A DNA stretch of 64,000 nucleotides from Sphaerochaeta globosa str. Buddy (lineage in GTDB: Bacteria > Spirochaetota > Spirochaetia > Sphaerochaetales > Sphaerochaetaceae). A program made the position numbers and the translations under genes. The notes below the pieces were generated by a model that was not told the DNA's origin, did no database searches, and worked only from the letters and a program-made list of their open reading frames with translations. How positions within the stretch are numbered: the stretch's first letter is position 1; the number at the start of each line of letters is the position of its first letter. Positions 1-64,000 of this stretch are shown here, one piece after another. The stretch spans positions 2,238,458-2,302,457 of the forward strand of contig NC_015152.1 in assembly GCF_000190435.1 (NCBI RefSeq), in the 5' to 3' direction.

Positions 1-240
1 ATATTGGGTGTCAGCTTGTTCATGGTTATCAGAGAGTACACGTTCTTTACCTCATTTTTGTTTGGACTGGGAAGCGGTATCGGTTGGTTTGTCGCCATCA
101 TCGCCATGGCAGGCATCCGCGTGAAGCTGAAAAATGCCAAGGTTCCGCCTGCGCTTGAAGGACCTGGAATCACCCTGATAATCGCTGGATTCATGGCCAT
201 GGCTTTCATGGGCTTCTCCGGCATGATTGCCGTATCATAA
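1..240 (+). CDS. nqrE: Na+-translocating NADH:quinone reductase subunit E (C-terminal part)
   Basis: This is the 3' end of an integral membrane subunit of the sodium pump that couples NADH oxidation by quinone to Na+ export. The gene begins before the window, and about 79 C-terminal residues are visible. The segment with GLGSGIGW, followed by a charged loop and a last hydrophobic helix ending FMGFSGM, is typical of the NqrE/RnfA family. The immediately following nqrF settles it as NqrE rather than RnfA or RnfE. The stop is 10 nt before nqrF, so the two are co-transcribed. At least two membrane helices are seen. Confidence 0.9.
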
Positions 241-250
241 GGAATAGCAC

Positions 251-1357
251 ATGGTACTTACACTTCTGATCAGTATCGCAATCATCAGCCTGATTTCTGT
301 TTTTCTCGCTTTGTTGATGGTTATTGCCGATGCAACCATCGGCAACTACGGAATCGTCAAGATTTCCATCAACAACGGGACCAAGGAGCTTCAGGTAAAG
401 GGAGGCCAACCTCTCTTGAAGGCACTCAACCAGGAAGGGGTGTTCATTCCCTCCGCCTGTGGTGGACGAGGCTCTTGCGGCTTGTGCAAGGTTCGGGTGG
501 TGGAAGGAGGCGGGGAATACCTGCCTACCGAGCTGCCCTTCATCAGTGAGGAGGAGAAGAAGCAACAGATTAGACTCTCCTGTCAGTTCAAGGTGAAAAC
601 GGATGTTTCCATTGCCATCCCCGAAGAACTCTTCTCAGTCAGGGAGTTCAATACGGTGGTTGAACGTATCCGAGACCTCACCCATGACATCAAGGAAGTC
701 ACGCTGCGCCTCAAGGAAGGTGATACCATCACCCCAAAGGCCGGACAGTATATCCAATTCGAAGTACCGGAGTATGAGAACTCAGAAGAAAGCGTGTATC
801 GTGCTTACTCCATTGCCTCTCCCCCGGATGACAACACACGGGTGGAGCTGGAAATCCGATTGGTTCCCAATGGGATTTGTACCACCTACGTACATAAGTT
901 CCTCAAGGAAGGTGATAAGGTCACCATCAACGGGCCCTACGGAGATTTCTACTTACGTACCAGTGAACGAAATATCATTTGCATCGCAGGAGGCTCTGGA
1001 ATGGCCCCTATCAAATCAATCCTGCTGGATATGAAGGATAAGGGGATCAAGCGCAATACAATGTATTTCTTCGGCGCCCGTTCCAAGCGTGATCTCTTCC
1101 TCCTGGATGAGATGCATGAGCTACAGCAGGCCATGCCCAACTTCAAGTTCGTACCGGCGCTGAGCGAACCTGCCCCCGAAGACAAATGGGAAGGCGAAAT
1201 CGGCCTCATCACCGATGTAGTCAGGCGTATGGTCAAGGATGGACCCAATAGTGAGGCATATCTTTGCGGAAGCCCCGGGATGATCAACGCCTGCATGAAG
1301 GTGCTCACCGAGCTGAACGTGGCCCCGGAAAACATTTTCTACGACAAATTCTCTTAA
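251..1357 (+). CDS. nqrF: Na+-translocating NADH:quinone reductase subunit F
   Basis: NADH-oxidising entry subunit of the Na+-NQR complex, 368 aa. It has an N-terminal membrane helix (about residues 3-25). A [2Fe-2S] ferredoxin domain follows, with cluster cysteines C70, C76, C79 and C111 in the pattern CGGRGSCGLC plus a later Cys. Next comes an FAD domain (RAYS at about 184-187) and an NADH-binding domain (GGSGMAP at about 247 and CGSPGM near 339). Domain order and length match the family. Electrons pass from NADH to FAD, then to the 2Fe-2S cluster and on to the membrane flavins and quinone. A weak AAGGA sits before the ATG. It follows nqrE directly and precedes an unrecognised gene after 13 nt. 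Confidence 0.97.
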   Translation: MVLTLLISIAIISLISVFLALLMVIADATIGNYGIVKISINNGTKELQVKGGQPLLKALNQEGVFIPSACGGRGSCGLCKVRVVEGGGEYLPTELPFISEEEKKQQIRLSCQFKVKTDVSIAIPEELFSVREFNTVVERIRDLTHDIKEVTLRLKEGDTITPKAGQYIQFEVPEYENSEESVYRAYSIASPPDDNTRVELEIRLVPNGICTTYVHKFLKEGDKVTINGPYGDFYLRTSERNIICIAGGSGMAPIKSILLDMKDKGIKRNTMYFFGARSKRDLFLLDEMHELQQAMPNFKFVPALSEPAPEDKWEGEIGLITDVVRRMVKDGPNSEAYLCGSPGMINACMKVLTELNVAPENIFYDKFS

Positions 1358-1370
1358 CAAGGAGCCGACG

Positions 1371-1841
1371 ATGAAACAGACGCCCGAATTCGATAAGATC
1401 CAGCAGCAGATGAAGAAAGGCGTTATCACCTTGGATGGATTCCTTGGCGATGACACGCGCAACCTTGTAGATATTATTGCAAGTGACAGCCTGACGGTTC
1501 GTAGGCTTAAAACCACCTGTAAAGCCATTTCACAAAGAATGGACCACTTCAAGGAACTGGGCTTTGCAGGACTTGGCGAGTTCATATCCGTTGAAGACCG
1601 ATTTGACGTAAAGGTGGACTCGGTTCGAGGCCTGCTGCCCTCCCCCTTCGGAGGCAAGGGCATGTATGGGAAAATCAATACGACGGTTGTCAACAAGAAG
1701 ACAGGAAGAACCATCGTATATACGGACCTTCACATCCACTTCATCGCAGAACATTGCTTCTTTGAGGGCAAAGGTTCTCCCTTCAGGCTTGAGCCGGAGG
1801 ACTTGGTTCAAGTCCTTGAAGTCGCAGAGGTAGAGGAATAA
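1371..1841 (+). CDS. Uncharacterised protein, last gene of the nqr operon
   Basis: I do not recognise this 156-aa protein. It starts 13 nt after nqrF behind a good ribosome site (AAGGAG), so it is part of the nqr transcript. It has no signal peptide and no membrane helix, and looks like a compact soluble protein. Visible features are a helical N-terminal half and a glycine-rich turn near residues 87-95 (LLPSPFGGKGMYG). A histidine cluster follows (H x H near residue 123, then a further H and a Cys within about seven residues) that could bind metal. The acidic C-terminus ends in a run of glutamates. The family may be an accessory or maturation factor for the pump, but only the location supports that. 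Confidence 0.75.
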   Translation: MKQTPEFDKIQQQMKKGVITLDGFLGDDTRNLVDIIASDSLTVRRLKTTCKAISQRMDHFKELGFAGLGEFISVEDRFDVKVDSVRGLLPSPFGGKGMYGKINTTVVNKKTGRTIVYTDLHIHFIAEHCFFEGKGSPFRLEPEDLVQVLEVAEVEE

Positions 1842-1869
1842 GCAGAAAAGTACCTTACATTGAAACAGT

Positions 1870-1936
1870 GATATTCCTGGGCGTTATCCCGACGATGAGT
1901 TTCAGTGCATAGCCTGCACGTTTTTCCAGGAATATC
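1870..1936. repeat. Long-range inverted repeat with internal hairpin in the nqr/GGDEF intergenic gap
   Basis: An 11-bp perfect inverted repeat (GATATTCCTGG at 1870-1880, CCAGGAATATC at 1926-1936) encloses 45 nt. Inside is a 5-bp hairpin (GTGCA at 1905-1909, TGCAC at 1915-1919). No T-tract follows, so it is not an ordinary terminator. It lies between the end of the nqr operon and the diguanylate cyclase gene. A TTGACA at 1961-1966 could be a -35 box for the next gene, but no convincing -10 is at the right spacing. It could be a structured RNA end or a protein site. It does not match any riboswitch I know. Confidence 0.5.
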
Positions 1937-2018
1937 CCATTTCCTTTAGTTTGCAGACGGTTGACAAGCGCAAAAGGCTTCTTCAGGATATACCGTACCT
2001 ATACAGAAGGATTTTACG

Positions 2019-3155
2019 ATGCGCTATGCAATACAATTTCAAATAAACCTCTTTGCGTTGTCCATCCTGCTCATTTTGTTGGCGTTCATTCATACGTCCC
2101 GCATACGCACCTTCAGTCGACAGCTTGTTGAATGGATTCTCCTGACTACTGCCATAGCAATCATTATGGAGCCACTGACCTGGATTTTTGATGGGAAACT
2201 GTTCGTCGGCGCCTATGCCTGGGAATATGGTACCAATTTCGTGCTTTTCCTCATCGGACCAGTAATCGGAGGCCTCTTGATGTCCTATGTGGACTATCGC
2301 CTTTTTCACAATCCTCAGCGCCTGAAGAAACGCCTCTACTACCAAGGTGCGAGCCTTTTGACGTTTGCATTGCTGGTAGTAAACATGTTCATTCCTGTAT
2401 ATTTCACGGTCAGGATGCAAACCAACAGCTACAGCAGCGGCCCGTTCAAAGCCTTCCATTACCTGCTTATCGGTTCAATCTATCTCTATTGCATCGGTTT
2501 TGTCACAAAGCATAGAAAGAGGATTCCCAACAAGGAGGCTCTGATATACATACTGTTCTTTTTCATCCCCATCGCGGGCATGTTGCTGCAACTGATCAAT
2601 TCCAAACTTCACTTCTCATGGACTTCAGTCGTACTTGCATTGTTGGTCATCTACATATTTCTTGAAACTACGCCTTCCGATGAGGACTTTTTGACCAAAC
2701 TGTACAATAGGAACAGTTTCGATACCCATTTGAGTTTTCTTATCCAATCGGATAAGCAGTTTGGCCTGCTCATGCTTGATCTGAACTCCTTCAAGCAAAT
2801 CAATGACCAATATGGACACGTTGCAGGGGATGAGGTACTGATTGGATTTGCTCATGCTCTTAAACAGGTATTCCATCCAAACGGCCTGGCCTTCAGGCTC
2901 GGAGGTGATGAATTTGCCGTAATCTACACCTCTACAACTATCGAAAAGCAGATTGAGGAGCTACGAAACCTCCTGATTCATCACACAAACCCACACCTCG
3001 CCTCGCTCAGTTTCAGTTCGGGTTATCATGTCTATGAGCCCTCACTGACGGCAGACGCCCTGACCAGATTGGCCGACCATGCAATGTATGAGCAGAAGAA
3101 AGTGATGAAAAAGATTCTCACCGAAGTCACACCTACCGTTGGGCAGACGACCTAA
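2019..3155 (+). CDS. Membrane-bound diguanylate cyclase (GGDEF)
   Basis: 378-aa protein predicted to make cyclic di-GMP from two GTP. Residues 1 to about 215 form a membrane module with seven hydrophobic segments (near 8-24, 38-57, 72-90, 111-130, 145-161, 174-192 and 200-216), probably sensory. A C-terminal GGDEF domain starts at about 222. The active-site loop is intact as LGGDEFAV, with GGDEF at 295-299. The usual RxxD inhibitory site five residues upstream is degenerate (HPNG), so product inhibition is probably lost. AAGGA lies 9 nt before the ATG. It stands alone, and its stop abuts the stop of the convergent VOC gene with no base between them. Confidence 0.9.
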   Translation: MRYAIQFQINLFALSILLILLAFIHTSRIRTFSRQLVEWILLTTAIAIIMEPLTWIFDGKLFVGAYAWEYGTNFVLFLIGPVIGGLLMSYVDYRLFHNPQRLKKRLYYQGASLLTFALLVVNMFIPVYFTVRMQTNSYSSGPFKAFHYLLIGSIYLYCIGFVTKHRKRIPNKEALIYILFFFIPIAGMLLQLINSKLHFSWTSVVLALLVIYIFLETTPSDEDFLTKLYNRNSFDTHLSFLIQSDKQFGLLMLDLNSFKQINDQYGHVAGDEVLIGFAHALKQVFHPNGLAFRLGGDEFAVIYTSTTIEKQIEELRNLLIHHTNPHLASLSFSSGYHVYEPSLTADALTRLADHAMYEQKKVMKKILTEVTPTVGQTT

Positions 3156-4061
3156 TTACCTGAAGGCGTTTTCCAGCTTGGCAATATCGATCTTCTTCAT
3201 CTCCAAAAAGGCTTGTGTTACCCGATTTCGCTGCTCCTGTGTCCCCGTATAGAGCATTTCATCGATTCGGCGCGCAGATACCTGCCAAGAAAGACCATAC
3301 AGGTCTTTCAGCCAGCCGCACTGCTCTGTCTTTGGATCAGCAGAAAGCTGCTGCCAATAGGAATCGACTTCCTCCTGGCTGTCACACTCGATCATCAGGG
3401 AAATGCCTTCATTGAACGAGAAGGGATGTTCATAGCCACTGTCCATGGCGGCAAACCATTGGCCTTCCAGCATGAAGTCGATAAACATTGCACTTCCTTC
3501 CAAGTTCGGCTCCATACCACCAGGATAACGAGCAATTTCACCCATCTTCGATTGCCTAAACACTGATTGGTAGAAGCGGGTGGCTTCTTCTGCCTTTCCA
3601 TTCACCGTGTTTACAAACAAAAGAGAGGGAATGATCTTAGGCCTTGGTTCTCCTTCCGCACGGGTAAGAATGAGCTGCCAGGAGAGTCCGAACGTATCCT
3701 GAATCCAGCCATAATGGCTGCTAAAGGGATATTCACCAAGCGGCATCAGAATGGTGGAGCCTTCACTGAGCTTGTTCCACAGCTGATCCAGATGTTCCTT
3801 AGCCTGAGGATCACTGCCTGGATCGAAGTTCACGAAGAATGATATCGAGGGATTGGGCTTGAAATACGGTCCGGCATTCATTGCCATGAATTGATAACCT
3901 GATAGGGAGAACCAAACCAAATCACAATCACCTGAGGGGGTATCCTCGAGCTTGGTGACATGGATTATTGCCGAATCTTCAAACACCTCGGTGTAGAATT
4001 GCACGGCTTCCAATACTTGGTTGTCAAACCAGATATGGGGAATAATTCGTTGTTTCATCAT
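3156..4061 (-). CDS. Tandem VOC-fold protein (PhnB-like / glyoxalase superfamily)
   Basis: 301-aa cytosolic protein with two copies of the PhnB-type VOC domain (about residues 4-135 and 145-275). Each copy has the hallmarks of the family: an opening strand with IPHIWF or IPSLLFV, an F-Y-x-x-V-F segment, and a closing motif G-W-[IL]-x-D-x-[FY]-G-L-S-W-Q, seen twice. Family members are often annotated as 3-demethylubiquinone methyltransferases, but most are uncharacterised metal-binding or antibiotic-binding proteins, so the substrate is unknown. The start has a GAGGTG site 7 nt upstream. An inverted repeat (CATAGT, 5-nt spacer, ACTATG at 4074-4090) lies just upstream and could be an operator. 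Confidence 0.85.
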   Translation of the reverse strand: MMKQRIIPHIWFDNQVLEAVQFYTEVFEDSAIIHVTKLEDTPSGDCDLVWFSLSGYQFMAMNAGPYFKPNPSISFFVNFDPGSDPQAKEHLDQLWNKLSEGSTILMPLGEYPFSSHYGWIQDTFGLSWQLILTRAEGEPRPKIIPSLLFVNTVNGKAEEATRFYQSVFRQSKMGEIARYPGGMEPNLEGSAMFIDFMLEGQWFAAMDSGYEHPFSFNEGISLMIECDSQEEVDSYWQQLSADPKTEQCGWLKDLYGLSWQVSARRIDEMLYTGTQEQRNRVTQAFLEMKKIDIAKLENAFR

Positions 4062-4265
4062 ATGTGCACCTCACATAGTAAAACACTATGATATTCTGTA
4101 TTGCTATGCAACCCTCCTAGTGGCCAAGAAAACCATATAAATTGGTTAAATTCACCCAAAGTCAGCAGGAATTGTAAAAAATTGGAGTATAATCAGCCAA
4201 ATACTTCCAAAACAACAAGCTGGCACGCCATTTGCAAGTATGTACGCTAGAGAGGAGCGAATACT

Positions 4266-4835
4266 TTGAATAAACCCAGCCATTCGATTTACCTGATATG
4301 TTCCAAAACAGGAACCTGGCTCTCCACCTTGATCGGTTTGTGTTCTCATTTGCAGTATGCCCATGCTTCAATCAGCTTCGACGAGAGTTTTGAAAGACTG
4401 TACTCTTTTGGCCGTACTGAACCGGACAACCCATTTTGTGGTGGGTTTGTCATTGAAAACCTGTATGAGGGTGTGTACACCAAATCCCAGGATTGCCGTT
4501 GCTTGATCTACAGGATTCCGGTCACGGCATTACAATACGAGGCTCTGTCAAATCGTATTGAAAGATTCATTCTTGAGAAGGATACGTACAGCTACAATAT
4601 GCTTGGATTGTTCGGAATCCTTTTCAATACCCCTATCAAACGAAAATCCCATTATTTCTGCTCCCAGTTTGTTGCAGAAATACTCATCGAAAGCGGAATA
4701 TTCTCCTCTTCGAAGGTTACACAGCTTATCACAACTGACGACTTGCTTACGCTGGATACCAAGGAATTCGTCTTTGAAGGACCTATCAATCGCAGCAACA
4801 TCACGCAAGCACAGAAAGGAATCCAGGCTTCATAG
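4266..4835 (+). CDS. Permuted papain-like amidase/peptidase (YiiX/NlpC-type)
   Basis: 189-aa protein with a TTG start behind a strong GAGGAG (4253-4258). Its motif order is that of the circularly permuted papain-like fold: a catalytic His early (H33 in YAHASISF) and the nucleophile Cys late (C132 in HYFCSQFVAE), the reverse of classical NlpC/P60 enzymes. Relatives in the YaeF/YiiX group are thought to cleave amide bonds in lipids or peptidoglycan, but few have been tested. No signal peptide is seen, so the protein is probably cytosolic. A consensus -10 TATAAT at 4188-4193 could start its transcript. Neighbours give no pathway. Confidence 0.7.
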   Translation: MNKPSHSIYLICSKTGTWLSTLIGLCSHLQYAHASISFDESFERLYSFGRTEPDNPFCGGFVIENLYEGVYTKSQDCRCLIYRIPVTALQYEALSNRIERFILEKDTYSYNMLGLFGILFNTPIKRKSHYFCSQFVAEILIESGIFSSSKVTQLITTDDLLTLDTKEFVFEGPINRSNITQAQKGIQAS

Positions 4836-4913
4836 ATTCGACTTTTGTACGTATATTTTTGTCGAGCTTCCTTGTATTGAGTCTGATACAGTACAACCAG
4901 AGAGTATAAAAGC

Positions 4914-5780
4914 ATGATACGAACATTGAATCACGTAATCGATTTTATTGAGCAGCATCTGAGTGAGGACCTTACCCTTGAGATGATCGCCAGCGAAGCC
5001 GGGGTATCCGACTACCACTTCAGGAAGATTTTTTTCTATCTGAGTGGCACATCGCTGAGTGAATACATCAGATTAAGGAGATTGTCTGAAGCGTGCAAGG
5101 ACTTGTTGGGTGGAGAGAAGGTTACCGATGTCGCCTTCAAATACGGCTACGAATCCTTGGATGGTTTCACCCGCGCTTTCAAAAGTTGGTGTTCAATGTT
5201 GCCCAGTGAAATCAACAAAACAAAAACTTGTACGCTCTATCAAAAACTATCTTTTTCCATTTCAGTAACAGGAGCCAACACCATGGAGTACAAAATCATT
5301 GAAAAACCGGCCTTTTATCTTGCAGGAGTCACCAAACGGGTACCCATGCAATTTGAAGGAGTAAACCAAGAGATCATCAAGCTTGCCCAGAGCATCACAG
5401 CTGAGCAGAGACAAGAGTTACATAGGCTGCAGAACATCGAGCCGTACAAGGTCGTGAACGCATCGTATGAGGCGGATGCGCACTTTCTGAGGGAGGAAGG
5501 TGAATTGACCCACTTGATCGGGGTTTTGACCTCAGAACAAAAGGTTGGAGCAGGCTTGGAATTGGTTGCAGTAGCGGCACATACCTGGGCAGTATTTCCC
5601 AATCACGGACCCTTTCCTGCGACACTGCAACAGACTATGGCAAATGTGTACGCCCAGTGGCTGCCTTCCTCAAACTATGAACTTGTCGACGCTCCATCCT
5701 TCTCATGGACCGTCATGGATACACAAAATCCAGGATATGCCCATAGTGAGATTTGGATTGCGGTAAAATTGCTCGAATAA
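4914..5780 (+). CDS. AraC-family regulator with GyrI-like effector domain
   Basis: 288-aa transcription regulator. The first ~100 residues are the AraC double helix-turn-helix, with recognisable LTLEMIASEAGVSDYHF and the family signature VTDVAFKYGYESLDGF. From about residue 120 a GyrI-like (SOUL/effector-binding) domain runs to the end, beginning with an YKIIEKPAF-type strand. Proteins of this class (Rob, YtfB-like, BltR partners) often sense hydrophobic drugs or small ligands. No transporter lies next to it, so its target is unknown. The ribosome site is poor (AGAGAG, 9 nt). Confidence 0.9.
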   Translation: MIRTLNHVIDFIEQHLSEDLTLEMIASEAGVSDYHFRKIFFYLSGTSLSEYIRLRRLSEACKDLLGGEKVTDVAFKYGYESLDGFTRAFKSWCSMLPSEINKTKTCTLYQKLSFSISVTGANTMEYKIIEKPAFYLAGVTKRVPMQFEGVNQEIIKLAQSITAEQRQELHRLQNIEPYKVVNASYEADAHFLREEGELTHLIGVLTSEQKVGAGLELVAVAAHTWAVFPNHGPFPATLQQTMANVYAQWLPSSNYELVDAPSFSWTVMDTQNPGYAHSEIWIAVKLLE

Positions 5781-5848
5781 AGGACCAAGCATACTGCAAT
5801 GATTGAGACCCAGGCCCAAATCTGGTAGGATACTTGGCGGAGGATTCA

Positions 5849-6550
5849 ATGAACAATTTGGCAGTCATTTCACTTGGAGGATCCATCATTGCTCCGGATA
5901 AGGTGGACAGTACCTTTCTTAGGCAGCTCAATGAGGCTCTCAGAATATATTTGAAAGAAGATAAGAGCAGAAAAATCATATTGGTATGCGGCGGTGGTGC
6001 TCCTGCGAGGGTATATCAGGAAGCGATGCGGGCCATCCAAGAGGATATCGACAGCGAAGAACTCGATTGGCTTGGTATCCGCGCCACCCACATCAATGGG
6101 CAATTGATTAAGGCAATGCTCAGTGAATTCTGCACCGACAACCTGATCACCGACCCAACCGGACATATAAATTTCCGCGGGCAGGTGCTGGTAGCAGCTG
6201 GCTGGAAACCCGGCTTCTCCACAGACAACGATGCAGTCATCCTCGCCGAGCGCTTCGAAGGCCAGCTCATCATCAATCTGAGCAATATTGCCAAGGTATA
6301 CACCGATGATCCGAAGAAAAACCCGGATGCACAACCTTTGGATGCAATAAGCTGGGCCGATTATCGTACCATGGTAGGCAACCAATGGACTCCTGGCAAG
6401 AGTACACCTTTCGACCCGATTGCCAGCAAACGGGCCGAGAAAATGCACATGAAAGTAGTGTGTGCCGATGGAAGAAACATCCAGAACACTATGGATATCC
6501 TCTATGGGCGGCCATTCTTCGGAACTGTCATCGGAGAAGAGAGCGTTTAA
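5849..6550 (+). CDS. pyrH: UMP kinase, archaeal-type
   Basis: 233-aa amino acid kinase family enzyme that phosphorylates UMP to UDP, an essential step of pyrimidine nucleotide synthesis. The N-terminal phosphate-binding ISLGGSI is present, followed by VCGGGAPAR and a nucleotide segment with STDNDAVILAE. The shortened form and motif spacing fit the archaeal branch of PyrH better than the usual bacterial enzyme. The ATG at 5849 is preferred over an in-frame TTG at 5834 because GGAGGA (5839-5844) sits just upstream. The 3' end overlaps the convergent radical SAM gene by 23 bp. Confidence 0.92.
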   Translation: MNNLAVISLGGSIIAPDKVDSTFLRQLNEALRIYLKEDKSRKIILVCGGGAPARVYQEAMRAIQEDIDSEELDWLGIRATHINGQLIKAMLSEFCTDNLITDPTGHINFRGQVLVAAGWKPGFSTDNDAVILAERFEGQLIINLSNIAKVYTDDPKKNPDAQPLDAISWADYRTMVGNQWTPGKSTPFDPIASKRAEKMHMKVVCADGRNIQNTMDILYGRPFFGTVIGEESV

Positions 6551-7490
6551 GAGTCTGGAAATACGGCAGAGGGGTTGCAAACCCCTCGGGGAAAGGATTC
6601 TCCTGGGTAAAGTCAGGTATCCAGGAGATATTCTCCCCCAATTCCTGAACAAATCCTTCCTCTATTTGCAAATCCTCTAGAGCCACAAGCAGAGTGTCAT
6701 ATTCTTCTTGGGTGATCGGGGGGAACGAGATATCACCCTTGGGTGGTTCAAACTGCACCATCAATGAGAGAAAGGCACACTCCTTCAGCTCCTCAGCAAA
6801 ATACTCAAGAAAAGAAAGACTTGCCTCAAGTGTCGTCGGAAACACCAAATGCCGGACAAGCAGCCCTTTCAGATTCCCCTTTTCATCCACATAGGTTCTT
6901 TCATGCCTCTGCTTGAGAAACTGCATGACGCCTTTGATATCCTGAGCATAGCGCCGCAATCCACAAAACTTGGCACCAACTTCACTGTCCAAAGTTTTTA
7001 CATCAATCAAATACACATCGATGTAAGGATCAATCATCTCCAAGGCTGTGACATCCTCAAAACCGGAACTGTTCCAAACCACATCCAATACCAATCCTTT
7101 GGTCCTGGCAATCTGCAACGCTGCAATAATGGAGGGAATAAAATGGGTACCGGTAACCATATTGAGATTGGTGGCTCCTAGGTCCTGTAGGCCAAGCATG
7201 AGAGAAGCAAGTTCTTCGATGCTCACGACTATACCCAATGCATTTTCGTCGGTGGAAATCTGATGGTTCTGGCAATAGGCACAATTGAGCGGGCAACCGC
7301 TGAAGAAAATCATGCCCGAGCCATTCTCTCCGGTTATAGGAGGCTCTTCACCTTTATGCAACCCGGCCCATGCAACCCGTACCTCGGCTGTTTCACCGCA
7401 ACGTCCAAATTTACCTGCAAGTCTGTCCACATTACAAAAATTCGGGCAAAGCCTGCACGATCGGTAGGCATTCAACATCAGTTCTTCCAT
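6528..7490 (-). CDS. Radical SAM protein, PFL-activase-like (PflX type)
   Basis: 320-aa protein with the radical SAM [4Fe-4S] motif C66-x3-C70-x2-C73 in FFSGCPLNCAYCQN. A second Cys group lies before it (C12, C15, C19, C31: SCRLCPNFCN then GRCG), as in PflX/YjjW-like members annotated as pyruvate formate-lyase activase homologues. The real target is not known. There is no Shine-Dalgarno at either possible start. An extended -10 (TGCTACACT, 7497-7505, minus strand) lies exactly 6 nt before the ATG at 7490, so translation from a leaderless mRNA is the simplest reading. The alternative ATG at 7520 would put the -10 inside the gene. Confidence 0.85.
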   Translation of the reverse strand: MEELMLNAYRSCRLCPNFCNVDRLAGKFGRCGETAEVRVAWAGLHKGEEPPITGENGSGMIFFSGCPLNCAYCQNHQISTDENALGIVVSIEELASLMLGLQDLGATNLNMVTGTHFIPSIIAALQIARTKGLVLDVVWNSSGFEDVTALEMIDPYIDVYLIDVKTLDSEVGAKFCGLRRYAQDIKGVMQFLKQRHERTYVDEKGNLKGLLVRHLVFPTTLEASLSFLEYFAEELKECAFLSLMVQFEPPKGDISFPPITQEEYDTLLVALEDLQIEEGFVQELGENISWIPDFTQENPFPEGFATPLPYFQTLKRSLLR

Positions 7491-7496
7491 AGCAAA

Positions 7497-7505
7497 AGTG
7501 TAGCA
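7497..7505 (-). promoter_or_regulatory. Extended -10 promoter of the PflX-like gene
   Basis: TGCTACACT on the minus strand, with six bases to the ATG at 7490. The predicted transcription start falls on the start codon. The same 9-mer precedes ychF at 56787-56795. Confidence 0.45.
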
Positions 7506-7541
7506 AAAGTAGTCTCGCATGCATAGATGTCCAGAAACAGA

Positions 7542-7551
7542 GTATGCATAC
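7542..7551. repeat. 10-bp palindrome GTATGCATAC
   Basis: A perfect palindrome in the divergent gap between the PflX-like gene and the patatin gene, next to an extended -10 (TGGTATATT, 7576-7584, plus strand). It is a possible operator, but short enough to be chance. Confidence 0.3.
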
Positions 7552-7620
7552 TATGCACTTTTATTATTCCTTGTTTGGTATATTGTAAACACATATGAAG
7601 TGAAGCATCTATCCAGTTGT

Positions 7621-8949
7621 ATGGATACGCTTGACCCAAGAGCACAAATTCATCACTCTTATGGCATGGCATTACGAGATTTTCTGAGACGTTCACCGAC
7701 TCAAGGCAAAGAGGAGGAACGGTACATCCTCTCCATAGATGGAGGCGGGATGCGGGGGATTGTACCCTCGGTCATGCTTGCCAAGCTTTCCACGCTTTTG
7801 GAAGAGCTTGGAGACAACCGTCCACTGTATGCACATTTCGATCTCATTGCCGGCACCTCCACTGGAGGCTTGCTTGCCCTAGCTCTTGCAGCCCCGGTTG
7901 AAAAAACCAATTTGATAGCGGATACACGCTACATTTCCTATATTTTTGAGCAGGAACAGCAAACTTTTTGGCAGCGTGTGCGTAGGCGTCGTGGAAATGA
8001 GACGCTTTCAGGTACACTGCCCTTCGGCCTGGATACCAAAACGTTAGAATCCCTCTATCTTAAGAATGGCAAACAGATTTTCCCCAAGAACCAGGGAAGA
8101 ATTTTCAGTCAGATATTCATTGATAAGTACGATTGCGAGCCATTGGAGCGATTTTTGAAGCAAACCTTCAAGGAAGTACCCCTGAGTGAGGCCGTAGTAC
8201 CAACGCTGGTGATGAGTTATGAGGCTTCCACCGGCAAGCCATTCGTACTCAGCTCAAATGATTCACATGGTTTCTTGTTTTGGGAAGCCGCCCGGGCAAC
8301 CAGTGCAGCTCCGACGTTCTTCAGGCCTGCCTACCTATACGACCGTCAGGAACTCACCATGCAGACGCTCATCGATGGGGGTGTTGTTGCCAACAATCCT
8401 ACCTTGTATGCCTATACGGAGGCAAAAAGGCTCTATCCGAATGCGAAGAAATTCCACATTCTCTCCTTGTCCACGGCGAGCAGTGATTTTACATTCACCG
8501 TCAGCGGTGCCGGCACCGGGGTTATTGGATGGATCGATCCTGCAAAAGGTGCCCCCATCCAAAAAATTTATGCCACCGCCCAAATGCAGGTAGTCGACCA
8601 CATCGCCCAGCAGATCCCGGACCTGGGCTATACACGGGTTCATGGAAAGCTTGGGGAAGAATACAAACTGGATGCGACCAGTGCCCTTGCCCTAGCCTCC
8701 ATGTGTAAAGGGGCCGAACAAATCTTCTCGGAAAATGAAGAGAAAATCCGTGATTTCGCAAGGCTCCTGATTGCCCGCACTTCCTTCGACCAGCTCACCC
8801 TTGGTCCTCGGGAAGTCGAGCCGCCCCAACAGCAGTTGCCTTCCCCCATCCTGACACCGGATACCGAAATTCCGGCACTCGCTTCGTACTACTCATTTCT
8901 GCAGCGCTACCAGATCGAGGAAAGCGCGAAGCAGGATGGTACGATGTGA
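7621..8949 (+). CDS. Patatin-like phospholipase
   Basis: About 442-aa lipid acyl hydrolase with the Ser-Asp dyad. The oxyanion loop DGGGMRG is at residues 40-46, the nucleophile Ser80 is in GTSTGG, and the catalytic Asp252 is in LIDGGVVANNP. The length and the conserved RATSAAPTFF segment fit bacterial patatins that release fatty acids from phospholipids. No signal peptide is seen from this start. The start is uncertain: the reading frame is open from 7519, with Met codons at 7621 and 7663 and a GTG at 7600, and none has a clear ribosome site. Its stop overlaps the start of the next gene in GTGA, so the two are translationally coupled. Confidence 0.85.
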   Translation: MDTLDPRAQIHHSYGMALRDFLRRSPTQGKEEERYILSIDGGGMRGIVPSVMLAKLSTLLEELGDNRPLYAHFDLIAGTSTGGLLALALAAPVEKTNLIADTRYISYIFEQEQQTFWQRVRRRRGNETLSGTLPFGLDTKTLESLYLKNGKQIFPKNQGRIFSQIFIDKYDCEPLERFLKQTFKEVPLSEAVVPTLVMSYEASTGKPFVLSSNDSHGFLFWEAARATSAAPTFFRPAYLYDRQELTMQTLIDGGVVANNPTLYAYTEAKRLYPNAKKFHILSLSTASSDFTFTVSGAGTGVIGWIDPAKGAPIQKIYATAQMQVVDHIAQQIPDLGYTRVHGKLGEEYKLDATSALALASMCKGAEQIFSENEEKIRDFARLLIARTSFDQLTLGPREVEPPQQQLPSPILTPDTEIPALASYYSFLQRYQIEESAKQDGTM

Positions 8950-9353
8950 GCACCCATCCCTTGCAAATGGAGTTGGAGTCTATCATGCGCAGGCTCTGCG
9001 ATGATCTTGACCACTATCTGGAGGACACCTACGGGGATCACTATCCCCTGCATCCGAACAGACCGGCCAGAGGAAAGGCTGCCAGTGTTGCCTACGACGG
9101 ACTCTTTTCTACAGGAACGCAATTCACCCTTGGCTACGGCAGCGACCTTGGTAGGGGATATTTGGTTTCCGTTGAGATTCGTACGCTTTCTCGTGTTAGG
9201 CAGGAGGACCGCAAAGCCATCGAGCACGCTGCCATTACCTATCTAAGGTCGATCATCCCACTCTATTTCCCCAGCCGTCACATCGAGGTAAAGAAGGATG
9301 GCAATGTCTATAAACTTGTAGGGGATTTTTCCTTGGGAACTTCCAGCAACTGA
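8946..9353 (+). CDS. Small unrecognised protein coupled to the patatin
   Basis: I do not recognise this 135-aa protein. Its GTG start shares four bases (GTGA) with the patatin stop, with GCAGGATG just upstream, so it is translated together with the phospholipase. The N-terminus is amphipathic (LESIMRRLCDDLDHYL). The middle is glycine-rich (TLGYGSDLGRGY) and the second half looks alpha/beta. No membrane segment or signal is present. It could be a regulator or partner of the phospholipase, but only the coupling supports that. The last 46 bp overlap the convergent mtnN gene. Confidence 0.65.
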   Translation: MSTHPLQMELESIMRRLCDDLDHYLEDTYGDHYPLHPNRPARGKAASVAYDGLFSTGTQFTLGYGSDLGRGYLVSVEIRTLSRVRQEDRKAIEHAAITYLRSIIPLYFPSRHIEVKKDGNVYKLVGDFSLGTSSN

Positions 9354-9976
9354 AGCAAACCATCATGTAGACGTTCATTAGCCTGCCTAACAAATCGTTT
9401 GAAGTCCTTGGGACGATGACCTTTTGCATCATCGCTGATGACTCTGAGGATTGTACAAGGAATGGCTTGCATGACGCAGGCTTGCGCTATGCCAAACCCT
9501 TCCATATCACTTGCACCCAAGCCCAGCTCTTCAGTCAAATAAGGATTCTGTTCACGATAGGAGCGTAAAAGAAAGCGGTCGGCAGTGCCCAATACCACCT
9601 TCTTGGTACCATTGAGATCGGGGGCATAGAGGTCGATGCTTGCCGGCACTATCCTGCCGCCGCCGTCGAAGGTCTGCCCGCGCTGAAGACCGAAAGCGCG
9701 AAGATCCAAATCATACTGAACAACCTTCGTTGCCACCACAAGATCTGCGATGTCCAAGCAAGGATCAAGGGCTCCCGCATACCCGAGAAGGACAACCAAT
9801 CGGGGATTATGGACATACAGTGCTTTTAGGGCTGCAAGAGCACTTTGCACCTTGCCAACCCCGGTGCAGACACCTACAACACTGTGTTCACCGATGTGGA
9901 TAGGTTCATCGAGCTTTGTAAGCACTCCTTCCAATTCACGATTCGTTGCTGCAAGAACCAATACTTCCGTTTCCAT
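9308..9976 (-). CDS. mtnN: 5'-methylthioadenosine/S-adenosylhomocysteine nucleosidase family
   Basis: 222-aa nucleoside phosphorylase-fold hydrolase. Members cleave adenine from methylthioadenosine and S-adenosylhomocysteine, by-products of SAM use. Visible motifs are VCTGVGKVQSA (phosphorylase fold glycine loop), GYAGAL, the ribose-binding SDMEGFG (DMEG at 157-160) and the catalytic RVISDDA (SDD at 181-183), with Glu14 as the N-terminal acid. A futalosine or other nucleoside hydrolase of the same superfamily cannot be excluded. It follows the pyridoxamine kinase gene after 6 nt, so they form a two-gene operon. Radical SAM enzymes in this genome would supply substrate. Confidence 0.82.
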   Translation of the reverse strand: METEVLVLAATNRELEGVLTKLDEPIHIGEHSVVGVCTGVGKVQSALAALKALYVHNPRLVVLLGYAGALDPCLDIADLVVATKVVQYDLDLRAFGLQRGQTFDGGGRIVPASIDLYAPDLNGTKKVVLGTADRFLLRSYREQNPYLTEELGLGASDMEGFGIAQACVMQAIPCTILRVISDDAKGHRPKDFKRFVRQANERLHDGLLQLLEVPKEKSPTSL

Positions 9977-9982
9977 ACCAAG

Positions 9983-10807
9983 CTATCTCTTTGCCAAATC
10001 TGCAAGTATGAGCGAAACTGCCACACCATGGCGCGTTTCATACCCGCCTGCCAAAGTTCGCTCAATGGCCATCGTGGTATAGGCAACGGCTTGGTCGACA
10101 GACTTTTGGAAGGAGTCCTTATTAAGTAAGAATCCCAGCAAAAGGCTGGCAAACAAATCACCGCACCCCGGATAGGAAGCCTGCAATTTTTTGTATGGAA
10201 CCATGAAGGTTTGTCCTTCTGCATAGCAGGCCACAACGCTCTGATTCTGAAGCGGTACACTGGTGATGACCACGTTTGCACCGGTTTTCACACCAAGTTC
10301 CTTCGCCCAGTTGAGTGCACAAGCCTCATCGAATTTGTGTTGATAGGGACGGCCGAGCAACAAGGCAGCCTCCGTTGTATTGGGGGTGATGACATCGGCG
10401 TATGTTACCAAGTCCTGCATTGCCGATACGTGAGCCTGTGTGATGGGACCGTACAGCTTCCCATCGTCACCGAGAACCGGATCGATGAGGGTAAGAGGTG
10501 CTTGGGTTTGTCGTTGGTCCTGGATGAATGCCTTGATCAAAGCCACCTGTACGGAACTGCCAAGAAAGCCTGAGTAAATAGCGTCGAAACCAAGACCGAG
10601 GGTTTTCCAGACTTCAAGGATTTTCTCAATGTCAGCGGTTGTATCCTTGAAATAATAGGAAGAAAATCCATCGGTCTGACTGGAGAGCAAAGCCGTCGGA
10701 AGCGGGCACGTTTCAATGCCCAAGACCTCGAGGGTTGGCAAAACAACGGTCAAAGAGCTCTTTGCATAACAGCTCAAATCGTGGATGGCGGCACAGGTAC
10801 GTTGCAT
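9983..10807 (-). CDS. pdxY: Pyridoxal/pyridoxamine kinase
   Basis: 274-aa ribokinase-superfamily enzyme that phosphorylates pyridoxal or pyridoxamine to salvage vitamin B6. The opening IHDLSCYAKSSL is the pyridoxamine kinase version of the substrate loop. LIDPVLGDDGKLY and TPNTTEAALLLG are typical of the family, and YPGCGDLFASLLLG carries the anion hole and catalytic Asp. PLP made here would serve kbl, gcvP and glyA elsewhere in the window. There is no Shine-Dalgarno. A weak TTGCCT-N17-TAGTGT on the minus strand (10814-10842) would start transcription at the ATG. Confidence 0.88.
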   Translation of the reverse strand: MQRTCAAIHDLSCYAKSSLTVVLPTLEVLGIETCPLPTALLSSQTDGFSSYYFKDTTADIEKILEVWKTLGLGFDAIYSGFLGSSVQVALIKAFIQDQRQTQAPLTLIDPVLGDDGKLYGPITQAHVSAMQDLVTYADVITPNTTEAALLLGRPYQHKFDEACALNWAKELGVKTGANVVITSVPLQNQSVVACYAEGQTFMVPYKKLQASYPGCGDLFASLLLGFLLNKDSFQKSVDQAVAYTTMAIERTLAGGYETRHGVAVSLILADLAKR

Positions 10808-10846
10808 GAATCTACACTACCGTACATCTGCAAACTAGGCAATATA

Positions 10847-10855
10847 TGGTATACT
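10847..10855 (+). promoter_or_regulatory. Extended -10 promoter of the phosphohexomutase gene
   Basis: TGG followed by TATACT (10850-10855) lies about 20 nt before the ATG at 10875. The predicted start near 10862 leaves a short leader carrying GGAGG. It is divergent from the pdxY promoter. Confidence 0.5.
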
Positions 10856-10874
10856 CAGCCTAGTGGAGGTCCTT

Positions 10875-12776
10875 ATGCTATTCTATGACAGTCTGCATCA
10901 CATGATGATCGCCGATGACCAAATAAGCCCTTTGTCGTTTCCCCTGCCATCCCACGAGCAGTTGGAAAAAGCGCTCTCATCCATGATTCTCTCCTCCTCG
11001 GGATGGAGAAAGGTGTTTGCCATACGTGGTGATGAGGAGGATGCAGGTCCGCAAGTCAGCGATGCTGATGCCACCCTCACAGCCCTCGCCGCCCTTGCCT
11101 TGGCTCGCAGCCTTGGAGTGGCCTGTGCACAAAAGGAAGCTGTCCTTTCAGGCGTCGCTCCTTGTTCGACTTCTGAGAAAACCATTCTCGTCGGTCTCGA
11201 TGCACGACCTACCGGACGTGTACTGGGGGATATTGTCTGCCGTACCCTCACAGCCTTAGGTTGCAAGGTGCGTTATCTTTTCATTTGTGCCGCACCGCAG
11301 ATAATGGCCGACTGCAATCTGTATCCCGACGAAGCGGACGCATTCTTCTATATATCGGCAAGTCACAATCCCATCGGACACAACGGCTTCAAGTTCGGAA
11401 GCAACGGAGGGGTGTACTCCCTCACCCAAGCCGATGCATTGACTGCCGCTTTCAAAACCATCGTGGAACAGGAAGTCATGGCGCCCTCTTACCTGCACAA
11501 AATCTGCGAGGCCATGGATGTAAAGCAGTATCGAAGCGTACTACAGCAGGTGGAATTCGAGCGCAACAGAAGTCTTGAGCGGTATGAAACCTTTGTTCTG
11601 AACACCGCAGTCAAAAGTACCGATGCAAAGGAACACGACCGCTTCCTCCAGACTCTTGTGCAGGCTCACCAGAAAGAACCTCTTTCGGTGATCGGGGAGC
11701 TCAATGGAAGTGCACGCTCAGCCAGTATTGACAAACGCCTGTTGACATCACTGGGGTTGAAGGTGCTCCTGCTCAACGACAAGCCCGGCGATGTGGTGCA
11801 TGCAATTGTTCCCGAAGGTGAGAATCTTGAGCTATGCAGATCCACCCTCGAAACAATGTACGCAAAGGACCCTTCCTACCGCCTCGGGTATGTTCCCGAC
11901 AACGATGGAGACCGCGGCAACTTGGTATACATCTCGGAACGCAGCGGCAAGGCCCAGATTCTGGAAGCACAGAGCGTATTTGCCCTGGTGGTTCTCGCCG
12001 AGCTTTCGCAGACTAGACTGCAGAACCCTACAAACCTTTTGGCCACCGTAGTGAATGGCCCGACGTCCATGCGCATCGATCGAATAGCCTTGGCCTTCGA
12101 TGCCGAAGTCTTCCGCTGTGAAGTGGGAGAAGCCAACGTGGTGGAACTGGCCCAGTTGAAACGATCCGAAGGGTATTTGGTACCAATCCTCGGGGAAGGG
12201 TCGAACGGGGGCAACATCACCCACCCGGCAAAGGTTCGAGATCCGCTGAACACCCTGCTCAGTCTCGTCAAGCTTCTGCGTAACCGTGATATTGCAAAGC
12301 TCTGGTTTCGTTCAATCGGAAGCCAGGTTCCCCATTCCATCACGTTAGACAGTCTTATCGACAGTCTTCCTGTCTATACAACAACAGGCTCCTTCTCAAA
12401 AGCGGGGAAAATGTACGTGAAGCAAAGCCATGCGCTGCTCAAGAACCGGTACGAAGCGCTGCTGCAAAGTGACTGGGAGGAACGGAAGGCCCAACTTTCG
12501 GCGATGGGCATCCACTCGTATGCCATATACCAGACCGAGGGAACGAACAGCTATGAAGGGATGGGGGAAGCTTTCCGCCACGGCAGCTTCAGCGGTGGGT
12601 ACAAAGTCGCTCTCAAGGATAAGGATGGCGTACTAACCGATTACCTGTGGATGAGGGGGAGCAAAACCGAGCCGGTGTTCCGCGTACTCGTCGACTGTCA
12701 AGGCGACGATGAGCATCGCTATGAGTATCTGCTTGCCTGGCACCGCAGCCTGATCGAGCGAGCCGACCAGGCTTAG
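10875..12776 (+). CDS. Phosphohexomutase (phosphoglucomutase/phosphomannomutase family)
   Basis: 633-aa alpha-D-phosphohexomutase moving phosphate between C1 and C6 of a hexose. All four active-site elements are seen. The phosphoserine loop is SASHNP (Ser163), preceding GHNGFKFGSNGG. The Mg2+ loop is PDNDGDRGN (D342, D344, D346). The sugar loop is GEGSNGG, and the phosphate-binding loop near the C-terminus is MRGSKTEPVFRV. It is longer than the usual 450-550 aa, with extra sequence between the first two loops. The ATG at 10875 is chosen because GGAGG sits just upstream; an in-frame GTG at 10863 does not fit. The substrate (glucose or mannose phosphate) cannot be told from motifs. The end overlaps vsr by 4 bp. 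Confidence 0.88.
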   Translation: MLFYDSLHHMMIADDQISPLSFPLPSHEQLEKALSSMILSSSGWRKVFAIRGDEEDAGPQVSDADATLTALAALALARSLGVACAQKEAVLSGVAPCSTSEKTILVGLDARPTGRVLGDIVCRTLTALGCKVRYLFICAAPQIMADCNLYPDEADAFFYISASHNPIGHNGFKFGSNGGVYSLTQADALTAAFKTIVEQEVMAPSYLHKICEAMDVKQYRSVLQQVEFERNRSLERYETFVLNTAVKSTDAKEHDRFLQTLVQAHQKEPLSVIGELNGSARSASIDKRLLTSLGLKVLLLNDKPGDVVHAIVPEGENLELCRSTLETMYAKDPSYRLGYVPDNDGDRGNLVYISERSGKAQILEAQSVFALVVLAELSQTRLQNPTNLLATVVNGPTSMRIDRIALAFDAEVFRCEVGEANVVELAQLKRSEGYLVPILGEGSNGGNITHPAKVRDPLNTLLSLVKLLRNRDIAKLWFRSIGSQVPHSITLDSLIDSLPVYTTTGSFSKAGKMYVKQSHALLKNRYEALLQSDWEERKAQLSAMGIHSYAIYQTEGTNSYEGMGEAFRHGSFSGGYKVALKDKDGVLTDYLWMRGSKTEPVFRVLVDCQGDDEHRYEYLLAWHRSLIERADQA

Positions 12777-13201
12777 CTTTCGACCTGCCAAATCTCGTTG
12801 ACCAGACCAAAGAGCGTCTCCTCCCTTCTTAGGGGGGGAGAAAGCTCACACTCCCATACAACCAACACCCGATACCCCTTCTGAAGCAGAGCTGCAAGAA
12901 CCTCTTGGTCTCGCTCTGTATTTCTCTTTAGCTTTTGTTCCCAGAACGGACGATTAGTCTTAGGAAGGGAGAAGTGCTTACACCCTTGGTGTGCATGCCA
13001 AAAGCAACCGTTGATGAAAATCACGGTTTTGTATTTTGGCAGTACAATGTCAGGTTTACCCACAAGATGCGAGTCATTGACGCGATATCGGAAACCCTTG
13101 CGGAAAAGGTAGGTGCGTACTGCCAATTCCGCCTTGGTATCCTTCGCTTTGATGCTGGCCATGATCCTGCTTCGTTTCTCAACGGAAAAACAATCGCTCA
13201 T
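12773..13201 (-). CDS. vsr: Very short patch repair endonuclease
   Basis: 142-aa Vsr endonuclease, which nicks 5' of the T in T:G mismatches formed by deamination of 5-methylcytosine. The family core is complete: RSRIMASIKAKDTK at the N-terminus, then GKPDIVLPKYKTVIFINGC with the catalytic Asp, FWHAHQGC, and zinc-binding Cys/His. Vsr is normally beside a cytosine methylase such as dcm, and none is present here. It lies 15 nt downstream of the hexokinase gene with a strong AGGAGG, so it is probably transcribed with it. Its end overlaps the phosphohexomutase end. Confidence 0.95.
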   Translation of the reverse strand: MSDCFSVEKRSRIMASIKAKDTKAELAVRTYLFRKGFRYRVNDSHLVGKPDIVLPKYKTVIFINGCFWHAHQGCKHFSLPKTNRPFWEQKLKRNTERDQEVLAALLQKGYRVLVVWECELSPPLRREETLFGLVNEIWQVES

Positions 13202-13215
13202 GGACAGAGGCCTCC

Positions 13216-14526
13216 TTACAGACTGAGTCCAGCTATGGCCGCTCCGATGGTAGGAGAGTCATCGATACGTACAAAGCGGTAATAGCGCTTATACTCCAGC
13301 TGCAAATACGTGTGCAGGTAGTACTCGGTGTACTTTTTCAGGTATTCGGTCTTGTAGAAGGTGGTGCCGTCGGCATTGATGCACACAGGTCTTCTGGGGT
13401 CGGTCCCGGCTCCGCTCTTGATAACCGTAGCAGCAAGATTGGCAGCGGTAAGCTTGGCTGCACGGGCGATGACTGCATCGATGATCATCCATAGGGCTAT
13501 CGCATCATCCTCATTGCCTTCACAGCAGGCAACCAGGGCGTATTCCTTATTCAGAGGCATCTCCAGGTAGTTGCTCATCACCGTGGTATTGACAGTTCCC
13601 AACTGAGCGAACCGCTTTGCAAAGGTTGCACTCAGGATGCCGTCGGCGATGGCTTTCTGAATGACCAACGTACTGAGCGGACCAAGATAGGCCCCGCTGA
13701 TCATCTTCTCCAGATGATACTGCTCGGGCTGCTTGGTTGAGTCAAAATACTCGCGGTCGAGCTTGCTCGGGCAGTAATCAAAATTGCCCGACTCAATATT
13801 GATGATCTGGCTCTTTCCATCGAAAAGGCCGAGTTTGGCAATATTGCTGTTACGCTCAACGTAGGCTGTATTTGTTCCGGTGCCGAGAATGAACCCGATA
13901 TAGCCGCTGTACGGTATGTCACTCGCAGCACTTTGGCCGGCCAACAGGGTGGCGACGGTGTCATTGAGTACGGCAACTTTCTTGTTGGTAACATCATAAC
14001 CGCGACGTTCGAGTTCAGCTAAAAGGCTTGCCCCGACCTTCTTACCGATGACCTCGGGTGCTTTGATCTCCTTGGAAAAGACGAGGGGAATGCCATCGTG
14101 GTCGGCGGTGATGGCCGCAGCATAGGAAAAGCAGAATCCAATCTTGTCACTCTTGTCTATCAGGCGCTCCACCTCATCGGCAAAGGTGCTGAAAAACTTC
14201 TGGGCGGAGACCTCTTCCTTCACCCCGGGCATTGAAACCTTTTTAAAATCCTCGATATGGGCGTTCCCTTGTTCATCAAACGTGACCAAACAGGTCCTAA
14301 AGTTAGTCCCTCCGGCATCCAGGACGATGACGCTCTCTCCCTTGGCAATCGTACTGACCACCTCGGTATAGGTGGGAATCATCTTCAGGGAACTAGTACT
14401 CTCCGCTTCGAGACCTTTTTCCATTTCACTGAGAAAGGTTGCCAGCAAAGCCTTCATATCGACAGAAGCAGGATCTATACCCCACCTTGAAAGAAAAGCT
14501 GTGGTCTTTTGGACACAATCGGACAT
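13216..14526 (-). CDS. hxk: Hexokinase, eukaryote-type
   Basis: 436-aa hexokinase of the family otherwise typical of eukaryotes, phosphorylating glucose and other hexoses with ATP. Phosphate-1 motif VLDAGGTNFRTCLV, substrate segment with FCFSYAA and later KEIKAPEV, and the catalytic loop VLNDTVATLLAG are visible. A second glycine-rich nucleotide loop (FILGTGTNTAYVE) also fits. Most bacteria use ROK or glk glucokinases instead. Spirochetes such as Treponema carry this form. GGAG precedes the ATG. Vsr follows closely. Confidence 0.92.
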   Translation of the reverse strand: MSDCVQKTTAFLSRWGIDPASVDMKALLATFLSEMEKGLEAESTSSLKMIPTYTEVVSTIAKGESVIVLDAGGTNFRTCLVTFDEQGNAHIEDFKKVSMPGVKEEVSAQKFFSTFADEVERLIDKSDKIGFCFSYAAAITADHDGIPLVFSKEIKAPEVIGKKVGASLLAELERRGYDVTNKKVAVLNDTVATLLAGQSAASDIPYSGYIGFILGTGTNTAYVERNSNIAKLGLFDGKSQIINIESGNFDYCPSKLDREYFDSTKQPEQYHLEKMISGAYLGPLSTLVIQKAIADGILSATFAKRFAQLGTVNTTVMSNYLEMPLNKEYALVACCEGNEDDAIALWMIIDAVIARAAKLTAANLAATVIKSGAGTDPRRPVCINADGTTFYKTEYLKKYTEYYLHTYLQLEYKRYYRFVRIDDSPTIGAAIAGLSL

Positions 14527-14558
14527 GGTTTCTCCTTTTCAGAGGCAGGAGGGCTGAC

Positions 14559-15176
14559 CTACACCTCCTTCTCCTCCCCATTTATTTTCAAAGCAAGCGG
14601 TTTGACCGCAAAATATCCTTCTTCATCGGAGTGTAACATAAAAGTCCCCTCAACACGAACAGGGATGCTCACCCTTCTGCCCTGAACCGTAACATCGGCG
14701 ACCACCGTGATGGCAGGAATTTTACCGCTGGTTACGACAGTCGTCATAAGAGAGGCCAGACTTGCTCCTTCACCCCACTCGGTGACCATGGCTCCCTTGA
14801 GAACGGCATGGCCGACCTCCCAACCGTGTACGGTAAGATACTGGATTGCAATGTCATTAAGCGGGCCGCGCGCCGCATTGAACAAGCTTGCAAAGAAGGA
14901 TGCGTTGGGTTGTCTGGTTGCCATGAATACTGAAAGATAGGTACCGATATCCGAGTTCTGAAATGTCAGGATATGGGGTAACGACTCGTTTGTCCGAAAG
15001 TGTAGGGTGGATCCGGGAAGGTCCAGAGAAGGAGAATTCAAAAAGGCCGCCACCGAACAGATGGCAGAATCGGTGATGGCAGCAATTGCCACCGTAACAT
15101 CATTTGCCGTAGGGGCTTTCGCCGCCAATGGCACCATGAGACTTACTACAATGAGAATAAGTGCTGCTACTTTCAT
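14559..15176 (-). CDS. Exported protein of unknown function
   Basis: 205-aa protein I do not recognise. The start at 15176 gives a clean signal peptide (MKVAALILIVVSLMVPLAAKA, cut after AKA); an upstream start would place the signal inside. AAGGG lies before the ATG. The mature part is rich in small residues, with a repeated TEWGEGASLASL / TVVTSGKIPAI-like texture and short hydrophobic strands. It would be periplasmic or surface-exposed. It lies 32 nt upstream of the hexokinase gene on the same strand and may share its transcript. Confidence 0.72.
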   Translation of the reverse strand: MKVAALILIVVSLMVPLAAKAPTANDVTVAIAAITDSAICSVAAFLNSPSLDLPGSTLHFRTNESLPHILTFQNSDIGTYLSVFMATRQPNASFFASLFNAARGPLNDIAIQYLTVHGWEVGHAVLKGAMVTEWGEGASLASLMTTVVTSGKIPAITVVADVTVQGRRVSIPVRVEGTFMLHSDEEGYFAVKPLALKINGEEKEV

Positions 15177-15256
15177 GACTACCCTTTTTTCTATCATACG
15201 GTACGGATGAAAAGAGAACAACACAAGGAGAGAAAAAAGACAGATTGAAGCGAATG

Positions 15257-15265
15257 TGATACACT
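15257..15265 (+). promoter_or_regulatory. Extended -10 promoter of sbcB
   Basis: TGATACACT (TG, one base, TACACT) with six bases to the ATG at 15272. No Shine-Dalgarno is present, so the mRNA would start at the initiation codon. Confidence 0.42.
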
Positions 15266-15271
15266 CAATGC

Positions 15272-16687
15272 ATGAGTTACCATCCGAAACAAACGACAAT
15301 CTTCTGGTATGACCTGGAAACCTTCGGCCTGGACAGCAGGTACGATCGCATCGCCCAATTCGCAGGTCAACGTACCGATCTGAACCTCAATCCCATCGGA
15401 GAACCTATTGTTCTGTACTGCAAACTCAGTGACGATTACCTGCCCGATCCACTCTCGTGCACGATAACCTCCATCACTCCGCAGGAAGTGAATAAGAAAG
15501 GCATCTGTGAAAGTGACTTGATCGATCGAATCAATTCCGAGTTCTCCAAACCCAATACCGTGGTGGCCGGCTTCAATACCATCCGCTTTGACGATGAGTT
15601 CATCCGCAACGCCTTGTATCGCAACTTTCTCGACCCATACAAGCGGGAATGGGATAATTACTGCAGCCGCTGGGACATCATCGACTTGGTTCGTGCCGCC
15701 TATGACTTGAGACCTGAAGGAATTGCCTGGCCTCCCCGCAAGGAGGAGACAGGCAACCCAACGTTCCGCTTGGTCGCCCTTACACAGGCCAACAATATTG
15801 AGCAGGTTGGGGCCCACGATGCACTCGTCGATGTACGGGCTACGATTGCCATCGCCCGCCTGATCAAGGAGAAGCAACCCAAGCTGTATGAGTATTATTT
15901 TGCCTTGCGTGCCAAAACCCAGGTCAAGAAAGTCGTGCAGACACCCTTTGGGGAGCCGGTACTCTATACCGCAGCCTTCTTCAGCAAGAATGAGGGGTGC
16001 TCACGCCTTATCACCCCGATCACCCATATGAAAAGCAATGCCAATGCCATCATCTGCTTTGACTTGAGCAAGGATGTCGCCCCGCTGCTTCAAGCAACCG
16101 AAGAGACCCTGCTAAAGACCGAGGGTGTGTTCACCCTATCGATCAACAAGTGTCCCTTTGTCTCACCGTTGAACGTCCTCACCGACCAATTGGCCATAAA
16201 ATTGGGCATCGACAAGGAGCTTGCCCTCTTCAGGCACCAGCAAATCGTCAACCAAACAAAACTTCTGATGACGGCCCGTAATATCGAGGAAAAGTACGAG
16301 GGAGTGGACGATGTAGACTTTCAGCTCTATGACCGTTTCTTCGGCGATGCCGACCAGAAACGATTCAATCTCATCCGCCAGGCCGAGCCTAAGGACAAGC
16401 TTTCACTGCACCTCGACTTCGAGGATAATCGGGTTGCCCCCCTGCTTTTTCGGCACGTGGCACGCAACTGGAGCGAAGTCCTCACCGACGAACAAAAACG
16501 CAAGTGGAGAAGTTTCTGTGCGAATCGTACCCTTAATCCACCGGGCTCGATCAAGATGAACTGGAATTTCTTCAAACGCAAGATTGAGGAAAAATTGGCA
16601 AGCACGGAAACCTCTGCCGAGGAAAAACGCGTGCTTGCCGATTTGAAAGCCTATGGGGAAGAACTGGAAACGAAAATCTTCGGTTAG
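15272..16687 (+). CDS. sbcB: Exodeoxyribonuclease I
   Basis: 471-aa 3'-to-5' single-strand DNA exonuclease used in recombination and mismatch repair. The DEDD-type exonuclease domain is at the N-terminus: WYDLETFGLD supplies Asp14 and Glu16, GFNTIRFDDEFIRNA the second Asp motif, and GAHDALVDVRAT the third. An SH3-like and helical C-terminal extension follows, as in ExoI. There is no Shine-Dalgarno, and an extended -10 sits 6 nt before the ATG, so the transcript is probably leaderless. The 3' end overlaps kbl by 4 bp on the opposite strand. Confidence 0.95.
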   Translation: MSYHPKQTTIFWYDLETFGLDSRYDRIAQFAGQRTDLNLNPIGEPIVLYCKLSDDYLPDPLSCTITSITPQEVNKKGICESDLIDRINSEFSKPNTVVAGFNTIRFDDEFIRNALYRNFLDPYKREWDNYCSRWDIIDLVRAAYDLRPEGIAWPPRKEETGNPTFRLVALTQANNIEQVGAHDALVDVRATIAIARLIKEKQPKLYEYYFALRAKTQVKKVVQTPFGEPVLYTAAFFSKNEGCSRLITPITHMKSNANAIICFDLSKDVAPLLQATEETLLKTEGVFTLSINKCPFVSPLNVLTDQLAIKLGIDKELALFRHQQIVNQTKLLMTARNIEEKYEGVDDVDFQLYDRFFGDADQKRFNLIRQAEPKDKLSLHLDFEDNRVAPLLFRHVARNWSEVLTDEQKRKWRSFCANRTLNPPGSIKMNWNFFKRKIEEKLASTETSAEEKRVLADLKAYGEELETKIFG

Positions 16688-17868
16688 AGCAACTTCATTT
16701 CCTTAGCCACAGAAACGAAGGCAGAGACTGCCGTTTCGATGTCTTCGGCTGTGTGGACTGCTGATAGCTGAACCCTGATCCTTGCCCTACCCTTGGGAAC
16801 CACCGGATAGCAGAACCCTATGACGTAAATGCCCTTAGCAAGGAGGGCATCCGCCATTGCAACCGCCTTGTTTTCGTCATACACCATCACCGGTACGATG
16901 GCGGTCTCACCTTTGACCAAGTCAAAGCCCGCTTCCTCCATGAGACGGCGAAAGTGTTTGGCATTGCGCATGGTCAAATCCTTAAAGGGATTTCCCTGTT
17001 CCAAAAGGTCCAGGACCTTCAGGGTCCCACCGCAGATGGCGGGAGCGAGCGTATTGGAGAAGAGATACGGCCGGGCACGTTGGCGGTAGAGATCGATAAG
17101 CAGTTGGTTGCCTGAAATGCACCCCCCGCTTGCGCCCCCGCACGCTTTTCCGAAGGTGGTGGTGATCAAATCAACCTGTCCTTCCACACCGCAAAGCTCA
17201 ACCGTTCCACGTCCTGTAGGCCCTAGATACCCAGTCGCATGTGAGTCATCAACCATTACCAAGGCATCAAACTCTTTCGCTAGCGTACAGATTTCCTTAA
17301 GCTTGGCAATATCGCCGTCCATGGAGAATACCCCATCGGTGGCGATGAGACGGCGGCGGCAGTGCTGGCTCTGCTTCAGGCAATCCTTCAGACTTTCCAT
17401 ATCGCTGTGCTTGTACCGCAGCCGTTCTGCCTTGCACAATCTGATGCCGTCAATAATCGAAGCATGGTTCAGTTCATCGCTGATCACTGCATCCGTTTCG
17501 CCGAGCAGAGGTTCGAACAAAGCCCCGTTTGCATCAAAACAGGAGGAAAAAAGAATGGTGTCATCAGTTCTCAGAAAAGAGCTGATGCGCTTTTCCAAGG
17601 TCTTGTGCACCTGCTGTGTACCGCAAATGAAGCGTACCGACGAAAGTCCATACCCCCACGTATCCATAGCATCCTTGGCTGCCTGGATCACGTCTTTGTT
17701 GTTGGAAAGCCCGAGGTAGTTGTTTGCACAGAAGTTCAATACATGCTTGGAGCCTACTTCAATGCTGCGGCTCTGGCTGCTGGTTAGCACCCGTTCTTTT
17801 TTTAGTAAACCCTGCTTCTGTTGCTCGGTAAAGAACGCTTGCAACTCCTGCCGTACAGATTCGTTCAT
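16684..17868 (-). CDS. kbl: 2-amino-3-ketobutyrate CoA ligase (glycine C-acetyltransferase)
   Basis: 394-aa PLP enzyme of the alpha-oxoamine synthase family. It splits 2-amino-3-ketobutyrate with CoA to glycine and acetyl-CoA, the second step of threonine breakdown. The PLP lysine motif TTTFGKACGGASGG, the LNFCANNYLGL start and the VDDSHATGYLGPTGRG segment are typical. Its ATG overlaps the tdh stop (ATGA) with AAGGAGG upstream, so tdh and kbl are a coupled operon. The glycine made would feed the gcv/glyA cluster at 32-37 kb. Confidence 0.96.
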   Translation of the reverse strand: MNESVRQELQAFFTEQQKQGLLKKERVLTSSQSRSIEVGSKHVLNFCANNYLGLSNNKDVIQAAKDAMDTWGYGLSSVRFICGTQQVHKTLEKRISSFLRTDDTILFSSCFDANGALFEPLLGETDAVISDELNHASIIDGIRLCKAERLRYKHSDMESLKDCLKQSQHCRRRLIATDGVFSMDGDIAKLKEICTLAKEFDALVMVDDSHATGYLGPTGRGTVELCGVEGQVDLITTTFGKACGGASGGCISGNQLLIDLYRQRARPYLFSNTLAPAICGGTLKVLDLLEQGNPFKDLTMRNAKHFRRLMEEAGFDLVKGETAIVPVMVYDENKAVAMADALLAKGIYVIGFCYPVVPKGRARIRVQLSAVHTAEDIETAVSAFVSVAKEMKLL

Positions 17869-18815
17869 TCGCTCCTCCTTTGGATGGTTGTCAACATATC
17901 AGAAGTCATGGCAGCAAGGTCAAAGCGGGGTTTCCAATCCCATTCAACTCTTGCCGCATAATCTTCCAGACTGTCAGGCCAAGAATCAGCGATGGCCTGT
18001 TTGACCGGATCTATATCGTAGCTGATGGTGAAATCTGGGATATGGGTTCGGATATAGGCGGCCTGCTCTTCCGGGCAGAAGCTCATTGCTGCAATGTTGA
18101 AGGCATTTCGATGCCGCAGCTTGGCGGGGTTTGCCTCCATGATCTGGATGGCGGCCTGAACGGCATCCGGCATGTAAATCATGTCCAGATACGTGTCCCC
18201 GCGAAGGAAGCAGGTATAATGGTGGCTCTTCACCGCCTCGTAGTAAATCTCAACCGCATAGTCGGTTGTTCCACCTCCCGGAGGTGTCATATTGCTGATG
18301 ACCCCGGGGAAGCGGATACCGCGGGTATCGACATCAAACTTATGATAGTAATAGTCGCAAAGCAATTCACCGGCTACCTTGGTCACCCCGTATATAGAAG
18401 TAGGCCGCTGAATCGTATCCTGCGGTGTGTACTGTTTGGGTGTAGTCGGCCCGAACGCTCCGATGGAGGAAGGAGTGAAAACCGCACAGCCATTTGTCTT
18501 GGCAACCTCGAGAGTGGCGATCAAACCACCCATGTTCAGGTTCCAGGCATTCAAAGGATCCTTTTCCGCCCTGGCTGAAAGAACTGCCGCCAAATGATAG
18601 ATGGTGTCGATATTGTGCTTCTTCACAATCGCATCCACACTCTGTCCATCACGTGCATCGACAAGGTAGAAGGGACCGCCCTCCACCAAAGGCTTGTTTA
18701 CATCATTACGGATATCGGTCAGAACGACATGGTCATCACCGTACCGTTTACGACATTCCAGCGCAATTTCGGAGCCCAATTGGCCCAATGAACCGATGAT
18801 CAGGATGTTCTTCAT
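17865..18815 (-). CDS. tdh: L-threonine 3-dehydrogenase, SDR/epimerase type
   Basis: 316-aa NAD-dependent short-chain dehydrogenase oxidising threonine to 2-amino-3-ketobutyrate. The Rossmann motif GSLGQLGSE is at the start, the catalytic Ser is in SSIGAFGP, and Tyr/Lys are in IYGVTKVAGE. The IRFPGVIS segment is typical of the epimerase-like TDH and distinguishes it from zinc-type Tdh. The start at 18815 is taken because GGAGG is just upstream. Transcription would come from a consensus promoter (TTGACA-N17-TATAAT) covered by two inverted repeats, so tight control is likely, probably by the divergent XRE-cupin protein. Confidence 0.95.
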   Translation of the reverse strand: MKNILIIGSLGQLGSEIALECRKRYGDDHVVLTDIRNDVNKPLVEGGPFYLVDARDGQSVDAIVKKHNIDTIYHLAAVLSARAEKDPLNAWNLNMGGLIATLEVAKTNGCAVFTPSSIGAFGPTTPKQYTPQDTIQRPTSIYGVTKVAGELLCDYYYHKFDVDTRGIRFPGVISNMTPPGGGTTDYAVEIYYEAVKSHHYTCFLRGDTYLDMIYMPDAVQAAIQIMEANPAKLRHRNAFNIAAMSFCPEEQAAYIRTHIPDFTISYDIDPVKQAIADSWPDSLEDYAARVEWDWKPRFDLAAMTSDMLTTIQRRSE

Positions 18816-18839
18816 AGCAACCTCCACAGAGTGCTTTTC

Positions 18840-18868
18840 TTGACAAGGTAGTCAACCCGGCTTACAAT
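18840..18868 (+). promoter_or_regulatory. Promoter of the XRE-cupin regulator
   Basis: TTGACA at 18840-18845, 17-bp spacer, TACAAT at 18863-18868. The predicted start near 18875 lies inside the 16-bp palindrome. The leader to the ATG at 18934 is about 60 nt and carries an AGGAG. Confidence 0.65.
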
Positions 18869-18881
18869 GAACATGTTCATT
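18866..18881. promoter_or_regulatory. Operator-like palindrome AATGAACATGTTCATT
   Basis: A perfect 16-bp palindrome covering the predicted start sites of both divergent promoters. It also overlaps the -10 boxes of both. It is a strong candidate binding site for the XRE-cupin regulator. Confidence 0.65.
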
Positions 18882-18907
18882 ATAGTGAACTCTTTTCACT
18901 ATGTCAA
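18879..18907 (-). promoter_or_regulatory. Consensus promoter of tdh-kbl
   Basis: On the minus strand, TTGACA (18907-18902), a 17-bp spacer and TATAAT (18884-18879), perfect in both boxes. A start near 18872 gives a leader of about 57 nt with GGAGG before tdh. Confidence 0.8.
18882..18902. promoter_or_regulatory. Second operator-like inverted repeat
   Basis: ATAGTGAA, 5-bp spacer, TTCACTAT. It fills the gap between the -35 and -10 boxes of the tdh promoter. Its half-site (TGAA) resembles that of the neighbouring palindrome, so one protein could bind both. Confidence 0.6.
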
Positions 18908-18933
18908 ACTTTTTACCCAGCAGGAGCAGCAAG

Positions 18934-19506
18934 ATGGAAAACCCTCCGATGATCGGCAAAAATATCCAAAGGATTCGGAACAGCCGTAAACTTACCCTTA
19001 ATGTTCTCTCCGAGCGTTCAGGTGTCTCCAAAGCCATGCTCAGCCAAATTGAGTCCGACAAGGTAAATCCTACCGTAGCAACCGTCTGGAAGATAGCCCG
19101 CGGCCTGAATGTTGAGCTCAATGATTTGCTCGATACCGACGACCAACCCAAACGCGTTTTCAGTCTCAATCCTGCCGGTGATGATGCTCCCAAAATGGAG
19201 ACCCATGACAACGGAGTATCCATTCGCATACTCAGTCCCCTGAACATGGTTGAGGAACTGGAGATGTATCTGCTCACCTTCGAAGGACACAGCAAGCTCG
19301 CCAGCGAACCCCACTACCCCGGAACCCAAGAATTCCTGACGGTCGTCAAGGGAGCAGTGAAAGTGCAGGTGGGCGAGAATACCGCTGAGATCAAGAAGGG
19401 TGACTTTTTGGTCTACCATTGCGATATCGACCACTCCATCACCAATGAAAGCAGCCAACCTGCAACCGTACATATGGTAGTACGCTTCACCCCCGACAAG
19501 CGATAA
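18934..19506 (+). CDS. XRE-family regulator with cupin domain
   Basis: 190-aa regulator. An XRE helix-turn-helix occupies about residues 5-65 (IGKNIQRIR, then LSERSGVSKAMLSQIESDK). A cupin domain follows at about 95-185 (EPHYPGTQEFLTVVKG, then KKGDFLVYHCDIDHSITNE), a small-molecule sensor. Relatives control amino acid or sugar metabolism. The ATG at 18934 is preferred to 18901 because AGGAG (18922-18926) is 7 nt upstream and because the earlier ATG would lie in the tdh -35 region. It faces tdh-kbl across interlocked promoters, so it is likely their regulator and its own. The ligand may be threonine, glycine or a product, but that is inference. Confidence 0.9.
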   Translation: MENPPMIGKNIQRIRNSRKLTLNVLSERSGVSKAMLSQIESDKVNPTVATVWKIARGLNVELNDLLDTDDQPKRVFSLNPAGDDAPKMETHDNGVSIRILSPLNMVEELEMYLLTFEGHSKLASEPHYPGTQEFLTVVKGAVKVQVGENTAEIKKGDFLVYHCDIDHSITNESSQPATVHMVVRFTPDKR

Positions 19507-19572
19507 GAGTCTTTTACTTTGACACGCCCTTGGCTCTACGGTATAAGGAAAGGGAGAGGAAGGGCAGCTGAT

Positions 19573-20934
19573 ATGGCGAAAAAAGGCATTATGGTCTCCT
19601 ATGGGATGGGCAAGTTCATTGCCGAGTTTCTTACCGGCGCTTTCGGGTCCATCGTATTCATGTTCTATGAGACCGAGGTAGGGTTGGCGGGTGGATATGC
19701 CGCTTTGGCGACTATCATCTATTCAGTGTGGAATGCGGTCAACGATCCGATCATCGGATACGTCACCAACAAGACAGCGCTCTTTTCCAAAAAATTCGGC
19801 AGACGATTTGTTTGGATTATCGGCGGCTTGATACTGTGCAGTCTTGCCTTCATATCAATCTTTTCGGTGCCCACACTCTGGGATGCAAAGAAACAACCGC
19901 TTCCCGTCTTTTTGTGGATGGTTCTTTCCATCTGCCTGTATGACGGGTTGTATTCCCTTTGGGAAGTAAATTATCAAAGTATCTACCCGGACAAATTCCG
20001 TACCGATTCAGAGCGGACCACTACCGCCGCCATTGGAACGGGTATCGGAGTGTTGGGCATTGCCAGCGGCTTCATCATTCCCCCGCTTTTCTTCTCCTAT
20101 GGAGTGCGCGCGAGTTACCAAGTCTGCGCCATTGTTATAGCAGCCATCAGCATCGTCAGTACCCTGGGGCTGAGCTTTGGAGTTTTTGAGACCAAGCAAA
20201 TGATAACGAGGTTCTCCCAGCAGCATCAAAAGGACGTTCCCCCGTTCTTCAGCCAAATGCGCAAAGCCTTGAAAAGCCGCAACCTGCTTGCATTCGTTTT
20301 GCTGCTCTTCTTCTACCAGAGTGGATGCATGCTTATGACGGCCAGCATCAACTATGTGGTCAAGTATGTGCTAGGGGCCAAGAGCAGCCAAGCTACCCCG
20401 ATTTTCGCCGGCATGCTGGTCGGCACCTTGCTTTCCATCCTGCTTTGGACCCGCGTCGCTAAGAAAGTTAAAAACAACCAACGCATGCTTATTCTTTCCA
20501 GCTTCGCCCTTGCGCTCTTTGCCCTGCCTCTCACCTTCCTTCCCAATGCAGGTACGTATATTTTGGGAATGACGCTTTGGGGCCTCGGGTTTGGAGGCTT
20601 CTGGACCTTCATGAGTCCAGCCATGGCAGATGTAATTGATAGCCTGGTGGTAGACCAGAAGCGTCGTGATGACGGGGTAGTACTCGGTATCAGGGCATTT
20701 TTCATGCGATTCAGTTATGCAAGTCAGGCCATCGTTTTCTTTGTGGTGCACCAAGCTACCGGCTTCGATGACCAGAACATTACCGAGGCGGCACGTTGGG
20801 GAATACGATTGCACATGGGTCTTATTCCTGCACTCTTCTTTCTTATTGGTGGTCTACTCTTTTTGAAGATGAATCGACTGGATGCCAATCAAATTCAGAA
20901 AAATCGCAAGGCACTCTCCTTATTGGATATCTAG
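19573..20934 (+). CDS. MFS sugar:cation symporter (GPH family)
   Basis: 453-aa, 12-helix membrane transporter of the glycoside-pentoside-hexuronide:cation symporter group. An early Asn-Asp motif (WNAVNDPIIGY) is in the place of the family's DPxxG loop, and the FGRRFVWIIGG segment is the family's cytoplasmic loop between helices 2 and 3. Members import sugars with Na+ or H+; the substrate cannot be read here. The ATG at 19573 is chosen; a purine-rich AGAGGAAGGG lies upstream. It follows the XRE-cupin gene by 66 nt on the same strand and may share its transcript. Confidence 0.85.
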   Translation: MAKKGIMVSYGMGKFIAEFLTGAFGSIVFMFYETEVGLAGGYAALATIIYSVWNAVNDPIIGYVTNKTALFSKKFGRRFVWIIGGLILCSLAFISIFSVPTLWDAKKQPLPVFLWMVLSICLYDGLYSLWEVNYQSIYPDKFRTDSERTTTAAIGTGIGVLGIASGFIIPPLFFSYGVRASYQVCAIVIAAISIVSTLGLSFGVFETKQMITRFSQQHQKDVPPFFSQMRKALKSRNLLAFVLLLFFYQSGCMLMTASINYVVKYVLGAKSSQATPIFAGMLVGTLLSILLWTRVAKKVKNNQRMLILSSFALALFALPLTFLPNAGTYILGMTLWGLGFGGFWTFMSPAMADVIDSLVVDQKRRDDGVVLGIRAFFMRFSYASQAIVFFVVHQATGFDDQNITEAARWGIRLHMGLIPALFFLIGGLLFLKMNRLDANQIQKNRKALSLLDI

Positions 20935-20988
20935 CAACGCTATGCAAAGAGCCACTGGTTTTGTATACTTTGCTTTTAGGAGAACCGA

Positions 20989-22053
20989 ATGCTGAAGAAA
21001 CTGCCCGAGTATGAGAAACAACTCGCGGATATAGATGAAAAACTGAGCCGTCCTGAAACCATGCAGGACATGAAACTCTATAAAAGCCTGAACCAGGAAC
21101 GATCACATCTTGCACCCATCATCGACCAATTGCAGTTGATGCACTCATTGCAGACACAGATCATTGGAGCACATCAACTGATGAAGGAAGAAACTGATCA
21201 GGAGATGTTGGAAATGACTCGTGAAGAGCTCCATGAACTTGAGAATGAGCTTGAAGTGTGCGAAAAGAAGACCAAGATGCTGCTCATTCCCCCCGACCCC
21301 TTGGAAGGCAAGGATATCATTATGGAAATCCGTGCCGGCACCGGAGGCGAGGAAGCTGCACTGTTTGCTGCAAACCTCTTCAGAATGTACTCCCACTATG
21401 CAGATGAAAAAGGTTGGAAGATGGAAATCCTCTCTTCCAATGAAACCGGTATCGGTGGCTATAAGGAACTGGTTATCTCCATCAGTGGAAAGGATGTTTA
21501 TGGTTCTTTGCGTTGGGAGAGCGGGGTTCACCGAGTCCAGCGTGTTCCCGAGACTGAAAGTGGTGGAAGAATCCACACGAGTGCAGTCACGGTCGCCGTC
21601 CTTCCTGAAGCGGAAGAGACCGATATTGAAATCCGTCAGGAAGATCTGAAAATCGACGTCATGCGGGCAGGAGGTCCAGGCGGCCAGTGCGTAAACACTA
21701 CCGATAGTGCGGTACGTCTCACCCACCTTCCCACCGGCTTGGTGGTCATATGCCAGGACGAAAAAAGTCAGATCAAGAACCGTGCAAAAGCTCTCAGGGT
21801 GCTTCGCTCACGCCTCTTCGATTTGGAAGAGGACAAGAAGAACCGTGAACGGGCCGAAGCCCGGAAAAGCCAAGTAGGCAGCGGGGACCGCAGTGAACGC
21901 ATCAGAACATACAACTTTCCCCAAAACCGGCTTACCGACCACCGTATCAACCTTACGCTGTACAAGCTGGAGTTGATCATGGAAGGCCAGCTTGACGAAG
22001 TTGTCGAAGGGCTGAAAATCGCCGCCGGTGAGGCAGCCCTGAAGGAAGGCTAA
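20989..22053 (+). CDS. prfA: Peptide chain release factor 1
   Basis: 354-aa class I release factor reading UAA/UAG. The catalytic GGQ loop is present in [19 protein letters not shown]. The stop-codon recognition tripeptide is PET in [15 protein letters not shown], the RF1 PxT form rather than the RF2 SPF form. AGGAG precedes the ATG, and a TATACT (20964-20969) marks a likely promoter. prmC, whose product methylates the GGQ glutamine, follows directly, so the pair is functional as well as co-transcribed. Confidence 0.97.
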
Positions 22054-22060
22054 GGTGGCG

Positions 22061-22915
22061 ATGACCATCCAGGCGTGGAAAGTCGAAACCGCTGCCTTGC
22101 TCAAAGGGGCGGGTTTGGAAGGCACACCCGACCTTGATGCCCGATTGCTTTTACAGCAGGTAACCGGCTTTGATCAAGCTAAGCAGATTCTCTTCTTCGA
22201 CAAAGTACTTACCGATGCACAATTGGATAGTCTTACCTCCCTGAGAAAAGTCCGTCTGAGCCATAAGCCGATGGCCTACATCCTAGGTCGCAGGGAATTC
22301 TACGGGCGGGACTTTCAAGTAGATGAGCGGGTGCTCATACCCCGCTCGGACACCGAAACCCTCATTGAAGCAGTCCTTGCATTTGCAAAAAATAAGACCG
22401 ATACGCCTTCGATCATCGATGTCTGCACCGGAAGCGGTTGCATCGGCATCACGCTGGCTTTGGAATTAGGCTCTGCTGTTACCCTCACCGACCTCAGTGA
22501 AGGTGCTTTGGCGGTCGCCCGAGAGAATGCCCGTCGCCTTGTTTCCAGGCCCCTGACATTCTTACATGGCGATCTTCTCTCCCCTACTGATAAAAAATAT
22601 GATATCATCGTCAGCAACCCACCCTATCTCACCGCAAGTTGGTGCGATGAGGTCGCCTTTGAGGTACAGTGGGAACCAAGGCTGGCGCTCGAGGGCTTTA
22701 GCTTGGATGGACTTGAGCTCATCAGGGCGTTGGTCGCACAGAGTCTTGACCACCTTGCTGCAGGCGGGGCTTTGTTCTTGGAGTGTGACTACCGGCAGGC
22801 AGAGACTGTAAAACAGTTGTTAGTTTCAAGTCGATTCACTAATGTGCGCATTGAGAAAGACCTTGCAGGTCGCGAACGAGTCGTATGGGGGGTGCTTGCA
22901 TGTACGAACAGCTGA
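22061..22915 (+). CDS. prmC: Release factor glutamine methyltransferase
   Basis: 284-aa SAM-dependent methyltransferase that modifies the GGQ glutamine of release factors. The N-terminal helical domain is followed by the SAM-binding VCTGSGCIGI and the diagnostic NPPYLT motif. ATG at 22061 has AAGG 5 nt upstream; an in-frame GTG at 22055 is less likely. It begins 7 nt after prfA and its last 16 nt overlap the rel start, so prfA-prmC-rel form an operon. Confidence 0.95.
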   Translation: MTIQAWKVETAALLKGAGLEGTPDLDARLLLQQVTGFDQAKQILFFDKVLTDAQLDSLTSLRKVRLSHKPMAYILGRREFYGRDFQVDERVLIPRSDTETLIEAVLAFAKNKTDTPSIIDVCTGSGCIGITLALELGSAVTLTDLSEGALAVARENARRLVSRPLTFLHGDLLSPTDKKYDIIVSNPPYLTASWCDEVAFEVQWEPRLALEGFSLDGLELIRALVAQSLDHLAAGGALFLECDYRQAETVKQLLVSSRFTNVRIEKDLAGRERVVWGVLACTNS

Positions 22916-24924
22916 TCGAACGATTCATTCAAAAAGCATTCAAGTATCCCAAGAACGATCAGGAAAAATTCTTGGCAGCCGCCACGTTTGCGGCTAGCAA
23001 GCATGAAAACCAGAAGCGCGCCAGTGGCGAGCCGTATATAATCCACCCCCTAGCAGTCGGCGAGATACTGATCCAGCTGAAAATGGATGCCGACACCATT
23101 TGTGCAGGCCTTTTGCACGACACCCTTGAAGATACCGCAACCACCTATGAAGAGCTGAAAGAGGTTTTTGGGCAAAGTGTTGCCGATATGGTGGAAGGCG
23201 AGACCAAGATTGCAAACCTGAAGACGATGAATAAGAGTCTGGCCGAGGCTGAGACGATTCGCAAGATGTTCTTTGCCATGAGCAAGGATATCAGGGTCAT
23301 CATCAAGCTTGCGGACAAGCTGCACAACATGCGAACGCTGCAACACCTTAATCCTGAGCGTGCCCGGGAAATCGCCGGCGACACCCTCGATATTTTTGCA
23401 CCCCTTGCCGACAGACTCGGCATTTCCTGGCTCAAGGATGAACTGGAAGACCTCAGCCTAAAGATTCTCAAACCCGATACTTTCAACTACATCCAGGAAT
23501 ACTTGCTCTCCAAAAAGAGTGAGCAGAAAGCCTATCTGAGCAGAATTGAGAAGTCCATCTACCGAGCCTGCGTCGATGCTGAATTCAGCGATATCATTGT
23601 TACCAGCCGGGCAAAGCACACCTACTCGATTTACATGAAAATGAAGAAGCGCAAGAAGGAGATCGATGAGATTTTTGATATCCTTGGCGTACGCATTCTC
23701 TGCAATTCCGTCACCGAGTGTTATACAATTTTGGGGGTCGTACATCGGCTCTGGCCCCCTATTGAGGGTCGTTTCAAAGACTATATCGCCATGCCCAAGG
23801 CGAACAATTATCAGAGCCTTCACACCACCGTCATGGCGCTTGACGGCAAGTTGCTGGAAATCCAGATCAGGACCAAGGAAATGCACTTCACCGCTGAATA
23901 CGGTGTAGCCGCCCATTGGAGCTATAAGGCGGAATCAGGAAGCGACACCGGCTCTTGGTCGACAATGGACAATGAGCAGTTCTCCAAAATCATCAGCAAA
24001 CTCAAGACCTGGTCCAATGAGATTGAGACCAGCGAATCATATATGGATGACATCAAGGGGGAATTGCTTAAGGATACCATTTATGTATTCACCCCCCAAG
24101 GCCACATCGTCGAACTCTCCGCCAATGCCACTGCCTTGGACTTTGCCTACCAGATCCATACCGAGGTCGGCAACCATACCACAGGGGCGAAGGCCGATGG
24201 TTCGATTATTCCACTCAATGCCCCGCTGAAGAACACCCAAGTCATAGAAATTCTCACCAGCCCCAATGCAAGACCCCATTTGCAGTGGTTACGGTATGCC
24301 CAGACCAGCAGTGCCCGCAAGAAAATCAAGGCATGGCTGAACAAGTATGATGAGAACATCCTCATTGACAAGGACATCATTGCCAAACGCAAGGTTGTGG
24401 AACCACCGGTCAAGCTTGAACCTCAGATTATCACTCCACTACCCGATGATGAGAGTATAGTCCGTCAGGTTGTCGACGCAAAGCGTATGAAATTCCGCGT
24501 GGGCGACGAGAAAAACATGATGATCCACATTGCACAGTGCTGTACGCCTGTGCGAGGGGACGATATCGTCGGCTATATCAGCAGAGGTCGGGGCATCATC
24601 GTCCACAAGCGCGATTGTCCGAATCTCAAGAACATGAGCGAAATTGTCGACCGCTCGATCGAGGTGGAATGGGAAACTGAGTTCCCCAAACTCACCAAGC
24701 GCTTCAGCGTAACCAGCAAGCGCACCTATGACTTGTTCGGGGAAATTGAAGGAGCTTTGCGCAAGTTCAAGGGACACCTCATCGAAGGCCGTCTTTTCGA
24801 CGATGAGGAAGGCAAGTTGATGGGAACATTCACCATGGAAGTGGAACGCGAAGAAGACTTCAAGAAAATCATCAAGAACCTGAAAACCATCCCTTCCATC
24901 AACACCATTTCAGAAATCAAATAG
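22900..24924 (+). CDS. rel: (p)ppGpp synthetase/hydrolase
   Basis: 674-aa bifunctional RelA/SpoT homologue controlling the stringent response. In order: HD hydrolase domain with intact LLHDTLEDT (His73-Asp74) and KLADKLHNMRTL; synthetase domain with FDILGVRIL, NYQSLHTTV and LEIQIRTKEMH; TGS domain (VFTPQGHIVELSANAT); conserved Cys region (HIAQCCTPVRGDDI); and a C-terminal ACT domain. Both catalytic centres look functional, so this is likely the single long Rel. The ATG at 22900 has a G-run 7 nt upstream; an in-frame ATG at 22885 has none. It overlaps prmC by 16 nt. Its stop is 3 nt from the convergent pyrophosphatase. Confidence 0.95.
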   Translation: MYEQLIERFIQKAFKYPKNDQEKFLAAATFAASKHENQKRASGEPYIIHPLAVGEILIQLKMDADTICAGLLHDTLEDTATTYEELKEVFGQSVADMVEGETKIANLKTMNKSLAEAETIRKMFFAMSKDIRVIIKLADKLHNMRTLQHLNPERAREIAGDTLDIFAPLADRLGISWLKDELEDLSLKILKPDTFNYIQEYLLSKKSEQKAYLSRIEKSIYRACVDAEFSDIIVTSRAKHTYSIYMKMKKRKKEIDEIFDILGVRILCNSVTECYTILGVVHRLWPPIEGRFKDYIAMPKANNYQSLHTTVMALDGKLLEIQIRTKEMHFTAEYGVAAHWSYKAESGSDTGSWSTMDNEQFSKIISKLKTWSNEIETSESYMDDIKGELLKDTIYVFTPQGHIVELSANATALDFAYQIHTEVGNHTTGAKADGSIIPLNAPLKNTQVIEILTSPNARPHLQWLRYAQTSSARKKIKAWLNKYDENILIDKDIIAKRKVVEPPVKLEPQIITPLPDDESIVRQVVDAKRMKFRVGDEKNMMIHIAQCCTPVRGDDIVGYISRGRGIIVHKRDCPNLKNMSEIVDRSIEVEWETEFPKLTKRFSVTSKRTYDLFGEIEGALRKFKGHLIEGRLFDDEEGKLMGTFTMEVEREEDFKKIIKNLKTIPSINTISEIK

Positions 24925-24927
24925 CAA

Positions 24928-26562
24928 CTATTCTTCCAACACTCTGAGTATTTCCGGCAACAGCTGCTTCTTACGAGACAGCACTCCGCTGAGCAGGAAT
25001 TTCCCTTCGCTCTCCTTCTTGTAGGCGAGCTTGCGTTCGGCTATCGGCATGCTGGTCATCAACAGAACGCTGTTTTCACGCACAACGTCGGTGATGAGGA
25101 ACATTGCCCAGTCCAGATTGTGAGCAATCTTCAGTTTCCCAAGCTCCGCGAGATAGGAAGCCTTGTAATCGTCCACATCACTGAGGGTGGTGACTTCACA
25201 CTGGCCAATACCAAAGCTGACTCCCAGCTCCTTGTACTGCTTGAAGTCGGACTCAAGCATTTTACGCGGATCCTCCTTGGCAAGCGATGCACCGCTAGCA
25301 AACATGGTTTGGCCGAAGGTCATCATGTCGTGAACCTGTGCAATGGATAGCAGGTCCTGTACGGCAGTATAGTCCTCAAAAGTCGTGGTAGGGCTCTTGA
25401 GCATGATGGTATCGCTGATAATGCCGCTGAGTAGCACCTTTGCCAGTTGCGCGGTGATTGCAATACTGTTACGTACATACAGCTTGTAGATGATGGTGCA
25501 GGTTGAGCCGAGAGGCTCGCAGCAGATAAAAATCGGATTGCGTGTCTTTGCAGCCCCGAGACGGTGATGGTCGATGATCTCAACAACCTCAGCTTCCTCA
25601 ATACCCTCCACCCCTTGCTCGGTCTCATTGTGGTCTACCATGATGAGCTTGATTTTGGGCTTGTGCAGAAAGCAACGGCGGGTCACAAACCCGGTATAGG
25701 TCTCGCCTTCAAAAACAGGGAGTCCGCGGAATTCGCTCTCGGCAAGAATATCCCTGGCTTCCTCAAAAAGAGAATCAGCCTGGAGACTGGGTGGATCCTG
25801 TACCATAAGCTGGACAACTGGAACACTGAGGCGCAAGAGACGCAAGGTTTCTGCGGTGTCAAGGGCACTTACGAATACCGTACCACGGTAGGCTTCCCAA
25901 TTTACATTGCTGGTAACCTCATGTTCAATTCCTGTCAGAATGATGGCCGGAATCTGCAATTCGATAGCCTTCTTAATGTGGTCTTCCCTATCTCCGACCA
26001 CCAAAATGGGAGCTTGCCCTTGCAGAGCATCCATATGCCTACAGAATATCACATAGCGCATCGCCCCTACCATTATGGGTGCAGTGAAGCTTTTCTGCTC
26101 CCCTTTTTTAACAAATGAACCTTTGAGAACCTTGGGGAAATTATCTACTACAAAGTGATAGAGAGGACGCTTGCCGCTATTCTCCTTGAGAATGAAGCTG
26201 CTCACCTCATCGACACTTAATAAGCCTCGATACTTTCCCGTATCCATTACAGGAACGACAGAAGAGCGGCTGGAAGTACCATAAAAGGAGACCAGCGTAT
26301 ATACAGGATCGTCAACCTGCACAACGGCCTCCGCTTTTCTCGTAACACTGCTCACCTTGGTTCGGACATCCTTGATAAAAGGCGGTGGTGTGAGGCCTAA
26401 GCGTTCAAACTGTGCTTTTGTCGCATCGTTGAGACTTCCGCACCGTACGGGAAGATAGGTGTTGCTTGGATCGACCTTATTTTTCAAATACGCATAACTA
26501 TAGGCAGCACAGATGCTGTCCATATCGGGATTACGGTGTCCACTTACATAGATCTCAGCCAC
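24928..26562 (-). CDS. ppaC: Family II inorganic pyrophosphatase with CBS and DRTGG domains
   Basis: 544-aa Mn/Co-dependent pyrophosphatase. The DHH domain is split by a regulatory insert. The metal motif GHRNPDMDSICAAY is at residues 8-21, then a CBS-DRTGG-CBS block (about 70-300), then MVDHNE and the DHH motif EIIDHHRLG. A DHHA2 domain ends with SRKKQLLPE. CBS-type enzymes are inhibited by AMP/ADP and activated by ATP or diadenosine polyphosphates. GTG start with AGGAG upstream. The promoter is TTGTAA-N17-TAAAAT (26585-26613, minus strand). Such enzymes are found mainly in Clostridia and some spirochetes. Confidence 0.93.
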   Translation of the reverse strand: MAEIYVSGHRNPDMDSICAAYSYAYLKNKVDPSNTYLPVRCGSLNDATKAQFERLGLTPPPFIKDVRTKVSSVTRKAEAVVQVDDPVYTLVSFYGTSSRSSVVPVMDTGKYRGLLSVDEVSSFILKENSGKRPLYHFVVDNFPKVLKGSFVKKGEQKSFTAPIMVGAMRYVIFCRHMDALQGQAPILVVGDREDHIKKAIELQIPAIILTGIEHEVTSNVNWEAYRGTVFVSALDTAETLRLLRLSVPVVQLMVQDPPSLQADSLFEEARDILAESEFRGLPVFEGETYTGFVTRRCFLHKPKIKLIMVDHNETEQGVEGIEEAEVVEIIDHHRLGAAKTRNPIFICCEPLGSTCTIIYKLYVRNSIAITAQLAKVLLSGIISDTIMLKSPTTTFEDYTAVQDLLSIAQVHDMMTFGQTMFASGASLAKEDPRKMLESDFKQYKELGVSFGIGQCEVTTLSDVDDYKASYLAELGKLKIAHNLDWAMFLITDVVRENSVLLMTSMPIAERKLAYKKESEGKFLLSGVLSRKKQLLPEILRVLEE

Positions 26563-26584
26563 TTCACACTCCTGTCGTTGCCAT

Positions 26585-26613
26585 ATTTTATCCTAGTTGC
26601 ACAGGACTTACAA
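26585..26613 (-). promoter_or_regulatory. Promoter of the CBS-pyrophosphatase gene
   Basis: TTGTAA (26613-26608), 17-bp spacer, TAAAAT (26590-26585), minus strand. The predicted start near 26578 gives a short leader with AGGAG. Confidence 0.55.
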
Positions 26614-26670
26614 CGCCAAACACGCTAGTCAGAAGCCACTAAATGGAGTACCATTATCAAACGGAGGATA

Positions 26671-27123
26671 ATGAACATGCCAAGCGTAGTACTAGCAAAT
26701 GACCACGGAGCTGTAGATTTGGCTACTCTTTTGGTTGAGTACCTGGAAAAAGTTGGGTATACAGTCAATCATCTGGGTGTTAAGACTAATGACTCGGTAG
26801 ATTATCCTGACATGGCCAAGATAGCCTGCGATGAGTATAAGAAAGGAGGCTATGAATTCGGCATCCTTTTGTGTGGTACCGGTATCGGCATCTCCATCAG
26901 TGCCAACAAGATTGAAGGGATTCGTTGCGCCCTACCCCAGAACAGCTATGCCGCCGCCATGGCACGCAGGCACAACGATGTGAACTTCATCGCATTCGGG
27001 GGAAGAATCAACTACCCAGAGAATCCGGTGGATATGCTTGATGCCTTCATGGAAGCAACCTTCGAAGGGGATCGGCATCAGAGACGAGTCGACAAGATTA
27101 TGAGCCTGGAGCACAGCTGCTAA
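26671..27123 (+). CDS. rpiB: Ribose-5-phosphate isomerase B
   Basis: 150-aa RpiB/LacA-LacB family isomerase interconverting ribose 5-phosphate and ribulose 5-phosphate. The catalytic Cys68 is in LLCGTGIGISISANK, with the N-terminal VLANDHGA loop and RRHNDVNFIAFG toward the end. The start is either 26671 or the Met two codons later (26677), which is better spaced from GGAGG (26663-26667). Other aldose isomerases of the same fold (allose or galactose 6-phosphate) are possible. Its end overlaps the convergent exported protein by 4 bp. Confidence 0.9.
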   Translation: MNMPSVVLANDHGAVDLATLLVEYLEKVGYTVNHLGVKTNDSVDYPDMAKIACDEYKKGGYEFGILLCGTGIGISISANKIEGIRCALPQNSYAAAMARRHNDVNFIAFGGRINYPENPVDMLDAFMEATFEGDRHQRRVDKIMSLEHSC

Positions 27124-27665
27124 CGGTAATCTTTGTACGACCCTCTCACATAGAAATCGAATTTCAGCAGGTCAAAGAGAACCACTACTTGTTGCGTATA
27201 CAGATTATAGGCAAGGGTGATCGTGAGCGCTCTTTCACGTTTACCGGTAATCGGGCTGCCGATGGTGATCGGGGTGAGAGAGACAAGCAGATGGGAAAGT
27301 GTAGTTGTACCCTCGGGCGTATAGGCTGAAATCATGGCCCCCACACCTAGCAAGGTGTTGATGCCGACGCCTGCAGTCTTGCCCCCGGTGGATCGTTGGC
27401 CCAGCAATGTACGTTGGAGGAGCATCGATACGGAGTGATCTCCAAGGAATTTCGGAACCAGCTGGGTATCGGTCTGGATATCCAGCTCCCAGACATCGGT
27501 CAACCCGATCGACAAACCCCAAGCAAGTTTCAGTCGACTGGAGTCGAGGTCCCTTTCACCCAAATGGGCGTTGGTGCCCAACGTAATACCCACATCGAAA
27601 TACCCGGCAAACAAGGGAAAAGCAAACCCTATCATCATGCATACCAAAAGCACTTTCTTACGCAT
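27120..27665 (-). CDS. Exported barrel-like protein of unknown function
   Basis: 181-aa protein I do not recognise. A signal peptide is clear (MRKKVLLVCMMIGFAFPLFA). The mature part alternates polar and hydrophobic residues with many glycines and ends FDFYVRGSYKDYR, suggesting an outer-membrane beta structure. It begins 6 nt after the previous exported protein and is the last gene of the run HAD-CDA, PLD lipoprotein, barrel-like, barrel-like. The two exported proteins share this texture but not obvious sequence. Confidence 0.7.
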   Translation of the reverse strand: MRKKVLLVCMMIGFAFPLFAGYFDVGITLGTNAHLGERDLDSSRLKLAWGLSIGLTDVWELDIQTDTQLVPKFLGDHSVSMLLQRTLLGQRSTGGKTAGVGINTLLGVGAMISAYTPEGTTTLSHLLVSLTPITIGSPITGKRERALTITLAYNLYTQQVVVLFDLLKFDFYVRGSYKDYR

Positions 27666-27671
27666 ACCAAC

Positions 27672-28196
27672 CTACTTAAAGAAAAATGTGAAACGAATCA
27701 GATTGAATCCCCAGCTGTCAAGCTCGCCTTTCTGAACATCATAGGTGAAAAAAGGAGAGAGGGCATCATACCAAAAATCCTTCTGGATCAATTTGAAAGG
27801 ACTGATTTCCAGTCCTAGCAACGATTGCCCCCGGCGAGGATCGAACGTGTAGGAAACAGAAACCATCGGAGAGTAAGCAATAATGTTATGGGCAAGGAAA
27901 TTGAAGGGATGACGGGTCGTCCTAAAAAAGTCCAATCCCAGTCCTATTCCCAGATACGGTACACCGTACTTCCCACTCTGATCGGTTCCCAACGCACTCT
28001 TTGCGATCATCGACGGATTTGCAAATGCAAAATTCCAAGGTTTATACACCAACGAGAATTCCACTCCACTAGAGGTCTTTTGTAGGTCAGACTCCACCGT
28101 TTGGCCATAATAGCCCAAACCGTAGCCGATACTACGCCCTGAAAGAGCACTTGAGAGAAGGAACACCATCACCAAAATACTAACCAGACGTCTCAC
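27672..28196 (-). CDS. Exported barrel-like protein of unknown function
   Basis: 174-aa protein I do not recognise. It starts at GTG 28196 with GGAGG 6 nt upstream. The signal peptide is MRRLVSILVMVFLLSSALSG. The mature part has aromatic, glycine-rich strands (IGYGLGYYG, VPYLGIGLGLDFF) and a final FTFFFK, the aromatic ending common in outer-membrane barrels. The start is only 2 nt after the phospholipase D stop. Longer starts upstream would destroy the signal peptide. Confidence 0.72.
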   Translation of the reverse strand: MRRLVSILVMVFLLSSALSGRSIGYGLGYYGQTVESDLQKTSSGVEFSLVYKPWNFAFANPSMIAKSALGTDQSGKYGVPYLGIGLGLDFFRTTRHPFNFLAHNIIAYSPMVSVSYTFDPRRGQSLLGLEISPFKLIQKDFWYDALSPFFTYDVQKGELDSWGFNLIRFTFFFK

Positions 28197-28198
28197 AC

Positions 28199-29473
28199 TC
28201 AACCTCCAATGAAACCAAAGGCGAAGCGTGGGTAGTTGGAAAAAGTCCTCCACGCCTGGGCCATCTCTTCGGTAATGGGAATTGTATCGGCATACAATGC
28301 ATCAAAATGAGCCTCAACTTGTTTTGCAAGCTCAGGACTGTCAATTACCAGGGTAGTCTCATAGGCAAGGTTGAATGAGCGATAGTTGATATTTGTCGAT
28401 CCTATAACTACATATCGGTCATCGATGATCATGAGTTTCTCATGCAGCAGTTGCTGTGTCTCTTCGCTTTCCCTCTCAAGCCTCAGATCAATGTTCATCT
28501 TCAGCAGATCTTTGGCCATGTATTCAATGCCCTTGCGGTTGGTTACCCGTTTGTCAAAAGGAACGAGCATCTGAATGTTTACCCCCCGCTCTTGTGTTCT
28601 GCGGAAGGATTCAATCATATTCTTATCCATGAAGGGCAGAAATGGAAGCACCTTTATTTCATGCTTGGCCTCAGTAAGCAAAGCGCCGAAAAGCAAGCTC
28701 ACGTTATCTGACTGCGGATGCTGGTCCAAATAGAAAGCATCGTAGGTTGCAAGGCCGTCCACTGATGTCTGGTCAACACGGAAATCATCGCGCTTAATCG
28801 TTTCCCAGCTCTGCTCATTCCACCAGACAACAAAATGGTCGAGCATGGTTGCAGCCAAGGAGGGAGAGTAAAACTCATACATGCTATCGCGCTGCAAGTC
28901 CTCTCCAGGTGCTCCAATGGAAATATAGTTCAGGTTCATTCCCCCTACCGCCAGATGTTTTCCGTCGATAATCAGGAACTTGCGGTGGTCGCGATACATG
29001 AGATTGAGCCCACCGACCAAGCGGGCCGCTGACATGGGATTGTACTCAAGCAGATGGATCCCGCTGTCGCGAAGGTACTTAAGGGGTATCAAATGGTATC
29101 GGGTTTCGGTCATATCAAACGGACCGATACCATCCACCACAAAGTAGACCCGTACTCCGCTCTCGGCTTTTCGGATCAAGGCGGCGTATAAGCTTTCCAG
29201 TTCCTCTGAACTGGAAGCCAGGAATGCGGAGGTTATGAGATAATCCTGGGCACCTTCAATCAATTCAATAAGGCGCTCCCTCCAAACATTCCCGTCGTAA
29301 TAGACGGTAGGATAGGAGACCTGCACCTTAGGGATATTGGAAGAGATAAGCTTCTCCTCCAAACTGAGCGCTTCATCGAGCGCCAAAGGGCTCAACATCT
29401 GACTTGTGGACGAACAACCAAGGGTGAAGAACAAAAGCAAACAGAGCAAAAACACGATACAGAGACGTTTCAT
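28199..29473 (-). CDS. Phospholipase D-family lipoprotein (cardiolipin synthase-like)
   Basis: 424-aa protein with two HKD active sites: HRKFLIID (H163, K165, D170) and HEKLMIID (H344, K346, D351), each followed by a Gly/Asn segment. This is the pattern of PLD and cardiolipin synthases that swap phosphatidyl groups. Unlike ordinary Cls, it has no N-terminal pair of membrane helices. A lipoprotein signal with lipobox TLGC (Cys20) puts it in the periplasm or on an outer-membrane leaflet. The ATG at 29473 follows GAGG by 5 nt. It overlaps no gene, but the HAD-CDA stop is 2 nt away, so they are one transcript. Confidence 0.85.
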   Translation of the reverse strand: MKRLCIVFLLCLLLFFTLGCSSTSQMLSPLALDEALSLEEKLISSNIPKVQVSYPTVYYDGNVWRERLIELIEGAQDYLITSAFLASSSEELESLYAALIRKAESGVRVYFVVDGIGPFDMTETRYHLIPLKYLRDSGIHLLEYNPMSAARLVGGLNLMYRDHRKFLIIDGKHLAVGGMNLNYISIGAPGEDLQRDSMYEFYSPSLAATMLDHFVVWWNEQSWETIKRDDFRVDQTSVDGLATYDAFYLDQHPQSDNVSLLFGALLTEAKHEIKVLPFLPFMDKNMIESFRRTQERGVNIQMLVPFDKRVTNRKGIEYMAKDLLKMNIDLRLERESEETQQLLHEKLMIIDDRYVVIGSTNINYRSFNLAYETTLVIDSPELAKQVEAHFDALYADTIPITEEMAQAWRTFSNYPRFAFGFIGG

Positions 29474-29475
29474 TA

Positions 29476-30642
29476 TCACCTCATACTCGGAAATATGAAG
29501 GGATGGGGGAGCAACTCAGAGAATGGATACATCACATGTACACCTCCCCTTCCTTCAGCAAAATCTACATCAACCAAGTGAATTACAGTTTCAGGTCTCG
29601 AGAACTCTGCAAGAACTTGCAGGCACTGTGCACAGGGAGGGGCCGGAGGCGCATCCAGGCTGACTACAACAACCAGCTTTATACCGATAGCACCCTCATT
29701 GGCTATCGCGTTGAGGATGGCATTACGCTCGGCACAGATAGTCGCTCCATAGCTTGAGTTTTCCACATTGCAACCGCTGTACACGCGGTTGGTCTTTGCA
29801 CTGACAACAGAAGCTCCCACCTTATACAGGGAGTACGGGGTATAGGCATTCTTGCGGGCTTTGCATGCTTGTTCGACGGCAAAAGCAAGCAATGCTTCTT
29901 CACCCATCAAAACAGACTCTGCTTCCAGTATTTTATTGGCTCCAAATACCGTGCGGTCATCACTTCCTTCATAGGAGGATAAAACAGCATTGAACCCTTC
30001 CAGACTGGAAAAGTCCTCGAAAGCGTCAAGACTGGAGAGAACGTAATCAGCGCCTGCATCAACCAGTTCAGTGACAGTGAATGTTCCCTCGAGGGCACAA
30101 ACCGAGCAATGGGCGGCTTTACCAGCCTGTACACCGTTGAGAGCATCCTCAACAACCAGGCACTCATCGGTACTTAGGCCCATGGAAAGCGCGGAAAGTT
30201 GGTAAATATCCGGATTCGGCTTGGTCCGTTTGACCATATCTCCGGTTACCACCGTATCAAAATCCTCGAACTTCAAGCCAATTGCCTTCAGGTTGATGGC
30301 AGCCTTCATTTTCATTGCACTGGTAGCCAGCGCAAGTTTGAGGCCGGCCTTACGGGCATTGGCTATGAACCGATGAACACCAGGCATTGGACCGCGATTT
30401 ATGGCAAACTGCTCATAGTAGGCAAAAAAAGGATGTTTTGCTTCTTCGAAATCGATGGATAAGCCATACTTCTGGCCAACACCGCACAAATAACGCCGGT
30501 CGCCGGTTCCAATAAAAGGAATGAAGTCCTCAGGCTGAGCTGTGACACCCCTATCGGATAAGTATGAGATTGCGGCTTGAAGGATTACCGGTTCTGAGTC
30601 GATGAGAACCCCATCCATATCAAATAGTATTCCTCTGATCAT
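29476..30642 (-). CDS. HAD phosphatase-cytidine deaminase fusion
   Basis: 388-aa two-domain protein. Residues 1 to about 215 are a HAD hydrolase of the beta-phosphoglucomutase/5'-nucleotidase-like group: FDMDGVLIDSE (nucleophile D8, acid D10), TSAMK (T107/S108), K141 in KPNPDIY, and E165/D166 in VVEDALNG. Residues about 248 to 385 are a full cytidine deaminase: GCNVENSSYGATICAERNA (C303, E305) and PPCAQCLQVL (C337, C340) bind the zinc and catalyse. A fused enzyme could strip phosphate from a pyrimidine nucleotide and deaminate the nucleoside. That is inference. GGAGAGG precedes the ATG. It is separated from the upstream dihydropyrimidinase by a terminator. Confidence 0.85.
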   Translation of the reverse strand: MIRGILFDMDGVLIDSEPVILQAAISYLSDRGVTAQPEDFIPFIGTGDRRYLCGVGQKYGLSIDFEEAKHPFFAYYEQFAINRGPMPGVHRFIANARKAGLKLALATSAMKMKAAINLKAIGLKFEDFDTVVTGDMVKRTKPNPDIYQLSALSMGLSTDECLVVEDALNGVQAGKAAHCSVCALEGTFTVTELVDAGADYVLSSLDAFEDFSSLEGFNAVLSSYEGSDDRTVFGANKILEAESVLMGEEALLAFAVEQACKARKNAYTPYSLYKVGASVVSAKTNRVYSGCNVENSSYGATICAERNAILNAIANEGAIGIKLVVVVSLDAPPAPPCAQCLQVLAEFSRPETVIHLVDVDFAEGRGGVHVMYPFSELLPHPFIFPSMR

Positions 30643-30720
30643 GGCTATACCTCTCCGCCAGTGTAGTGAAAACAGCTGTTTGTGACAAGAAAGAGAGTAC
30701 TATGGGTAAAGAAATCGAAA

Positions 30721-30743
30721 ACGGCAGCTTCGTCAGCTGCCGT
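30721..30743 (-). terminator. Terminator after the dihydropyrimidinase gene
   Basis: Minus-strand hairpin with arms ACGGCAGCT and AGCTGCCGT and a 5-nt loop, followed by TTTTCGATTTCTTT. It lies 16 nt past the stop. Confidence 0.85.
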
Positions 30744-30758
30744 CTATTCGCACCTTAA

Positions 30759-32159
30759 TCAATGCATGATGGTTTTCCCTCTTCCAACATCACGCTGGGG
30801 TACAAATTCTCCATTGCCGGTAATACCGAGGTACATACCGTCACCCATGATCAGTCTACCCCGCAGATACGTCATCAGAGGCTTTCCAATCACCTGCATT
30901 CCTTCATACGGGGAATACATACTGGCTGAATGGATCGTTTCCTTGCTGATCGTCCATGCATGGTCGGGATCGAAGAGAACCAAGTCTGCATCGCTGCCTA
31001 CTCTGATCGCTCCCTTGTTGGGATAGAGGCCAAACGCTTTTGCAGGTGCAGTGGACAACAAGTTTACCACCTGTTGCACCCCGATCCTACCGCTGTTCGC
31101 TGCAAAGGAATACACCAAGCTCAGCAGTTCCTCAGTCCCAGGAATACCCGGGAGAATGCTTCTGCAGTCATTGCTTGACTTCTTCTGCTCTACAGTGAAC
31201 GAGCAATGGTCAGTGGCAATGACCTGCACTTCCCCATTGAGCACTGCTTCCTGCAGAGCTTCGTTGTCCTCAGTGCTTCTCAACGGTGGAGTCATGACGT
31301 ACAGAGCCCCATCAGGCCCTTGCAGCTTCTCCTTGTTCAGGAACAGGTAGTGGGGGGTGGTCTCCACAATAACCCTCAGTCCCTTAGCCCTGAGCTCACG
31401 TACCTTTTGCAGGCCCGCTTTGCTGGAAAGATGCACGATATACAGGCTCATATCCAGTTCCAAGGCAATTTTTCCGACTGTATCGATGCCCCGGGCCTCT
31501 GCCTCGCTGGGTCTCAGCAGGGCGTGGGCCGGCGGATCATAAGGTCCTGAATACTCAGTATCAACCTTCTGAATGGTAGCATCATCCTCGCAGTGTACAC
31601 TTACCAGAAGGTCAAGCTTCTTGCAGAGAGTGAAAATGGCTTTCAGCTCTTCTTGCTTTTCTACCAAGTAGCCTACATTGCGATAGGTGGTGAACATTTT
31701 GATCACCTTGACTCCAGCCTTCTTCAAAGCTGTCAGTTCCTCTTCCAAGCCCTCACGGTAGGAATAGAGGCCTTGATGCAAGGAAAAGTCTACCGCCATC
31801 GAAGCATGCATGGCGTTGATGCGCTCCTTGGTGCATGCTGCAAGGTTTCCCTTCTTGTCATCATCAGCAAAGTCGATGACACAGGTAACGCCTCCATAGG
31901 CTGCACAGCGACTTCCCTCTTCAAAGGAGTCGGCAGTTACCGTACCACGGCTTACCAAGTGGTAGTGGGTGTGGGCATCAATGATTCCCGGTAACACACA
32001 GAGCCCTTCGGCATGTATGATTTCGGTTCCCAGGGGAACCTCCTCGGCTTCAATTGATGCAGTGATACGCACAATCTTCGAATCTTCCACCAAGATGTCT
32101 GCATGCCTCGTCCATTCCGTATCAACAAGTAGTCCGTTTTGTATCAATAGTCTCTTCAT
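30759..32159 (-). CDS. Dihydropyrimidinase / D-hydantoinase family
   Basis: 466-aa amidohydrolase. The binuclear metal site is seen in DAHTHYHL (H63, H65), the likely carbamylated lysine K154 in KVIKMFTTYR, and later VHCEDDAT, IVHLSSKAG and the metal Asp in IATDHCSF. Family members open dihydropyrimidine, hydantoin or allantoin rings; the exact ring is not readable. The sequence is closest in form to the dihydropyrimidinase/hydantoinase branch. It follows gcvPB after 54 nt. It has no Shine-Dalgarno, and TTGCAG-N17-TATTCT on the minus strand would begin transcription at the ATG. Its neighbour, the HAD-CDA fusion, may share a pyrimidine pathway. Confidence 0.85.
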   Translation of the reverse strand: MKRLLIQNGLLVDTEWTRHADILVEDSKIVRITASIEAEEVPLGTEIIHAEGLCVLPGIIDAHTHYHLVSRGTVTADSFEEGSRCAAYGGVTCVIDFADDDKKGNLAACTKERINAMHASMAVDFSLHQGLYSYREGLEEELTALKKAGVKVIKMFTTYRNVGYLVEKQEELKAIFTLCKKLDLLVSVHCEDDATIQKVDTEYSGPYDPPAHALLRPSEAEARGIDTVGKIALELDMSLYIVHLSSKAGLQKVRELRAKGLRVIVETTPHYLFLNKEKLQGPDGALYVMTPPLRSTEDNEALQEAVLNGEVQVIATDHCSFTVEQKKSSNDCRSILPGIPGTEELLSLVYSFAANSGRIGVQQVVNLLSTAPAKAFGLYPNKGAIRVGSDADLVLFDPDHAWTISKETIHSASMYSPYEGMQVIGKPLMTYLRGRLIMGDGMYLGITGNGEFVPQRDVGRGKTIMH

Positions 32160-32213
32160 ACCTAAAGAATACTCTAGGAATGAAGAGTCTGCAAAGTAAA
32201 AAGTGATGGTTGC

Positions 32214-33665
32214 TCAGTACCGAAGATCGGGTTGTTTGACCGCCCTCACTTCGTCGAGTCTTCCCACTACGGTTGTATGGGGCGCTGTCTTGAGGCTTTC
32301 ACTGTCGGTTTTGGCACGTTCCGCTATCGCAAGCAAGGTATCCACAAAGGTGTCTAGAGTCTCCAAGCTTTCGCTCTCCGTCGGCTCGATCATCAATGCT
32401 TCGCTGACGAGGGAAGGGAAATACATCGTTGGTGGATGGTAGCCCTCGTCAATCAAGGCTTTGGCAACATCCTGGGCGGTGACTCCATACTGCTCTTTCA
32501 GATTTTCACAGCTGAGTACGAATTCATGCATGCACCGTTTGCCATACGGAATGGGGAAGGTTGAGGCAAGGCGGGATGCCACATAATTTGCATTGAGCAC
32601 CGCGTGTCTGGCCGCCGCCCGGATGCCTTCGCTTCCCATTCTCAGAATATACACATACGCTCTGAGAAGTACGAGGAAGTTGCCCCAGAACAGGCTGACC
32701 TTGCCGATTGAATCCTCATCGTCCCAACGATAGACATACCCGCTGTCCGTCAATTCGATATCAGGTTTGGGCAGGAAGGGACGCAGTGTATCATTGCACA
32801 TAACCGGCCCGCTACCCGGACCTCCTCCCCCATGGGGAGTGGAAAAGGTTTTATGCAGGTTGAGATGGATGACATCAAAGCCCATATCACCAGGGGTGGC
32901 CATACCCATGATGGCGTTCAGGTTGGCCCCATCATAATAGAGCAAAGCCCCACTGTTATGTACCATGGTCGAAATCTGCAGAATTTCCTTCTCGAACAAG
33001 CCCAAGGTATTGGGATTGGTGAGCATCAGGGCGGCAGTTGTGTCGTCGAGCTTGGAAGCAAGATCGGCAAGGTCGACCATTCCTTTTTCATCACTGGCTA
33101 TCGGGACAACATCAAAACCATTGACAGCGGCACTTGCAGGATTGGTTCCATGCGCGCTGATGGGGATGAGCACCTTCGTTCGCTGGGCTTCTCCTTTCTT
33201 GAGGAAGTAGGAGCGAATCATCTTCAGGCCTGTGTACTCGCCATGCGCCCCTGCACAGGGCTGCAGCGTTCCCCAGCTCATGCCGGTGATCGAGCTAAGG
33301 TCCTCAAGCAAGTTGTACATGACCGAGAGGCAGCCCTGCGAGGTGGAAATGTCCTGCAGGGGGTGAATCTGGGTGAATTCACGCATTCCGGCAATATGCT
33401 CACTGAGCTTGGGATTATATTTCATGGTACAGGAGCCTAACGGATACATACCGTTGTCCACACCATGCACCTGATTGGAAAGCCGGGTAAAATGCCTGAC
33501 TACGTCCAGTTCAGCAACCTCCGGAAGCCGGGCGCTTTTCTGGCGTATCAAGTTCGCAGGTAAAAGCGGGAGGGCTTGGTCGAATCCCCGAGGAAGGTCC
33601 AAGGGAGGAAAACAGTAAGCTTTTCTACCCTTCTTCGACAGATCAATCAACAATGGTTCACTCAT
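32214..33665 (-). CDS. gcvPB: Glycine dehydrogenase (decarboxylating) subunit 2
   Basis: 483-aa beta half of the split P-protein of the glycine cleavage system. It carries the PLP lysine, K272 in HLNLHKTFSTPHGGGG, and the QPCAGAHGEY and THPNTLG-like segments. With gcvPA it decarboxylates glycine and passes aminomethyl to the lipoyl arm of GcvH. The start overlaps the gcvPA stop by 4 bases (ATGA), so translation is coupled. It lies last in glyA-gcvH-gcvPA-gcvPB. Confidence 0.96.
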   Translation of the reverse strand: MSEPLLIDLSKKGRKAYCFPPLDLPRGFDQALPLLPANLIRQKSARLPEVAELDVVRHFTRLSNQVHGVDNGMYPLGSCTMKYNPKLSEHIAGMREFTQIHPLQDISTSQGCLSVMYNLLEDLSSITGMSWGTLQPCAGAHGEYTGLKMIRSYFLKKGEAQRTKVLIPISAHGTNPASAAVNGFDVVPIASDEKGMVDLADLASKLDDTTAALMLTNPNTLGLFEKEILQISTMVHNSGALLYYDGANLNAIMGMATPGDMGFDVIHLNLHKTFSTPHGGGGPGSGPVMCNDTLRPFLPKPDIELTDSGYVYRWDDEDSIGKVSLFWGNFLVLLRAYVYILRMGSEGIRAAARHAVLNANYVASRLASTFPIPYGKRCMHEFVLSCENLKEQYGVTAQDVAKALIDEGYHPPTMYFPSLVSEALMIEPTESESLETLDTFVDTLLAIAERAKTDSESLKTAPHTTVVGRLDEVRAVKQPDLRY

Positions 33666-35017
33666 TTCATCACCCTCCGTGCAGCAGCCAGATACATCTC
33701 AAGTTCCTCACGGCTACGCTTTTCTGTTACTGCTACCAGAAGAACCAGCTCGTCCTTGACCTGACGGGTAAGCGAAGAGAGTCTCACGCCTGCAAAAATT
33801 CCCTCATTGCGCAATTCCTGAAGGAACTTACGCATCCGCTTTGCATCGGAGAAAACAAGTGGGAATTCACACCAGAACGGCTTGTCCCAGATCAACGTGA
33901 TCCCTGGAAGCTGAGCCAGATGGTACGCAAGGTAGTGCGACTTTGCATAACTTTGGTTGGCTGCATCCACCATACCCCCCCATCCAAGGGAGGAGAGATG
34001 AATAGTGGTCATCAGAGCGGCAAGGGCCTGGTTTGAGCAGACATTGCTCGTTGCACGCTCACGCTTGATATGCTGTTCCCTCGCCTGAAGGGTAAGGGTG
34101 TAGCCCCTTCTTCCTTGTTCATCAACGGTTGCCCCGACGATGCGGCCGGGAATTTTTCTCAGAAGAGATTCCTTGACGGCCATGTAACCGCAGGAAGGAC
34201 CGCCGAAAGCAAGACTGAGACCCAACGACTGGGTATCTCCGATGGCGATATCGGCATCCCATTCCGCCGGGCTTTTCTGGATGGCCAGCGAGAGCGGGTC
34301 GTTGGAGATGGCAAAGAGACAACCTTGCTCGTGAAGAATGCCGGCAACGTCGGTATAATCCTCCAACAGGCCATATCGGTTCGGGCTCTGGACGATCAGA
34401 CCACTGCAAGAAGGATCAAGCAACGACGCAAGAGAGGAAAGGTCGACAACCCCTTCCTTCTCGCCAACCAAGCGAATGACATGCTCGGTTCCTTTGGCCC
34501 ATGTCTGAAGGACTTGGAGCGTAAACGGATGCAGCGTCTCCGATACCAGGACCGTAGTTGCTTTTCGCTTGGCCCCGATCATGAGGGAGGCAGCTTCACT
34601 GGCGGCATTCGCCCCGTCGTACAGCGAGGCATTGGCAACATCGAGTCCGGTGATTTCACAAATCATGCTCTGGAACTCATAGATAGCCTGGAGCAACCCT
34701 TGGCTCATTTCAGCTTGGTAGGGAGTGTAGGCTGTTACAAATGAGGGAAGGGAGGAAAGGGCTTTCACCGTCGCAGGAATGATATGGTCGTAACAGCCGC
34801 AACCAAGGAACGGGATACCCCGAACATTGCGCTGGGCGATGGAGTCAATCATCCGCTGGACCTCGTCCTCAGTTCTCCCATGACTGATGGGAACGGAATC
34901 GGAGAGCAAAAGGTCCTCACTCAGCCCATCAAAGAGCTGGTCCAATGAATCAACACCGATGGCCTTCAGCATGTGCTTTCGGTCCTCATCGGTATGGGGA
35001 ATATAGGGATAAACCAT
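33662..35017 (-). CDS. gcvPA: Glycine dehydrogenase (decarboxylating) subunit 1
   Basis: 451-aa alpha half of the split P-protein. Typical segments are FLGCGCYDHIIPA, TPYQAEMSQGLLQ, ANASLYDGANAASEA and GTDIAIGDTQSLG-type loops. The start at 35017 follows GGGAGG; longer upstream starts lack one. The two-subunit form is common in Gram-positive, thermophilic and spirochete genomes. It sits after gcvH with a 62-nt gap containing a GC-rich hairpin. Confidence 0.96.
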   Translation of the reverse strand: MVYPYIPHTDEDRKHMLKAIGVDSLDQLFDGLSEDLLLSDSVPISHGRTEDEVQRMIDSIAQRNVRGIPFLGCGCYDHIIPATVKALSSLPSFVTAYTPYQAEMSQGLLQAIYEFQSMICEITGLDVANASLYDGANAASEAASLMIGAKRKATTVLVSETLHPFTLQVLQTWAKGTEHVIRLVGEKEGVVDLSSLASLLDPSCSGLIVQSPNRYGLLEDYTDVAGILHEQGCLFAISNDPLSLAIQKSPAEWDADIAIGDTQSLGLSLAFGGPSCGYMAVKESLLRKIPGRIVGATVDEQGRRGYTLTLQAREQHIKRERATSNVCSNQALAALMTTIHLSSLGWGGMVDAANQSYAKSHYLAYHLAQLPGITLIWDKPFWCEFPLVFSDAKRMRKFLQELRNEGIFAGVRLSSLTRQVKDELVLLVAVTEKRSREELEMYLAAARRVMK

Positions 35018-35046
35018 GGGTACCTCCCGGTACATACACAGAACAA

Positions 35047-35066
35047 CGCCGCCTTGATAGGCGGCG
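35047..35066 (-). repeat. GC-rich hairpin between gcvH and gcvPA
   Basis: Arms CGCCGCC and GGCGGCG with a 6-nt loop. No T-tract follows on the minus strand, so a full terminator is unlikely. It may slow polymerase or protect an mRNA end, giving different levels of gcvH and gcvP. Confidence 0.5.
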
Positions 35067-35079
35067 GAATATTCAGTAA

Positions 35080-35463
35080 TTACAGAGAAGCGAGGTACGC
35101 TTCGTAGAGCTTTGCATCCAATAGGGACTCGTAATCCTCTTTGCTGTATGACTGCAGGACATAGAGGTGATGCTGGTAGCAATCTTCATTGACCAGCTCA
35201 GGAGAGCCATCGAGATCTTCATTCGCCTCACTGACCACCCCTTCGATCGGGTTGAGGATTGCAGATGCAGCCTTAACGCTTTCGACGGTCGAAATTTCTT
35301 CACCCTTGCCATATCGCTCCCCGAGGGGGGGCAACTCCACAAACACGATCTCTCCGAGTTCATGCTGGGCATGGTCCGTAATTCCAACATACGCCTTGTC
35401 ACCTTCAAGCCGGACCCATTCATGATCCTTGCTGTACCTCAAGCCCTCAACAATCTTACTCAT
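35080..35463 (-). CDS. gcvH: Glycine cleavage system H protein
   Basis: 127-aa lipoyl carrier shuttling aminomethyl between P, T and L proteins. The lipoylated lysine is K64 in ISTVESVKAASAI. Opening RYSKDHEWVRLEGD and the closing YEAYL fit the family. The start at 35463 has GGAGG upstream. The glyA gene ends 31 nt before it on the same strand. Confidence 0.96.
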   Translation of the reverse strand: MSKIVEGLRYSKDHEWVRLEGDKAYVGITDHAQHELGEIVFVELPPLGERYGKGEEISTVESVKAASAILNPIEGVVSEANEDLDGSPELVNEDCYQHHLYVLQSYSKEDYESLLDAKLYEAYLASL

Positions 35464-35494
35464 CTCTTGCCTCCAACCATCGTCAATGCTACCA

Positions 35495-37024
35495 TCACCT
35501 CTGCTCGTTGTCGAGAGGAAAGTACTGCTGAAGGAAAGCCAAATCCAGCTCTGGGTAGAGTTTGAATGTTTCCAAAAGAGCAAGTACTCTTCTTTGAGCC
35601 TCATCTTTCACCGCTACAGCCGTTACAGCCTTCGCTTTGCTCTGCTGCCCGGCATTCTCACCCTTGGTCAGAACAACCGGTTTGGTATTCTGTAAAACAA
35701 GAGCAATGATGGAGGCAATTTCTTTCATGTGCTCTGCACCCATGCCGAGCGTGGTTACTGCTGGAGTCCCAATTCTGAGGCCGCTGGTGTACCAAGGCCC
35801 ATTGGGATCAAACGGCAGTGCGTTGCGATTGAGCGTCACACCGCACTCACGTAAGGCGGTTTCTGCTTGTCGTCCGTTCAGACCAAAGGAACGGACATCC
35901 AAAAGCATCAGATGGTTGTCGGACCCTCCGGTTGCAACGGTAATCCCTTCGTCCATGCAGGCTTTCGCCAGGGCTTCAGAATTCTTGACAATCGCTTGGG
36001 CATAGGCTGCAAAAGAAGGATCAAGGGCTTCCTTGAACGCTATGGCTTTTGCTGCCATGACATGGGGAAGCGGCCCTCCGATTACCAGCGGGCATCCTTT
36101 GTCGACGCTTTCAGCAAATTCGGCCTTACATAAAACCATGCCACCGCGGGGACCGCGAAGCGTCTTATGGGTTGTGGTGGTAACCACATCAGCCCAGAGA
36201 ACGGGATTGTATGCATCCACAAATACCTTACCTGCCACAAGACCTGCAAAGTGAGCCATATCCACCATGAAAACGGCACCGATGGAGTGGGCGATTTCGG
36301 CCATCCGCTTAAAATCGATTTTCCTGGGATAGGCACTATAGCCCGCAAGCAGAATCAAGGGCTTGATCTCTCTTGCCTGTTTTTCAATCGCATCGTAATC
36401 GAGCAGTCCGCTCTTCTGGTCTACCGAATAGCTGTAGGCATCGAACATTTGTGCTGAGACATTCTGTCGATAGCCATGGGTAAGGTGTCCGCCGCTGTAA
36501 TAGTCGAGACCGAGGATTTTCTGATTGCCAAGCTTTGCACGAACCTGGTTCCACATCTCCCTGCTCATCTCACTGGGGTTGGTGACTCCCATCTCTGCGA
36601 GTGTGGGAACCTGCACCCGTGCATTGAGGATGGCCCAATAGGCCACCAAGTTGGCATCGGCTCCGCTGTGCGGCTGTACGTAGGCGTGCTCGGCGCCGAA
36701 AAGTTGGCAGGCGTATTCAGAAGCAATGGCTTCGATGGCATCGACATTGTCGCAACCTGCGTAGAAGCGGTGGTAGGCGTAGCCTTCACTGTACTTGTCC
36801 GTCAAGAGGTTGCCCATGGCAAGCTGGCTGGCAATAGAGGAAAAGTTTTCACTTGCTATCAGTTTCAAGTGGGTCCTCTGGTCGTGCAGTTCATTGACAA
36901 TGCGGGCGGCAATCCGGCTGTCAACATCCGCAATTTGCTGCAATGCTGCCGTGTAGGCAACCATCGCCTCGTTAACCTTTTCATGCTGATTCAAATAAGC
37001 TTGCAATGCCTTGAGTTTCGCCAT
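35495..37024 (-). CDS. glyA: Serine hydroxymethyltransferase, long form
   Basis: 509-aa PLP enzyme converting serine and tetrahydrofolate to glycine and methylene-THF. The PLP lysine is K287 in TTTTHKTLRGPRGG. The N-terminal LIASENF and YSEGYAYHRFYAG segments are normal. Two features make it longer than the usual 415-430 aa: an insert of about 34 residues at about 135-170 before the GGHLTHG loop, and a C-terminal extension of about 50 residues. Long forms are known from Chlamydia and spirochetes. The start at 37024 follows GAGG by 8 nt. First gene of the gcv operon, divergent from the symporter gene. Confidence 0.95.
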   Translation of the reverse strand: MAKLKALQAYLNQHEKVNEAMVAYTAALQQIADVDSRIAARIVNELHDQRTHLKLIASENFSSIASQLAMGNLLTDKYSEGYAYHRFYAGCDNVDAIEAIASEYACQLFGAEHAYVQPHSGADANLVAYWAILNARVQVPTLAEMGVTNPSEMSREMWNQVRAKLGNQKILGLDYYSGGHLTHGYRQNVSAQMFDAYSYSVDQKSGLLDYDAIEKQAREIKPLILLAGYSAYPRKIDFKRMAEIAHSIGAVFMVDMAHFAGLVAGKVFVDAYNPVLWADVVTTTTHKTLRGPRGGMVLCKAEFAESVDKGCPLVIGGPLPHVMAAKAIAFKEALDPSFAAYAQAIVKNSEALAKACMDEGITVATGGSDNHLMLLDVRSFGLNGRQAETALRECGVTLNRNALPFDPNGPWYTSGLRIGTPAVTTLGMGAEHMKEIASIIALVLQNTKPVVLTKGENAGQQSKAKAVTAVAVKDEAQRRVLALLETFKLYPELDLAFLQQYFPLDNEQR

Positions 37025-37151
37025 TCTTCTCACCTCTTGCGTGCGTTCTTAGTTGGTATCTTGCCCTTGCTCGGCTCCTCTGTCAACGGACTTTGCCCTC
37101 TTTGCACATTTCTGTTGCAATTTTTATGAGCATCCTACTACAATACTTCGG

Positions 37152-37170
37152 TTGTCCTTATAAAGGACAA
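37152..37170. promoter_or_regulatory. Operator-like inverted repeat between glyA and the symporter
   Basis: TTGTCCTTATAAAGGACAA: 8-bp arms around a 3-bp centre. A second palindrome, CTTTATAAAG (37183-37192), shares the CCTT-ATA-AAG core. Both lie in the 183-bp divergent gap. No recognisable glycine riboswitch is in this gap on either strand. Confidence 0.5.
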
Positions 37171-37207
37171 TTCTATCAACACCTTTATAAAGAGAGAGTT
37201 ATCAGGT

Positions 37208-38587
37208 ATGCATGAAGTAAAAGCACGAGAAACATTGGCCAGCAGACTAGGATTCATTCTCCTTTCCGCTGGATGCGCCATAGGACTGGGAAATGTGTGG
37301 AGGTTCCCCTTTATTACCGGCCGTTATGGCGGGGCTGCTTTTGTACTTATCTATATCCTTTTTCTCATCATCCTTGGGCTTCCTGTCATGGTAATGGAAT
37401 TGGCTATCGGTCGGGCAAGCAAGCAGAACATCGGCTTGGCCCTAAACACGCTGACCCCTGCAAAGAAACCTTGGCATGTGTATGGGAAACTGGCCATCAT
37501 CGGCAATTACACCCTCATGATGTTCTACACCACCATCACCGGATGGCTTCTCTCGTACTTTGTTCACATGATCAAGGGCGACTTCCTCGGACTCGATGCC
37601 GCAGGAGTCGGTTCTTTCTTCGGGAGCATGCTTGAAAATCCGCTGAGTATGACAGTCTGGATGATAGTTGCAGTCATTCTCGGGTTCCTGCCGGTTGCAC
37701 GCGGCCTGCAAAGCGGAGTTGAGAAAATCACCAAATACATGATGATCGGCCTTTTGGCTTTGATGCTGATTCTTGCAATCAACAGCCTCTCGCTCAAAGG
37801 TGGTTCGGAAGGCTTGAAGTTCTACCTGATCCCTGACTTTGCGAAGCTTGGAGGCAATTTCTTTGAAGCCGTTTATGCTGCAATGGGACAAGCATTCTTC
37901 ACCTTGAGCCTGGGAATCGGTAGTATCGCAATTTTCGGTTCGTATATCGGCAAAGAACATCGGCTCACCGGGGAAGCAGTACGAATAATCGGTCTGGATA
38001 CCTTTGTCGCCCTGTGCAGCGGGCTGATCATTTTCCCGGCGGCTTTTGCCTTTGGCGTCCAACCCGATGCAGGTCCATCCTTGATTTTCATCACCCTTCC
38101 CAATATCTTCAACCAGATGGCGGGCGGACGTTTCTGGGGGACGCTCTTCTTCCTTTTCATGAGCTTTGCAGCCCTGAGCACCCTTATTGCTGTTTTCGAA
38201 AACATCATCAGCTTCTGGATCGACACCAAGGGTGTAAGCAGAAAAAAAGCTACCTTGATCAATGCAATCGCCATCTCCTTGTTGAGTATTCCCTGCGTTC
38301 TCGGCTTCAACCTTCTTTCGGGATTCCAACCACTCGGACCCGGCACCGGAGTGCTCGATCTTGAAGACTTTATTGTTAGCTCTACACTGCTTCCGCTCGG
38401 TTCATTAATCTTTACTCTCTACTGTACTTGGAAATACGGCTGGGGATGGGATAAGTTCATTAAGGAAGCTGACAGTGGTGAAGGTCAGAAGTTCCCCTCA
38501 GCCCTGCGTTTGTATTTCCAGTACATTCTTCCTACTGTCATTTTCGGCATCTTCATCAAAGGGTATTGGGATATTTTCGTTAAATAG
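37208..38587 (+). CDS. Sodium-dependent amino acid symporter (NSS family)
   Basis: 459-aa membrane protein of the neurotransmitter:sodium symporter family with about 11-12 helices. The first helix carries the family Na+/substrate site GCAIGLGNVWRFPF, followed by GGAAFVLIY. Later segments QAFFTLSLGIG and ALSTLIAVFENI fit helices 6 and 8. Bacterial members take up amino acids such as leucine, tryptophan, alanine or glycine. Its divergent arrangement with the glycine operon makes glycine, serine or alanine attractive, but this is inference. The Na+ gradient would come from Na+-NQR. The ribosome site is weak (AGAGAG). Confidence 0.9.
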   Translation: MHEVKARETLASRLGFILLSAGCAIGLGNVWRFPFITGRYGGAAFVLIYILFLIILGLPVMVMELAIGRASKQNIGLALNTLTPAKKPWHVYGKLAIIGNYTLMMFYTTITGWLLSYFVHMIKGDFLGLDAAGVGSFFGSMLENPLSMTVWMIVAVILGFLPVARGLQSGVEKITKYMMIGLLALMLILAINSLSLKGGSEGLKFYLIPDFAKLGGNFFEAVYAAMGQAFFTLSLGIGSIAIFGSYIGKEHRLTGEAVRIIGLDTFVALCSGLIIFPAAFAFGVQPDAGPSLIFITLPNIFNQMAGGRFWGTLFFLFMSFAALSTLIAVFENIISFWIDTKGVSRKKATLINAIAISLLSIPCVLGFNLLSGFQPLGPGTGVLDLEDFIVSSTLLPLGSLIFTLYCTWKYGWGWDKFIKEADSGEGQKFPSALRLYFQYILPTVIFGIFIKGYWDIFVK

Positions 38588-38594
38588 CGCTAGG

Positions 38595-38623
38595 TTGACA
38601 CGCTCAAGGCTAGTGCCTATAAT
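38595..38623 (+). promoter_or_regulatory. Consensus promoter of infA
   Basis: TTGACA (38595-38600), 17-bp spacer, TATAAT (38618-38623), perfect in both boxes. The start near 38630 gives a 27-nt leader with TGGAGG before the GTG. Confidence 0.85.
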
Positions 38624-38656
38624 TTCCTAGCTTAGAAGCAGATATTTGGAGGATTT

Positions 38657-38875
38657 GTGGCCAAAGAAGAAGCAATTGAAGTTGAAGGCGTCGTTCGCGA
38701 AGCACTTCCGAATACTATGTTCCGTGTGGAACTGCAAAACCAGCACGTTATCCTTGCCCATCTTTCGGGCAAAATGCGCAAGCATTATATCAGGATTGTT
38801 CCTGGTGACACCGTACGTGTTGCACTCTCCCCGTATGATCTGACCAAGGGTCGCATCATTTATCGCGAGCGATAA
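38657..38875 (+). CDS. infA: Translation initiation factor IF-1
   Basis: 72-aa S1/OB-fold protein binding the ribosomal A site during initiation. The sequence is typical throughout ([17 protein letters not shown], then [12 protein letters not shown] and [13 protein letters not shown]). GTG start with TTTGGAGG upstream. It is monocistronic, with its own promoter and a terminator directly after the stop. Confidence 0.97.
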
Positions 38876-38892
38876 TCCCATCATACTATGAA

Positions 38893-38918
38893 GGCCGGAT
38901 TCCTTTGGGAACCCGGCC
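38893..38918 (+). terminator. Terminator of infA
   Basis: Hairpin with GGCCGG and ATTCC pairing with GGGAA and CCCGGCC, followed by TCTTT. It lies 17 nt past the stop. Confidence 0.8.
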
Positions 38919-38929
38919 TCTTTCATGCC

Positions 38930-39916
38930 CTACTCATCAGACTTTAGGATAATCCAGATTGCTCCGCTGCCGCCATGACGGGCTTTTGGTGTAGTTGCTT
39001 CCCGTACTACCTTGCTTAGCCTGATTTGGGAGAGGGCAGCGTCCTTGAGCAAGGAATAGCCCTTGTCGTTGTGAAGCCCCTTGCCGGTGATGATCGCCAC
39101 CTTGACCAAGTGCTTGTCCTTGGATGCACGCAGAAAATCTGCAGAAGCCTTTTCAGCCTCCAGCACCGTCATCCCATGCAGGTCCAGGGTTGCTTCAGGC
39201 TCCAGTGCCCTCAGTTCGCCTATGGTGCGTTCCTTGGCCTTGGGTTCTTTTGTATCCTTGCGGGCTTTCTGGATTGCAGTCTGCTCATCGGATAATTCAT
39301 TCCACTTGCGGTAGGTATCGGCAAAAGACCAACTGACAGTACTTTCACGTTCGCTGTCCATTTCATCCTTTTCCAGAAGAGCCTGCTCAACTTCCACAGT
39401 GGGAGCTAACGGAGTCTTTGAAACCGCCTTGACTTGCGAACGTTTGGCTACCGTTCTATCTTTTGGTACTTGCTTACCTTCGAAGGCATCCAAGAGTGCA
39501 CCAAAATCCTTGGTAGGAACATAGTTGTCGCTTTTCTTAATCGGCTCCGCCGCTTTCTGCTCTTGCGTGTTTTTGCTAGCTTTCTCGCCTTCCCACTCTG
39601 CAAGAATTTCGGCGAACGATTTCTCGACCTGCACTTTACTGTGGCTTTTCATCCGTTTGGTGACGCCATCAAGCTCGCCGGTAGCTTCCCAGCTTTTGAG
39701 AATATCACCAAAGTTTGCCTTGGGATCATATCCTTTTACCAAAGGTTCCTTGCGCTCAACAACCGGCTTTACAGCCTTGGGTTGCTCTTTTTTGATAACC
39801 TTGGGTTTGATCGTTTTAATGTCCTCAAACGGACGATATGCATCAGATTCAACACCAAGACGGCTGTCTCCAGCCGCCTTGTCTTGTCCTGAGGCCTTCT
39901 TTTTCTTCTTAGGCAC
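38930..39916 (-). CDS. Smr-domain protein with repeated aromatic motifs
   Basis: 328-aa protein. The C-terminal Smr domain (about 242-328) has LDLHGMTVLEAE and ITGKGLHN, the nuclease/DNA-binding elements of the MutS2/Smr family. Before it is a long charged, probably unfolded region starting with a Lys-rich tail (MPKKKKKASG). In this region four copies of a short motif F-x-x-x-x-x-x-[WF] are spaced about 30-60 residues apart: F69-W76, F101-W108, F138-F145 and F198-W205. They may be docking motifs. GTG start with GGGAGG upstream, and the upstream CBS-ACT stop directly abuts it. Function is unknown; possibly RNA or DNA surveillance. Confidence 0.85.
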   Translation of the reverse strand: MPKKKKKASGQDKAAGDSRLGVESDAYRPFEDIKTIKPKVIKKEQPKAVKPVVERKEPLVKGYDPKANFGDILKSWEATGELDGVTKRMKSHSKVQVEKSFAEILAEWEGEKASKNTQEQKAAEPIKKSDNYVPTKDFGALLDAFEGKQVPKDRTVAKRSQVKAVSKTPLAPTVEVEQALLEKDEMDSERESTVSWSFADTYRKWNELSDEQTAIQKARKDTKEPKAKERTIGELRALEPEATLDLHGMTVLEAEKASADFLRASKDKHLVKVAIITGKGLHNDKGYSLLKDAALSQIRLSKVVREATTPKARHGGSGAIWIILKSDE

Positions 39917-40561
39917 TCAAACCTCCCTCACGTCGAGTAGCTGTGATACAAAGGGCTTAATGATCTCAACCACTTTACTGATAGGAGCGCCCTGCACCTT
40001 GATGGTGCAGATTGCATTGGTTGGATCTGTCCCCATGAAGGTTCCAAAGGTAATGATGTCAATACCCTGTTCACTGAGAGCCTGGCTGATCTTTGCAATA
40101 GTCCCTGGTTTGTCTTCCACGATGAAGGAGACCCTGACACCAAAATGGCGGGCTCCAAAGAGCTCGAGAAGGATCTTGAACATGTCACTCTTGGTGACGA
40201 TGCCGATCAATTTGTCCCCTTCAAGTACTGGAAGGCTGGACAGGTCTTGGTCGACCATCATGCGGGCGGCTTCCTCAACAGTAGTATCCTTGTTGATGGT
40301 CACCACGTTTTTGCTCATCAGTTTCTTTACAGTCAGCTTGCTTAACAGATAGGCCATCTCATGAATGGAAAGGCTGCTTGCCGGCGAAGGGGTGGCGTAC
40401 AGAATATCCTTCTCGGTAATAATCCCAACAAGCTTCTTCTCCTTGTCGAGAACCGGAAGGCGGTGGACTTTTTCCTGTTTCATCAAGGCCGAAGCTTCGG
40501 CAATGGACATATCCGGAGTAGCCGTAACAGGATTGCGCGTCATTCTTCGTTCGATAATCAT
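39917..40561 (-). CDS. CBS-CBS-ACT regulatory protein
   Basis: 214-aa protein with two CBS domains (about 1-60 and 76-130: MTRNPVTATPDMSIAEA..., then MSKNVVTINKDTTVEEA) that should bind adenine nucleotides. A C-terminal ACT domain (about 140-210: VSFIVEDKPGTIAKISQAL) would bind amino acids. This is the AcuB-like arrangement, but no acetoin genes are here. It may tell the cell about energy and amino acid state. GGAG precedes the ATG. Co-transcribed with the Smr gene. Confidence 0.85.
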   Translation of the reverse strand: MIIERRMTRNPVTATPDMSIAEASALMKQEKVHRLPVLDKEKKLVGIITEKDILYATPSPASSLSIHEMAYLLSKLTVKKLMSKNVVTINKDTTVEEAARMMVDQDLSSLPVLEGDKLIGIVTKSDMFKILLELFGARHFGVRVSFIVEDKPGTIAKISQALSEQGIDIITFGTFMGTDPTNAICTIKVQGAPISKVVEIIKPFVSQLLDVREV

Positions 40562-40620
40562 ATGAATCTCCTACCTACTCTACTCACACTATAATTCAAG
40601 AGAGCGGTAATTTCCAGTCA

Positions 40621-41379
40621 TTATTCGCCCAGATACGCTGCCCTGACCTGTTCATTCTCAAGCAACGCAGAGGATACATCATGCAATACAATCTTGCCGT
40701 TTTCCATGACATAGCCTTCAGTGGAAGCTTTCAGAGCCATGCGTGCATTCTGTTCAACCAAGAAAACAGTGACTTTGTCCTGCTTGTTGATCATATCAAT
40801 TTTCTCGAAAATATCAGCGATTACCAAGGGAGCCAGCCCCAATCCTGGTTCATCCAGGAGAATAAGCCTGGGCCCGCTCATCAAAGCTCGTGCAATGGCC
40901 ATCATCTGTTGCTCGCCGCCGCTGAGCGAACGGGTCTTTTGCCTTCTGCGTGCACCAAGGATCGGAAAGAAGTCATACATTGCTTCCTTTCGCTCGGCGA
41001 TTATATTCTCGTCCCGCACCAAGAAGGCACCCATATCGAGATTTTCCTCGACGGTCATATCGGCAAACACCCGCCTGCCTTCAGGGACCAAGGCGATTCC
41101 TTTTGCCGCAATTAGGTCGGTAGTCAAATGCCTGCCGCGTTTTTCACCCTTTACGAATTCAGCTTTTGCCCTGCAAATTTCCTCACCATCGAATGTGATG
41201 CAGCCTCCAACCAAGGGCTCCTGGCCGACAATTGCTTTAAGTAGCGTGCTTTTCCCACTGCCATTGGCACCGATAAGGCACACAATGTCGCCTTCGTTGA
41301 CATGCATTGATACATGCTGCAACGCCTTGATGTTTCCGTAGGAGACACAGATATCGTCAATGGTTAGCAACTCTTTCAT
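40621..41379 (-). CDS. livF: Branched-chain amino acid ABC transporter ATP-binding protein LivF
   Basis: 252-aa ATPase of the leucine/isoleucine/valine importer. Walker A GANGSGKST, signature SLSGGEQQMMAIA, Walker B LILLDEPGLGLAP and VEQNAR are seen. Compared with ordinary LivF it has about 15 extra residues near 67-85 (a charged stretch with FVKGEKRGRHL) between Walker A and the Q-loop. The start overlaps livG by 4 bases. Confidence 0.95.
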   Translation of the reverse strand: MKELLTIDDICVSYGNIKALQHVSMHVNEGDIVCLIGANGSGKSTLLKAIVGQEPLVGGCITFDGEEICRAKAEFVKGEKRGRHLTTDLIAAKGIALVPEGRRVFADMTVEENLDMGAFLVRDENIIAERKEAMYDFFPILGARRRQKTRSLSGGEQQMMAIARALMSGPRLILLDEPGLGLAPLVIADIFEKIDMINKQDKVTVFLVEQNARMALKASTEGYVMENGKIVLHDVSSALLENEQVRAAYLGE

Positions 41380-42155
41380 TCTTCTTCCTTTCCAAGGTAG
41401 GCTTCGATGACGCTCGGATTGTGCTTGATCTCACGCGGCGTTCCCTGGGCAAGTTTCTGGCCATAGTTGAGAACAGTGATGGTATCACAGATGTTCATCA
41501 CCAACTTCATGTCATGCTCGATGAGAACAACCGTAATACCCAAGTCCCTGATCTTACGGATGGTAGCCATCAGATGGTCGGTTTCCTGGGGGTTCATCCC
41601 TGCTGCCGGTTCATCCAAGAACAACAGCTTGGGATCGGTGGCCAGGGCACGGGCAATTTCCAACTCGCGCTGCCTGCCGTACGGCAGATTCTTAGCCAGC
41701 TCATTTTTCATCGAACCCATCTCAAAGAAATCCAGCCAATCGCAGGCTCTTTCATAAATCTGCTCTTCCTCGGCCTTGAGGTGGATATAGCTGTTCACCG
41801 CATTGAGGAAGCGCCCTTTCGTCTCACTCTTCCCGGTCTTGAAATGACGGCCGATCATTACGTTTTCCACAACCGTCAGCTCCTTGAAGAGCCGTATGTT
41901 CTGGAAAGTTCTCGCAATGCCCATTCTGCAAATAGCATGAGCGGGATAGCCGGTAATATTTTTCCTATTGAAATAGACTTTTCCTGCAGACGGGGTATCG
42001 AGACCGGTAATATTATTGAACAGCGTGGTCTTTCCTGCTCCGTTGGGGCCGATAAGGCCGGTGATCAAACCGCTTTCGACCTGGAAATCGACTTTATTTA
42101 CTGCTATGACACCGCCATAGGCTCGGGTTAATGCTTCAGTTTCCAAGAGAATCAT
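41376..42155 (-). CDS. livG: Branched-chain amino acid ABC transporter ATP-binding protein LivG
   Basis: 259-aa ATPase partner. Walker A GPNGAGKTTLFN, LPYGRQRELEIARAL as signature, Walker B LLFLDEPAAGMNP, VLIEHDM as the H-loop. The C-terminal YLGKEEE tail and inserted helix are typical of LivG. It overlaps livM and livF by 4 bases each. Confidence 0.95.
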   Translation of the reverse strand: MILLETEALTRAYGGVIAVNKVDFQVESGLITGLIGPNGAGKTTLFNNITGLDTPSAGKVYFNRKNITGYPAHAICRMGIARTFQNIRLFKELTVVENVMIGRHFKTGKSETKGRFLNAVNSYIHLKAEEEQIYERACDWLDFFEMGSMKNELAKNLPYGRQRELEIARALATDPKLLFLDEPAAGMNPQETDHLMATIRKIRDLGITVVLIEHDMKLVMNICDTITVLNYGQKLAQGTPREIKHNPSVIEAYLGKEEE

Positions 42156-43069
42156 TGTGCACCTCCCTTGGTTTTGGCAACCTTTTTGCCATACCGGTTG
42201 GACTCACGCCCAAGCAGGCCCTGAGGCCGCCAAATCATCATGACAACGAGAATCAAGCCAAAGAGAATCTGCTTGAACTGGGGAGGAATGACACTGGAAA
42301 GCCCGGTCAGCTGGGGCAAATAACTGATAAGCTGGATAATGAAGGCTCCAAGAATCGAGGCCTTGAAGTTACCCATTCCCCCGAGAACGACCATACACAG
42401 CACCATGATGGAAACCATGAAGGTATAGGTTCCCGGAGTCACCGAAAGGGTGAATACTGCTTGGAAGGAACCGGCAATGCCGGCAACCGATGCACCAAGG
42501 ATGAACGCGTACACCTTGTATTTGGTAATGTTGATACCCATTGATTGCGCAGCAATCTCATCCTCACGAACTGCGGTGAGCGCCCTACCCATGCGAGAAC
42601 GGGCAAGTCGCTGAAACAGCAGATAGGCAATCAGAACGGTTATGATGAGTATAAATAGGAAAGCGTACTTTTTGTAGGGATTCAGAGTGAAACCGAAGAG
42701 GACCGGCATGGGAATCTTCTGGATTCCCATGGGACCGTTGGTAACCTTGTCCCAGTTGTTCAGCACATTGCGTACGATCTCCCCGAAACCCAGGGTGGCA
42801 ATAGCAAGATAGTCGCCCTTAAGTCTGAGTGTCGGAAGACCGATAACAAGCCCAAAGAAGGCACTCAACAGCGCAGCCACGGGCAGGGTCGCCCAGAATG
42901 ACCAGCCAAAACGGGTAGCCAAAATAGCGGTAGCATAGCTGCCGATGGCAAAAAAACCCGCCTGTGTGAGACTGAGCATGCCACCGTACCCGGTGATGAT
43001 ATTCTGGCCAAGGGCCATCAAGGCATAAATGCCTGCATAAATCAGGATGAGCAAGAAGAAATTGAACAT
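42152..43069 (-). CDS. livM: Branched-chain amino acid ABC transporter permease LivM
   Basis: 305-aa membrane permease with about 8-10 helices. GYGGMLSLTQAGFFAIGSY is the LivM signature, and the coupling segment RMGRALTAVREDEIAAQSMGI contacts the ATPase. The start at 43069, with AAGGAG 9 nt upstream, is preferred to a longer one with a polar, non-membrane N-terminus. It begins one base after livH. Confidence 0.93.
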   Translation of the reverse strand: MFNFFLLILIYAGIYALMALGQNIITGYGGMLSLTQAGFFAIGSYATAILATRFGWSFWATLPVAALLSAFFGLVIGLPTLRLKGDYLAIATLGFGEIVRNVLNNWDKVTNGPMGIQKIPMPVLFGFTLNPYKKYAFLFILIITVLIAYLLFQRLARSRMGRALTAVREDEIAAQSMGINITKYKVYAFILGASVAGIAGSFQAVFTLSVTPGTYTFMVSIMVLCMVVLGGMGNFKASILGAFIIQLISYLPQLTGLSSVIPPQFKQILFGLILVVMMIWRPQGLLGRESNRYGKKVAKTKGGAQ

Positions 43070-43070
43070 A

Positions 43071-43988
43071 TTATACTTTCTCCTTTTCGACCTTGCCGAA
43101 GAGTCCTTCCGGTTTAACCAACAGGATGATGATAAGGACACCGAAAGCGATGGTATCCTTCAATCCGGTGGGAATGCCAAAGATTGCGACTCCGAAGGTT
43201 TCCAGCAATCCCAGGAGAATGCCGCCAAACATCGCACCACTAATATTGCCGATACCACCAACGACAGCAGCCACGAAGGCCTTCAAGCCAGTCATGGTTC
43301 CCATGGTTGCATAGACTTTAAAATCCAAGGCTATCAGAATGCCGCCAACGGCTGCCAAGGCGCTACCAATTGCAAAGGTCATGCTTATGACGCGGTTGAC
43401 GCTGATACCCATCAGCATTGCCGTCCCCTGATCAAGGCTGGTGGCACGCATTGCCTTGCCCATGCGGGTCTTATCGACAAACAGCTTGAGGATGATCATC
43501 ATTGCCAGCGACACCACCAGAATGAGAATCTGATGCGGGGTAATCACAACGTCTCCCAAGTGAACAGGAGTGTTGTCAAACGGATAATTGAATTTCCTTG
43601 AGTGGGTGCCGAACATCCATGCAGCACCATTGCTGAGAATGAATGAAACACCAATTGCACTAAGGAGCGGGGCAAGACGTGTCGCCTTGCGTAGTGGCTT
43701 ATAGGCCACCCGTTCGATGAACATCCCCAGCAGTGCACTGAATGCCATACTGATAAGCATGGCCAAGAAGAAGGCTACGATTGTCCACAAGCCAAGCGGG
43801 GAAGAACCCCGAAGCAAGTCAAAAAAGAACAACCCTACATACGCGCCTACCATCAAGACGTCACCATGGGCGAAGTTAATAAATTTCAGAATGCCGTACA
43901 CCATGGTATATCCAAGTGCTATCAGGGCGTAGATACCACCCAAAGTCAGGCCATTCATCAAATGTTGGAAGAATTCAGCAATTCCCAC
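43071..43988 (-). CDS. livH: Branched-chain amino acid ABC transporter permease LivH
   Basis: 305-aa permease. GLTLGGIYALIALGYTMVYGI and the coupling helix RMGKAMRATSLDQGTAML are typical. GTG start at 43988 with GGAGAG upstream. Separated from livK by a hairpin terminator or attenuator. Confidence 0.93.
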   Translation of the reverse strand: MGIAEFFQHLMNGLTLGGIYALIALGYTMVYGILKFINFAHGDVLMVGAYVGLFFFDLLRGSSPLGLWTIVAFFLAMLISMAFSALLGMFIERVAYKPLRKATRLAPLLSAIGVSFILSNGAAWMFGTHSRKFNYPFDNTPVHLGDVVITPHQILILVVSLAMMIILKLFVDKTRMGKAMRATSLDQGTAMLMGISVNRVISMTFAIGSALAAVGGILIALDFKVYATMGTMTGLKAFVAAVVGGIGNISGAMFGGILLGLLETFGVAIFGIPTGLKDTIAFGVLIIILLVKPEGLFGKVEKEKV

Positions 43989-44035
43989 GATGCTCTCTCC
44001 TTCGTACGAGAACTGAACAGAACATAACATGAAAA

Positions 44036-44058
44036 GACCGGTGTAAACAACACCGGTC
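44036..44058 (-). terminator. Hairpin terminator/attenuator between livK and livH
   Basis: Minus-strand arms GACCGGTGT and ACACCGGTC with a 5-nt loop, followed by TTTTC. It would end part of the transcripts after livK so that the binding protein outnumbers the membrane complex. Confidence 0.75.
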
Positions 44059-44095
44059 CTCCCATTTCCCGCAAGACCGGGAACACTTTTAGACC

Positions 44096-45268
44096 TTAGT
44101 CAATCTGGACGAGCTTTCCATCCACAACTGTGTAGGTTCCAAGATACTCGGGAGTAGTCTTGTTGACCTTGTACAGTCCCTGGTAGGCTACCAAGTCACC
44201 ATTCTCAGCAAAGTTGACGGTTCCGGTTACACCGGCATAATCCTTGGTTGCAGCAATTGCATCACGGATAGCCTTGCGATCGAACTTGCCGGTTGCCTTG
44301 TAAACCTTGTCCATGGCTGCAAGCAGAATGTTGGTGCCATCGTAGGCGTTGGTGGCAAAGCTATCGGGGCCTACGCCATATTTGGCCTTGTAGTCGGCAA
44401 CAAACTTGCTATAGGACGGGCTTTCCTTGACCTTGGCGGGACCGACATAGACAACACCATCGGTGAAACCACCGGCGAGGTTGTAAATCTCAGGGTTGGA
44501 GAATCCGTCACAGGAAAGGAACGGAATCTTCATGCCAAGCTGGGAAGCCTGCTCAAGAATCTGAGCCATCTCAGCGGTATAGTTGGGGATGTAAATGGCC
44601 TGGGGATTGGCGGAGCGAATCTTGGTCAGCTGGGTTTTGAAATCCTTGTCGCCGACATTGAAAGCTTCAGCAATCGTTACCTTGCCGCCAGCTGCCTCAA
44701 AGGAAGCAGTCATGCCCTGATACAAACCCTGGCTGTAGTCGTTCTTGGCATACAGGACACCGATGGTGCTGTAGCCGAGCTTCTCGAAGAAGTAGCGACC
44801 AGCAACCTCGCCCTGCAAGCCGTCAGATACAACGGTGCGGAATACAAAGTCACCAATGTTGGTGATGTCTGCATGGGTAGCCGAGGGGCTGATCATTACG
44901 ATGCCTTCATTCTGTACGCGTTCGCCGACTGCGAAACTTACGCCAGTGAAAACAGGTCCGATCAGACCAACAATCTTATCAGAGGAGGAGAGTTTCTCGA
45001 TTGAGGAGAGACCCTTCTCAACGTTTCCTTCAGAATCTTCAGTTACCAGTACTACGGGGAGCTTGCCGCCAATACCACCCTTTGCGTTGAACTCTCCAAC
45101 AGCAAGCATGGCAGAGTTGTTGCTCAATACTCCATAGTTGGCATAGTCACCGGTCATAGGACCGATAAAGCCAATTTTCGGGCTGGCTGCTTCACCACCG
45201 CCCTGAGCAAAGGCAGGAAAGGACAATACGGCCAAGATGGCCAACAAAACAAACAGGCTTTTCTTCAT
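44096..45268 (-). CDS. livK: Branched-chain amino acid binding protein LivK
   Basis: 390-aa periplasmic binding protein. A signal peptide precedes the mature sequence (MKKSLFVLLAILAVLSFPAFA). The KIGFIGPMTGDYANYG start and the AYDGTNILLAAMDK segment fit the Leu/Ile/Val family. The start at 45268 has GGAGG 8 nt upstream. Promoter TTGCAT-N17-TATAAC lies at 45321-45349. Confidence 0.95.
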   Translation of the reverse strand: MKKSLFVLLAILAVLSFPAFAQGGGEAASPKIGFIGPMTGDYANYGVLSNNSAMLAVGEFNAKGGIGGKLPVVLVTEDSEGNVEKGLSSIEKLSSSDKIVGLIGPVFTGVSFAVGERVQNEGIVMISPSATHADITNIGDFVFRTVVSDGLQGEVAGRYFFEKLGYSTIGVLYAKNDYSQGLYQGMTASFEAAGGKVTIAEAFNVGDKDFKTQLTKIRSANPQAIYIPNYTAEMAQILEQASQLGMKIPFLSCDGFSNPEIYNLAGGFTDGVVYVGPAKVKESPSYSKFVADYKAKYGVGPDSFATNAYDGTNILLAAMDKVYKATGKFDRKAIRDAIAATKDYAGVTGTVNFAENGDLVAYQGLYKVNKTTPEYLGTYTVVDGKLVQID

Positions 45269-45320
45269 CTTTGGTACCTCCAAATAAAGTCCGACAGTAT
45301 TCTATCGGAACATTTACTTG

Positions 45321-45349
45321 GTTATACAATAACAAGTATATTTATGCAA
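45321..45349 (-). promoter_or_regulatory. Promoter of livKHMGF
   Basis: Minus strand TTGCAT (45349-45344), 17-bp spacer, TATAAC (45326-45321). The region 45269-45504 holds nothing else clear except the mscL promoter, and is AT-rich. Confidence 0.55.
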
Positions 45350-45464
45350 TATTTAGTCACTGTTATTTGAAAATTTTCCCGGTTATGGTTATAAAAAAGC
45401 CTGAGAGCCTTCATATGTCACTTTCTTGCGGTACCTTCTTTGCTGTCCACATTTCCTAGTAACG

Positions 45465-45473
45465 TGCTATACT
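45465..45473 (+). promoter_or_regulatory. Extended -10 promoter of mscL
   Basis: TGC followed by TATACT (45468-45473). No good -35. The start near 45480 leaves a 25-nt leader with GGAGG. Confidence 0.55.
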
Positions 45474-45504
45474 CAATACAGAAACTCATTATTTGGAGGC
45501 CTCT

Positions 45505-45954
45505 ATGGCAGGGAAAAGCAAGATGCTCGGTGAATTCAAAACATTCATAACACGGGGAAACGTCATGGATTTGGCTGTTGGTATCATTATCGGCAGTGCA
45601 TTTACCGCGATAATCAATTCGTTGGTCAAGGACATTCTCATGCCCTTCATCGGCCTCATTCTCGGAGGAGTCAGCTTTATCGACCTGAAGATCGTCATTA
45701 CCGAAGCAACTGCCGAGACGGCTGAAGTAGCAATCATGTACGGCAATTTCATTCAGAAAGTCGTCGATTTCCTCATTATTGCATTTGTCGTTTTCATGAT
45801 CGTGCGCACAATCAATCGCCTTCGTGAACGCCTTGATGCAAAGAAACGGGAAGAAGAGAAAGCCAAGGCCGCAGCAACCCCGGCACCTGCTCCGGTTACT
45901 TCTGCCGATGTTGTTCTGCTTACTGAAATCAGAGACCTGCTGAAGAAGAAATAA
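45505..45954 (+). CDS. mscL: Large-conductance mechanosensitive channel
   Basis: 149-aa channel that opens on membrane tension during osmotic downshock. The first helix has the signature GNVMDLAVGIIIGSAFTAIINSLV, then the periplasmic loop, a second helix (VVDFLIIAFVVFMIVRTI) and a charged C-terminal helix with an Ala/Pro linker. GGAGG (45495-45499) precedes the ATG at 45505. Confidence 0.97.
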   Translation: MAGKSKMLGEFKTFITRGNVMDLAVGIIIGSAFTAIINSLVKDILMPFIGLILGGVSFIDLKIVITEATAETAEVAIMYGNFIQKVVDFLIIAFVVFMIVRTINRLRERLDAKKREEEKAKAAATPAPAPVTSADVVLLTEIRDLLKKK

Positions 45955-45965
45955 AGCGTACAGCA

Positions 45966-45999
45966 GCAAGGGGAAGAAGTTTTCACTCCCTCCCCTTGC
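45966..45999 (+). terminator. Hairpin after mscL
   Basis: Arms GCAAGGGGA and TCCCCTTGC around 16 nt. It lacks a T-tract and overlaps the -35 of the tRNA promoter, so it is at best a weak terminator. Confidence 0.4.
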
Positions 46000-46024
46000 A
46001 ACCGGTTTCCATTTACAGTACTAT
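45996..46024 (+). promoter_or_regulatory. Promoter of tRNA-Arg
   Basis: TTGCAA (45996-46001), 17-bp spacer, TACTAT (46019-46024). The same boxes and spacing precede the radical SAM gene at 53113-53141. Confidence 0.55.
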
Positions 46025-46037
46025 CGATTTTGCATTA

Positions 46038-46111
46038 GCTCCTGTAGCTCAGCTGGATAGAGCACTTCCCTCCTAAGGAAGGGGTCGCGCGTTCGAATCG
46101 CACCAGGGGCA
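46038..46111 (+). tRNA. tRNA-Arg (anticodon CCT)
   Basis: 74-nt cloverleaf. The acceptor arms GCTCCTG (46038-46044) and CAGGGGC (46104-46110) pair with one G-T. The anticodon loop CTCCTAA is closed by CTTCC/GGAAG, anticodon CCT, reading AGG. The T loop is TTCGAAT; its stem has one C-A mismatch (46088-46102). Discriminator A. The 3' CCA is not encoded. Confidence 0.95.
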
Positions 46112-46116
46112 TGTAC

Positions 46117-46146
46117 GAGAGGCTGTTTTCCAGCCTCTCTTTTTTA
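46117..46146 (+). terminator. Terminator of tRNA-Arg
   Basis: Arms GAGAGGCTG and CAGCCTCTC with a 5-nt loop, followed by six T. The M24 peptidase gene on the minus strand ends just beyond. Confidence 0.92.
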
Positions 46147-46151
46147 TGCTC

Positions 46152-47375
46152 TCAGAGTATCTCCTCGATGACCAGCGGGTATTTGGACAAAGGCTCGCAA
46201 CCATTCTCTGTTATAAGAATCGGATTTTCATAGCGGAAGCCTATTCCCTCTTCCATGCTGGCATACTGCATGGCACAGATAACCATCTCACCTTTCTGGT
46301 ACACATGGTCAGGGTTTGTCCAATAGGGGAACGGACCTTCCATGGCATGCCCTATTCTCCACTCATCACCAAAGAGCCCTATTCCATGCTCACAGCCGGG
46401 CAGCAAAAAGTCGGAGCAATCCAGAACCTCCGCCCTATCCATCATCACCTGGGCAAGAATGGAGGGAGTAACACCTGCCTTGTAATTGTCCAATACGGTC
46501 TGAACCAAGTCCACAAAGTTGTCTGCATGACGCCGCTGGCGTTTTGTGGCAGGACCGATCAGGTAATTGTGCGAGTGGTCGCCCAGTGCAAGGTGGAACA
46601 TCGAGTGCAAATCCACCATCAAAGGCTCCCCGGCTGCCAGTTCTTTGGTAGTCGGCGGCGTGCAGGCTCCCAATGCCGTCCTATACCCGCTGGAAATCTC
46701 ATTGAGCCCTGCAAAGTTCCATTCCGATACCGACCCCTCTTTACGCATGGCAAGAGCAGCAATGCCGCCCACTACCGTTTCCGTCAGGTGTTTCCAGCCA
46801 CCATTACTGAGCGCTTCAAACACAGCCTTCTGCCCTACATCCACGATGCGTGAAGCCTCACGGAAGCGAGCGATGGTACCCGCATCCTTGATGATGGAAA
46901 GCTCATCGACCAGATGGTGTGCGTTGATAAGAGTCCACCCCTCCAAGGCCCCTTCCAACTGAGTGTATTCGTAATGGCTGAGATTGCCTTCTGCTGTATA
47001 GGTAGCAATACCGTCCTCAATACCCAGCCTGCCACGTTCTATGCCCAGGTCCTCCGTCAGACAGGCAGCGATAAGGCTTATCGGATCCTGTCCTCCCATC
47101 GGGGCATAGGCCCGAACGTTGTCGGTACTAAGCCATGTCTCATCACCAACGCGGGTGGCATCGACGATAAAGGTATGGAGAATCGGTTCTCCCGTACGGG
47201 GGATAACCACATAGCTGCGCCAAGGGATGAACGCATCCAAAAGAAAACTGAGCGTGCGGGGGCGGGTACCCAAATAGGCGTCCAGGCCCTCTTTTTCCAT
47301 AGCCTTCTGTAGGTCCTGTACGCGCTTACGATTGTCGATGTAATACGGACTGGTTAGTTCAAGTCTGTTTCCCAT
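46152..47375 (-). CDS. M24-family peptidase (Xaa-Pro aminopeptidase-like)
   Basis: 407-aa pita-bread-fold metallopeptidase homologue. The N-terminal creatinase-like domain (about 1-155) is followed by the metal domain. Likely ligands are Asp in MVDLHSMF, Asp in ALGDHSHNYLIG, His in GCEHGIGLFGDEW, and Glu in the C-terminal GIGFRYENPILIT. Substrate unknown: M24 proteins include Xaa-Pro peptidases, creatinases and DMSP lyases. The start at 47375 has GGAGG 7 nt upstream. Third gene of the TetR-SCP2-M24 operon; the SCP2 stop is 2 nt away. Confidence 0.85.
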   Translation of the reverse strand: MGNRLELTSPYYIDNRKRVQDLQKAMEKEGLDAYLGTRPRTLSFLLDAFIPWRSYVVIPRTGEPILHTFIVDATRVGDETWLSTDNVRAYAPMGGQDPISLIAACLTEDLGIERGRLGIEDGIATYTAEGNLSHYEYTQLEGALEGWTLINAHHLVDELSIIKDAGTIARFREASRIVDVGQKAVFEALSNGGWKHLTETVVGGIAALAMRKEGSVSEWNFAGLNEISSGYRTALGACTPPTTKELAAGEPLMVDLHSMFHLALGDHSHNYLIGPATKRQRRHADNFVDLVQTVLDNYKAGVTPSILAQVMMDRAEVLDCSDFLLPGCEHGIGLFGDEWRIGHAMEGPFPYWTNPDHVYQKGEMVICAMQYASMEEGIGFRYENPILITENGCEPLSKYPLVIEEIL

Positions 47376-47377
47376 GT

Positions 47378-47788
47378 TCAAGCCTCCACATAGTCGGTCG
47401 GAATCATACTGAGAATTTTATTGACCCGGTCTGCAAGCGGTGCAAGCCTGACCGCTTTTGCCATATTGCCTTTGAGGCGAAGCTTTCCCGTCATCAAGGC
47501 CCGGGTGCTGCTCAATTCTCCCCGGGTTATCGAGGAAAAAACCGAGTACGAACCGCGAATTATGAATTCCGCCTCCGGAGCTGGTACCTCACCGGTCTCG
47601 AACTGTACCACCTTGCCATTCTCGCACTTCAAAAAGAGAAAGTACTCTTTCCCCTCGGGGCCGTGTTCGTAAATATCCACCATCGAAGTTGTCACATTGT
47701 GCATTTTCTCCGGATCTATCTCGCTGACCAGCAGCTTTATCCCCTCATCCCGCCAAGCCTTGCTCAAATACCTCAACTTCTCATCCAT
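47378..47788 (-). CDS. SCP-2-like sterol/lipid carrier domain protein
   Basis: 136-aa protein fitting the SCP2 fold in its second half: a strand with EAEFIIRGSYSVFSSITRGEL, then TRALMTGKLRLKGNMAKAVRLAPLADRV. This is the usual alternation of strands and a helix lining a hydrophobic pocket. Bacterial members bind acyl-CoA or other lipids. AAGGAGG upstream. Operon with TetR and an M24 peptidase. Confidence 0.8.
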   Translation of the reverse strand: MDEKLRYLSKAWRDEGIKLLVSEIDPEKMHNVTTSMVDIYEHGPEGKEYFLFLKCENGKVVQFETGEVPAPEAEFIIRGSYSVFSSITRGELSSTRALMTGKLRLKGNMAKAVRLAPLADRVNKILSMIPTDYVEA

Positions 47789-47792
47789 GCTC

Positions 47793-48413
47793 TCAATCCT
47801 CCTTATGCGTCTCGCGGGCCAACAGCCCGTTCAATACCAAATCAAGGCTTTGGGAAAAGCGCCTTTCTTCGCTGCCCGATTCCTCAACATAGGCTCGCTC
47901 AATCGAAAACCGGTAGAGCGAGAAAAGAATCTGGGCGGCAAGCTGTACATCCTCAACGAAAAATTCTTTCGCATCCACAGCTTCCTGGATGACCGAGGCC
48001 AACAACTGGACTGACTTTTCATTGATGTGAGCGAAGGGATCGGTTCCATCCAACACAGGAAAAAGCGCAGGATCACTGGCTAGAATCCTTCTGAGCCTCG
48101 TCTCCTTCTGCATATAGGAAAAGGCGCTCATGCACAGTGCCTTGAACCGCTCAAGCGGTTGCTGTTGAGCTCTGGCCTGCTGTAGGGCATACGATTGCCA
48201 CCTCTCAAAAGCATAGGCCACACACTGTATATAGAGATCTTGCTTGTCTTTGACATAGCGATAGAGGGTACCCACAGCAACCTGCATGCGAAGGGCAATA
48301 TCCTCCATGCTGGTCTTGCGATACCCATATTCAGAGAACACCGACAAGGCAGTCTCAAAGAGCTGCTGTTTGCGCTTTTGTCCTTTAGGTGAAAAAGTGA
48401 AGATTTCATTCAT
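47793..48413 (-). CDS. TetR-family regulator
   Basis: 206-aa repressor. The HTH at about residues 20-60 (ALSVFSEYGYRKTSMEDIALRMQV, GTLYRYVKDKQDLY) is typical; the rest is a helical ligand domain. There is no Shine-Dalgarno. A minus-strand TTGACA-N16-TAATAT (48420-48447) would start the mRNA at the ATG. Two nested inverted repeats overlap this promoter, so autoregulation is likely. First gene of TetR-SCP2-M24; the lipid-type partner suggests a hydrophobic ligand. Confidence 0.9.
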   Translation of the reverse strand: MNEIFTFSPKGQKRKQQLFETALSVFSEYGYRKTSMEDIALRMQVAVGTLYRYVKDKQDLYIQCVAYAFERWQSYALQQARAQQQPLERFKALCMSAFSYMQKETRLRRILASDPALFPVLDGTDPFAHINEKSVQLLASVIQEAVDAKEFFVEDVQLAAQILFSLYRFSIERAYVEESGSEERRFSQSLDLVLNGLLARETHKED

Positions 48414-48419
48414 ATCTTC

Positions 48420-48480
48420 ATATTACACCCGATATTCCTGCTGTCAAGGTTGGGTATCGGAGAAATTGGAGGACAAGTGT
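48420..48480 (-). promoter_or_regulatory. TetR operon promoter with nested inverted repeats
   Basis: TTGACA (48447-48442), 16-bp spacer, TAATAT (48425-48420). ATTACAC and GTGTAAT flank the segment, and CCGATA and TATCGG lie inside it. The boxes fall within the repeats. A TetR operator is likely. Confidence 0.5.
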
Positions 48481-48489
48481 AATAGAAAA

Positions 48490-48511
48490 CCGCCTGCACA
48501 TTGGCAGACGG
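48490..48511 (-). terminator. Terminator after the PIN-domain gene
   Basis: Minus-strand arms CCGTCTGC and GCAGGCGG (one G-T pair), 6-nt loop, then TTTTC. It lies just past the stop at 48519. Confidence 0.75.
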
Positions 48512-48518
48512 TAGAGGG

Positions 48519-49631
48519 TCATAAAAGTATCAGCAGTAGGAGAATCAACAGCAACAGCACAAGGGGAAGTGCTATGAGGCCGATTTTGAACAGCTTCTTT
48601 CGTTGTTGCTCAAGCCTCTGTGCGACAGTTTGTTTGCTGCGCTCCACCTCGAGCCGTTTTTCCTCTTCCTCGAGTTTACGCTGACGCGCTTCCTCGGCTT
48701 TCAACTCAGCTTCACGTTTCTTCTTGTTTTCATCGACCTGCCTGGCTTCCTGTTCCTTCAAATCAAGGTAACAGCGTCCGCAAAGAACAAAGCCCTCACA
48801 ATCATGGAGATCGTCGTAATAGCTCTCATTGCATTCAGGGCAGATATAGCAACGCTTGAGCTTGCCCTCTTCCACCAGCTTGCACACCACCATGTGATGT
48901 TCATGCTCATGCAGCTCTTGTTTTCTGCCAAGCAATTTCTTCCACCAAGGAAAGGATACGTTGACCTGAGGCTGCTTCTCCAGTTCCTGGGCCAAGCGAA
49001 CGATCCGTTCACTCAAACCTCGGTCCTGTGTGATGAGAAGGAGGCTTTTGTTCGCCCCAACCTGCCTGAACAAAGAAACCAAATGGTCGTCGGCAATACC
49101 GGTACTACCGGTATCACCGATGCGCACCAGACCCCGCTTGGCGAGCTGACGGATTAAATCAGGACGGATGGTGGCGCGGACGCGCACCTCCAGATCCTTT
49201 TCAGGATTGTCCTTCAAGCCGTGAAGCTCTTCCATTGTTTTCTCAAGAATGAGCAACTTCTTCTTGCGTCGCTTGAGAATGGGCTCGGCATTGGTAACAA
49301 AATACAGGAAATAATCCAGCTGGATAATCGGAGCGGTATCGACATAAATTTCGTCGAAGGAGCGCAATTGTGCATCCAGCATCTCATTGTACGCTTCGTC
49401 AGTGGTGGCGAATCGTGAGCGGTCTCCGAGCTTGCATGCAATAATCTCCCGATACAAGATCAGTTCGTTTGCAGCCTTCGCTCCTTCCACCTTGATTCCT
49501 ACACTCCTGAGAATGCTTGCAATCTTCTCTTTGCCAAGGCGGAACTCCGAGCCCAGCACATCAAGTGCATTCTCCGAGGAAATAGTCTCCACCTTGAGAG
49601 CGGGGGCTCTTCTGCCCATTAGTTTTGCCAT
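48519..49631 (-). CDS. Tail-anchored PIN-domain protein with zinc ribbon
   Basis: 370-aa protein of a kind I cannot place. Residues about 94-215 look like a PIN nuclease domain: EIYVDTAPII (D98), EKTMEELHGL (E134/E135), GIADDHLV (D181/D182) and LLLITQDRGLSE (D203), the four acidic positions. A Cys zinc ribbon follows (C261, C264, C267, C284, C287; also C278). Then comes a Lys/Glu-rich coiled coil (about 290-346) and a single membrane helix at the extreme C-terminus (about 349-370), so the protein is anchored by its tail with the nuclease facing the cytosol. It lies 12 nt after topA and is probably co-transcribed. An RNA-turnover role is guesswork. Confidence 0.8.
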   Translation of the reverse strand: MAKLMGRRAPALKVETISSENALDVLGSEFRLGKEKIASILRSVGIKVEGAKAANELILYREIIACKLGDRSRFATTDEAYNEMLDAQLRSFDEIYVDTAPIIQLDYFLYFVTNAEPILKRRKKKLLILEKTMEELHGLKDNPEKDLEVRVRATIRPDLIRQLAKRGLVRIGDTGSTGIADDHLVSLFRQVGANKSLLLITQDRGLSERIVRLAQELEKQPQVNVSFPWWKKLLGRKQELHEHEHHMVVCKLVEEGKLKRCYICPECNESYYDDLHDCEGFVLCGRCYLDLKEQEARQVDENKKKREAELKAEEARQRKLEEEEKRLEVERSKQTVAQRLEQQRKKLFKIGLIALPLVLLLLILLLLILL

Positions 49632-49643
49632 GATATGGTTCCA

Positions 49644-52187
49644 TCATTCCTTCGCACGCTTGGTGCGGATGTGCTCGACAGCTTCATCGAGCGTAAGCGA
49701 AAGTGCTTTCTCTTCATCTTTCTTGTATGCATCGGGCAGTGCGATATTCTCCTTGCCCGCTTTCAGGTAGAAGCCATACCGACCGGTTGCCACCGAAACC
49801 GCTTCACCTTCAAACTGGCCAAGGTCCTTGACCGTAGAAGCCTTAGCCGACCTTGCACCGCCCTTTTTGCCCTTGGCACCACTCTTCTCAACTTCTTGGG
49901 AAAGCAATGCAAGAGCCTCCTTCAAGGTGATCGAGAAAAGCTCTTGGTCATGATCGGTCTTTTTCAGGTTCCGTGTCTTATTGTTGCTTGCAATGTAGGG
50001 CCCGTACTTGCCTTTGTAGGCAAGCACCTCATTGCCATCCTCATCCTTTCCCAGATTTCTGGGAAGACTGAGATAGCGGTTGGCCAGCTCCAATTCCTCG
50101 GATCGGTTGGCATCCTGCACCCATTTGGGTATGCTTGCGCGTTTGGCATCCTTTCCCTCGCCTTCCTGCCAATAGGGCCCGAACCTGCCGTTCATGACCT
50201 TCACCGCCTCACCCTTGACAGCACCACTGCCCAACGTTACCGGCTGTTGTTTCTCCTTGCCGTTGGCGATCAGGGTTTTGACATCCTCATCGGTGATATT
50301 GCCCGGTATCCAGGAAAGCGGCAAGGAAATGAACGCCTCATTTGCATCAATGACATACGCACCGTAGGGCCCTATCATGACCGGGTTCTTATCGCTGATA
50401 TGGGGCAGTATCAACGTCTTGGAAACTACCTTGTTATCCTGCTTAAGTTGTAAGGCATTCTGGCTCAACAGGCCGCTTTCACCACAATAGAAGGAACTGA
50501 GAAACACTATCTTATCGAGTTCTCCCGATGCAATCTTGTCCAAGCCATCTTCCATCATCGAGGTAAAGTCATAATCGACGAACTGGGGAAAATTGGTCTC
50601 CAGAAATTGGCACACGGCAAACCCGATGAAGGTCGGAGCCAAGGCAGACCCTTCCTTGATTGCATAGCGACGGTCCAAAAGCGTCTTAATGATGGTAGCA
50701 TAGGTTGAAGGACGCCCGATTCCCCGTTTCTCCAGCTCCTGCACCAAGTAGGCTTCCGTATAACGGGCAGGGCTCTTGGTTTGGTGCTCGACTTCAACAA
50801 GGCTTGCAAGCGGGCAGACTTGGCCTACCTTCATGGCAGGCAATAAGGTTTCCTTGTCTTCCAAAGCGGCATCGGGGTCATCCGACCCTTCCACATAGGC
50901 TCTCAGAAAGCCGGGAAACACAATTTCCGTTCCGGTTGCAGTAAAGGTTCCCTCTCCTGCCTCAAGCGTAACGGTAGTGGTGGCTTTTTTGGCCTCCGCC
51001 ATCTGGCTTGCCAGGGTACGCTTCCAGATCAATTCATACAGGGCAAGCTCCTTGCCGATCAAATGTGTCTCAGAAGGAATAAGGAACCGTTCCCCTGCGG
51101 GCCTGATCGCCTCGTGGGCTTCCTGTGCACCAGCGCTTTTTGCAGCAAAGTAGCGGGCCGAGGGGGATAGGTATTCTTGGCCGTACAACTGGTCCACCTG
51201 ACTTCTGGCGGCCTGCGTTCCCTCCTGACTCAGAGAAGGGCTGTCGGTTCTCATGTAGGTAATGAAGCCGTTCTCATAGAGTTTCTGAGCAATGCGCATC
51301 GTATCAGAGGCACTGATATGCAGTTTCTTAATAGCATCCTGCTGAAGGGTGCTGGTGGTGAAGGGAATGTTAGGCCGGGTGACAAAGGGTTTGCGTTGGA
51401 TATCCTGGACCCTGAACGGCTCTGCCTTCAATTCCTTTACGATAGCCTGGGCTTGCTCCCGAGAAAGCTGGAGCACTTGGCCTTTGGCCTTGTATTGGCC
51501 GCTAATTGAATCAAAATCCTTGCTGTTTGCCAGGCGATGACCTTGGTAGGCTGTCAGCTTGGCTTCAAAATGCTGCTTCTGCTCTGCAAGCAACTCCGCT
51601 TTTGCATCGAAGTAGGTGCTTTGCTGGAACGCAAGCCGCTCTCGCTCACGCTGCACGGTCAAACGCAACCCGACCGATTGCACGCGCCCTGCCGAGAGTT
51701 TTTTATTGGATAACTTTTTCCAGAGAGTCGGCGAAAGCGTATACCCATACAGGCGGTCGATGATGCGCCTTCCCTCCTGTGCCTTGACCAGATTTTCATC
51801 CAGCGGTCTGCCACCTTCCAAGGCTTTGGTTATTGCACTCTTGGTAATTTCGTGAAAAACCATACGCTGGAACGGAATCTTGGGCTTAAGAACCTCAAGT
51901 AAATGCCAGGAAATACTCTCTCCTTCACGGTCCTCATCAGTTGCCAGCAGCAGTCGATCGGCTTTCTTCAAGCTGCTTTTCAACTCCTTGATCAATGACT
52001 CCTTGCCGGACACCACCTCGTAGTCACAAGCGAACTCATGCTCCACATCAATAGCCATCCGATCCTCGGGAAGGTCTCTGATATGTCCTTTGCTCGCAAC
52101 TACCTTGCATGAGGAAGGAAGGAATTTTGTTATCGTCTTGGCCTTGGTAGGCGACTCAACAATGATCAATGTATTGGCATTATCCAT
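49644..52187 (-). CDS. topA: DNA topoisomerase I
   Basis: 847-aa type IA topoisomerase relaxing negative supercoils. TOPRIM domain with VESPTKAKTI and DEDREGESI; active-site segment FITYMRTDSPSLS containing the catalytic Tyr; SAGRVQSVGLRL. The C-terminus carries topo repeat modules (FGPYWQEGEG, KGKYGPYIASNNK, GRYGFYLKAGKENIAL) without Cys zinc fingers. The start at 52187 follows GGAG by 8 nt. A minus-strand promoter TTGACA-N17-TATATG (52226-52254) lies upstream. Confidence 0.96.
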   Translation of the reverse strand: MDNANTLIIVESPTKAKTITKFLPSSCKVVASKGHIRDLPEDRMAIDVEHEFACDYEVVSGKESLIKELKSSLKKADRLLLATDEDREGESISWHLLEVLKPKIPFQRMVFHEITKSAITKALEGGRPLDENLVKAQEGRRIIDRLYGYTLSPTLWKKLSNKKLSAGRVQSVGLRLTVQRERERLAFQQSTYFDAKAELLAEQKQHFEAKLTAYQGHRLANSKDFDSISGQYKAKGQVLQLSREQAQAIVKELKAEPFRVQDIQRKPFVTRPNIPFTTSTLQQDAIKKLHISASDTMRIAQKLYENGFITYMRTDSPSLSQEGTQAARSQVDQLYGQEYLSPSARYFAAKSAGAQEAHEAIRPAGERFLIPSETHLIGKELALYELIWKRTLASQMAEAKKATTTVTLEAGEGTFTATGTEIVFPGFLRAYVEGSDDPDAALEDKETLLPAMKVGQVCPLASLVEVEHQTKSPARYTEAYLVQELEKRGIGRPSTYATIIKTLLDRRYAIKEGSALAPTFIGFAVCQFLETNFPQFVDYDFTSMMEDGLDKIASGELDKIVFLSSFYCGESGLLSQNALQLKQDNKVVSKTLILPHISDKNPVMIGPYGAYVIDANEAFISLPLSWIPGNITDEDVKTLIANGKEKQQPVTLGSGAVKGEAVKVMNGRFGPYWQEGEGKDAKRASIPKWVQDANRSEELELANRYLSLPRNLGKDEDGNEVLAYKGKYGPYIASNNKTRNLKKTDHDQELFSITLKEALALLSQEVEKSGAKGKKGGARSAKASTVKDLGQFEGEAVSVATGRYGFYLKAGKENIALPDAYKKDEEKALSLTLDEAVEHIRTKRAKE

Positions 52188-52225
52188 GCGTTCTTCTCCT
52201 AAAGACACGTGGTCTTAGGTTAACA

Positions 52226-52254
52226 CATATACTGCCGCCTTCAGCTTTTGTCAA
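52226..52254 (-). promoter_or_regulatory. Promoter of topA
   Basis: Minus strand TTGACA (52254-52249), 17-bp spacer, TATATG (52231-52226). AAGAC and GTCTT (52202-52216) form a small inverted repeat in the leader. Confidence 0.65.
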
Positions 52255-52263
52255 CGTATACCA

Positions 52264-53082
52264 TCATTGGGTCAATTGCCTTGGCTCGTGAATGAACTTG
52301 CATACAAACACTCCGTTCTCCCCTGGATTGGGGGAGGTAAACAATCCCCAGGAAGCCATACCATCACCTTTGGTTTCAAAGTGCAATTCTTTTTCCCCTT
52401 TAGGGGAAAGGACGAACGTATAGACTGAGCGGGTCTTGAAAGAGAGAGCCCCCACCTTTGTCTTAACCTCCACGGTATAACGGTCCATGCCAATTTCCAT
52501 GGAAGTGACACTCCAAACAGAAGGAGTGAAATTTGTTGTATTGAAAACTTCAGCATTGGCCCGATACGCTTTCTGTTGTTCACTTTCTCCCTCGAAAGGG
52601 ATTGGCTCGTTGAGCCGATCATCTGAAAGCAAGGGGAATAAGGTATAGGGACGGTCGAACATCCCTTGGATCGTATAGTACGGCTCGGTATAGGTGACCA
52701 AGAGATCAAGCTCTTTGCATTTTCCCTTGTTGTCCTTGTCGGTAAGGTTGATCCAACGGTAGCGACCTTCCCATCCGGTGGTGGAATAGGACTGCTTGGC
52801 AGCGGCTATATCAATATTGCCTGTTTTCCGTGCAGCGACGATCACCTCGTACTGCCGATGGCTTTCCAAAGGCTTTTCGTTGGAGCCCAGGACCACAGAT
52901 GTCTGTCGCACCCGCTGGACGGGCTTTCCATCAACATAGATATCGTAATAGTCGCAACCGGAGACTGCTTCCCAGTTCAGATGCAACTGGTTGGGATATG
53001 CCCCAACCAAATCAACTGCAAGAGGTGCAGCAAACAGAGGGAGCCCGAAACAAAGCAACAAGCATAGTATCCATCGCTTCAT
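52264..53082 (-). CDS. Exported protein with fibronectin type III-like domain
   Basis: 272-aa protein. The signal peptide MKRWILCLLLCFGLPLFA places it outside the membrane. Residues about 22-110 look like an FN3 domain (GAYPNQLHLNWEAVSGCDYYDIYVDG, then YEVIVAAR). The rest (NTTNFTPSVWSVTSMEIG and a long FETKGDGMASWG stretch) is not recognised. Start at 53082; upstream reading overlaps the divergent gene and lacks a signal. No Shine-Dalgarno. The promoter TTGCAA-N16-TATACA would begin the mRNA about 2 nt before the ATG. Confidence 0.75.
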   Translation of the reverse strand: MKRWILCLLLCFGLPLFAAPLAVDLVGAYPNQLHLNWEAVSGCDYYDIYVDGKPVQRVRQTSVVLGSNEKPLESHRQYEVIVAARKTGNIDIAAAKQSYSTTGWEGRYRWINLTDKDNKGKCKELDLLVTYTEPYYTIQGMFDRPYTLFPLLSDDRLNEPIPFEGESEQQKAYRANAEVFNTTNFTPSVWSVTSMEIGMDRYTVEVKTKVGALSFKTRSVYTFVLSPKGEKELHFETKGDGMASWGLFTSPNPGENGVFVCKFIHEPRQLTQ

Positions 53083-53090
53083 ACCGTTAC

Positions 53091-53141
53091 TGTATACACA
53101 GCTGCCCCCTAGTTGCAAGAGATTGGCTGGCCAGCTACTAT
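53091..53141. promoter_or_regulatory. Divergent promoters sharing one palindromic -35 box
   Basis: TTGCAA at 53113-53118 reads the same on both strands. Rightward: 17-bp spacer and TACTAT (53136-53141). Leftward: 16-bp spacer and TATACA (53096-53091). Each predicted start falls 0-2 nt from the ATG of its gene, and neither gene has a Shine-Dalgarno. Confidence 0.55.
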
Positions 53142-53148
53142 CGGTCAT

Positions 53149-54795
53149 ATGACCATACACTTGATCTCCTGCTGCCTCGAAGAGGGCAATCTCAGTTACC
53201 CGCTTGGAGCACTCTGCATCCAAAGCTCCATTCTTGCCCATTACGAAGGCGAGCACTGCCTCCACCACGCATTCACCCTTGCCGACGACCCAATCGTCGC
53301 GGCAAAGTCCCTTGGCATTGAGCCAATGGATGTAGTAGGGCTTTCGGTCTACCTGTGGAATAGAAGCTGGATGGACCTATTCACCCAGCAACTCAAAGAG
53401 AATTCGCCCGCTTGCATACTTTTCGCCGGCGGTCCTGAAGCAACAGCCAATCCCTCTTCCTTTGATTTGGCGCTGTACGACTTCCTCATCCTCGGCGAGG
53501 GGGAAGAGACAGTGCTTGGGGCAATCGATCAGATCAAAACCGGCAAAAAGCCCCAACTTGCGGGAGTACTCTCATCGACTGGTTTCTACAGCCCCGCTCC
53601 CAGCCCCAATCTCGATAGCTTGACTTCCCCTCTTCTCAATGGCCTTGCAGATCCATTTCTGCAACCCGGGGCATCGGTTCTGTGGGAAATGACCCGCGGC
53701 TGTCCGTTCCACTGCTCCTTTTGTTTCGAATCCCGGGGAGAGCGCAGCGTGCGGCACTTCAGTCTGGACCGACTGGAGGAGGAACTCGAGTATCTTATCG
53801 AGCACGAGGTCGGGGAAGTCTATGTGCTCGACCCTACCTTTAATATTGACAAGCAGCGCACCTTGGCAATTCTTTCACTGCTTCAAGAGAAACAGGCATC
53901 GATTCATTTTGTCTTTGAGGTCCGTGCAGAGTTGCTCGATGCCGCCTTAGCCGATGCATTTGCAACCATCAACTGCTCACTGCAAATCGGGTTGCAGTCA
54001 AGTGACAGCGCGGTTCTCAAAGCGGCAAACCGAAATTTTAATCCCTCCCAGTTTGCCAAGAAAATCCAGCTGCTCAACCAACGAGGCATTCCGTTCGGCT
54101 TGGACCTCATTATCGGCCTTCCCCATGACAGTTTGGCGGCATTCACCAAAAGCTTGGACTATGCAATGCTGCTAAAGCCCAGCAACCTCGATATTTTCCC
54201 CCTCTCCCTGCTTCCCGGCACCCTAGTCAGCGACCGGGCAGCCTCCTACGGTATTGTCAGCATGACCCAGGCCCCGTATACCATTCTCCACTCCCCCACC
54301 TTCAGTGAAGAGGATCTGAAAAAGGCCATGCGCCTCAAACACAGCTGCGACCTCTTCTTCACCCAGGGACAAGCCGGTATGTGGATGCATGCATTTTGTG
54401 AGGCAACCGGGCAACGACCTTCTTCCCTACTCACCTTGTTCGAATCCTACCTCTCCTTTTATACAGGGAAGACACAGACTGCAGAGTCGGAATTGGATAT
54501 TTTTGCTGTACAGGAAGCCTTTGTCGGCAGTCTTTTGAAAAAGTTGGGAAAAGAGCAGTATCTAAAGCCGCTGCTCTCCTACATGGAACTGCATCAGGGG
54601 ATAGCCTTTTTCCATATGTATGAACAAAGCCCCACGATCCACCTCTTCTATCCGTTGGAAGAACTTGCCTCACTCGATACGATGTCACTTGATGATTTTT
54701 TGGCCGCTCATCCCTACACACAAGAGGTTGAGCTATCCATCTATGCCAATGATGAGGGTGAACTCAATTTTCTGCCTGTTTCCGAGCAGAGTTAG
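53149..54795 (+). CDS. Radical SAM protein with B12-binding-like N-terminus
   Basis: 548-aa protein. The first ~130 residues resemble the cobalamin-binding-type Rossmann domain (DVVGLSVYLWN, FAGGPEAT, FLILGEGEETV) without the DxHxxG motif. The radical SAM motif is C185-x3-C189-x2-C192 in TRGCPFHCSFC. A long C-terminal half resembles DUF4080-type extensions; I am not sure of that family. The substrate is unknown. The ATG at 53149 has no Shine-Dalgarno and a promoter ending 7 nt before it. A TTG at 53113 would sit in the -35 box. Confidence 0.82.
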   Translation: MTIHLISCCLEEGNLSYPLGALCIQSSILAHYEGEHCLHHAFTLADDPIVAAKSLGIEPMDVVGLSVYLWNRSWMDLFTQQLKENSPACILFAGGPEATANPSSFDLALYDFLILGEGEETVLGAIDQIKTGKKPQLAGVLSSTGFYSPAPSPNLDSLTSPLLNGLADPFLQPGASVLWEMTRGCPFHCSFCFESRGERSVRHFSLDRLEEELEYLIEHEVGEVYVLDPTFNIDKQRTLAILSLLQEKQASIHFVFEVRAELLDAALADAFATINCSLQIGLQSSDSAVLKAANRNFNPSQFAKKIQLLNQRGIPFGLDLIIGLPHDSLAAFTKSLDYAMLLKPSNLDIFPLSLLPGTLVSDRAASYGIVSMTQAPYTILHSPTFSEEDLKKAMRLKHSCDLFFTQGQAGMWMHAFCEATGQRPSSLLTLFESYLSFYTGKTQTAESELDIFAVQEAFVGSLLKKLGKEQYLKPLLSYMELHQGIAFFHMYEQSPTIHLFYPLEELASLDTMSLDDFLAAHPYTQEVELSIYANDEGELNFLPVSEQS

Positions 54796-54807
54796 GCAAA
54801 CTTCTTG

Positions 54808-54836
54808 TTGAGAAGCAACAAAAAATCCCGTACAGT
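54808..54836 (+). promoter_or_regulatory. Promoter of the lipoprotein gene
   Basis: TTGAGA (54808-54813), 17-bp spacer, TACAGT (54831-54836). A start near 54843 gives a short leader with AGGA. Just after the radical SAM stop. Confidence 0.5.
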
Positions 54837-54855
54837 ATTGATAAGGAATGAAACA

Positions 54856-55575
54856 GTGAAGCATGTGAAATATACAATCCGAGCAGTTCTGCTGCTCGCC
54901 GTCTTTTTTTTGGTTACCGGTTGTACCGTTACCGAAACGCTATCATTCAAAAGCACTGCACCAAATGAATCAGCTTTTGACTTTACCGTTGAGGATTTTT
55001 TCATTGCTGTATTACAGGATTTCAGTGAGTTCATCCCCCCCGAGGGCGACCAATCGCTGATGGACAAAGCCATCAATGATTTCGAACGTGCCCTGGACTA
55101 CAGTCCCACCACCGACAAGGTGCGGATGACCAAGCTCAACGATAATGCATACCGAGGAACCTTTACCTTTACCAATATGCAGCAACTGTTCAGTGACCTT
55201 GGCGCCGGGCCCGATCAGAGCCTGTTGACCATGCAAAAGAACAGCATGACATTCTCCTTATCCATGGACAACTACGACCAGCTTGTTCCTGTCATCCCTT
55301 TCTTGGCCGACGAGAACTTTGAAGCCTTCGGTCCGGTGTACAACCAAGGGCTCAGCGATGCTGACTACCTGGAGATGATCAGCTTCATGCTTGGGGAAGA
55401 AGGGCCTCCCGCCATCGAGCAATCCTTCATCACCCTGAGAGTTGAAACACCCACCCCCATCACCGGCTTCATCAACGGGAAAAAGATTTCCGAGCGCCTG
55501 TATGAATTCAGCTTCCCCTTGATCGACTTCCTCTTGCTTGAGGACCCTATTACCTTTACGGTAACTTGGCAGTAA
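54856..55575 (+). CDS. Lipoprotein of unknown function
   Basis: 239-aa protein. Lipoprotein signal: hydrophobic MKHVKYTIRAVLLLAVFFL followed by lipobox LVTGC (Cys23). I do not recognise the mature part, which has an all-beta texture with many Phe and Thr (FTVTWQ at the end). GTG start at 54856 with AGGA 7 nt upstream; longer upstream starts would bury the signal. Confidence 0.75.
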   Translation: MKHVKYTIRAVLLLAVFFLVTGCTVTETLSFKSTAPNESAFDFTVEDFFIAVLQDFSEFIPPEGDQSLMDKAINDFERALDYSPTTDKVRMTKLNDNAYRGTFTFTNMQQLFSDLGAGPDQSLLTMQKNSMTFSLSMDNYDQLVPVIPFLADENFEAFGPVYNQGLSDADYLEMISFMLGEEGPPAIEQSFITLRVETPTPITGFINGKKISERLYEFSFPLIDFLLLEDPITFTVTWQ

Positions 55576-55593
55576 GCATACCCAAAAAAGCGA

Positions 55594-55615
55594 AGGCAGC
55601 AGAAATCTGCTGCCT
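55594..55615. terminator. Bidirectional terminator between the lipoprotein gene and ychF
   Basis: Arms GGCAGCAG and CTGCTGCC with a 4-nt loop, plus T-tracts on both sides (TTTTTTT at 55620-55626; TTCGCTTTTTT on the minus strand). Serves the two convergent genes. Confidence 0.9.
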
Positions 55616-55640
55616 CTCATTTTTTTAGCAATCGGCCGAT

Positions 55641-56747
55641 TTATACATTGAATCGGAAGTGCATGATGTCTCCATCCTGCACGACATACTCCTTGCCTTC
55701 CATTCTCAGCTTTCCGGCTTCCTTGACCTTCTGTTCGGTCTTATAGAAGAAAAGGTCCTCGCAGTTGTACACCTCGGCTTTGATGAATCCTTTCTCAAAA
55801 TCGGTATGGATGACTCCCGCCGCCTGGGGGGCTTTGTAGCCGGCATGGAAGGTCCATGCCCGGTCCTCATCCGAACCTGCGGTGAAATACGTCCTCATAC
55901 CCAAGGTATGGTACGCACTGCGGATCAACTGATTCAGTCCTGACTCTTTCAGTCCAACAGCCTCGAGGAATTCGCTTTTCTCCTCCGCTGTTTCCAATAC
56001 TGCAATTTCAGACTCAATCTTGCCGCAAATGACTACGATCTCGGAGCCTTCCGCTTCGGCAATGGCACGTACCGTTTTGACATAGTCATTTTCCTGGACG
56101 ATACCCTCTTCATCGACATTGCAGACATAAATGACCGGCTTGAGGGTGATGAGGTGCAGGTCATAGACCATGGCAAGTTCCTCTTCCTCGAGTTTCAGCG
56201 ACCGGGCAGGTTTACCGTCCTCCAGACATTCTTTGAGCTTGGTGAGCAAAGGAAGGACTTTCTCATTCTCTTTTTGTGCTTCCTTGCTCAACCGAGTCAG
56301 CTTGGCTTGTTTTGCCCAGCGGTTCGTCACGGTATCCAAGTCAGCGAGGGCAAGCTCGATGTTGATCGTCTCGATGTCCCCGGCGGGGTCGATCCTGTTG
56401 TTCACGTGAATGATGTCACCATCGTCAAAGCACCTGACCACGTGGGCGATGACGCCCACCTCCCTGATGGATGCCAAGAAACGGTTGCCCAAGCCTTCTC
56501 CCTTGCTCGCTCCGGCCACCAAGCCGGCTATGTCTACAAACTCGAAGGTTGCAGGCACCACTTTGGCAGGAGGAATCAGCTCGACAATCTTGTCCAAGCG
56601 GGGATCGGGAACGGAAACTATACCCACATTGGGGTCGATCGTACAGAAAGGATAGTTCGCAACTTCGGCGGGAGCTGCAGTCAATGCTGAAAAGATGGTC
56701 GACTTACCAACATTGGGAAGCCCTACTATGCCGCAATTTAAGCCCAT
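55641..56747 (-). CDS. ychF: Redox-regulated ATPase YchF/OLA1
   Basis: 368-aa Obg-family nucleotide hydrolase that prefers ATP. P-loop GLPNVGKST, switch II DIAGLVAGASKGEGLG, and the ATP-specifying NVDE in place of GTPase NKxD. A helical insert and a C-terminal TGS domain (MRTYFTAGSDE ... VVQDGDIMHFRFNV) follow. GAGG before the ATG. An extended -10 TGCTACACT (56787-56795, minus strand) lies upstream. Confidence 0.95.
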   Translation of the reverse strand: MGLNCGIVGLPNVGKSTIFSALTAAPAEVANYPFCTIDPNVGIVSVPDPRLDKIVELIPPAKVVPATFEFVDIAGLVAGASKGEGLGNRFLASIREVGVIAHVVRCFDDGDIIHVNNRIDPAGDIETINIELALADLDTVTNRWAKQAKLTRLSKEAQKENEKVLPLLTKLKECLEDGKPARSLKLEEEELAMVYDLHLITLKPVIYVCNVDEEGIVQENDYVKTVRAIAEAEGSEIVVICGKIESEIAVLETAEEKSEFLEAVGLKESGLNQLIRSAYHTLGMRTYFTAGSDEDRAWTFHAGYKAPQAAGVIHTDFEKGFIKAEVYNCEDLFFYKTEQKVKEAGKLRMEGKEYVVQDGDIMHFRFNV

Positions 56748-56786
56748 TATTTACCTCATTCTCGGCTCATTGGAGCCAGTAGGGGC

Positions 56787-56828
56787 AGTGTAGCACATAT
56801 TGACTCGCTCGTTAACCAGCCCTATAGT
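56787..56828. promoter_or_regulatory. Divergent promoters of ychF and hflX
   Basis: Leftward: TGCTACACT on the minus strand (56795-56787). Rightward: TTGACT (56800-56805), 17-bp spacer, TATAGT (56823-56828). hflX would start within 2 nt of its ATG at 56837. Confidence 0.6.
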
Positions 56829-56836
56829 CAACAGCA

Positions 56837-58159
56837 ATGGGTATTGAACAGTTAACAGGCTCTGAAGAGCCAATTTCCAAAGGAAAACGTGTCTACGAAA
56901 TCAAGGATGAAGACCAAAGAGCACTGCTGCTCATCCTTGTCTCACATGGAGAATCAGAGCAAAGCTCAAAGCGCAGAGCCGATGAATTGAAAGCTCTTGT
57001 CGACACCATGGGTGCTTTAACCATCCGTGTCGAATATATTCCTATGCGCCAGACAAATAGCGCGACGCTCATCGGAAGCGGCAAGGTTGAAGCAATCAAA
57101 CTCTTGGTAGAGGAGCTTTCAATCGACGTCGTTATTTTCGACCAAGGAATCAATCCAAGGGTACAACGCAACCTTGAAAAAGAGATGGAGACCTGCGTCA
57201 TCGACCGCGATGAAGTAATCCTGCAGATTTTCGCCGACCGAGCTGCCACCAAGGAAGCAAATTTACAGGTGGAACTTGCCCGCCTTGAGTACTCGCTGCC
57301 TAGGCTGACACGCCGATGGACGAACCTCAATCGCCAAAAGGGTGGTGTCAAAGGCACCAAGGGTGAAGGTGAGACGCAGCTTGAGCTTGACCGAAGACAA
57401 ATCCAGGACAGGGTTGTCGCTCTCAAACTCCTACTTGAGAAGGTGGTGCAACAGCGCAACATCCAACGCAACCAGCGAATGAACGGGAATATACCGACCG
57501 GAGCCATTGTTGGCTATACCAACAGTGGAAAGTCCTCCCTGCTTAATGCCCTGACCAACGCCGGGGTGCTGGTTGAAGACAAGCTCTTTGCAACCCTCGA
57601 CCCTACCACTCGATTGGTAAAGCTGCCCGGAGGGGAAGAAATTCTGCTCTCCGATACCGTAGGCTTCATCAGCGACCTGCCTCACAACCTGGTGGATGCG
57701 TTCAAGAGCACCCTTGAAGAGGCAAAATATGCCGATTTTTTGATTATTGTTTGTGATGCCTCCCATCCTGACATGCTTGCAAACTACGCCACTACCGTGC
57801 AGGTCCTCGAAGAGCTGGGTTGCACAGACAAGCCGGCCATCGTGCTAGCCAATAAGATGGATAAGGTCGAGGATGCGTTTGCAGTCTCCCGCCTCAAGTC
57901 AATGTACAATCCTGTGTTGGAAACATCCATCAAGACAGGGGAAGGGCTCGATGCACTGCTTACACAAATCGGTATAACCCTTCACGAACTGTGTGCTACC
58001 ACCACCTACCTGCTGCCCAACACACGCCATGATTTGGTGGCACATATCCACCGTTTCGGCCAAGTTGAGAGCATCGACTACACCGAAGAGGGTATTCTGG
58101 TGAAGAGCCGTATCCAAGGCAGGTTCCAAGGGCCGCTTCAGAACTACAGACACGACTAA
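56837..58159 (+). CDS. hflX: GTPase HflX
   Basis: 440-aa ribosome-associated GTPase that rescues stalled or hibernating ribosomes. The N-terminal HflX domain (about 30-200) has TNSATLIGSGKVE and the family-specific RLTRRWTNLNRQKGGV. The G domain has G1 VGYTNSGKSSL, G3 SDTVGF and G4 NKMD. There is no Shine-Dalgarno; a near-consensus promoter ends 8 nt before the ATG, making it a strong leaderless candidate. Confidence 0.95.
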   Translation: MGIEQLTGSEEPISKGKRVYEIKDEDQRALLLILVSHGESEQSSKRRADELKALVDTMGALTIRVEYIPMRQTNSATLIGSGKVEAIKLLVEELSIDVVIFDQGINPRVQRNLEKEMETCVIDRDEVILQIFADRAATKEANLQVELARLEYSLPRLTRRWTNLNRQKGGVKGTKGEGETQLELDRRQIQDRVVALKLLLEKVVQQRNIQRNQRMNGNIPTGAIVGYTNSGKSSLLNALTNAGVLVEDKLFATLDPTTRLVKLPGGEEILLSDTVGFISDLPHNLVDAFKSTLEEAKYADFLIIVCDASHPDMLANYATTVQVLEELGCTDKPAIVLANKMDKVEDAFAVSRLKSMYNPVLETSIKTGEGLDALLTQIGITLHELCATTTYLLPNTRHDLVAHIHRFGQVESIDYTEEGILVKSRIQGRFQGPLQNYRHD

Positions 58160-58165
58160 AAAACT

Positions 58166-58191
58166 GGGTGCCTCCCCGAAAGGAAGCACCC
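58166..58191 (-). terminator. Terminator after the small barrel-like protein gene
   Basis: Arms GGGTGCCTCC and GGAAGCACCC (one mismatch), followed on the minus strand by TTTTTT. It also lies just after hflX but has no T-tract in that direction. Confidence 0.8.
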
Positions 58192-58221
58192 AAGTTGCAA
58201 TATCCGAACGTCCCTAGACGA

Positions 58222-58698
58222 TTAGTTGAATCTCCAAAGAGCACCGAGATAGCCACCGACATGGAATCCAACATCGGGAAGGATGCTTATGCCAGGAGCA
58301 ATTCGAAGATAGAAATCAAGCGGGAAATCATTGTTATTCATGCTATACACTATTCCAACAGGAACAATGGCAGCAAGACCAAGCTTTGCACCGGATTCAA
58401 TGGGAATTCCCAAGTAGGCGCCACCACCAACGGTTACATCGAACTGTGCCTTCTCGATGTTGAACTCAGCCACTTTGTAGTTTGCAGCAGCATCAACAGA
58501 GAGGTATCCATTGAACAAATCAAATCCAAGGTTGCCAATCAGATCGAAATCATTCATGCGATACTGCACGCCAACACCCGAGTTGGTGCCGAGGTTTAAT
58601 CCGACAGCAAGATCGGTTTTTGAAGCGCGCTCGGTAGCAGCGGTTACAGGAACCAAAACGAGGGCGACCAGAATCAGTGCAAGTAGTACTTTTTTCAT
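58222..58698 (-). CDS. Small exported beta-barrel-like protein
   Basis: 158-aa protein. Signal peptide MKKVLLALILVALVLVPVTAA. The mature part is made of short Gly-rich alternating strands (DLAVGLNLGTNSGVGVQY, DVTVGGGAYLGIPI, GFHVGGYLGALWRFN) with a final Phe-Asn, as in small outer-membrane barrels. Start at 58698 with GGGAGA 6 nt upstream. It is monocistronic, with its own terminator. The leader has a hairpin (GTAGGA/TCCTAC, 58714-58730) with an AGGAGG in its stem. Confidence 0.75.
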   Translation of the reverse strand: MKKVLLALILVALVLVPVTAATERASKTDLAVGLNLGTNSGVGVQYRMNDFDLIGNLGFDLFNGYLSVDAAANYKVAEFNIEKAQFDVTVGGGAYLGIPIESGAKLGLAAIVPVGIVYSMNNNDFPLDFYLRIAPGISILPDVGFHVGGYLGALWRFN

Positions 58699-58887
58699 AC
58701 GCATTCTCCCTTCGTAGGACTTCCTCCTACATTGTAATGTTTCCTTGAATATACCACATCCAAAAGCACTTGAACAGCCAACAATCCTTGAATATGCCTG
58801 TAAGCTAGGATTTTGCTAGGAGACAGGAAGCCCCTAGTGTTTTTCTTAGTTCTTCACTATTATACAAAAACGGAGGAAGTGTTAAAT

Positions 58888-60483
58888 ATGGAAAAACATC
58901 TGACCGTTCGAGGAGCAATCATTGGTATTGCCGGACTTTTAGTTATTACTGCAAGTTCCATGTATGTAGCACTACGTATGGGAGCCCTTCCCTGGCCCAC
59001 CATATTTGTCACTGTTGTCAGTATGGCGGCACTGCATAAAGCAAAAGGCTCGACGCTGCAGGAAATCAATGTCACCCATACCATTATGAGTAGTGGAGCC
59101 ATGGTAGCCGGAGGCCTTGCCTTCACCTTGCCAGGGCTTTGGATGCTCGACCCTTCGGCCAATTTCTCCATTCCCAGCCTTCTGGTGCTTACTGTAGTGG
59201 GAGCCATTCTGGGGACACTCTTCTCCGCCCTCTTCCGGAAGAAGCTCATCGAGGAAGAAGCACTTCCCTATCCCATGGGGATTGCAAGCTATAACACGCT
59301 TATGGCAGGAACCCAAGGGGGCAAGGCGGCAAAAACCCTCTTCGCTTCCATGGGGGGTTCAGTCATATTCACCATTTTGCGTGATGGCTTTGCCAAGATT
59401 CCTTCGCTGGTAACCATCTACGCAGGAAGTGCAATTATTCCCTCCTTCTCCATATGGGTATCTCCGATGGCTTTGGGTATCGGAGCAATCATCGGTCCGC
59501 TCTTTGCTTTGCTCTGGTTCGGGGGAGCTGTCTTCGGGTATTACATCCTCACCCCGCTGGGAATCCAGCAGGGTCTGTTTGCCTCCATGGCGGATGCTGA
59601 TGTATTTCGGTCAAACCTCGGCATCGGCCTGATGATCGGAACAGGCTTGGGAGTTTTCTTCAAGGCAATCGCAAGCAGGCTTTCCGCCCACAAGAAGCTT
59701 GAGGAAAAAAAGAGTTCCCTGAACGCTTCCTCCCGTCTGGTCATTGTCCTCATTCTTTTCTTTGCCGTCATCCTTCTTGCCTTGGGAACCGAGCTCGGAC
59801 TCATCGAGGCGTTGACACTCATGGCAGGCATTTACCTGGCAACCTACCTCTCAGGCATGCTTACCGGGCAGACCGGCATCAACCCTATGGAAATATTTGG
59901 AATCCTCGTGCTCTTGGTCATCCAGCTTATTTCCAATCCGTCCTTGATAGCCTCATTCAGCATAGCAGCCATAGTTGCTGTCGCCTGTGGACTGACCGGG
60001 GATGTCATGAACGACCTGAAGAGTGGATACCTCTTGAAAACCAATCCCAGGCAACAGATCCTCGGTGAAGGGATTGGAGGCGTTATCGGTGCCATTCTCT
60101 CGGTCTTCGTCCTCTTGATCATGAAGTCCGCTTTTGGAGGTTTCGGTACTGCTGAGCTTCCCGCTCCCCAGGCAGCAGCCGTATCGGCGATGGTTGGGGG
60201 ACTGCAGCACATTCCCGCCTTCCTGATCGGGCTTGGAGTAGGCTTGGTCCTGTATTTGTCCAAGCTTCCCAGTGCCACCCTCGGCTTGGGAGTATACCTG
60301 CCGATCTACATTTCTTCGATTATGGGACTGGGCGCTCTTGTGTCCGTTTTGGCAAAGAAAGTATTCGCCAAGAAGCTCAGCAAGGAAAAGCTGGGAGAAA
60401 AGACCGGCTTGGTGGCAAGTGGCTTGTTGGGAGGCGAAGGAATAACAGGCGTGGCGATTGCTATTCTTTCTATGTTTAAATAG
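58888..60483 (+). CDS. OPT-family oligopeptide transporter
   Basis: 531-aa membrane protein with about 14 helices. The family pattern is seen: AGLLVITASSMYVALRMG, ALPYPMGIASYNTL and a helical C-terminal half with NPMEIFG. OPT proteins import small peptides or metal-chelate complexes with protons or other ions. The ATG at 58888 follows GGAGG by 10 nt. Fits the other peptide and amino acid uptake genes in this window. Confidence 0.88.
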   Translation: MEKHLTVRGAIIGIAGLLVITASSMYVALRMGALPWPTIFVTVVSMAALHKAKGSTLQEINVTHTIMSSGAMVAGGLAFTLPGLWMLDPSANFSIPSLLVLTVVGAILGTLFSALFRKKLIEEEALPYPMGIASYNTLMAGTQGGKAAKTLFASMGGSVIFTILRDGFAKIPSLVTIYAGSAIIPSFSIWVSPMALGIGAIIGPLFALLWFGGAVFGYYILTPLGIQQGLFASMADADVFRSNLGIGLMIGTGLGVFFKAIASRLSAHKKLEEKKSSLNASSRLVIVLILFFAVILLALGTELGLIEALTLMAGIYLATYLSGMLTGQTGINPMEIFGILVLLVIQLISNPSLIASFSIAAIVAVACGLTGDVMNDLKSGYLLKTNPRQQILGEGIGGVIGAILSVFVLLIMKSAFGGFGTAELPAPQAAAVSAMVGGLQHIPAFLIGLGVGLVLYLSKLPSATLGLGVYLPIYISSIMGLGALVSVLAKKVFAKKLSKEKLGEKTGLVASGLLGGEGITGVAIAILSMFK

Positions 60484-60484
60484 G

Positions 60485-60490
60485 TATACT
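60485..60490 (+). promoter_or_regulatory. -10 box of rlmN
   Basis: TATACT with seven bases to the ATG at 60498; no clear -35 and no Shine-Dalgarno. Directly after the OPT stop. Confidence 0.4.
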
Positions 60491-60497
60491 GCCAAGT

Positions 60498-61583
60498 ATG
60501 CAACAAACTACACACCTTCCCCTCTCCCTGTATGGGCTTGAGGCAGAAACTATCGCTGAAATACTTTCGCTTTCGAAAAGCTTTTATGCCAAGCAAATTT
60601 TTAATTGGCTTGTCAAAGGAGTATATTCCTTTGAGGCTATGACCGACCTGCCCAAGGCTGAACGGGAGCGGCTGGCATCGTTGATGAGCAGTGCCTGCTC
60701 ATCGACCATCCACACTTGTGATACCGATGAAACCGGAGCTACCAAAATGGGCGTTCGCCTGCATGACGGCAAAGTAATCGAGTGTGTCCTACTGGTCGAC
60801 AAGAAAGGCAGGCACACGGCCTGTCTCTCCAGTCAGGTAGGGTGTGCCCAAGGCTGCACCTTCTGCAAAACCGGAACAATGGGATTACTACGAAACCTCA
60901 GTGCAGAGGAAATCATCGAACAATATATCCACCTGCTTTCCGTGAGCAAGCAACCCATCACCCACATTGTATATATGGGAATGGGAGAGCCACTCGCCAA
61001 TATTGCAGCAGTTACCCGTTCGATCCGTTACTTCCACAACCCCAAGACTTTCAATCTCAGCCTCAGGCGCATCACGGTCTCAACCTGCGGCATTGTCCCC
61101 GGAATTCTCAAGCTGGCCGAACAGAAACTACCGGTCAAGCTCGCAGTCTCGCTGGTGAGTGCCGACAACCGCCTTCGCGACCGCATCATGCCGGTCAATA
61201 AGGCCTGGGACATCATGGCCCTGAAAAAGGCCTTGCTGCATTATCAGCGCCTTGGCGGCAAACGCTTTACCATTGAGTATTGCCTGTTGGGAAACACCAA
61301 TACCGATGAAACCAGTGCAAAAAAGCTTGCCAGTTATGTAAAGGACTTGGACGTCATCGTCAACCTCATCCCCTGGAACCCAGCAGAAGGTTTGCCCTAC
61401 AAGACTCCTACCGAGGAAGAGATTGACTATTTCGCCCTGCAGCTGGACCGCTTGCATGTCAATTACACACGCCGCCGATCCCGTGGAAGGGAAATCAATG
61501 GAGCATGCGGGCAACTCGCCGTTCCTCTCAACAAAGGCTTGAATCTGGACTACGATCTGATGGTTGATGAGGATGAAGAGTAG
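60498..61583 (+). CDS. rlmN: 23S rRNA/tRNA adenine-C2 methyltransferase
   Basis: 361-aa radical SAM enzyme methylating A2503 of 23S rRNA and A37 of some tRNAs. The motif is CAQGCTFC within SSQVGCAQGCTFCKTGTMG; the C-terminal REINGACGQLA holds the methylated Cys. The fold and length fit RlmN rather than Cfr. There is no Shine-Dalgarno, and the -10 lies 7 nt upstream. The last 56 bp overlap the MFS gene on the other strand. Confidence 0.95.
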   Translation: MQQTTHLPLSLYGLEAETIAEILSLSKSFYAKQIFNWLVKGVYSFEAMTDLPKAERERLASLMSSACSSTIHTCDTDETGATKMGVRLHDGKVIECVLLVDKKGRHTACLSSQVGCAQGCTFCKTGTMGLLRNLSAEEIIEQYIHLLSVSKQPITHIVYMGMGEPLANIAAVTRSIRYFHNPKTFNLSLRRITVSTCGIVPGILKLAEQKLPVKLAVSLVSADNRLRDRIMPVNKAWDIMALKKALLHYQRLGGKRFTIEYCLLGNTNTDETSAKKLASYVKDLDVIVNLIPWNPAEGLPYKTPTEEEIDYFALQLDRLHVNYTRRRSRGREINGACGQLAVPLNKGLNLDYDLMVDEDEE

Positions 61584-62781
61584 GCTCTGATGCGTAAAAC
61601 TGCTTGTCCAGACGGAGCATGAGTACCAGAAGGACAAGCAATGCGCCACTTGCGGCCATCAATATCCGTAAGGAAACCACGTCGGCCATCGGGCCGAAGA
61701 TTGCCATGCCCAGCGGAAGGGCTCCACAATACATGATATTCTGAAAAGAGAAGATTCGACCCTGTACACCAGGGTCGGTTCGTTCCTGCAAAAGGGTCAT
61801 CGTCGCCGTCTGCACCATGGTCAAGGCAACGCCGTAGATGACCATGAGTGCCAAATACACCAGAAAGTTGTCAATCAAACCCATGCCGATGGCAAGAAGG
61901 CCGAAAGCCAACATACCGGCTAGGAGTGTCTTGACCTGATTCTTGTACCCTCCCCACCAGCTCATCAGCACCCCGCCAAGGCTCATTCCGGCAAAGCCTA
62001 CCACCTCGACTATCGTCATGTAAGCATAGCTTTCCTGATAGAAACGAGTAACAAACAACGTTGCAAGAAAGCCTGCAGGGACTACCAGAACAATGAACAA
62101 CCCATGGACAATCAACATTTTGCCTATCCATGGGTTTTGGAAAGCGTACAAAGCCCCTTCTTTGATTTCCTTGGCCATGGACATTCCATTGGAAGGCTTG
62201 CTCTGATGCACAACCGACAAGCTTGCTAGCAGGCTGATTCCGATCACCGCTGTTGCAACATCCAACAAGAGCGAGCTTCTCAGGCTTGAAAAAGTCAGGA
62301 AAGCTCCTGCTACAAAGGGGGATGCAAACTGGACCAATGACGTCAGGGCGGCATACATACCGTTGAAACGCATCAGATGTTCTTGAGGAACCAGATCAGG
62401 GATCATAGCCGAAACTGCAGGAACCTGCACCCCGCTGCCCAACGAACGAACCAAGGAAACAATCAAGAGTGCGGCAAAGATTGTTGCATTGGTTTTCAGC
62501 AAGGGAAACAGCAGTGCAAGAGCCAGGGTAGCAAGGGCGATGAGGGCATCGCTTGCAATGATGAGGTACTTCTTGTTGTACCGGTCAGCCCAGACTCCCG
62601 AGACAAACGAAATAAGAAACTGTGGGACAAAAGCACAAAGGGTGAGCGCCGACACCCATACCCCGGAAGAACTTTCCAGTGTTATGTACCAGACCAGCGC
62701 AAATTGAACAATCGAAGAGCCAAACAGGGTAATCCCCTGACTTAGCAGAAACAGTACGGTTTTCAGCTTCCAACCTTGCAT
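61528..62781 (-). CDS. MFS transporter (drug-export-like)
   Basis: 417-aa, 12-helix major facilitator. GVWADRYNKKYLIIASDALIA is the loop 2-3 motif of the family. Shape and length resemble multidrug exporters (MDR/enterobactin exporter-like). The start at 62781 follows GGAGG by 7 nt, within a palindrome TTGCATGCAA (62777-62786). It lies 40 nt after the double-MerR gene, so that protein probably controls it. The overlap with rlmN covers its last ~18 codons. Confidence 0.85.
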   Translation of the reverse strand: MQGWKLKTVLFLLSQGITLFGSSIVQFALVWYITLESSSGVWVSALTLCAFVPQFLISFVSGVWADRYNKKYLIIASDALIALATLALALLFPLLKTNATIFAALLIVSLVRSLGSGVQVPAVSAMIPDLVPQEHLMRFNGMYAALTSLVQFASPFVAGAFLTFSSLRSSLLLDVATAVIGISLLASLSVVHQSKPSNGMSMAKEIKEGALYAFQNPWIGKMLIVHGLFIVLVVPAGFLATLFVTRFYQESYAYMTIVEVVGFAGMSLGGVLMSWWGGYKNQVKTLLAGMLAFGLLAIGMGLIDNFLVYLALMVIYGVALTMVQTATMTLLQERTDPGVQGRIFSFQNIMYCGALPLGMAIFGPMADVVSLRILMAASGALLVLLVLMLRLDKQFYASEPTLHPHQPSDRSPDSSLC

Positions 62782-62821
62782 GCAACATCCTCCTGATAGA
62801 AATATTTTGCAAGCATACCGT

Positions 62822-63592
62822 TCATCCAAAGTCTGGTGGTATAGTGGAGGGTTTGGATAGTTGCATCATCGAAGGCAAGAGAGAGCGCAGGGACTTTGCA
62901 TCATCAGAGGCAGCCTCCAAGGAAACGATAAGTCGGTCGCAAACCGAGATTATGTCCTCCGAGCAAGAAGGTGTGTTGAGTATCATTTCCAATGCAGGTT
63001 CTGCATCCTCATCCAACTGGTTCAGCAATCGCAAAATGGACATCAGCGAGTAACCGGCAAGCCGAAGGGTGCGGATGATGCACAACCGCCTCAAATCATC
63101 ACCATCATAGATACGGTAGCCATTCTGCTTTCGCTTGGTATGGATCAGACCATTCAACTCCCAGTTTCTTAGGGTGTCCAAGGTAACGCCGATCTGCGTT
63201 GCCGCTTGTTTTCTGGTAAGGGTGAAGTCTCGCTCATGATGCTTGCTGTTGAGAATCGCCTGTACATCGCTGATGGCGGACCTGGCACGTACCAGTTCCT
63301 CCTCGATACTGGATAGGTACCTATCCACGGCCTTCATGGCCCCTTGAAAATCCAATCCGGCACAGAGCCGTATGATACACAGTGCCTGATCTCTCAGCCC
63401 ATGGTGCAAGACTTCGCTACGAAGTGCCAATCGCGCGAACCGAATCTGCAATACCTGCAACTCAGTGAATACCCGATACCCGTTCTCTTTTCTGTTGGCT
63501 TGGGTGATGAATTGTAATTTCTCATAGAGGCGTACCGTATTGGGATGCACTCCTGTCAAAACAGCCAACTCTTGTGTCCTGTAGGTTTGCAT
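62822..63592 (-). CDS. Regulator with two MerR-type DNA-binding domains
   Basis: 256-aa protein with two MerR HTH regions. The first (about 3-70) has QTYRTQELAVLTGVHPNTVRLYEK. The second (about 125-190) has LTRKQAATQIGVTLDTLRNWELNGL and a KQNGYRIYDGDDLRRL segment. MerR proteins normally have one HTH and form dimers; here one chain may carry both. Sensor cysteines typical of metal MerRs are missing, so a drug-like ligand is more likely. Start at 63592 with GGAGG 6 nt upstream. It is followed by the MFS exporter on the same strand. Confidence 0.85.
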   Translation of the reverse strand: MQTYRTQELAVLTGVHPNTVRLYEKLQFITQANRKENGYRVFTELQVLQIRFARLALRSEVLHHGLRDQALCIIRLCAGLDFQGAMKAVDRYLSSIEEELVRARSAISDVQAILNSKHHERDFTLTRKQAATQIGVTLDTLRNWELNGLIHTKRKQNGYRIYDGDDLRRLCIIRTLRLAGYSLMSILRLLNQLDEDAEPALEMILNTPSCSEDIISVCDRLIVSLEAASDDAKSLRSLLPSMMQLSKPSTIPPDFG

Positions 63593-63654
63593 CAAGGCCC
63601 TCCCCAAGCAAGCTATCATCAGAGGAAGAACACATCAAGCGATTGACCGTAAAA

Positions 63655-63688
63655 AAAGCTGTCCAGAGGGTTTCCCTGAAACAGCTTT
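63655..63688 (-). terminator. Terminator after alaS
   Basis: Minus strand: AAAGCTGT pairs with ACAGCTTT around an inner CAGGG/CCCTC-like stem and small loop, followed by TTTT. It lies 30 nt past the stop. Confidence 0.85.
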
Positions 63689-63717
63689 AGTAAAAAACGT
63701 ATGGCAGCTAGCGCTGG

Positions 63718-64000
63718 TTACTTTTCCAAAATTGCCTTGATTCTTCTCACCCCGGCAGAGGAAGACTGTTCCTTGAGAATCTTGAAATGTCCCATCTGCG
63801 AAGTATTCTCAACATGGGGTCCACCACACACTTCCTTGGAATAGTCTCCGATCGAGTAGACTTTGACTTGCTCGCCGTACTTGCTGTCGAAGAAGGCAAT
63901 GGCTCCCTGAGCCTTGGCTTCATCGAGAGTCATAGTCTCGCATTTCACCGCAAGGTTTCGGTCTATGGCTTCATTGACCATATCCTCTACCTTCTGGATC
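63718..64000 (-). CDS. alaS: Alanyl-tRNA synthetase (C-terminal part), short form
   Basis: About 94 C-terminal residues, running off the window. The end carries the editing-domain signature VCGGPHVENTSQMGHFKIL and SSAGVRRIKAILEK, which in ordinary AlaRS is followed by a long DHHA1 domain. Here the stop comes immediately after, so the C-Ala/DHHA1 part is missing, as in short spirochete AlaRS. A free-standing AlaX editing protein would look the same in this fragment, so the identification rests on fit and genome type. Confidence 0.75.
   Translation of the reverse strand, partial: IQKVEDMVNEAIDRNLAVKCETMTLDEAKAQGAIAFFDSKYGEQVKVYSIGDYSKEVCGGPHVENTSQMGHFKILKEQSSSAGVRRIKAILEK

Follow-up and report, generated by a model that had tools for sequence, protein, structure and literature searches.

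The closest described systems are those of XRE-cupin transcription factors. In the available part of a study of these proteins, PuuR is described as leaving its site upon sensing putrescine, and the P. aeruginosa factors that were studied inhibit neighbouring genes, with motifs, for those that have one, that are palindromic (PMC7901475). DbuR of Pseudomonas putida, as presented in the accessible portion of its report, is an XRE-cupin inhibitor divergent from an amino-acid catabolic operon; its 44-bp footprint takes in a 20-bp palindrome together with the predicted -10 element, and the substrate effect, or induction, seemed at least partly independent of DbuR (PMC12724383). A regulator gene near kbl-tdh, in the setting of glycine, threonine and serine degradation, is known from Burkholderia xenovorans (MgxR, Bxe_B3018), although XRE, HTH and cupin are not mentioned in the main text of that paper, as far as it was available (PMC4349456). 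Among the matches listed, which cover the literature in part, none describes control of tdh, kbl or threonine aldolase by an XRE-cupin protein, and none gives an account of the induction of threonine catabolism in spirochaetes or Lentisphaeria.

Here we describe a tdh-kbl locus in a window of 64,000 nucleotides (the whole stretch of DNA analysed) from a 3.32-Mb, single-contig genome. We consider it probable (about 0.78) that the XRE-cupin protein encoded opposite tdh is a ligand-responsive repressor of tdh-kbl, which acts through two sites, O1 and O2, within the tdh promoter, with threonine or glycine lifting the repression.

Results

Features of the locus, with window positions; O0, O1 and O2 are predicted sites
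Feature	Position	Strand	Remarks
kbl, glycine C-acetyltransferase (2-amino-3-ketobutyrate CoA ligase)	16684..17868	-	NCBIfam NF005394 and TIGR01822, above cut-off
tdh, predicted SDR-type L-threonine 3-dehydrogenase	17865..18815	-	316 aa, ATG at 18815; PDB 7cgv, 7ol1, 2yy7; Pfam Epimerase
xre promoter -35, TTGACA	18840..18845	+	sequence and conservation profile
xre promoter -10, TACAAT	18863..18868	+	sequence and conservation profile
O0, half-site TACAATGAAC	18863..18872	+	weak; overlaps the xre -10 box; GAAC part poorly conserved
Palindrome of the earlier note, AATGAACATGTTCATT	18866..18881		composed of the right O0 half and the left O1 half
O1, principal candidate operator, GTTCATTATAGTGAAC	18875..18890		16-bp palindrome with the tdh -10 box at its centre
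tdh promoter -10, TATAAT	18879..18884	-	inside the best operator in 33/42 loci
Inverted repeat of the earlier note, ATAGTGAA-N5-TTCACTAT	18882..18902		composed of the right O1 half and the left O2 half
O2, weaker second candidate operator, TTTCACTATGTCAAAC	18894..18909		19 bp from O1; holds the tdh -35 box
tdh promoter -35, TTGACA	18902..18907	-	sequence and conservation profile
xre, XRE-cupin regulator gene	18934..19506	+	190 aa, ATG at 18934; AGGAG at 18922-18926 upstream
GPH/MFS_2-family symporter gene	19573..20934	+	3' of xre; Pfam MFS_2

By its match to solved enzymes (7ol1, E 1.6e-118; 2yy7, E 4.1e-100; 3wmw, E 1.2e-91) the tdh product is, in predicted activity, an L-threonine 3-dehydrogenase of the SDR type. 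The symporter gene, possibly co-transcribed with xre, also lies close 3' of xre in relatives (for example L003, L005-L011 and L014), and it remains beside xre in loci from which tdh is missing or has moved elsewhere (L022, L023, L025). In two loci (L009, L062) the gene adjoining tdh matches the kbl of the window at just 44-45%, against 75-81% in L006-L008 and L061, and kbl there seems to have been replaced by a diverged paralogue.

The regulator is, by its domain layout, a member of the XRE-cupin transcription factors, with an N-terminal HTH of the Cro/CI type (Pfam HTH_3, residues 11-65, 52.5 bits against a cut-off of 23) and a single C-terminal cupin (Pfam Cupin_2, residues 124-182, 41.5 bits against 27.2). 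The gene adjoins its candidate metabolic target and a palindromic site lies at the promoter, as expected for the class. A structure model (mean pLDDT 84, pTM 0.53) shows HTH helices followed by cupin strands and has the V. cholerae protein 1y9q as its best Foldseek match, with a poor superposition over the whole chain (TM 0.46, rmsd 16.0 A). Among 82 distinct homologues, S32, K33, A34, L36, S37, Q38 and E40 of the recognition-helix region, together with V44-N45-P46-T47, are conserved at 0.99-1.00, which fits a predicted operator common to two phyla. In the cupin, E110, S124, H127, E133, D164 and H167 are invariant among the same homologues; seven paralogues share H127 (6/7), E133 (7/7) and H167 (7/7), and E110 (0/7), S124 (2/7) and D164 (2/7) rarely or never, conservation being the one basis on which we read the pocket.

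An earlier note on this DNA had described two divergent promoters that cross each other, and both are there: TTGACA-N17-TATAAT on the minus strand (18907-18879) agrees with the consensus at 12/12 positions and TTGACA-N17-TACAAT on the plus strand (18840-18868) at 11/12. Matches of 11 or 12/12 to the promoter pattern occur four times on the two strands of the 64-kb window, and two of the four are these. A further 12/12 match, TTGACA-N17-TATAAT at 38595-38623, stands upstream of an apparent infA (IF-1) gene, as judged by eye. The overlap is kept in relatives, since the best plus promoter scores at least 10/12 in 39 of 42 tdh-linked intergenic sequences, the best minus promoter in 36, and both do so in 34. 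Taking transcription to begin 7 bases past each -10 box, we infer starts at about 18875 (plus) and 18872 (minus), so that core DNA would be common to the two promoters, which could not be occupied simultaneously.

To describe the conservation of the intergenic region we used 50 loci fetched from genome contigs and a search of 139 genomes of the window's family; of the upstream sequences from the first 81 loci, 58 are distinct, and 42 of these have tdh upstream of xre. The best conserved intergenic element is a 16-bp palindrome, GTTCAnTATAnTGAAC, which is absent from the earlier note and which we call O1. Compared with the 16-mer GTTCANTATANTGAAC, the best site has no mismatch in 20 of the 42 sequences, one in 18, two in 2 and three in 2 (38/42 within one mismatch; these counts include close relatives), whereas dinucleotide shuffles average 5.7 mismatches. 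Among 19 representatives whose regulators are less than 80% identical, 17 have the 16-mer within one mismatch, and none has a control motif with reversed halves (0/19; 4-7 mismatches); this set was drawn from 37 of the 42 loci, L007, L049, L050, L065 and L068 lying outside the protein set. The predicted pairing of regulator and operator has strong comparative support.

The second site, O2, shares its right half with the tdh -35 box, and its 3-5 strict mismatches in most loci are partly forced by that box. In a column profile of 37 of the 42 loci (L030, L031, L032, L034 and L047 left out), the O2 columns are conserved at +20 to +34 from O1, and they were unused in the anchoring, while the O1 columns were anchored on the motif itself. 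In the same profile the GAAC part of O0 (columns 18869-18871) reaches only 0.21-0.25 bit. The called tdh -10 box falls outside the best operator in 9 of the 42 loci. The called xre -10 box is within the best operator in eight loci (L030, L033, L035, L038, L039, L047, L050 and L052), and in all of these save L030 and L047 the next best site is 21-22 bp off; the six have a mirrored layout, with the xre -10 embedded in the best operator, and no kbl match was found adjoining tdh in them.

The two repeats of the earlier note are both present in the window and fared differently among the relatives. AATGAACATGTTCATT is indeed a perfect 16-bp palindrome, one of two places with such a palindrome on either strand of the 64-kb window (the other being at 63311-63326), but the note had proposed conservation beside the same gene pair as its own test, and there the palindrome fails: it is exact in 3 of the 42 sequences, has one mismatch in 2, two in 1 and at least three in 36 (4-8 in 33), that is, 5/42 within one mismatch, and 1/19 in the set below 80% identity. 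On this comparison it is not an independent operator but a composite of two halves, the right one of the putative O0 and the left one of O1. The second repeat, present with at most two mismatches in 26/42, is conserved because it is made of the right half of O1 and the left half of O2, and it joins halves of two sites rather than being one. A true perfect palindrome can therefore mislead when it is built from halves of two adjoining sites.

The gene and the predicted site keep company across the family. Among the 139 genomes, tdh (E <= 1e-50) was found in 40, an xre orthologue (E <= 1e-70) in 42 and both in 39, counts that track the phylogeny and cannot be treated as independent. The single genome with tdh and no xre (G103) has a contig that ends 52 bases upstream of tdh. 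In the three with xre and no tdh found (G025, G079 and G080; completeness 86, 86 and 98%), no operator was present in the xre upstreams scanned, and the whole of G080 gave 1 site within one mismatch against 3 for the control. The exact 16-mer occurs in 14 of the 139 genomes, in one copy each and always beside an xre orthologue, the reversed control in 1/139; in the window's own genome it is unique. Upstream of seven paralogous XRE-cupin genes (seven family genomes, 24-34% identity) the best sites have 3-6 strict mismatches, and no clear operator was found upstream of threonine-aldolase homologues in five Sphaerochaetaceae genomes. Two of the paralogues (L149 and L150, 33-34% identity) have upstream GTGCAATATATTGCAT and GTGCAATATGTTGCAT, which are alike in layout and differ in their half-sites, and which are perhaps the operator of a sister regulator.

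In four genomes tdh-kbl lies apart from xre, on other contigs (G078, G081, G028) or about 6 kb away (G023). All four tdh upstreams keep a pair of sites spaced 19-21 bp, with summed mismatches to the relaxed motif GTTYANTATANTRAAC of 2, 4, 3 and 4 (G078, G081, G028 and G023), each matched by 0/2000 shuffles. Their xre upstreams (L020, L021, L025 and L164, the first three on the contigs where xre of G081, G078 and G028 was read) have no site pair; the pair scores there are 10-13, which shuffled sequences attained in 391, 183 and 307 cases out of 500 and in 1841 out of 2000. Since the pair stays at tdh and is missing at the relocated xre, the operator belongs to tdh, and where tdh-kbl has moved the regulator, if cognate, would act in trans. 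Genome-wide counts with the relaxed pattern are uninformative in G078 and G081, where hits (11 and 13) were fewer than in the controls (21 and 19), so that we used the pair arrangement at tdh; the single best sites at tdh in these two genomes are less telling, being reached by 5 and 36 of 2000 shuffles. Retention of xre with no upstream operator is seen in L019/L103 (G079), L020/L076 (G081), L021/L080 (G078), L102 (G025) and L104 (G080), and in L019-L021 xre sits close behind the exonuclease-like gene whose window counterpart is next to kbl.

A scan of the window's own genome with the strict motif gave 1 exact site and 15 at two mismatches, against 9 for the reversed control. Fourteen of the 15 were fetched; 10 are inside called ORFs and 4 are intergenic, upstream of asd, of rnpA, of a recombinase-like ORF and, in one case, without a nearby ORF start. 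The first of these (G000:C1:2959457-2959472, outside the window) is about 154 bp upstream of asd, the gene of aspartate-semialdehyde dehydrogenase (344.4 bits with TIGR00978, whose cut-off is 301.2), which feeds the synthesis of threonine, lysine and methionine. We found asd in 23 of 26 genomes of the genus, with 21 distinct upstreams, one of them too short, and in the 20 usable ones the best strict site has one mismatch in 9, two in 6, three in 3, four in 1 and six in 1; scores of 1-2 mismatches were reached by 0-3 of 300 shuffles and of 3 mismatches by 3-7. The site keeps a constant place beside a conserved TGTTAATATAATAACA block. Over 19 anchored rows its mean information is 1.66 bits per column, a value raised by the anchoring, compared with 0.37 in the left flank and 1.13 in the right. 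In ten genomes of the genus there are 21 sites within one mismatch against 7 for the reversed control, 9 of them at tdh, 6 at asd and 6 elsewhere; of the last, 5 were fetched and 4 of those are inside ORFs. From these patterns the candidate regulator probably also binds upstream of asd in the window's genus. The site overlaps no obvious promoter and sits upstream of any obvious asd promoter, and activation there would be a guess. The neighbouring block, very conserved and with a repeated TGTTA (TGTTAATATAATAACA...TGTTAAAA...TTTGTTA; L096, L165-L187), may be the site of another factor.

The same regulator family is found beside other enzymes in Lentisphaeria. In L040-L042 the gene facing the regulator encodes an L-threonine 3-dehydrogenase of the zinc (MDR) type, with an NCBIfam score over the cut-off, and in L041 kbl comes next. 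In the family of this Lentisphaeria genome the regulator (E <= 1e-30) is present in 33 of 78 genomes, and 30 loci were fetched. Zinc tdh faces the regulator in 15 of them, 13 with kbl also within the fetched stretch; a NAAT-family transporter does so in 4 (L133-L136, by match to L045, which itself scores above the TIGR00427 cut-off); and a threonine-aldolase homologue in 4 (L142, L143, L145 and L146). All four of the last belong to Pfam Beta_elim_lyase, and L145, the one tested, has as its best PDB match the L-threonine aldolase 5vye (E 6.7e-127), while NCBIfam returned no model for the homologues at 1e-20. The relaxed motif is within one mismatch at 15/15 zinc-tdh, 4/4 NAAT and 4/4 aldolase loci, a level reached by 0-2 of 400 shuffles, and the sites stand at several other distances from the genes. 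A clear site is lacking in the remaining 7 of the 30; L131 and L141 are weak, with 3 mismatches, a score that 4 and 16 of 400 shuffles attained. In two Lentisphaeria loci (L132, L137) a PutP-like sodium symporter gene precedes the regulator gene in the same orientation, and no operator was found at these symporter genes. A transporter of the NAAT/MarC family stands opposite the regulator, with operator motifs, in L044-L046, L048, L051 and L133-L136. The NAAT family includes transporters of small neutral amino acids, and the cargo in Lentisphaeria is possibly threonine or glycine.

Discussion

The earlier note had proposed a switch for threonine catabolism with the XRE-cupin protein as its likely regulator, and adjacency, co-occurrence and the conservation of the operator all favour that proposal. 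As we picture it, one dimer of the protein would sit on O1, where the tdh -10 box supplies the central TATA, and another would occupy O2, over the -35 box and nearly two helical turns away. With both sites occupied, RNA polymerase would be excluded from the tdh promoter, and, the predicted xre start being the first base of O1, occupation of O1 would also block xre and so give autorepression. Threonine (or glycine) in the cupin pocket would make the dimers leave, and the induced tdh-kbl would convert threonine to glycine and acetyl-CoA. In the window's genus, one signal would through the asd site adjust the making of threonine as well as its breakdown.

Other explanations of the same patterns have to be weighed against repression by the XRE-cupin protein at O1 and O2. 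That the protein activates tdh-kbl, or acts both ways there, is unlikely: the sign of regulation is not readable from sequence and a site off any obvious promoter at asd might suit activation there, but the sites at tdh overlie both the -10 and the -35 box of a promoter with a 12/12 consensus match, which should need no activator, and both the P. aeruginosa XRE-cupin factors (PMC7901475) and DbuR (PMC12724383), as far as the available text of these reports goes, inhibit. Very unlikely, in our estimate, is binding of the conserved palindrome by some other factor, with the adjoining XRE-cupin gene incidental. The three genomes that have a regulator without an operator would suit such a factor, but motif and regulator occur together in two phyla and beside three different threonine enzymes, every one of the 14 family genomes with the exact motif has the regulator, and the half-site is present in the puu region of E. 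coli.

The two remaining explanations concern the DNA itself. It is highly improbable that AATGAACATGTTCATT, over both -10 boxes, is the operator and ATAGTGAA...TTCACTAT a second site: in the window both repeats are present without mismatch and overlie the promoters, and the second persists in many relatives, but the 16-mer far outlasts the first among diverged regulators, and complete 16-mers are found without either repeat (for example in L035, L038 and L052) and also at asd. We give hardly any weight to the view that there is no regulator-specific operator and that the conserved block is just two strong overlapping promoters. The promoter hexamers do explain part of the conservation, but GTTC and GAAC, on either side, are no part of a promoter and the 16-mer nevertheless persists; moreover, the Lentisphaeria sites stand at different spacings and the asd site is away from tdh.

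The earlier note had left the effector of the switch unnamed, and the list can be narrowed, with threonine put first and glycine second. Threonine and glycine are the metabolites common to the SDR dehydrogenase, the zinc MDR dehydrogenase and the PLP aldolase. The aldolase route bypasses 2-amino-3-ketobutyrate, and since the same regulator family and motif are found there, threonine and glycine are left as the candidates; the site at asd, a gene of threonine biosynthesis, would favour threonine over glycine as the signal.

A wider reading, to which we give slightly less than even odds, is that a threonine-sensing regulator family spans spirochaetes and Lentisphaeria, with the operator and the sensor kept and the enzyme swapped among the SDR dehydrogenase, the zinc MDR dehydrogenase and the PLP aldolase, which are non-homologous, and a NAAT-family transporter. 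Control in Sphaerochaeta would on this reading run two ways: without threonine the bound protein would shut tdh-kbl and support asd, and with threonine it would leave both. E110, invariant in the orthologues and absent from the seven paralogues, would help to read the ligand along with the triad H127/E133/H167.

For threonine catabolism the analysis yields a candidate regulator with a precisely defined operator, and it reduces the possible effectors to a few. The signal could be named by elimination because unrelated enzymes stand under one putative operator and a second site lies at a biosynthetic gene, and the same method is usable for other orphan XRE-cupin regulators.

Against the known systems, the best reading is that the regulator works like PuuR and DbuR, by repression that a ligand relieves; as the substrate effect in the DbuR system seemed independent of the regulator, release by ligand is not to be assumed for the protein described here. 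DbuR also differs in its palindrome and in its pathway, that of D-branched-chain amino acids. PauR, PsdR, ErfA and other P. aeruginosa XRE-cupin factors have few targets and in some cases autoregulation, according to the part of the study available (PMC7901475), and the targets of PauR, PsdR and ErfA differ from that of the window regulator. MgxR, as described in the main text of its report, responds to methylglyoxal (PMC4349456). PuuR of E. coli has the same layout of HTH_3 and cupin and is the nearest NCBIfam model, yet the window regulator scores 54.7 bits with the PuuR equivalog NF007408, below the cut-off of 211, and by this score it is not PuuR itself; PuuR controls putrescine catabolism, whereas the candidate target here is the threonine pathway. 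In the puuA-puuD region of E. coli, AAAATATAATGACCA and AAAAAATATTGAACA are found between the genes and AAAATATAATGAACA just past the puuD start codon, with two further half-site matches, at one mismatch, elsewhere in the 11.5-kb puu region. These half-sites, TATAnTGAAC, agree with what we take to be the PuuR box. The boxes have at least three mismatches to the full palindrome of the window, but the half-site TATAnTGAAC is common to O1 (TATAGTGAAC) and to the E. coli puu region (TATAATGAAC).

Follow-up and report, generated by a model that had tools for sequence, protein, structure and literature searches.

Directly behind topA in Sphaerochaeta globosa str. Buddy lies an open reading frame for a 370-aa protein, and the locus raises two questions: what kind of enzyme this protein is, and whether its place beside a DNA topoisomerase gene reflects a functional bond. 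We analyzed it within a 64,000-nucleotide stretch of the genome, hereafter the window, starting from an earlier note made from the sequence alone. The observation as a whole (ORF, domains, tail and topA neighbour) was confirmed, and the ORF is a genuine gene under strong purifying selection. Set against near relatives, the PIN and zinc modules show dN/dS values of 0.003-0.033 in the comparisons that permit an estimate (dS is saturated in several), and because of these values the pattern lies well beyond chance; in the same comparison the linker formed by residues 219-244 evolves fast. The features of the locus are collected in Table 1.

Table 1. Features of the topA-PIN locus, in window coordinates.
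Feature	Position	Strand	Basis or remark
PIN-nuclease ORF, 370 aa	48519..49631	-	ATG start, TGA stop
topA	49644..52208	-	Toprim, Topoisom_bac, Toprim_C_rpt; 12 nt upstream of the PIN gene
Intrinsic-terminator-like hairpin and T run	48489..48512	-	6 nt past the PIN-gene stop codon
N-terminal helical domain, residues 19-91	49359..49577	-	AlphaFold2 model
PIN domain, residues 92-219	48975..49358	-	Foldseek probability 1.00 to PIN structures; invariant residues
D98 (predicted catalytic set)	49338-49340	-	in PIN domain
E135 (predicted catalytic set)	49227-49229	-	in PIN domain
D181 (predicted catalytic set)	49089-49091	-	in PIN domain
D203 (predicted catalytic set)	49023-49025	-	in PIN domain
Zinc-ribbon-like module, residues 245-292	48756..48899	-	C264, C267, C284, C287 and invariant C250; conservation; weak zinc-ribbon/RING-type Pfam matches
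Charged long helix, residues 293-348	48588..48755	-	AlphaFold2: helix 285-333, then helix 336-369
C-terminal membrane helix, Lys/Arg before it, residues 349-370	48522..48587	-	hydropathy; predicted tail anchor

Family libraries gave little guidance. The protein matched nothing in Pfam or NCBIfam above the curated cut-offs, gave weak matches only in PHROGs and PADLOC, and found no reliable match among PDB sequences, where I-CreI-type matches were weak and contradicted by the predicted fold. AlphaFold2 modelled the full-length protein with a mean pLDDT of 82 (87 for residues 84-225), and the top Foldseek ranks were PIN domains at probability 1.00, those of Utp24, SMG6/EST1A, Thermus 3ix7 and AF0591, with modest E-values (best 9e-5) and TM-scores of 0.5-0.6. 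A PIN fold for residues ~92-219, with its alpha/beta/alpha arrangement, is well supported by the model. The PIN-like domain claimed in the earlier note is thereby borne out, and the outcome named there as refuting it, a prediction with no PIN fold, did not arise.

The acidic positions listed in the note (D98, E134/E135, D181/D182 and D203) were all exact and are invariant in 29 aligned homologs. When L042, a distant relative in a different family of the same class (genome G367) that the family profile finds at E 2e-7, is added to the alignment, D98, E135, D181, T201 and D203 are still invariant, while E134 and D182 are replaced by N, so that only one member of each proposed pair survives. The predicted catalytic set narrows to D98, E135, D181 and D203, which are invariant in all 30 sequences and sit at the canonical PIN places: the end of strand 1, the helices after strands 2 and 3, and the end of strand 4. 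The D-T pair and L-x-T-x-D motif of the family agree with the D-T and L/V-x-S/T-x-D motifs described for PIN proteins (PMC4229260). Human SMG6 came up in a profile search of PDB sequences (E 0.48); its alignment is in register at the E135 region and, far more weakly, at the T-x-D motif.

L042 also bridges the family to the PIN_4 group by sequence. It scores above the Pfam PIN_4 (PF13638) curated cut-off (27.8 versus 21.9 bits), which no family member reaches (best among those scanned singly, 13.4 versus 21.9 bits), and hhalign aligned it with the family over 119 columns with the motifs in register. We relied on this bridge because a direct profile-profile alignment against Spirochaetota PIN_4 proteins, for which only three PhoH2-type sequences were extracted, was uninformative. 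The family thus shares with the PIN_4 group, which includes PhoH2-type and YacL-type proteins, the fold, the four acidic residues, the D-T and T-x-D motifs and the L042 link, but it scores below the cut-off, lacks a PhoH ATPase or TRAM domain, and carries an added zinc ribbon and tail anchor. No PhoH match appeared in the Pfam scan of the PIN protein, which is therefore not a PhoH2 fusion. The L042 protein itself (L042:1465-2418) has an unusual C-terminal part, its PIN domain being joined to GDINGILNGNI-type repeats that match bactofilin weakly (E 0.08). PIN_4 matches were present in 132 of 198 sampled Spirochaetota genomes, none of them from family f1, whose sample size is not stated, and none in the genome of the window.

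The Cys module claimed for the region behind the PIN domain is present as C264-x2-C267...C284-x2-C287, and these four residues would form a zinc-ribbon-like module. C250, C264, C267 and C287 are invariant, whereas the L007/L035 subgroup has another residue in place of C284, a change which suggests that zinc binding is altered or lost there. In these two loci of genus g4 (L007:5953-7020 and L035:1477-2544), "GMIPDSACI" stands where C284 is lost; G486, of the same genus code, retains C-x2-C. The FYDLN_acid zinc-ribbon model (PF09538) matches 16 of 23 members with E-values no higher than 1 (best 6e-5), extending into the charged helix, and four members scanned singly scored 11.7-15.4 bits against a cut-off of 23.9. 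The module is not a detached C-terminal zinc finger of TopA, an origin we rejected since neither the TopA of carriers nor that of the non-carriers examined has such fingers.

The first two helices of the N-terminal domain are weakly IF2_N/HTH-like (hhalign score 17.6 with IF2_N, where the best among 40 shuffles reached 12.7; probability 8.7%), a likeness that is suggestive only. At the other end of the protein, the charged helix and C-terminal hydrophobic helix read in the earlier note are both found in the AlphaFold2 model. The strongest hydrophobic stretch ends 0-5 residues from the C-terminus in 28 of 28 members with an intact C-terminus (19-residue hydropathy 2.45-3.82), is preceded by a Lys/Arg-rich stretch, and is the only segment of membrane-like hydrophobicity in these members. 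Every complete member is accordingly predicted to carry a single tail anchor at its extreme C-terminus, and the positive-inside rule would place the catalytic part in the cytoplasm.

No entry in the family libraries searched has the order helical domain, PIN, zinc ribbon, charged helix and tail anchor, so the claim that this order was not known holds for the full arrangement; it does not hold for PIN followed by a zinc ribbon. Nob1, an archaeal and eukaryotic rRNA-processing PIN nuclease, has a zinc ribbon behind its PIN domain, as the family does with C264/C267/C284/C287; in contrast to Nob1, the family is bacterial and adds an N-terminal helical domain and a membrane anchor, and nearly all genomes still have YbeY. 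The members scanned matched no Nob1 PIN or zinc-binding model at E up to 10, a range in which HMMER filters drop most matches above ~0.1. YacL is a membrane-bound bacterial PIN-TRAM protein; its PIN domain, which we take Thermus 3ix7 to be, is among the best fold matches, and the two share a bacterial PIN domain at the membrane (predicted here). YacL has N-terminal membrane helices and TRAM, whereas the family has one C-terminal helix and no TRAM match in Pfam. The PIN domains of SMG6/EST1A and Utp24, although the best fold matches, and in the case of SMG6 a weak in-register sequence match, belong to eukaryotic proteins with other partner domains and about 15-22% identity. RNase Y, an endoribonuclease fixed to the membrane that also has a long charged helix, resembles the family in that helix and in the predicted anchor, but its anchor is N-terminal and its core is KH-HD. 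The domain order with a tail anchor is new with respect to these libraries, while PIN with zinc ribbon and membrane-bound PIN were already known, each separately.

Homologs were found in Spirochaetota only: in nine GTDB loci, in 26 of the 60 near genomes, and in six of 393 genomes from the whole phylum, including that of L042; absence beyond the phylum is not proven, since the search of 84,980 species had a single protein as its query, which catches close relatives only. Among Sphaerochaetaceae the gene is present in 34 of 139 genomes and 5 of 22 genera. Within the genus a match is missing only from G024, where topA is cut short by the end of a contig, and the absence there is therefore likely an assembly gap. 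A quick, unrooted TopA tree, with this broken-contig genome left out, needs three presence/absence changes and agrees with vertical inheritance of a gene gained once and lost twice. Conservation is usually stronger in the PIN core than in TopA (69 versus 53% in G328, 76 versus 61% in G486, about equal in G485), as might be expected of a housekeeping enzyme.

topA lies directly upstream on the same strand in every locus with enough upstream sequence (28 of 28 measured). Spacing between the two genes, measurable in 28 alignment members, is -1 to 16 nt for 24 of them and 103-191 nt for the other four. Genomes of the bacterial family without the PIN gene have PAP2-like, Smr-like or other genes behind topA (named by eye from sequence). 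As gene order the linkage is well supported; the adjacency noted earlier is real, 12 nt in the window, but the neighbourhood survey across spirochetes that had been suggested places it in one family only. The hairpin behind the PIN gene would close a topA-PIN transcription unit; terminator-like sites are statistically weak as a class (8 found versus 5.8 expected in shuffles), and the position of this one is fitting. Upstream of topA, a predicted exported protein (52264-53268, minus strand) is kept beside topA in several genera, and a divergent radical-SAM-like gene (53113-54795, plus strand) that overlaps it is likewise a topA neighbour in several genera.

Taken as a whole, the explanation we consider probable is a metal-dependent, tail-anchored inner-membrane endoribonuclease with a housekeeping role. 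In its cytoplasmic PIN domain, D98, E135, D181 and D203 would bind a divalent metal, and the most likely action of this domain is endonucleolytic cleavage of single-stranded RNA. Positioning of the RNA would most likely fall to the zinc ribbon together with the N-terminal helical domain; the long charged helix would keep the catalytic head clear of the membrane, and the C-terminal helix would serve as the anchor. The protein would most likely be made from the topA transcript and act as a chromosomal housekeeping enzyme that processes or degrades RNA at the membrane. RNase Y is present in 136 of 138 genomes and YbeY in nearly all, with and without the PIN gene; the protein therefore replaces neither, and we rejected both replacements. 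As most Sphaerochaetaceae lack the gene, any housekeeping role must be dispensable or covered elsewhere.

Other enzymatic readings fit less well. PIN and FEN-like folds are related, and PIN folds may also cut DNA (FEN-like) or be inactive. That relatedness, the topoisomerase neighbour and a few weak fold matches to viral 5'-3' exonucleases would suit a nuclease acting on DNA structures near the membrane, but the fold comparison ranks RNA endonucleases and PIN_4-like domains highest and no Pfam FEN family matched, which leaves this reading improbable. A VapC-like toxin of a toxin-antitoxin pair is barely credible: the PIN domain is shared, yet VapC structures stand far down the Foldseek list, the ORF listing of the window holds no small partner gene beside the PIN ORF, and its neighbours are topA upstream and, downstream past the hairpin, a separate tetR-like gene. 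A 370-aa anchored protein under strong purifying selection and inherited vertically also speaks against a toxin. With no partner, no convincing PADLOC match, and no relative found in searches of phages, plasmids and viral contigs, we rejected toxin-antitoxin and defence roles.

As to the neighbour itself, gene order makes a functional link to TopA possible. The protein could be a partner of TopA that shares its transcript and cleaves R-loop RNA or nascent transcripts held at the membrane, thereby easing the hypernegative supercoiling produced by coupled transcription, translation and membrane insertion. The tight spacing and unbroken same-strand linkage, held in five genera though genes further downstream change, argue for such a partnership, and PMC9352719 connects E. 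coli TopoI with transcription and the prevention of R-loops. The wider gaps in four members and the many relatives that have the same TopA type without the nuclease count against it, as does the ability of vertical descent alone to preserve gene order, and we consider the partnership unlikely. Alternatively, a general membrane RNase may have been inserted once behind an ancestral topA and inherited along with it ever since. The three changes on the TopA tree, compatible with one gain and two losses, and the failure to find any member away from topA favour this course of events; against it, the downstream neighbours have been reshuffled (the tetR-like gene is adjacent in some genomes only) while the topA-PIN pair has not. 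We regard such inheritance as a serious candidate that falls a little short of probable.

The most specific form of the TopA link, a TopA-dedicated membrane RNase whose cutting of membrane-held nascent transcripts would remove the anchor that generates hypernegative supercoiling, appears quite unlikely. If it were true, one operon would provide two reliefs of supercoiling, by relaxing DNA and by releasing RNA. On the main reading, a group of spirochetes would possess a second membrane-anchored endoribonuclease beside RNase Y. The fixed place of the gene behind topA offers a testable handle on the coupling of membrane RNA cleavage and DNA supercoiling.
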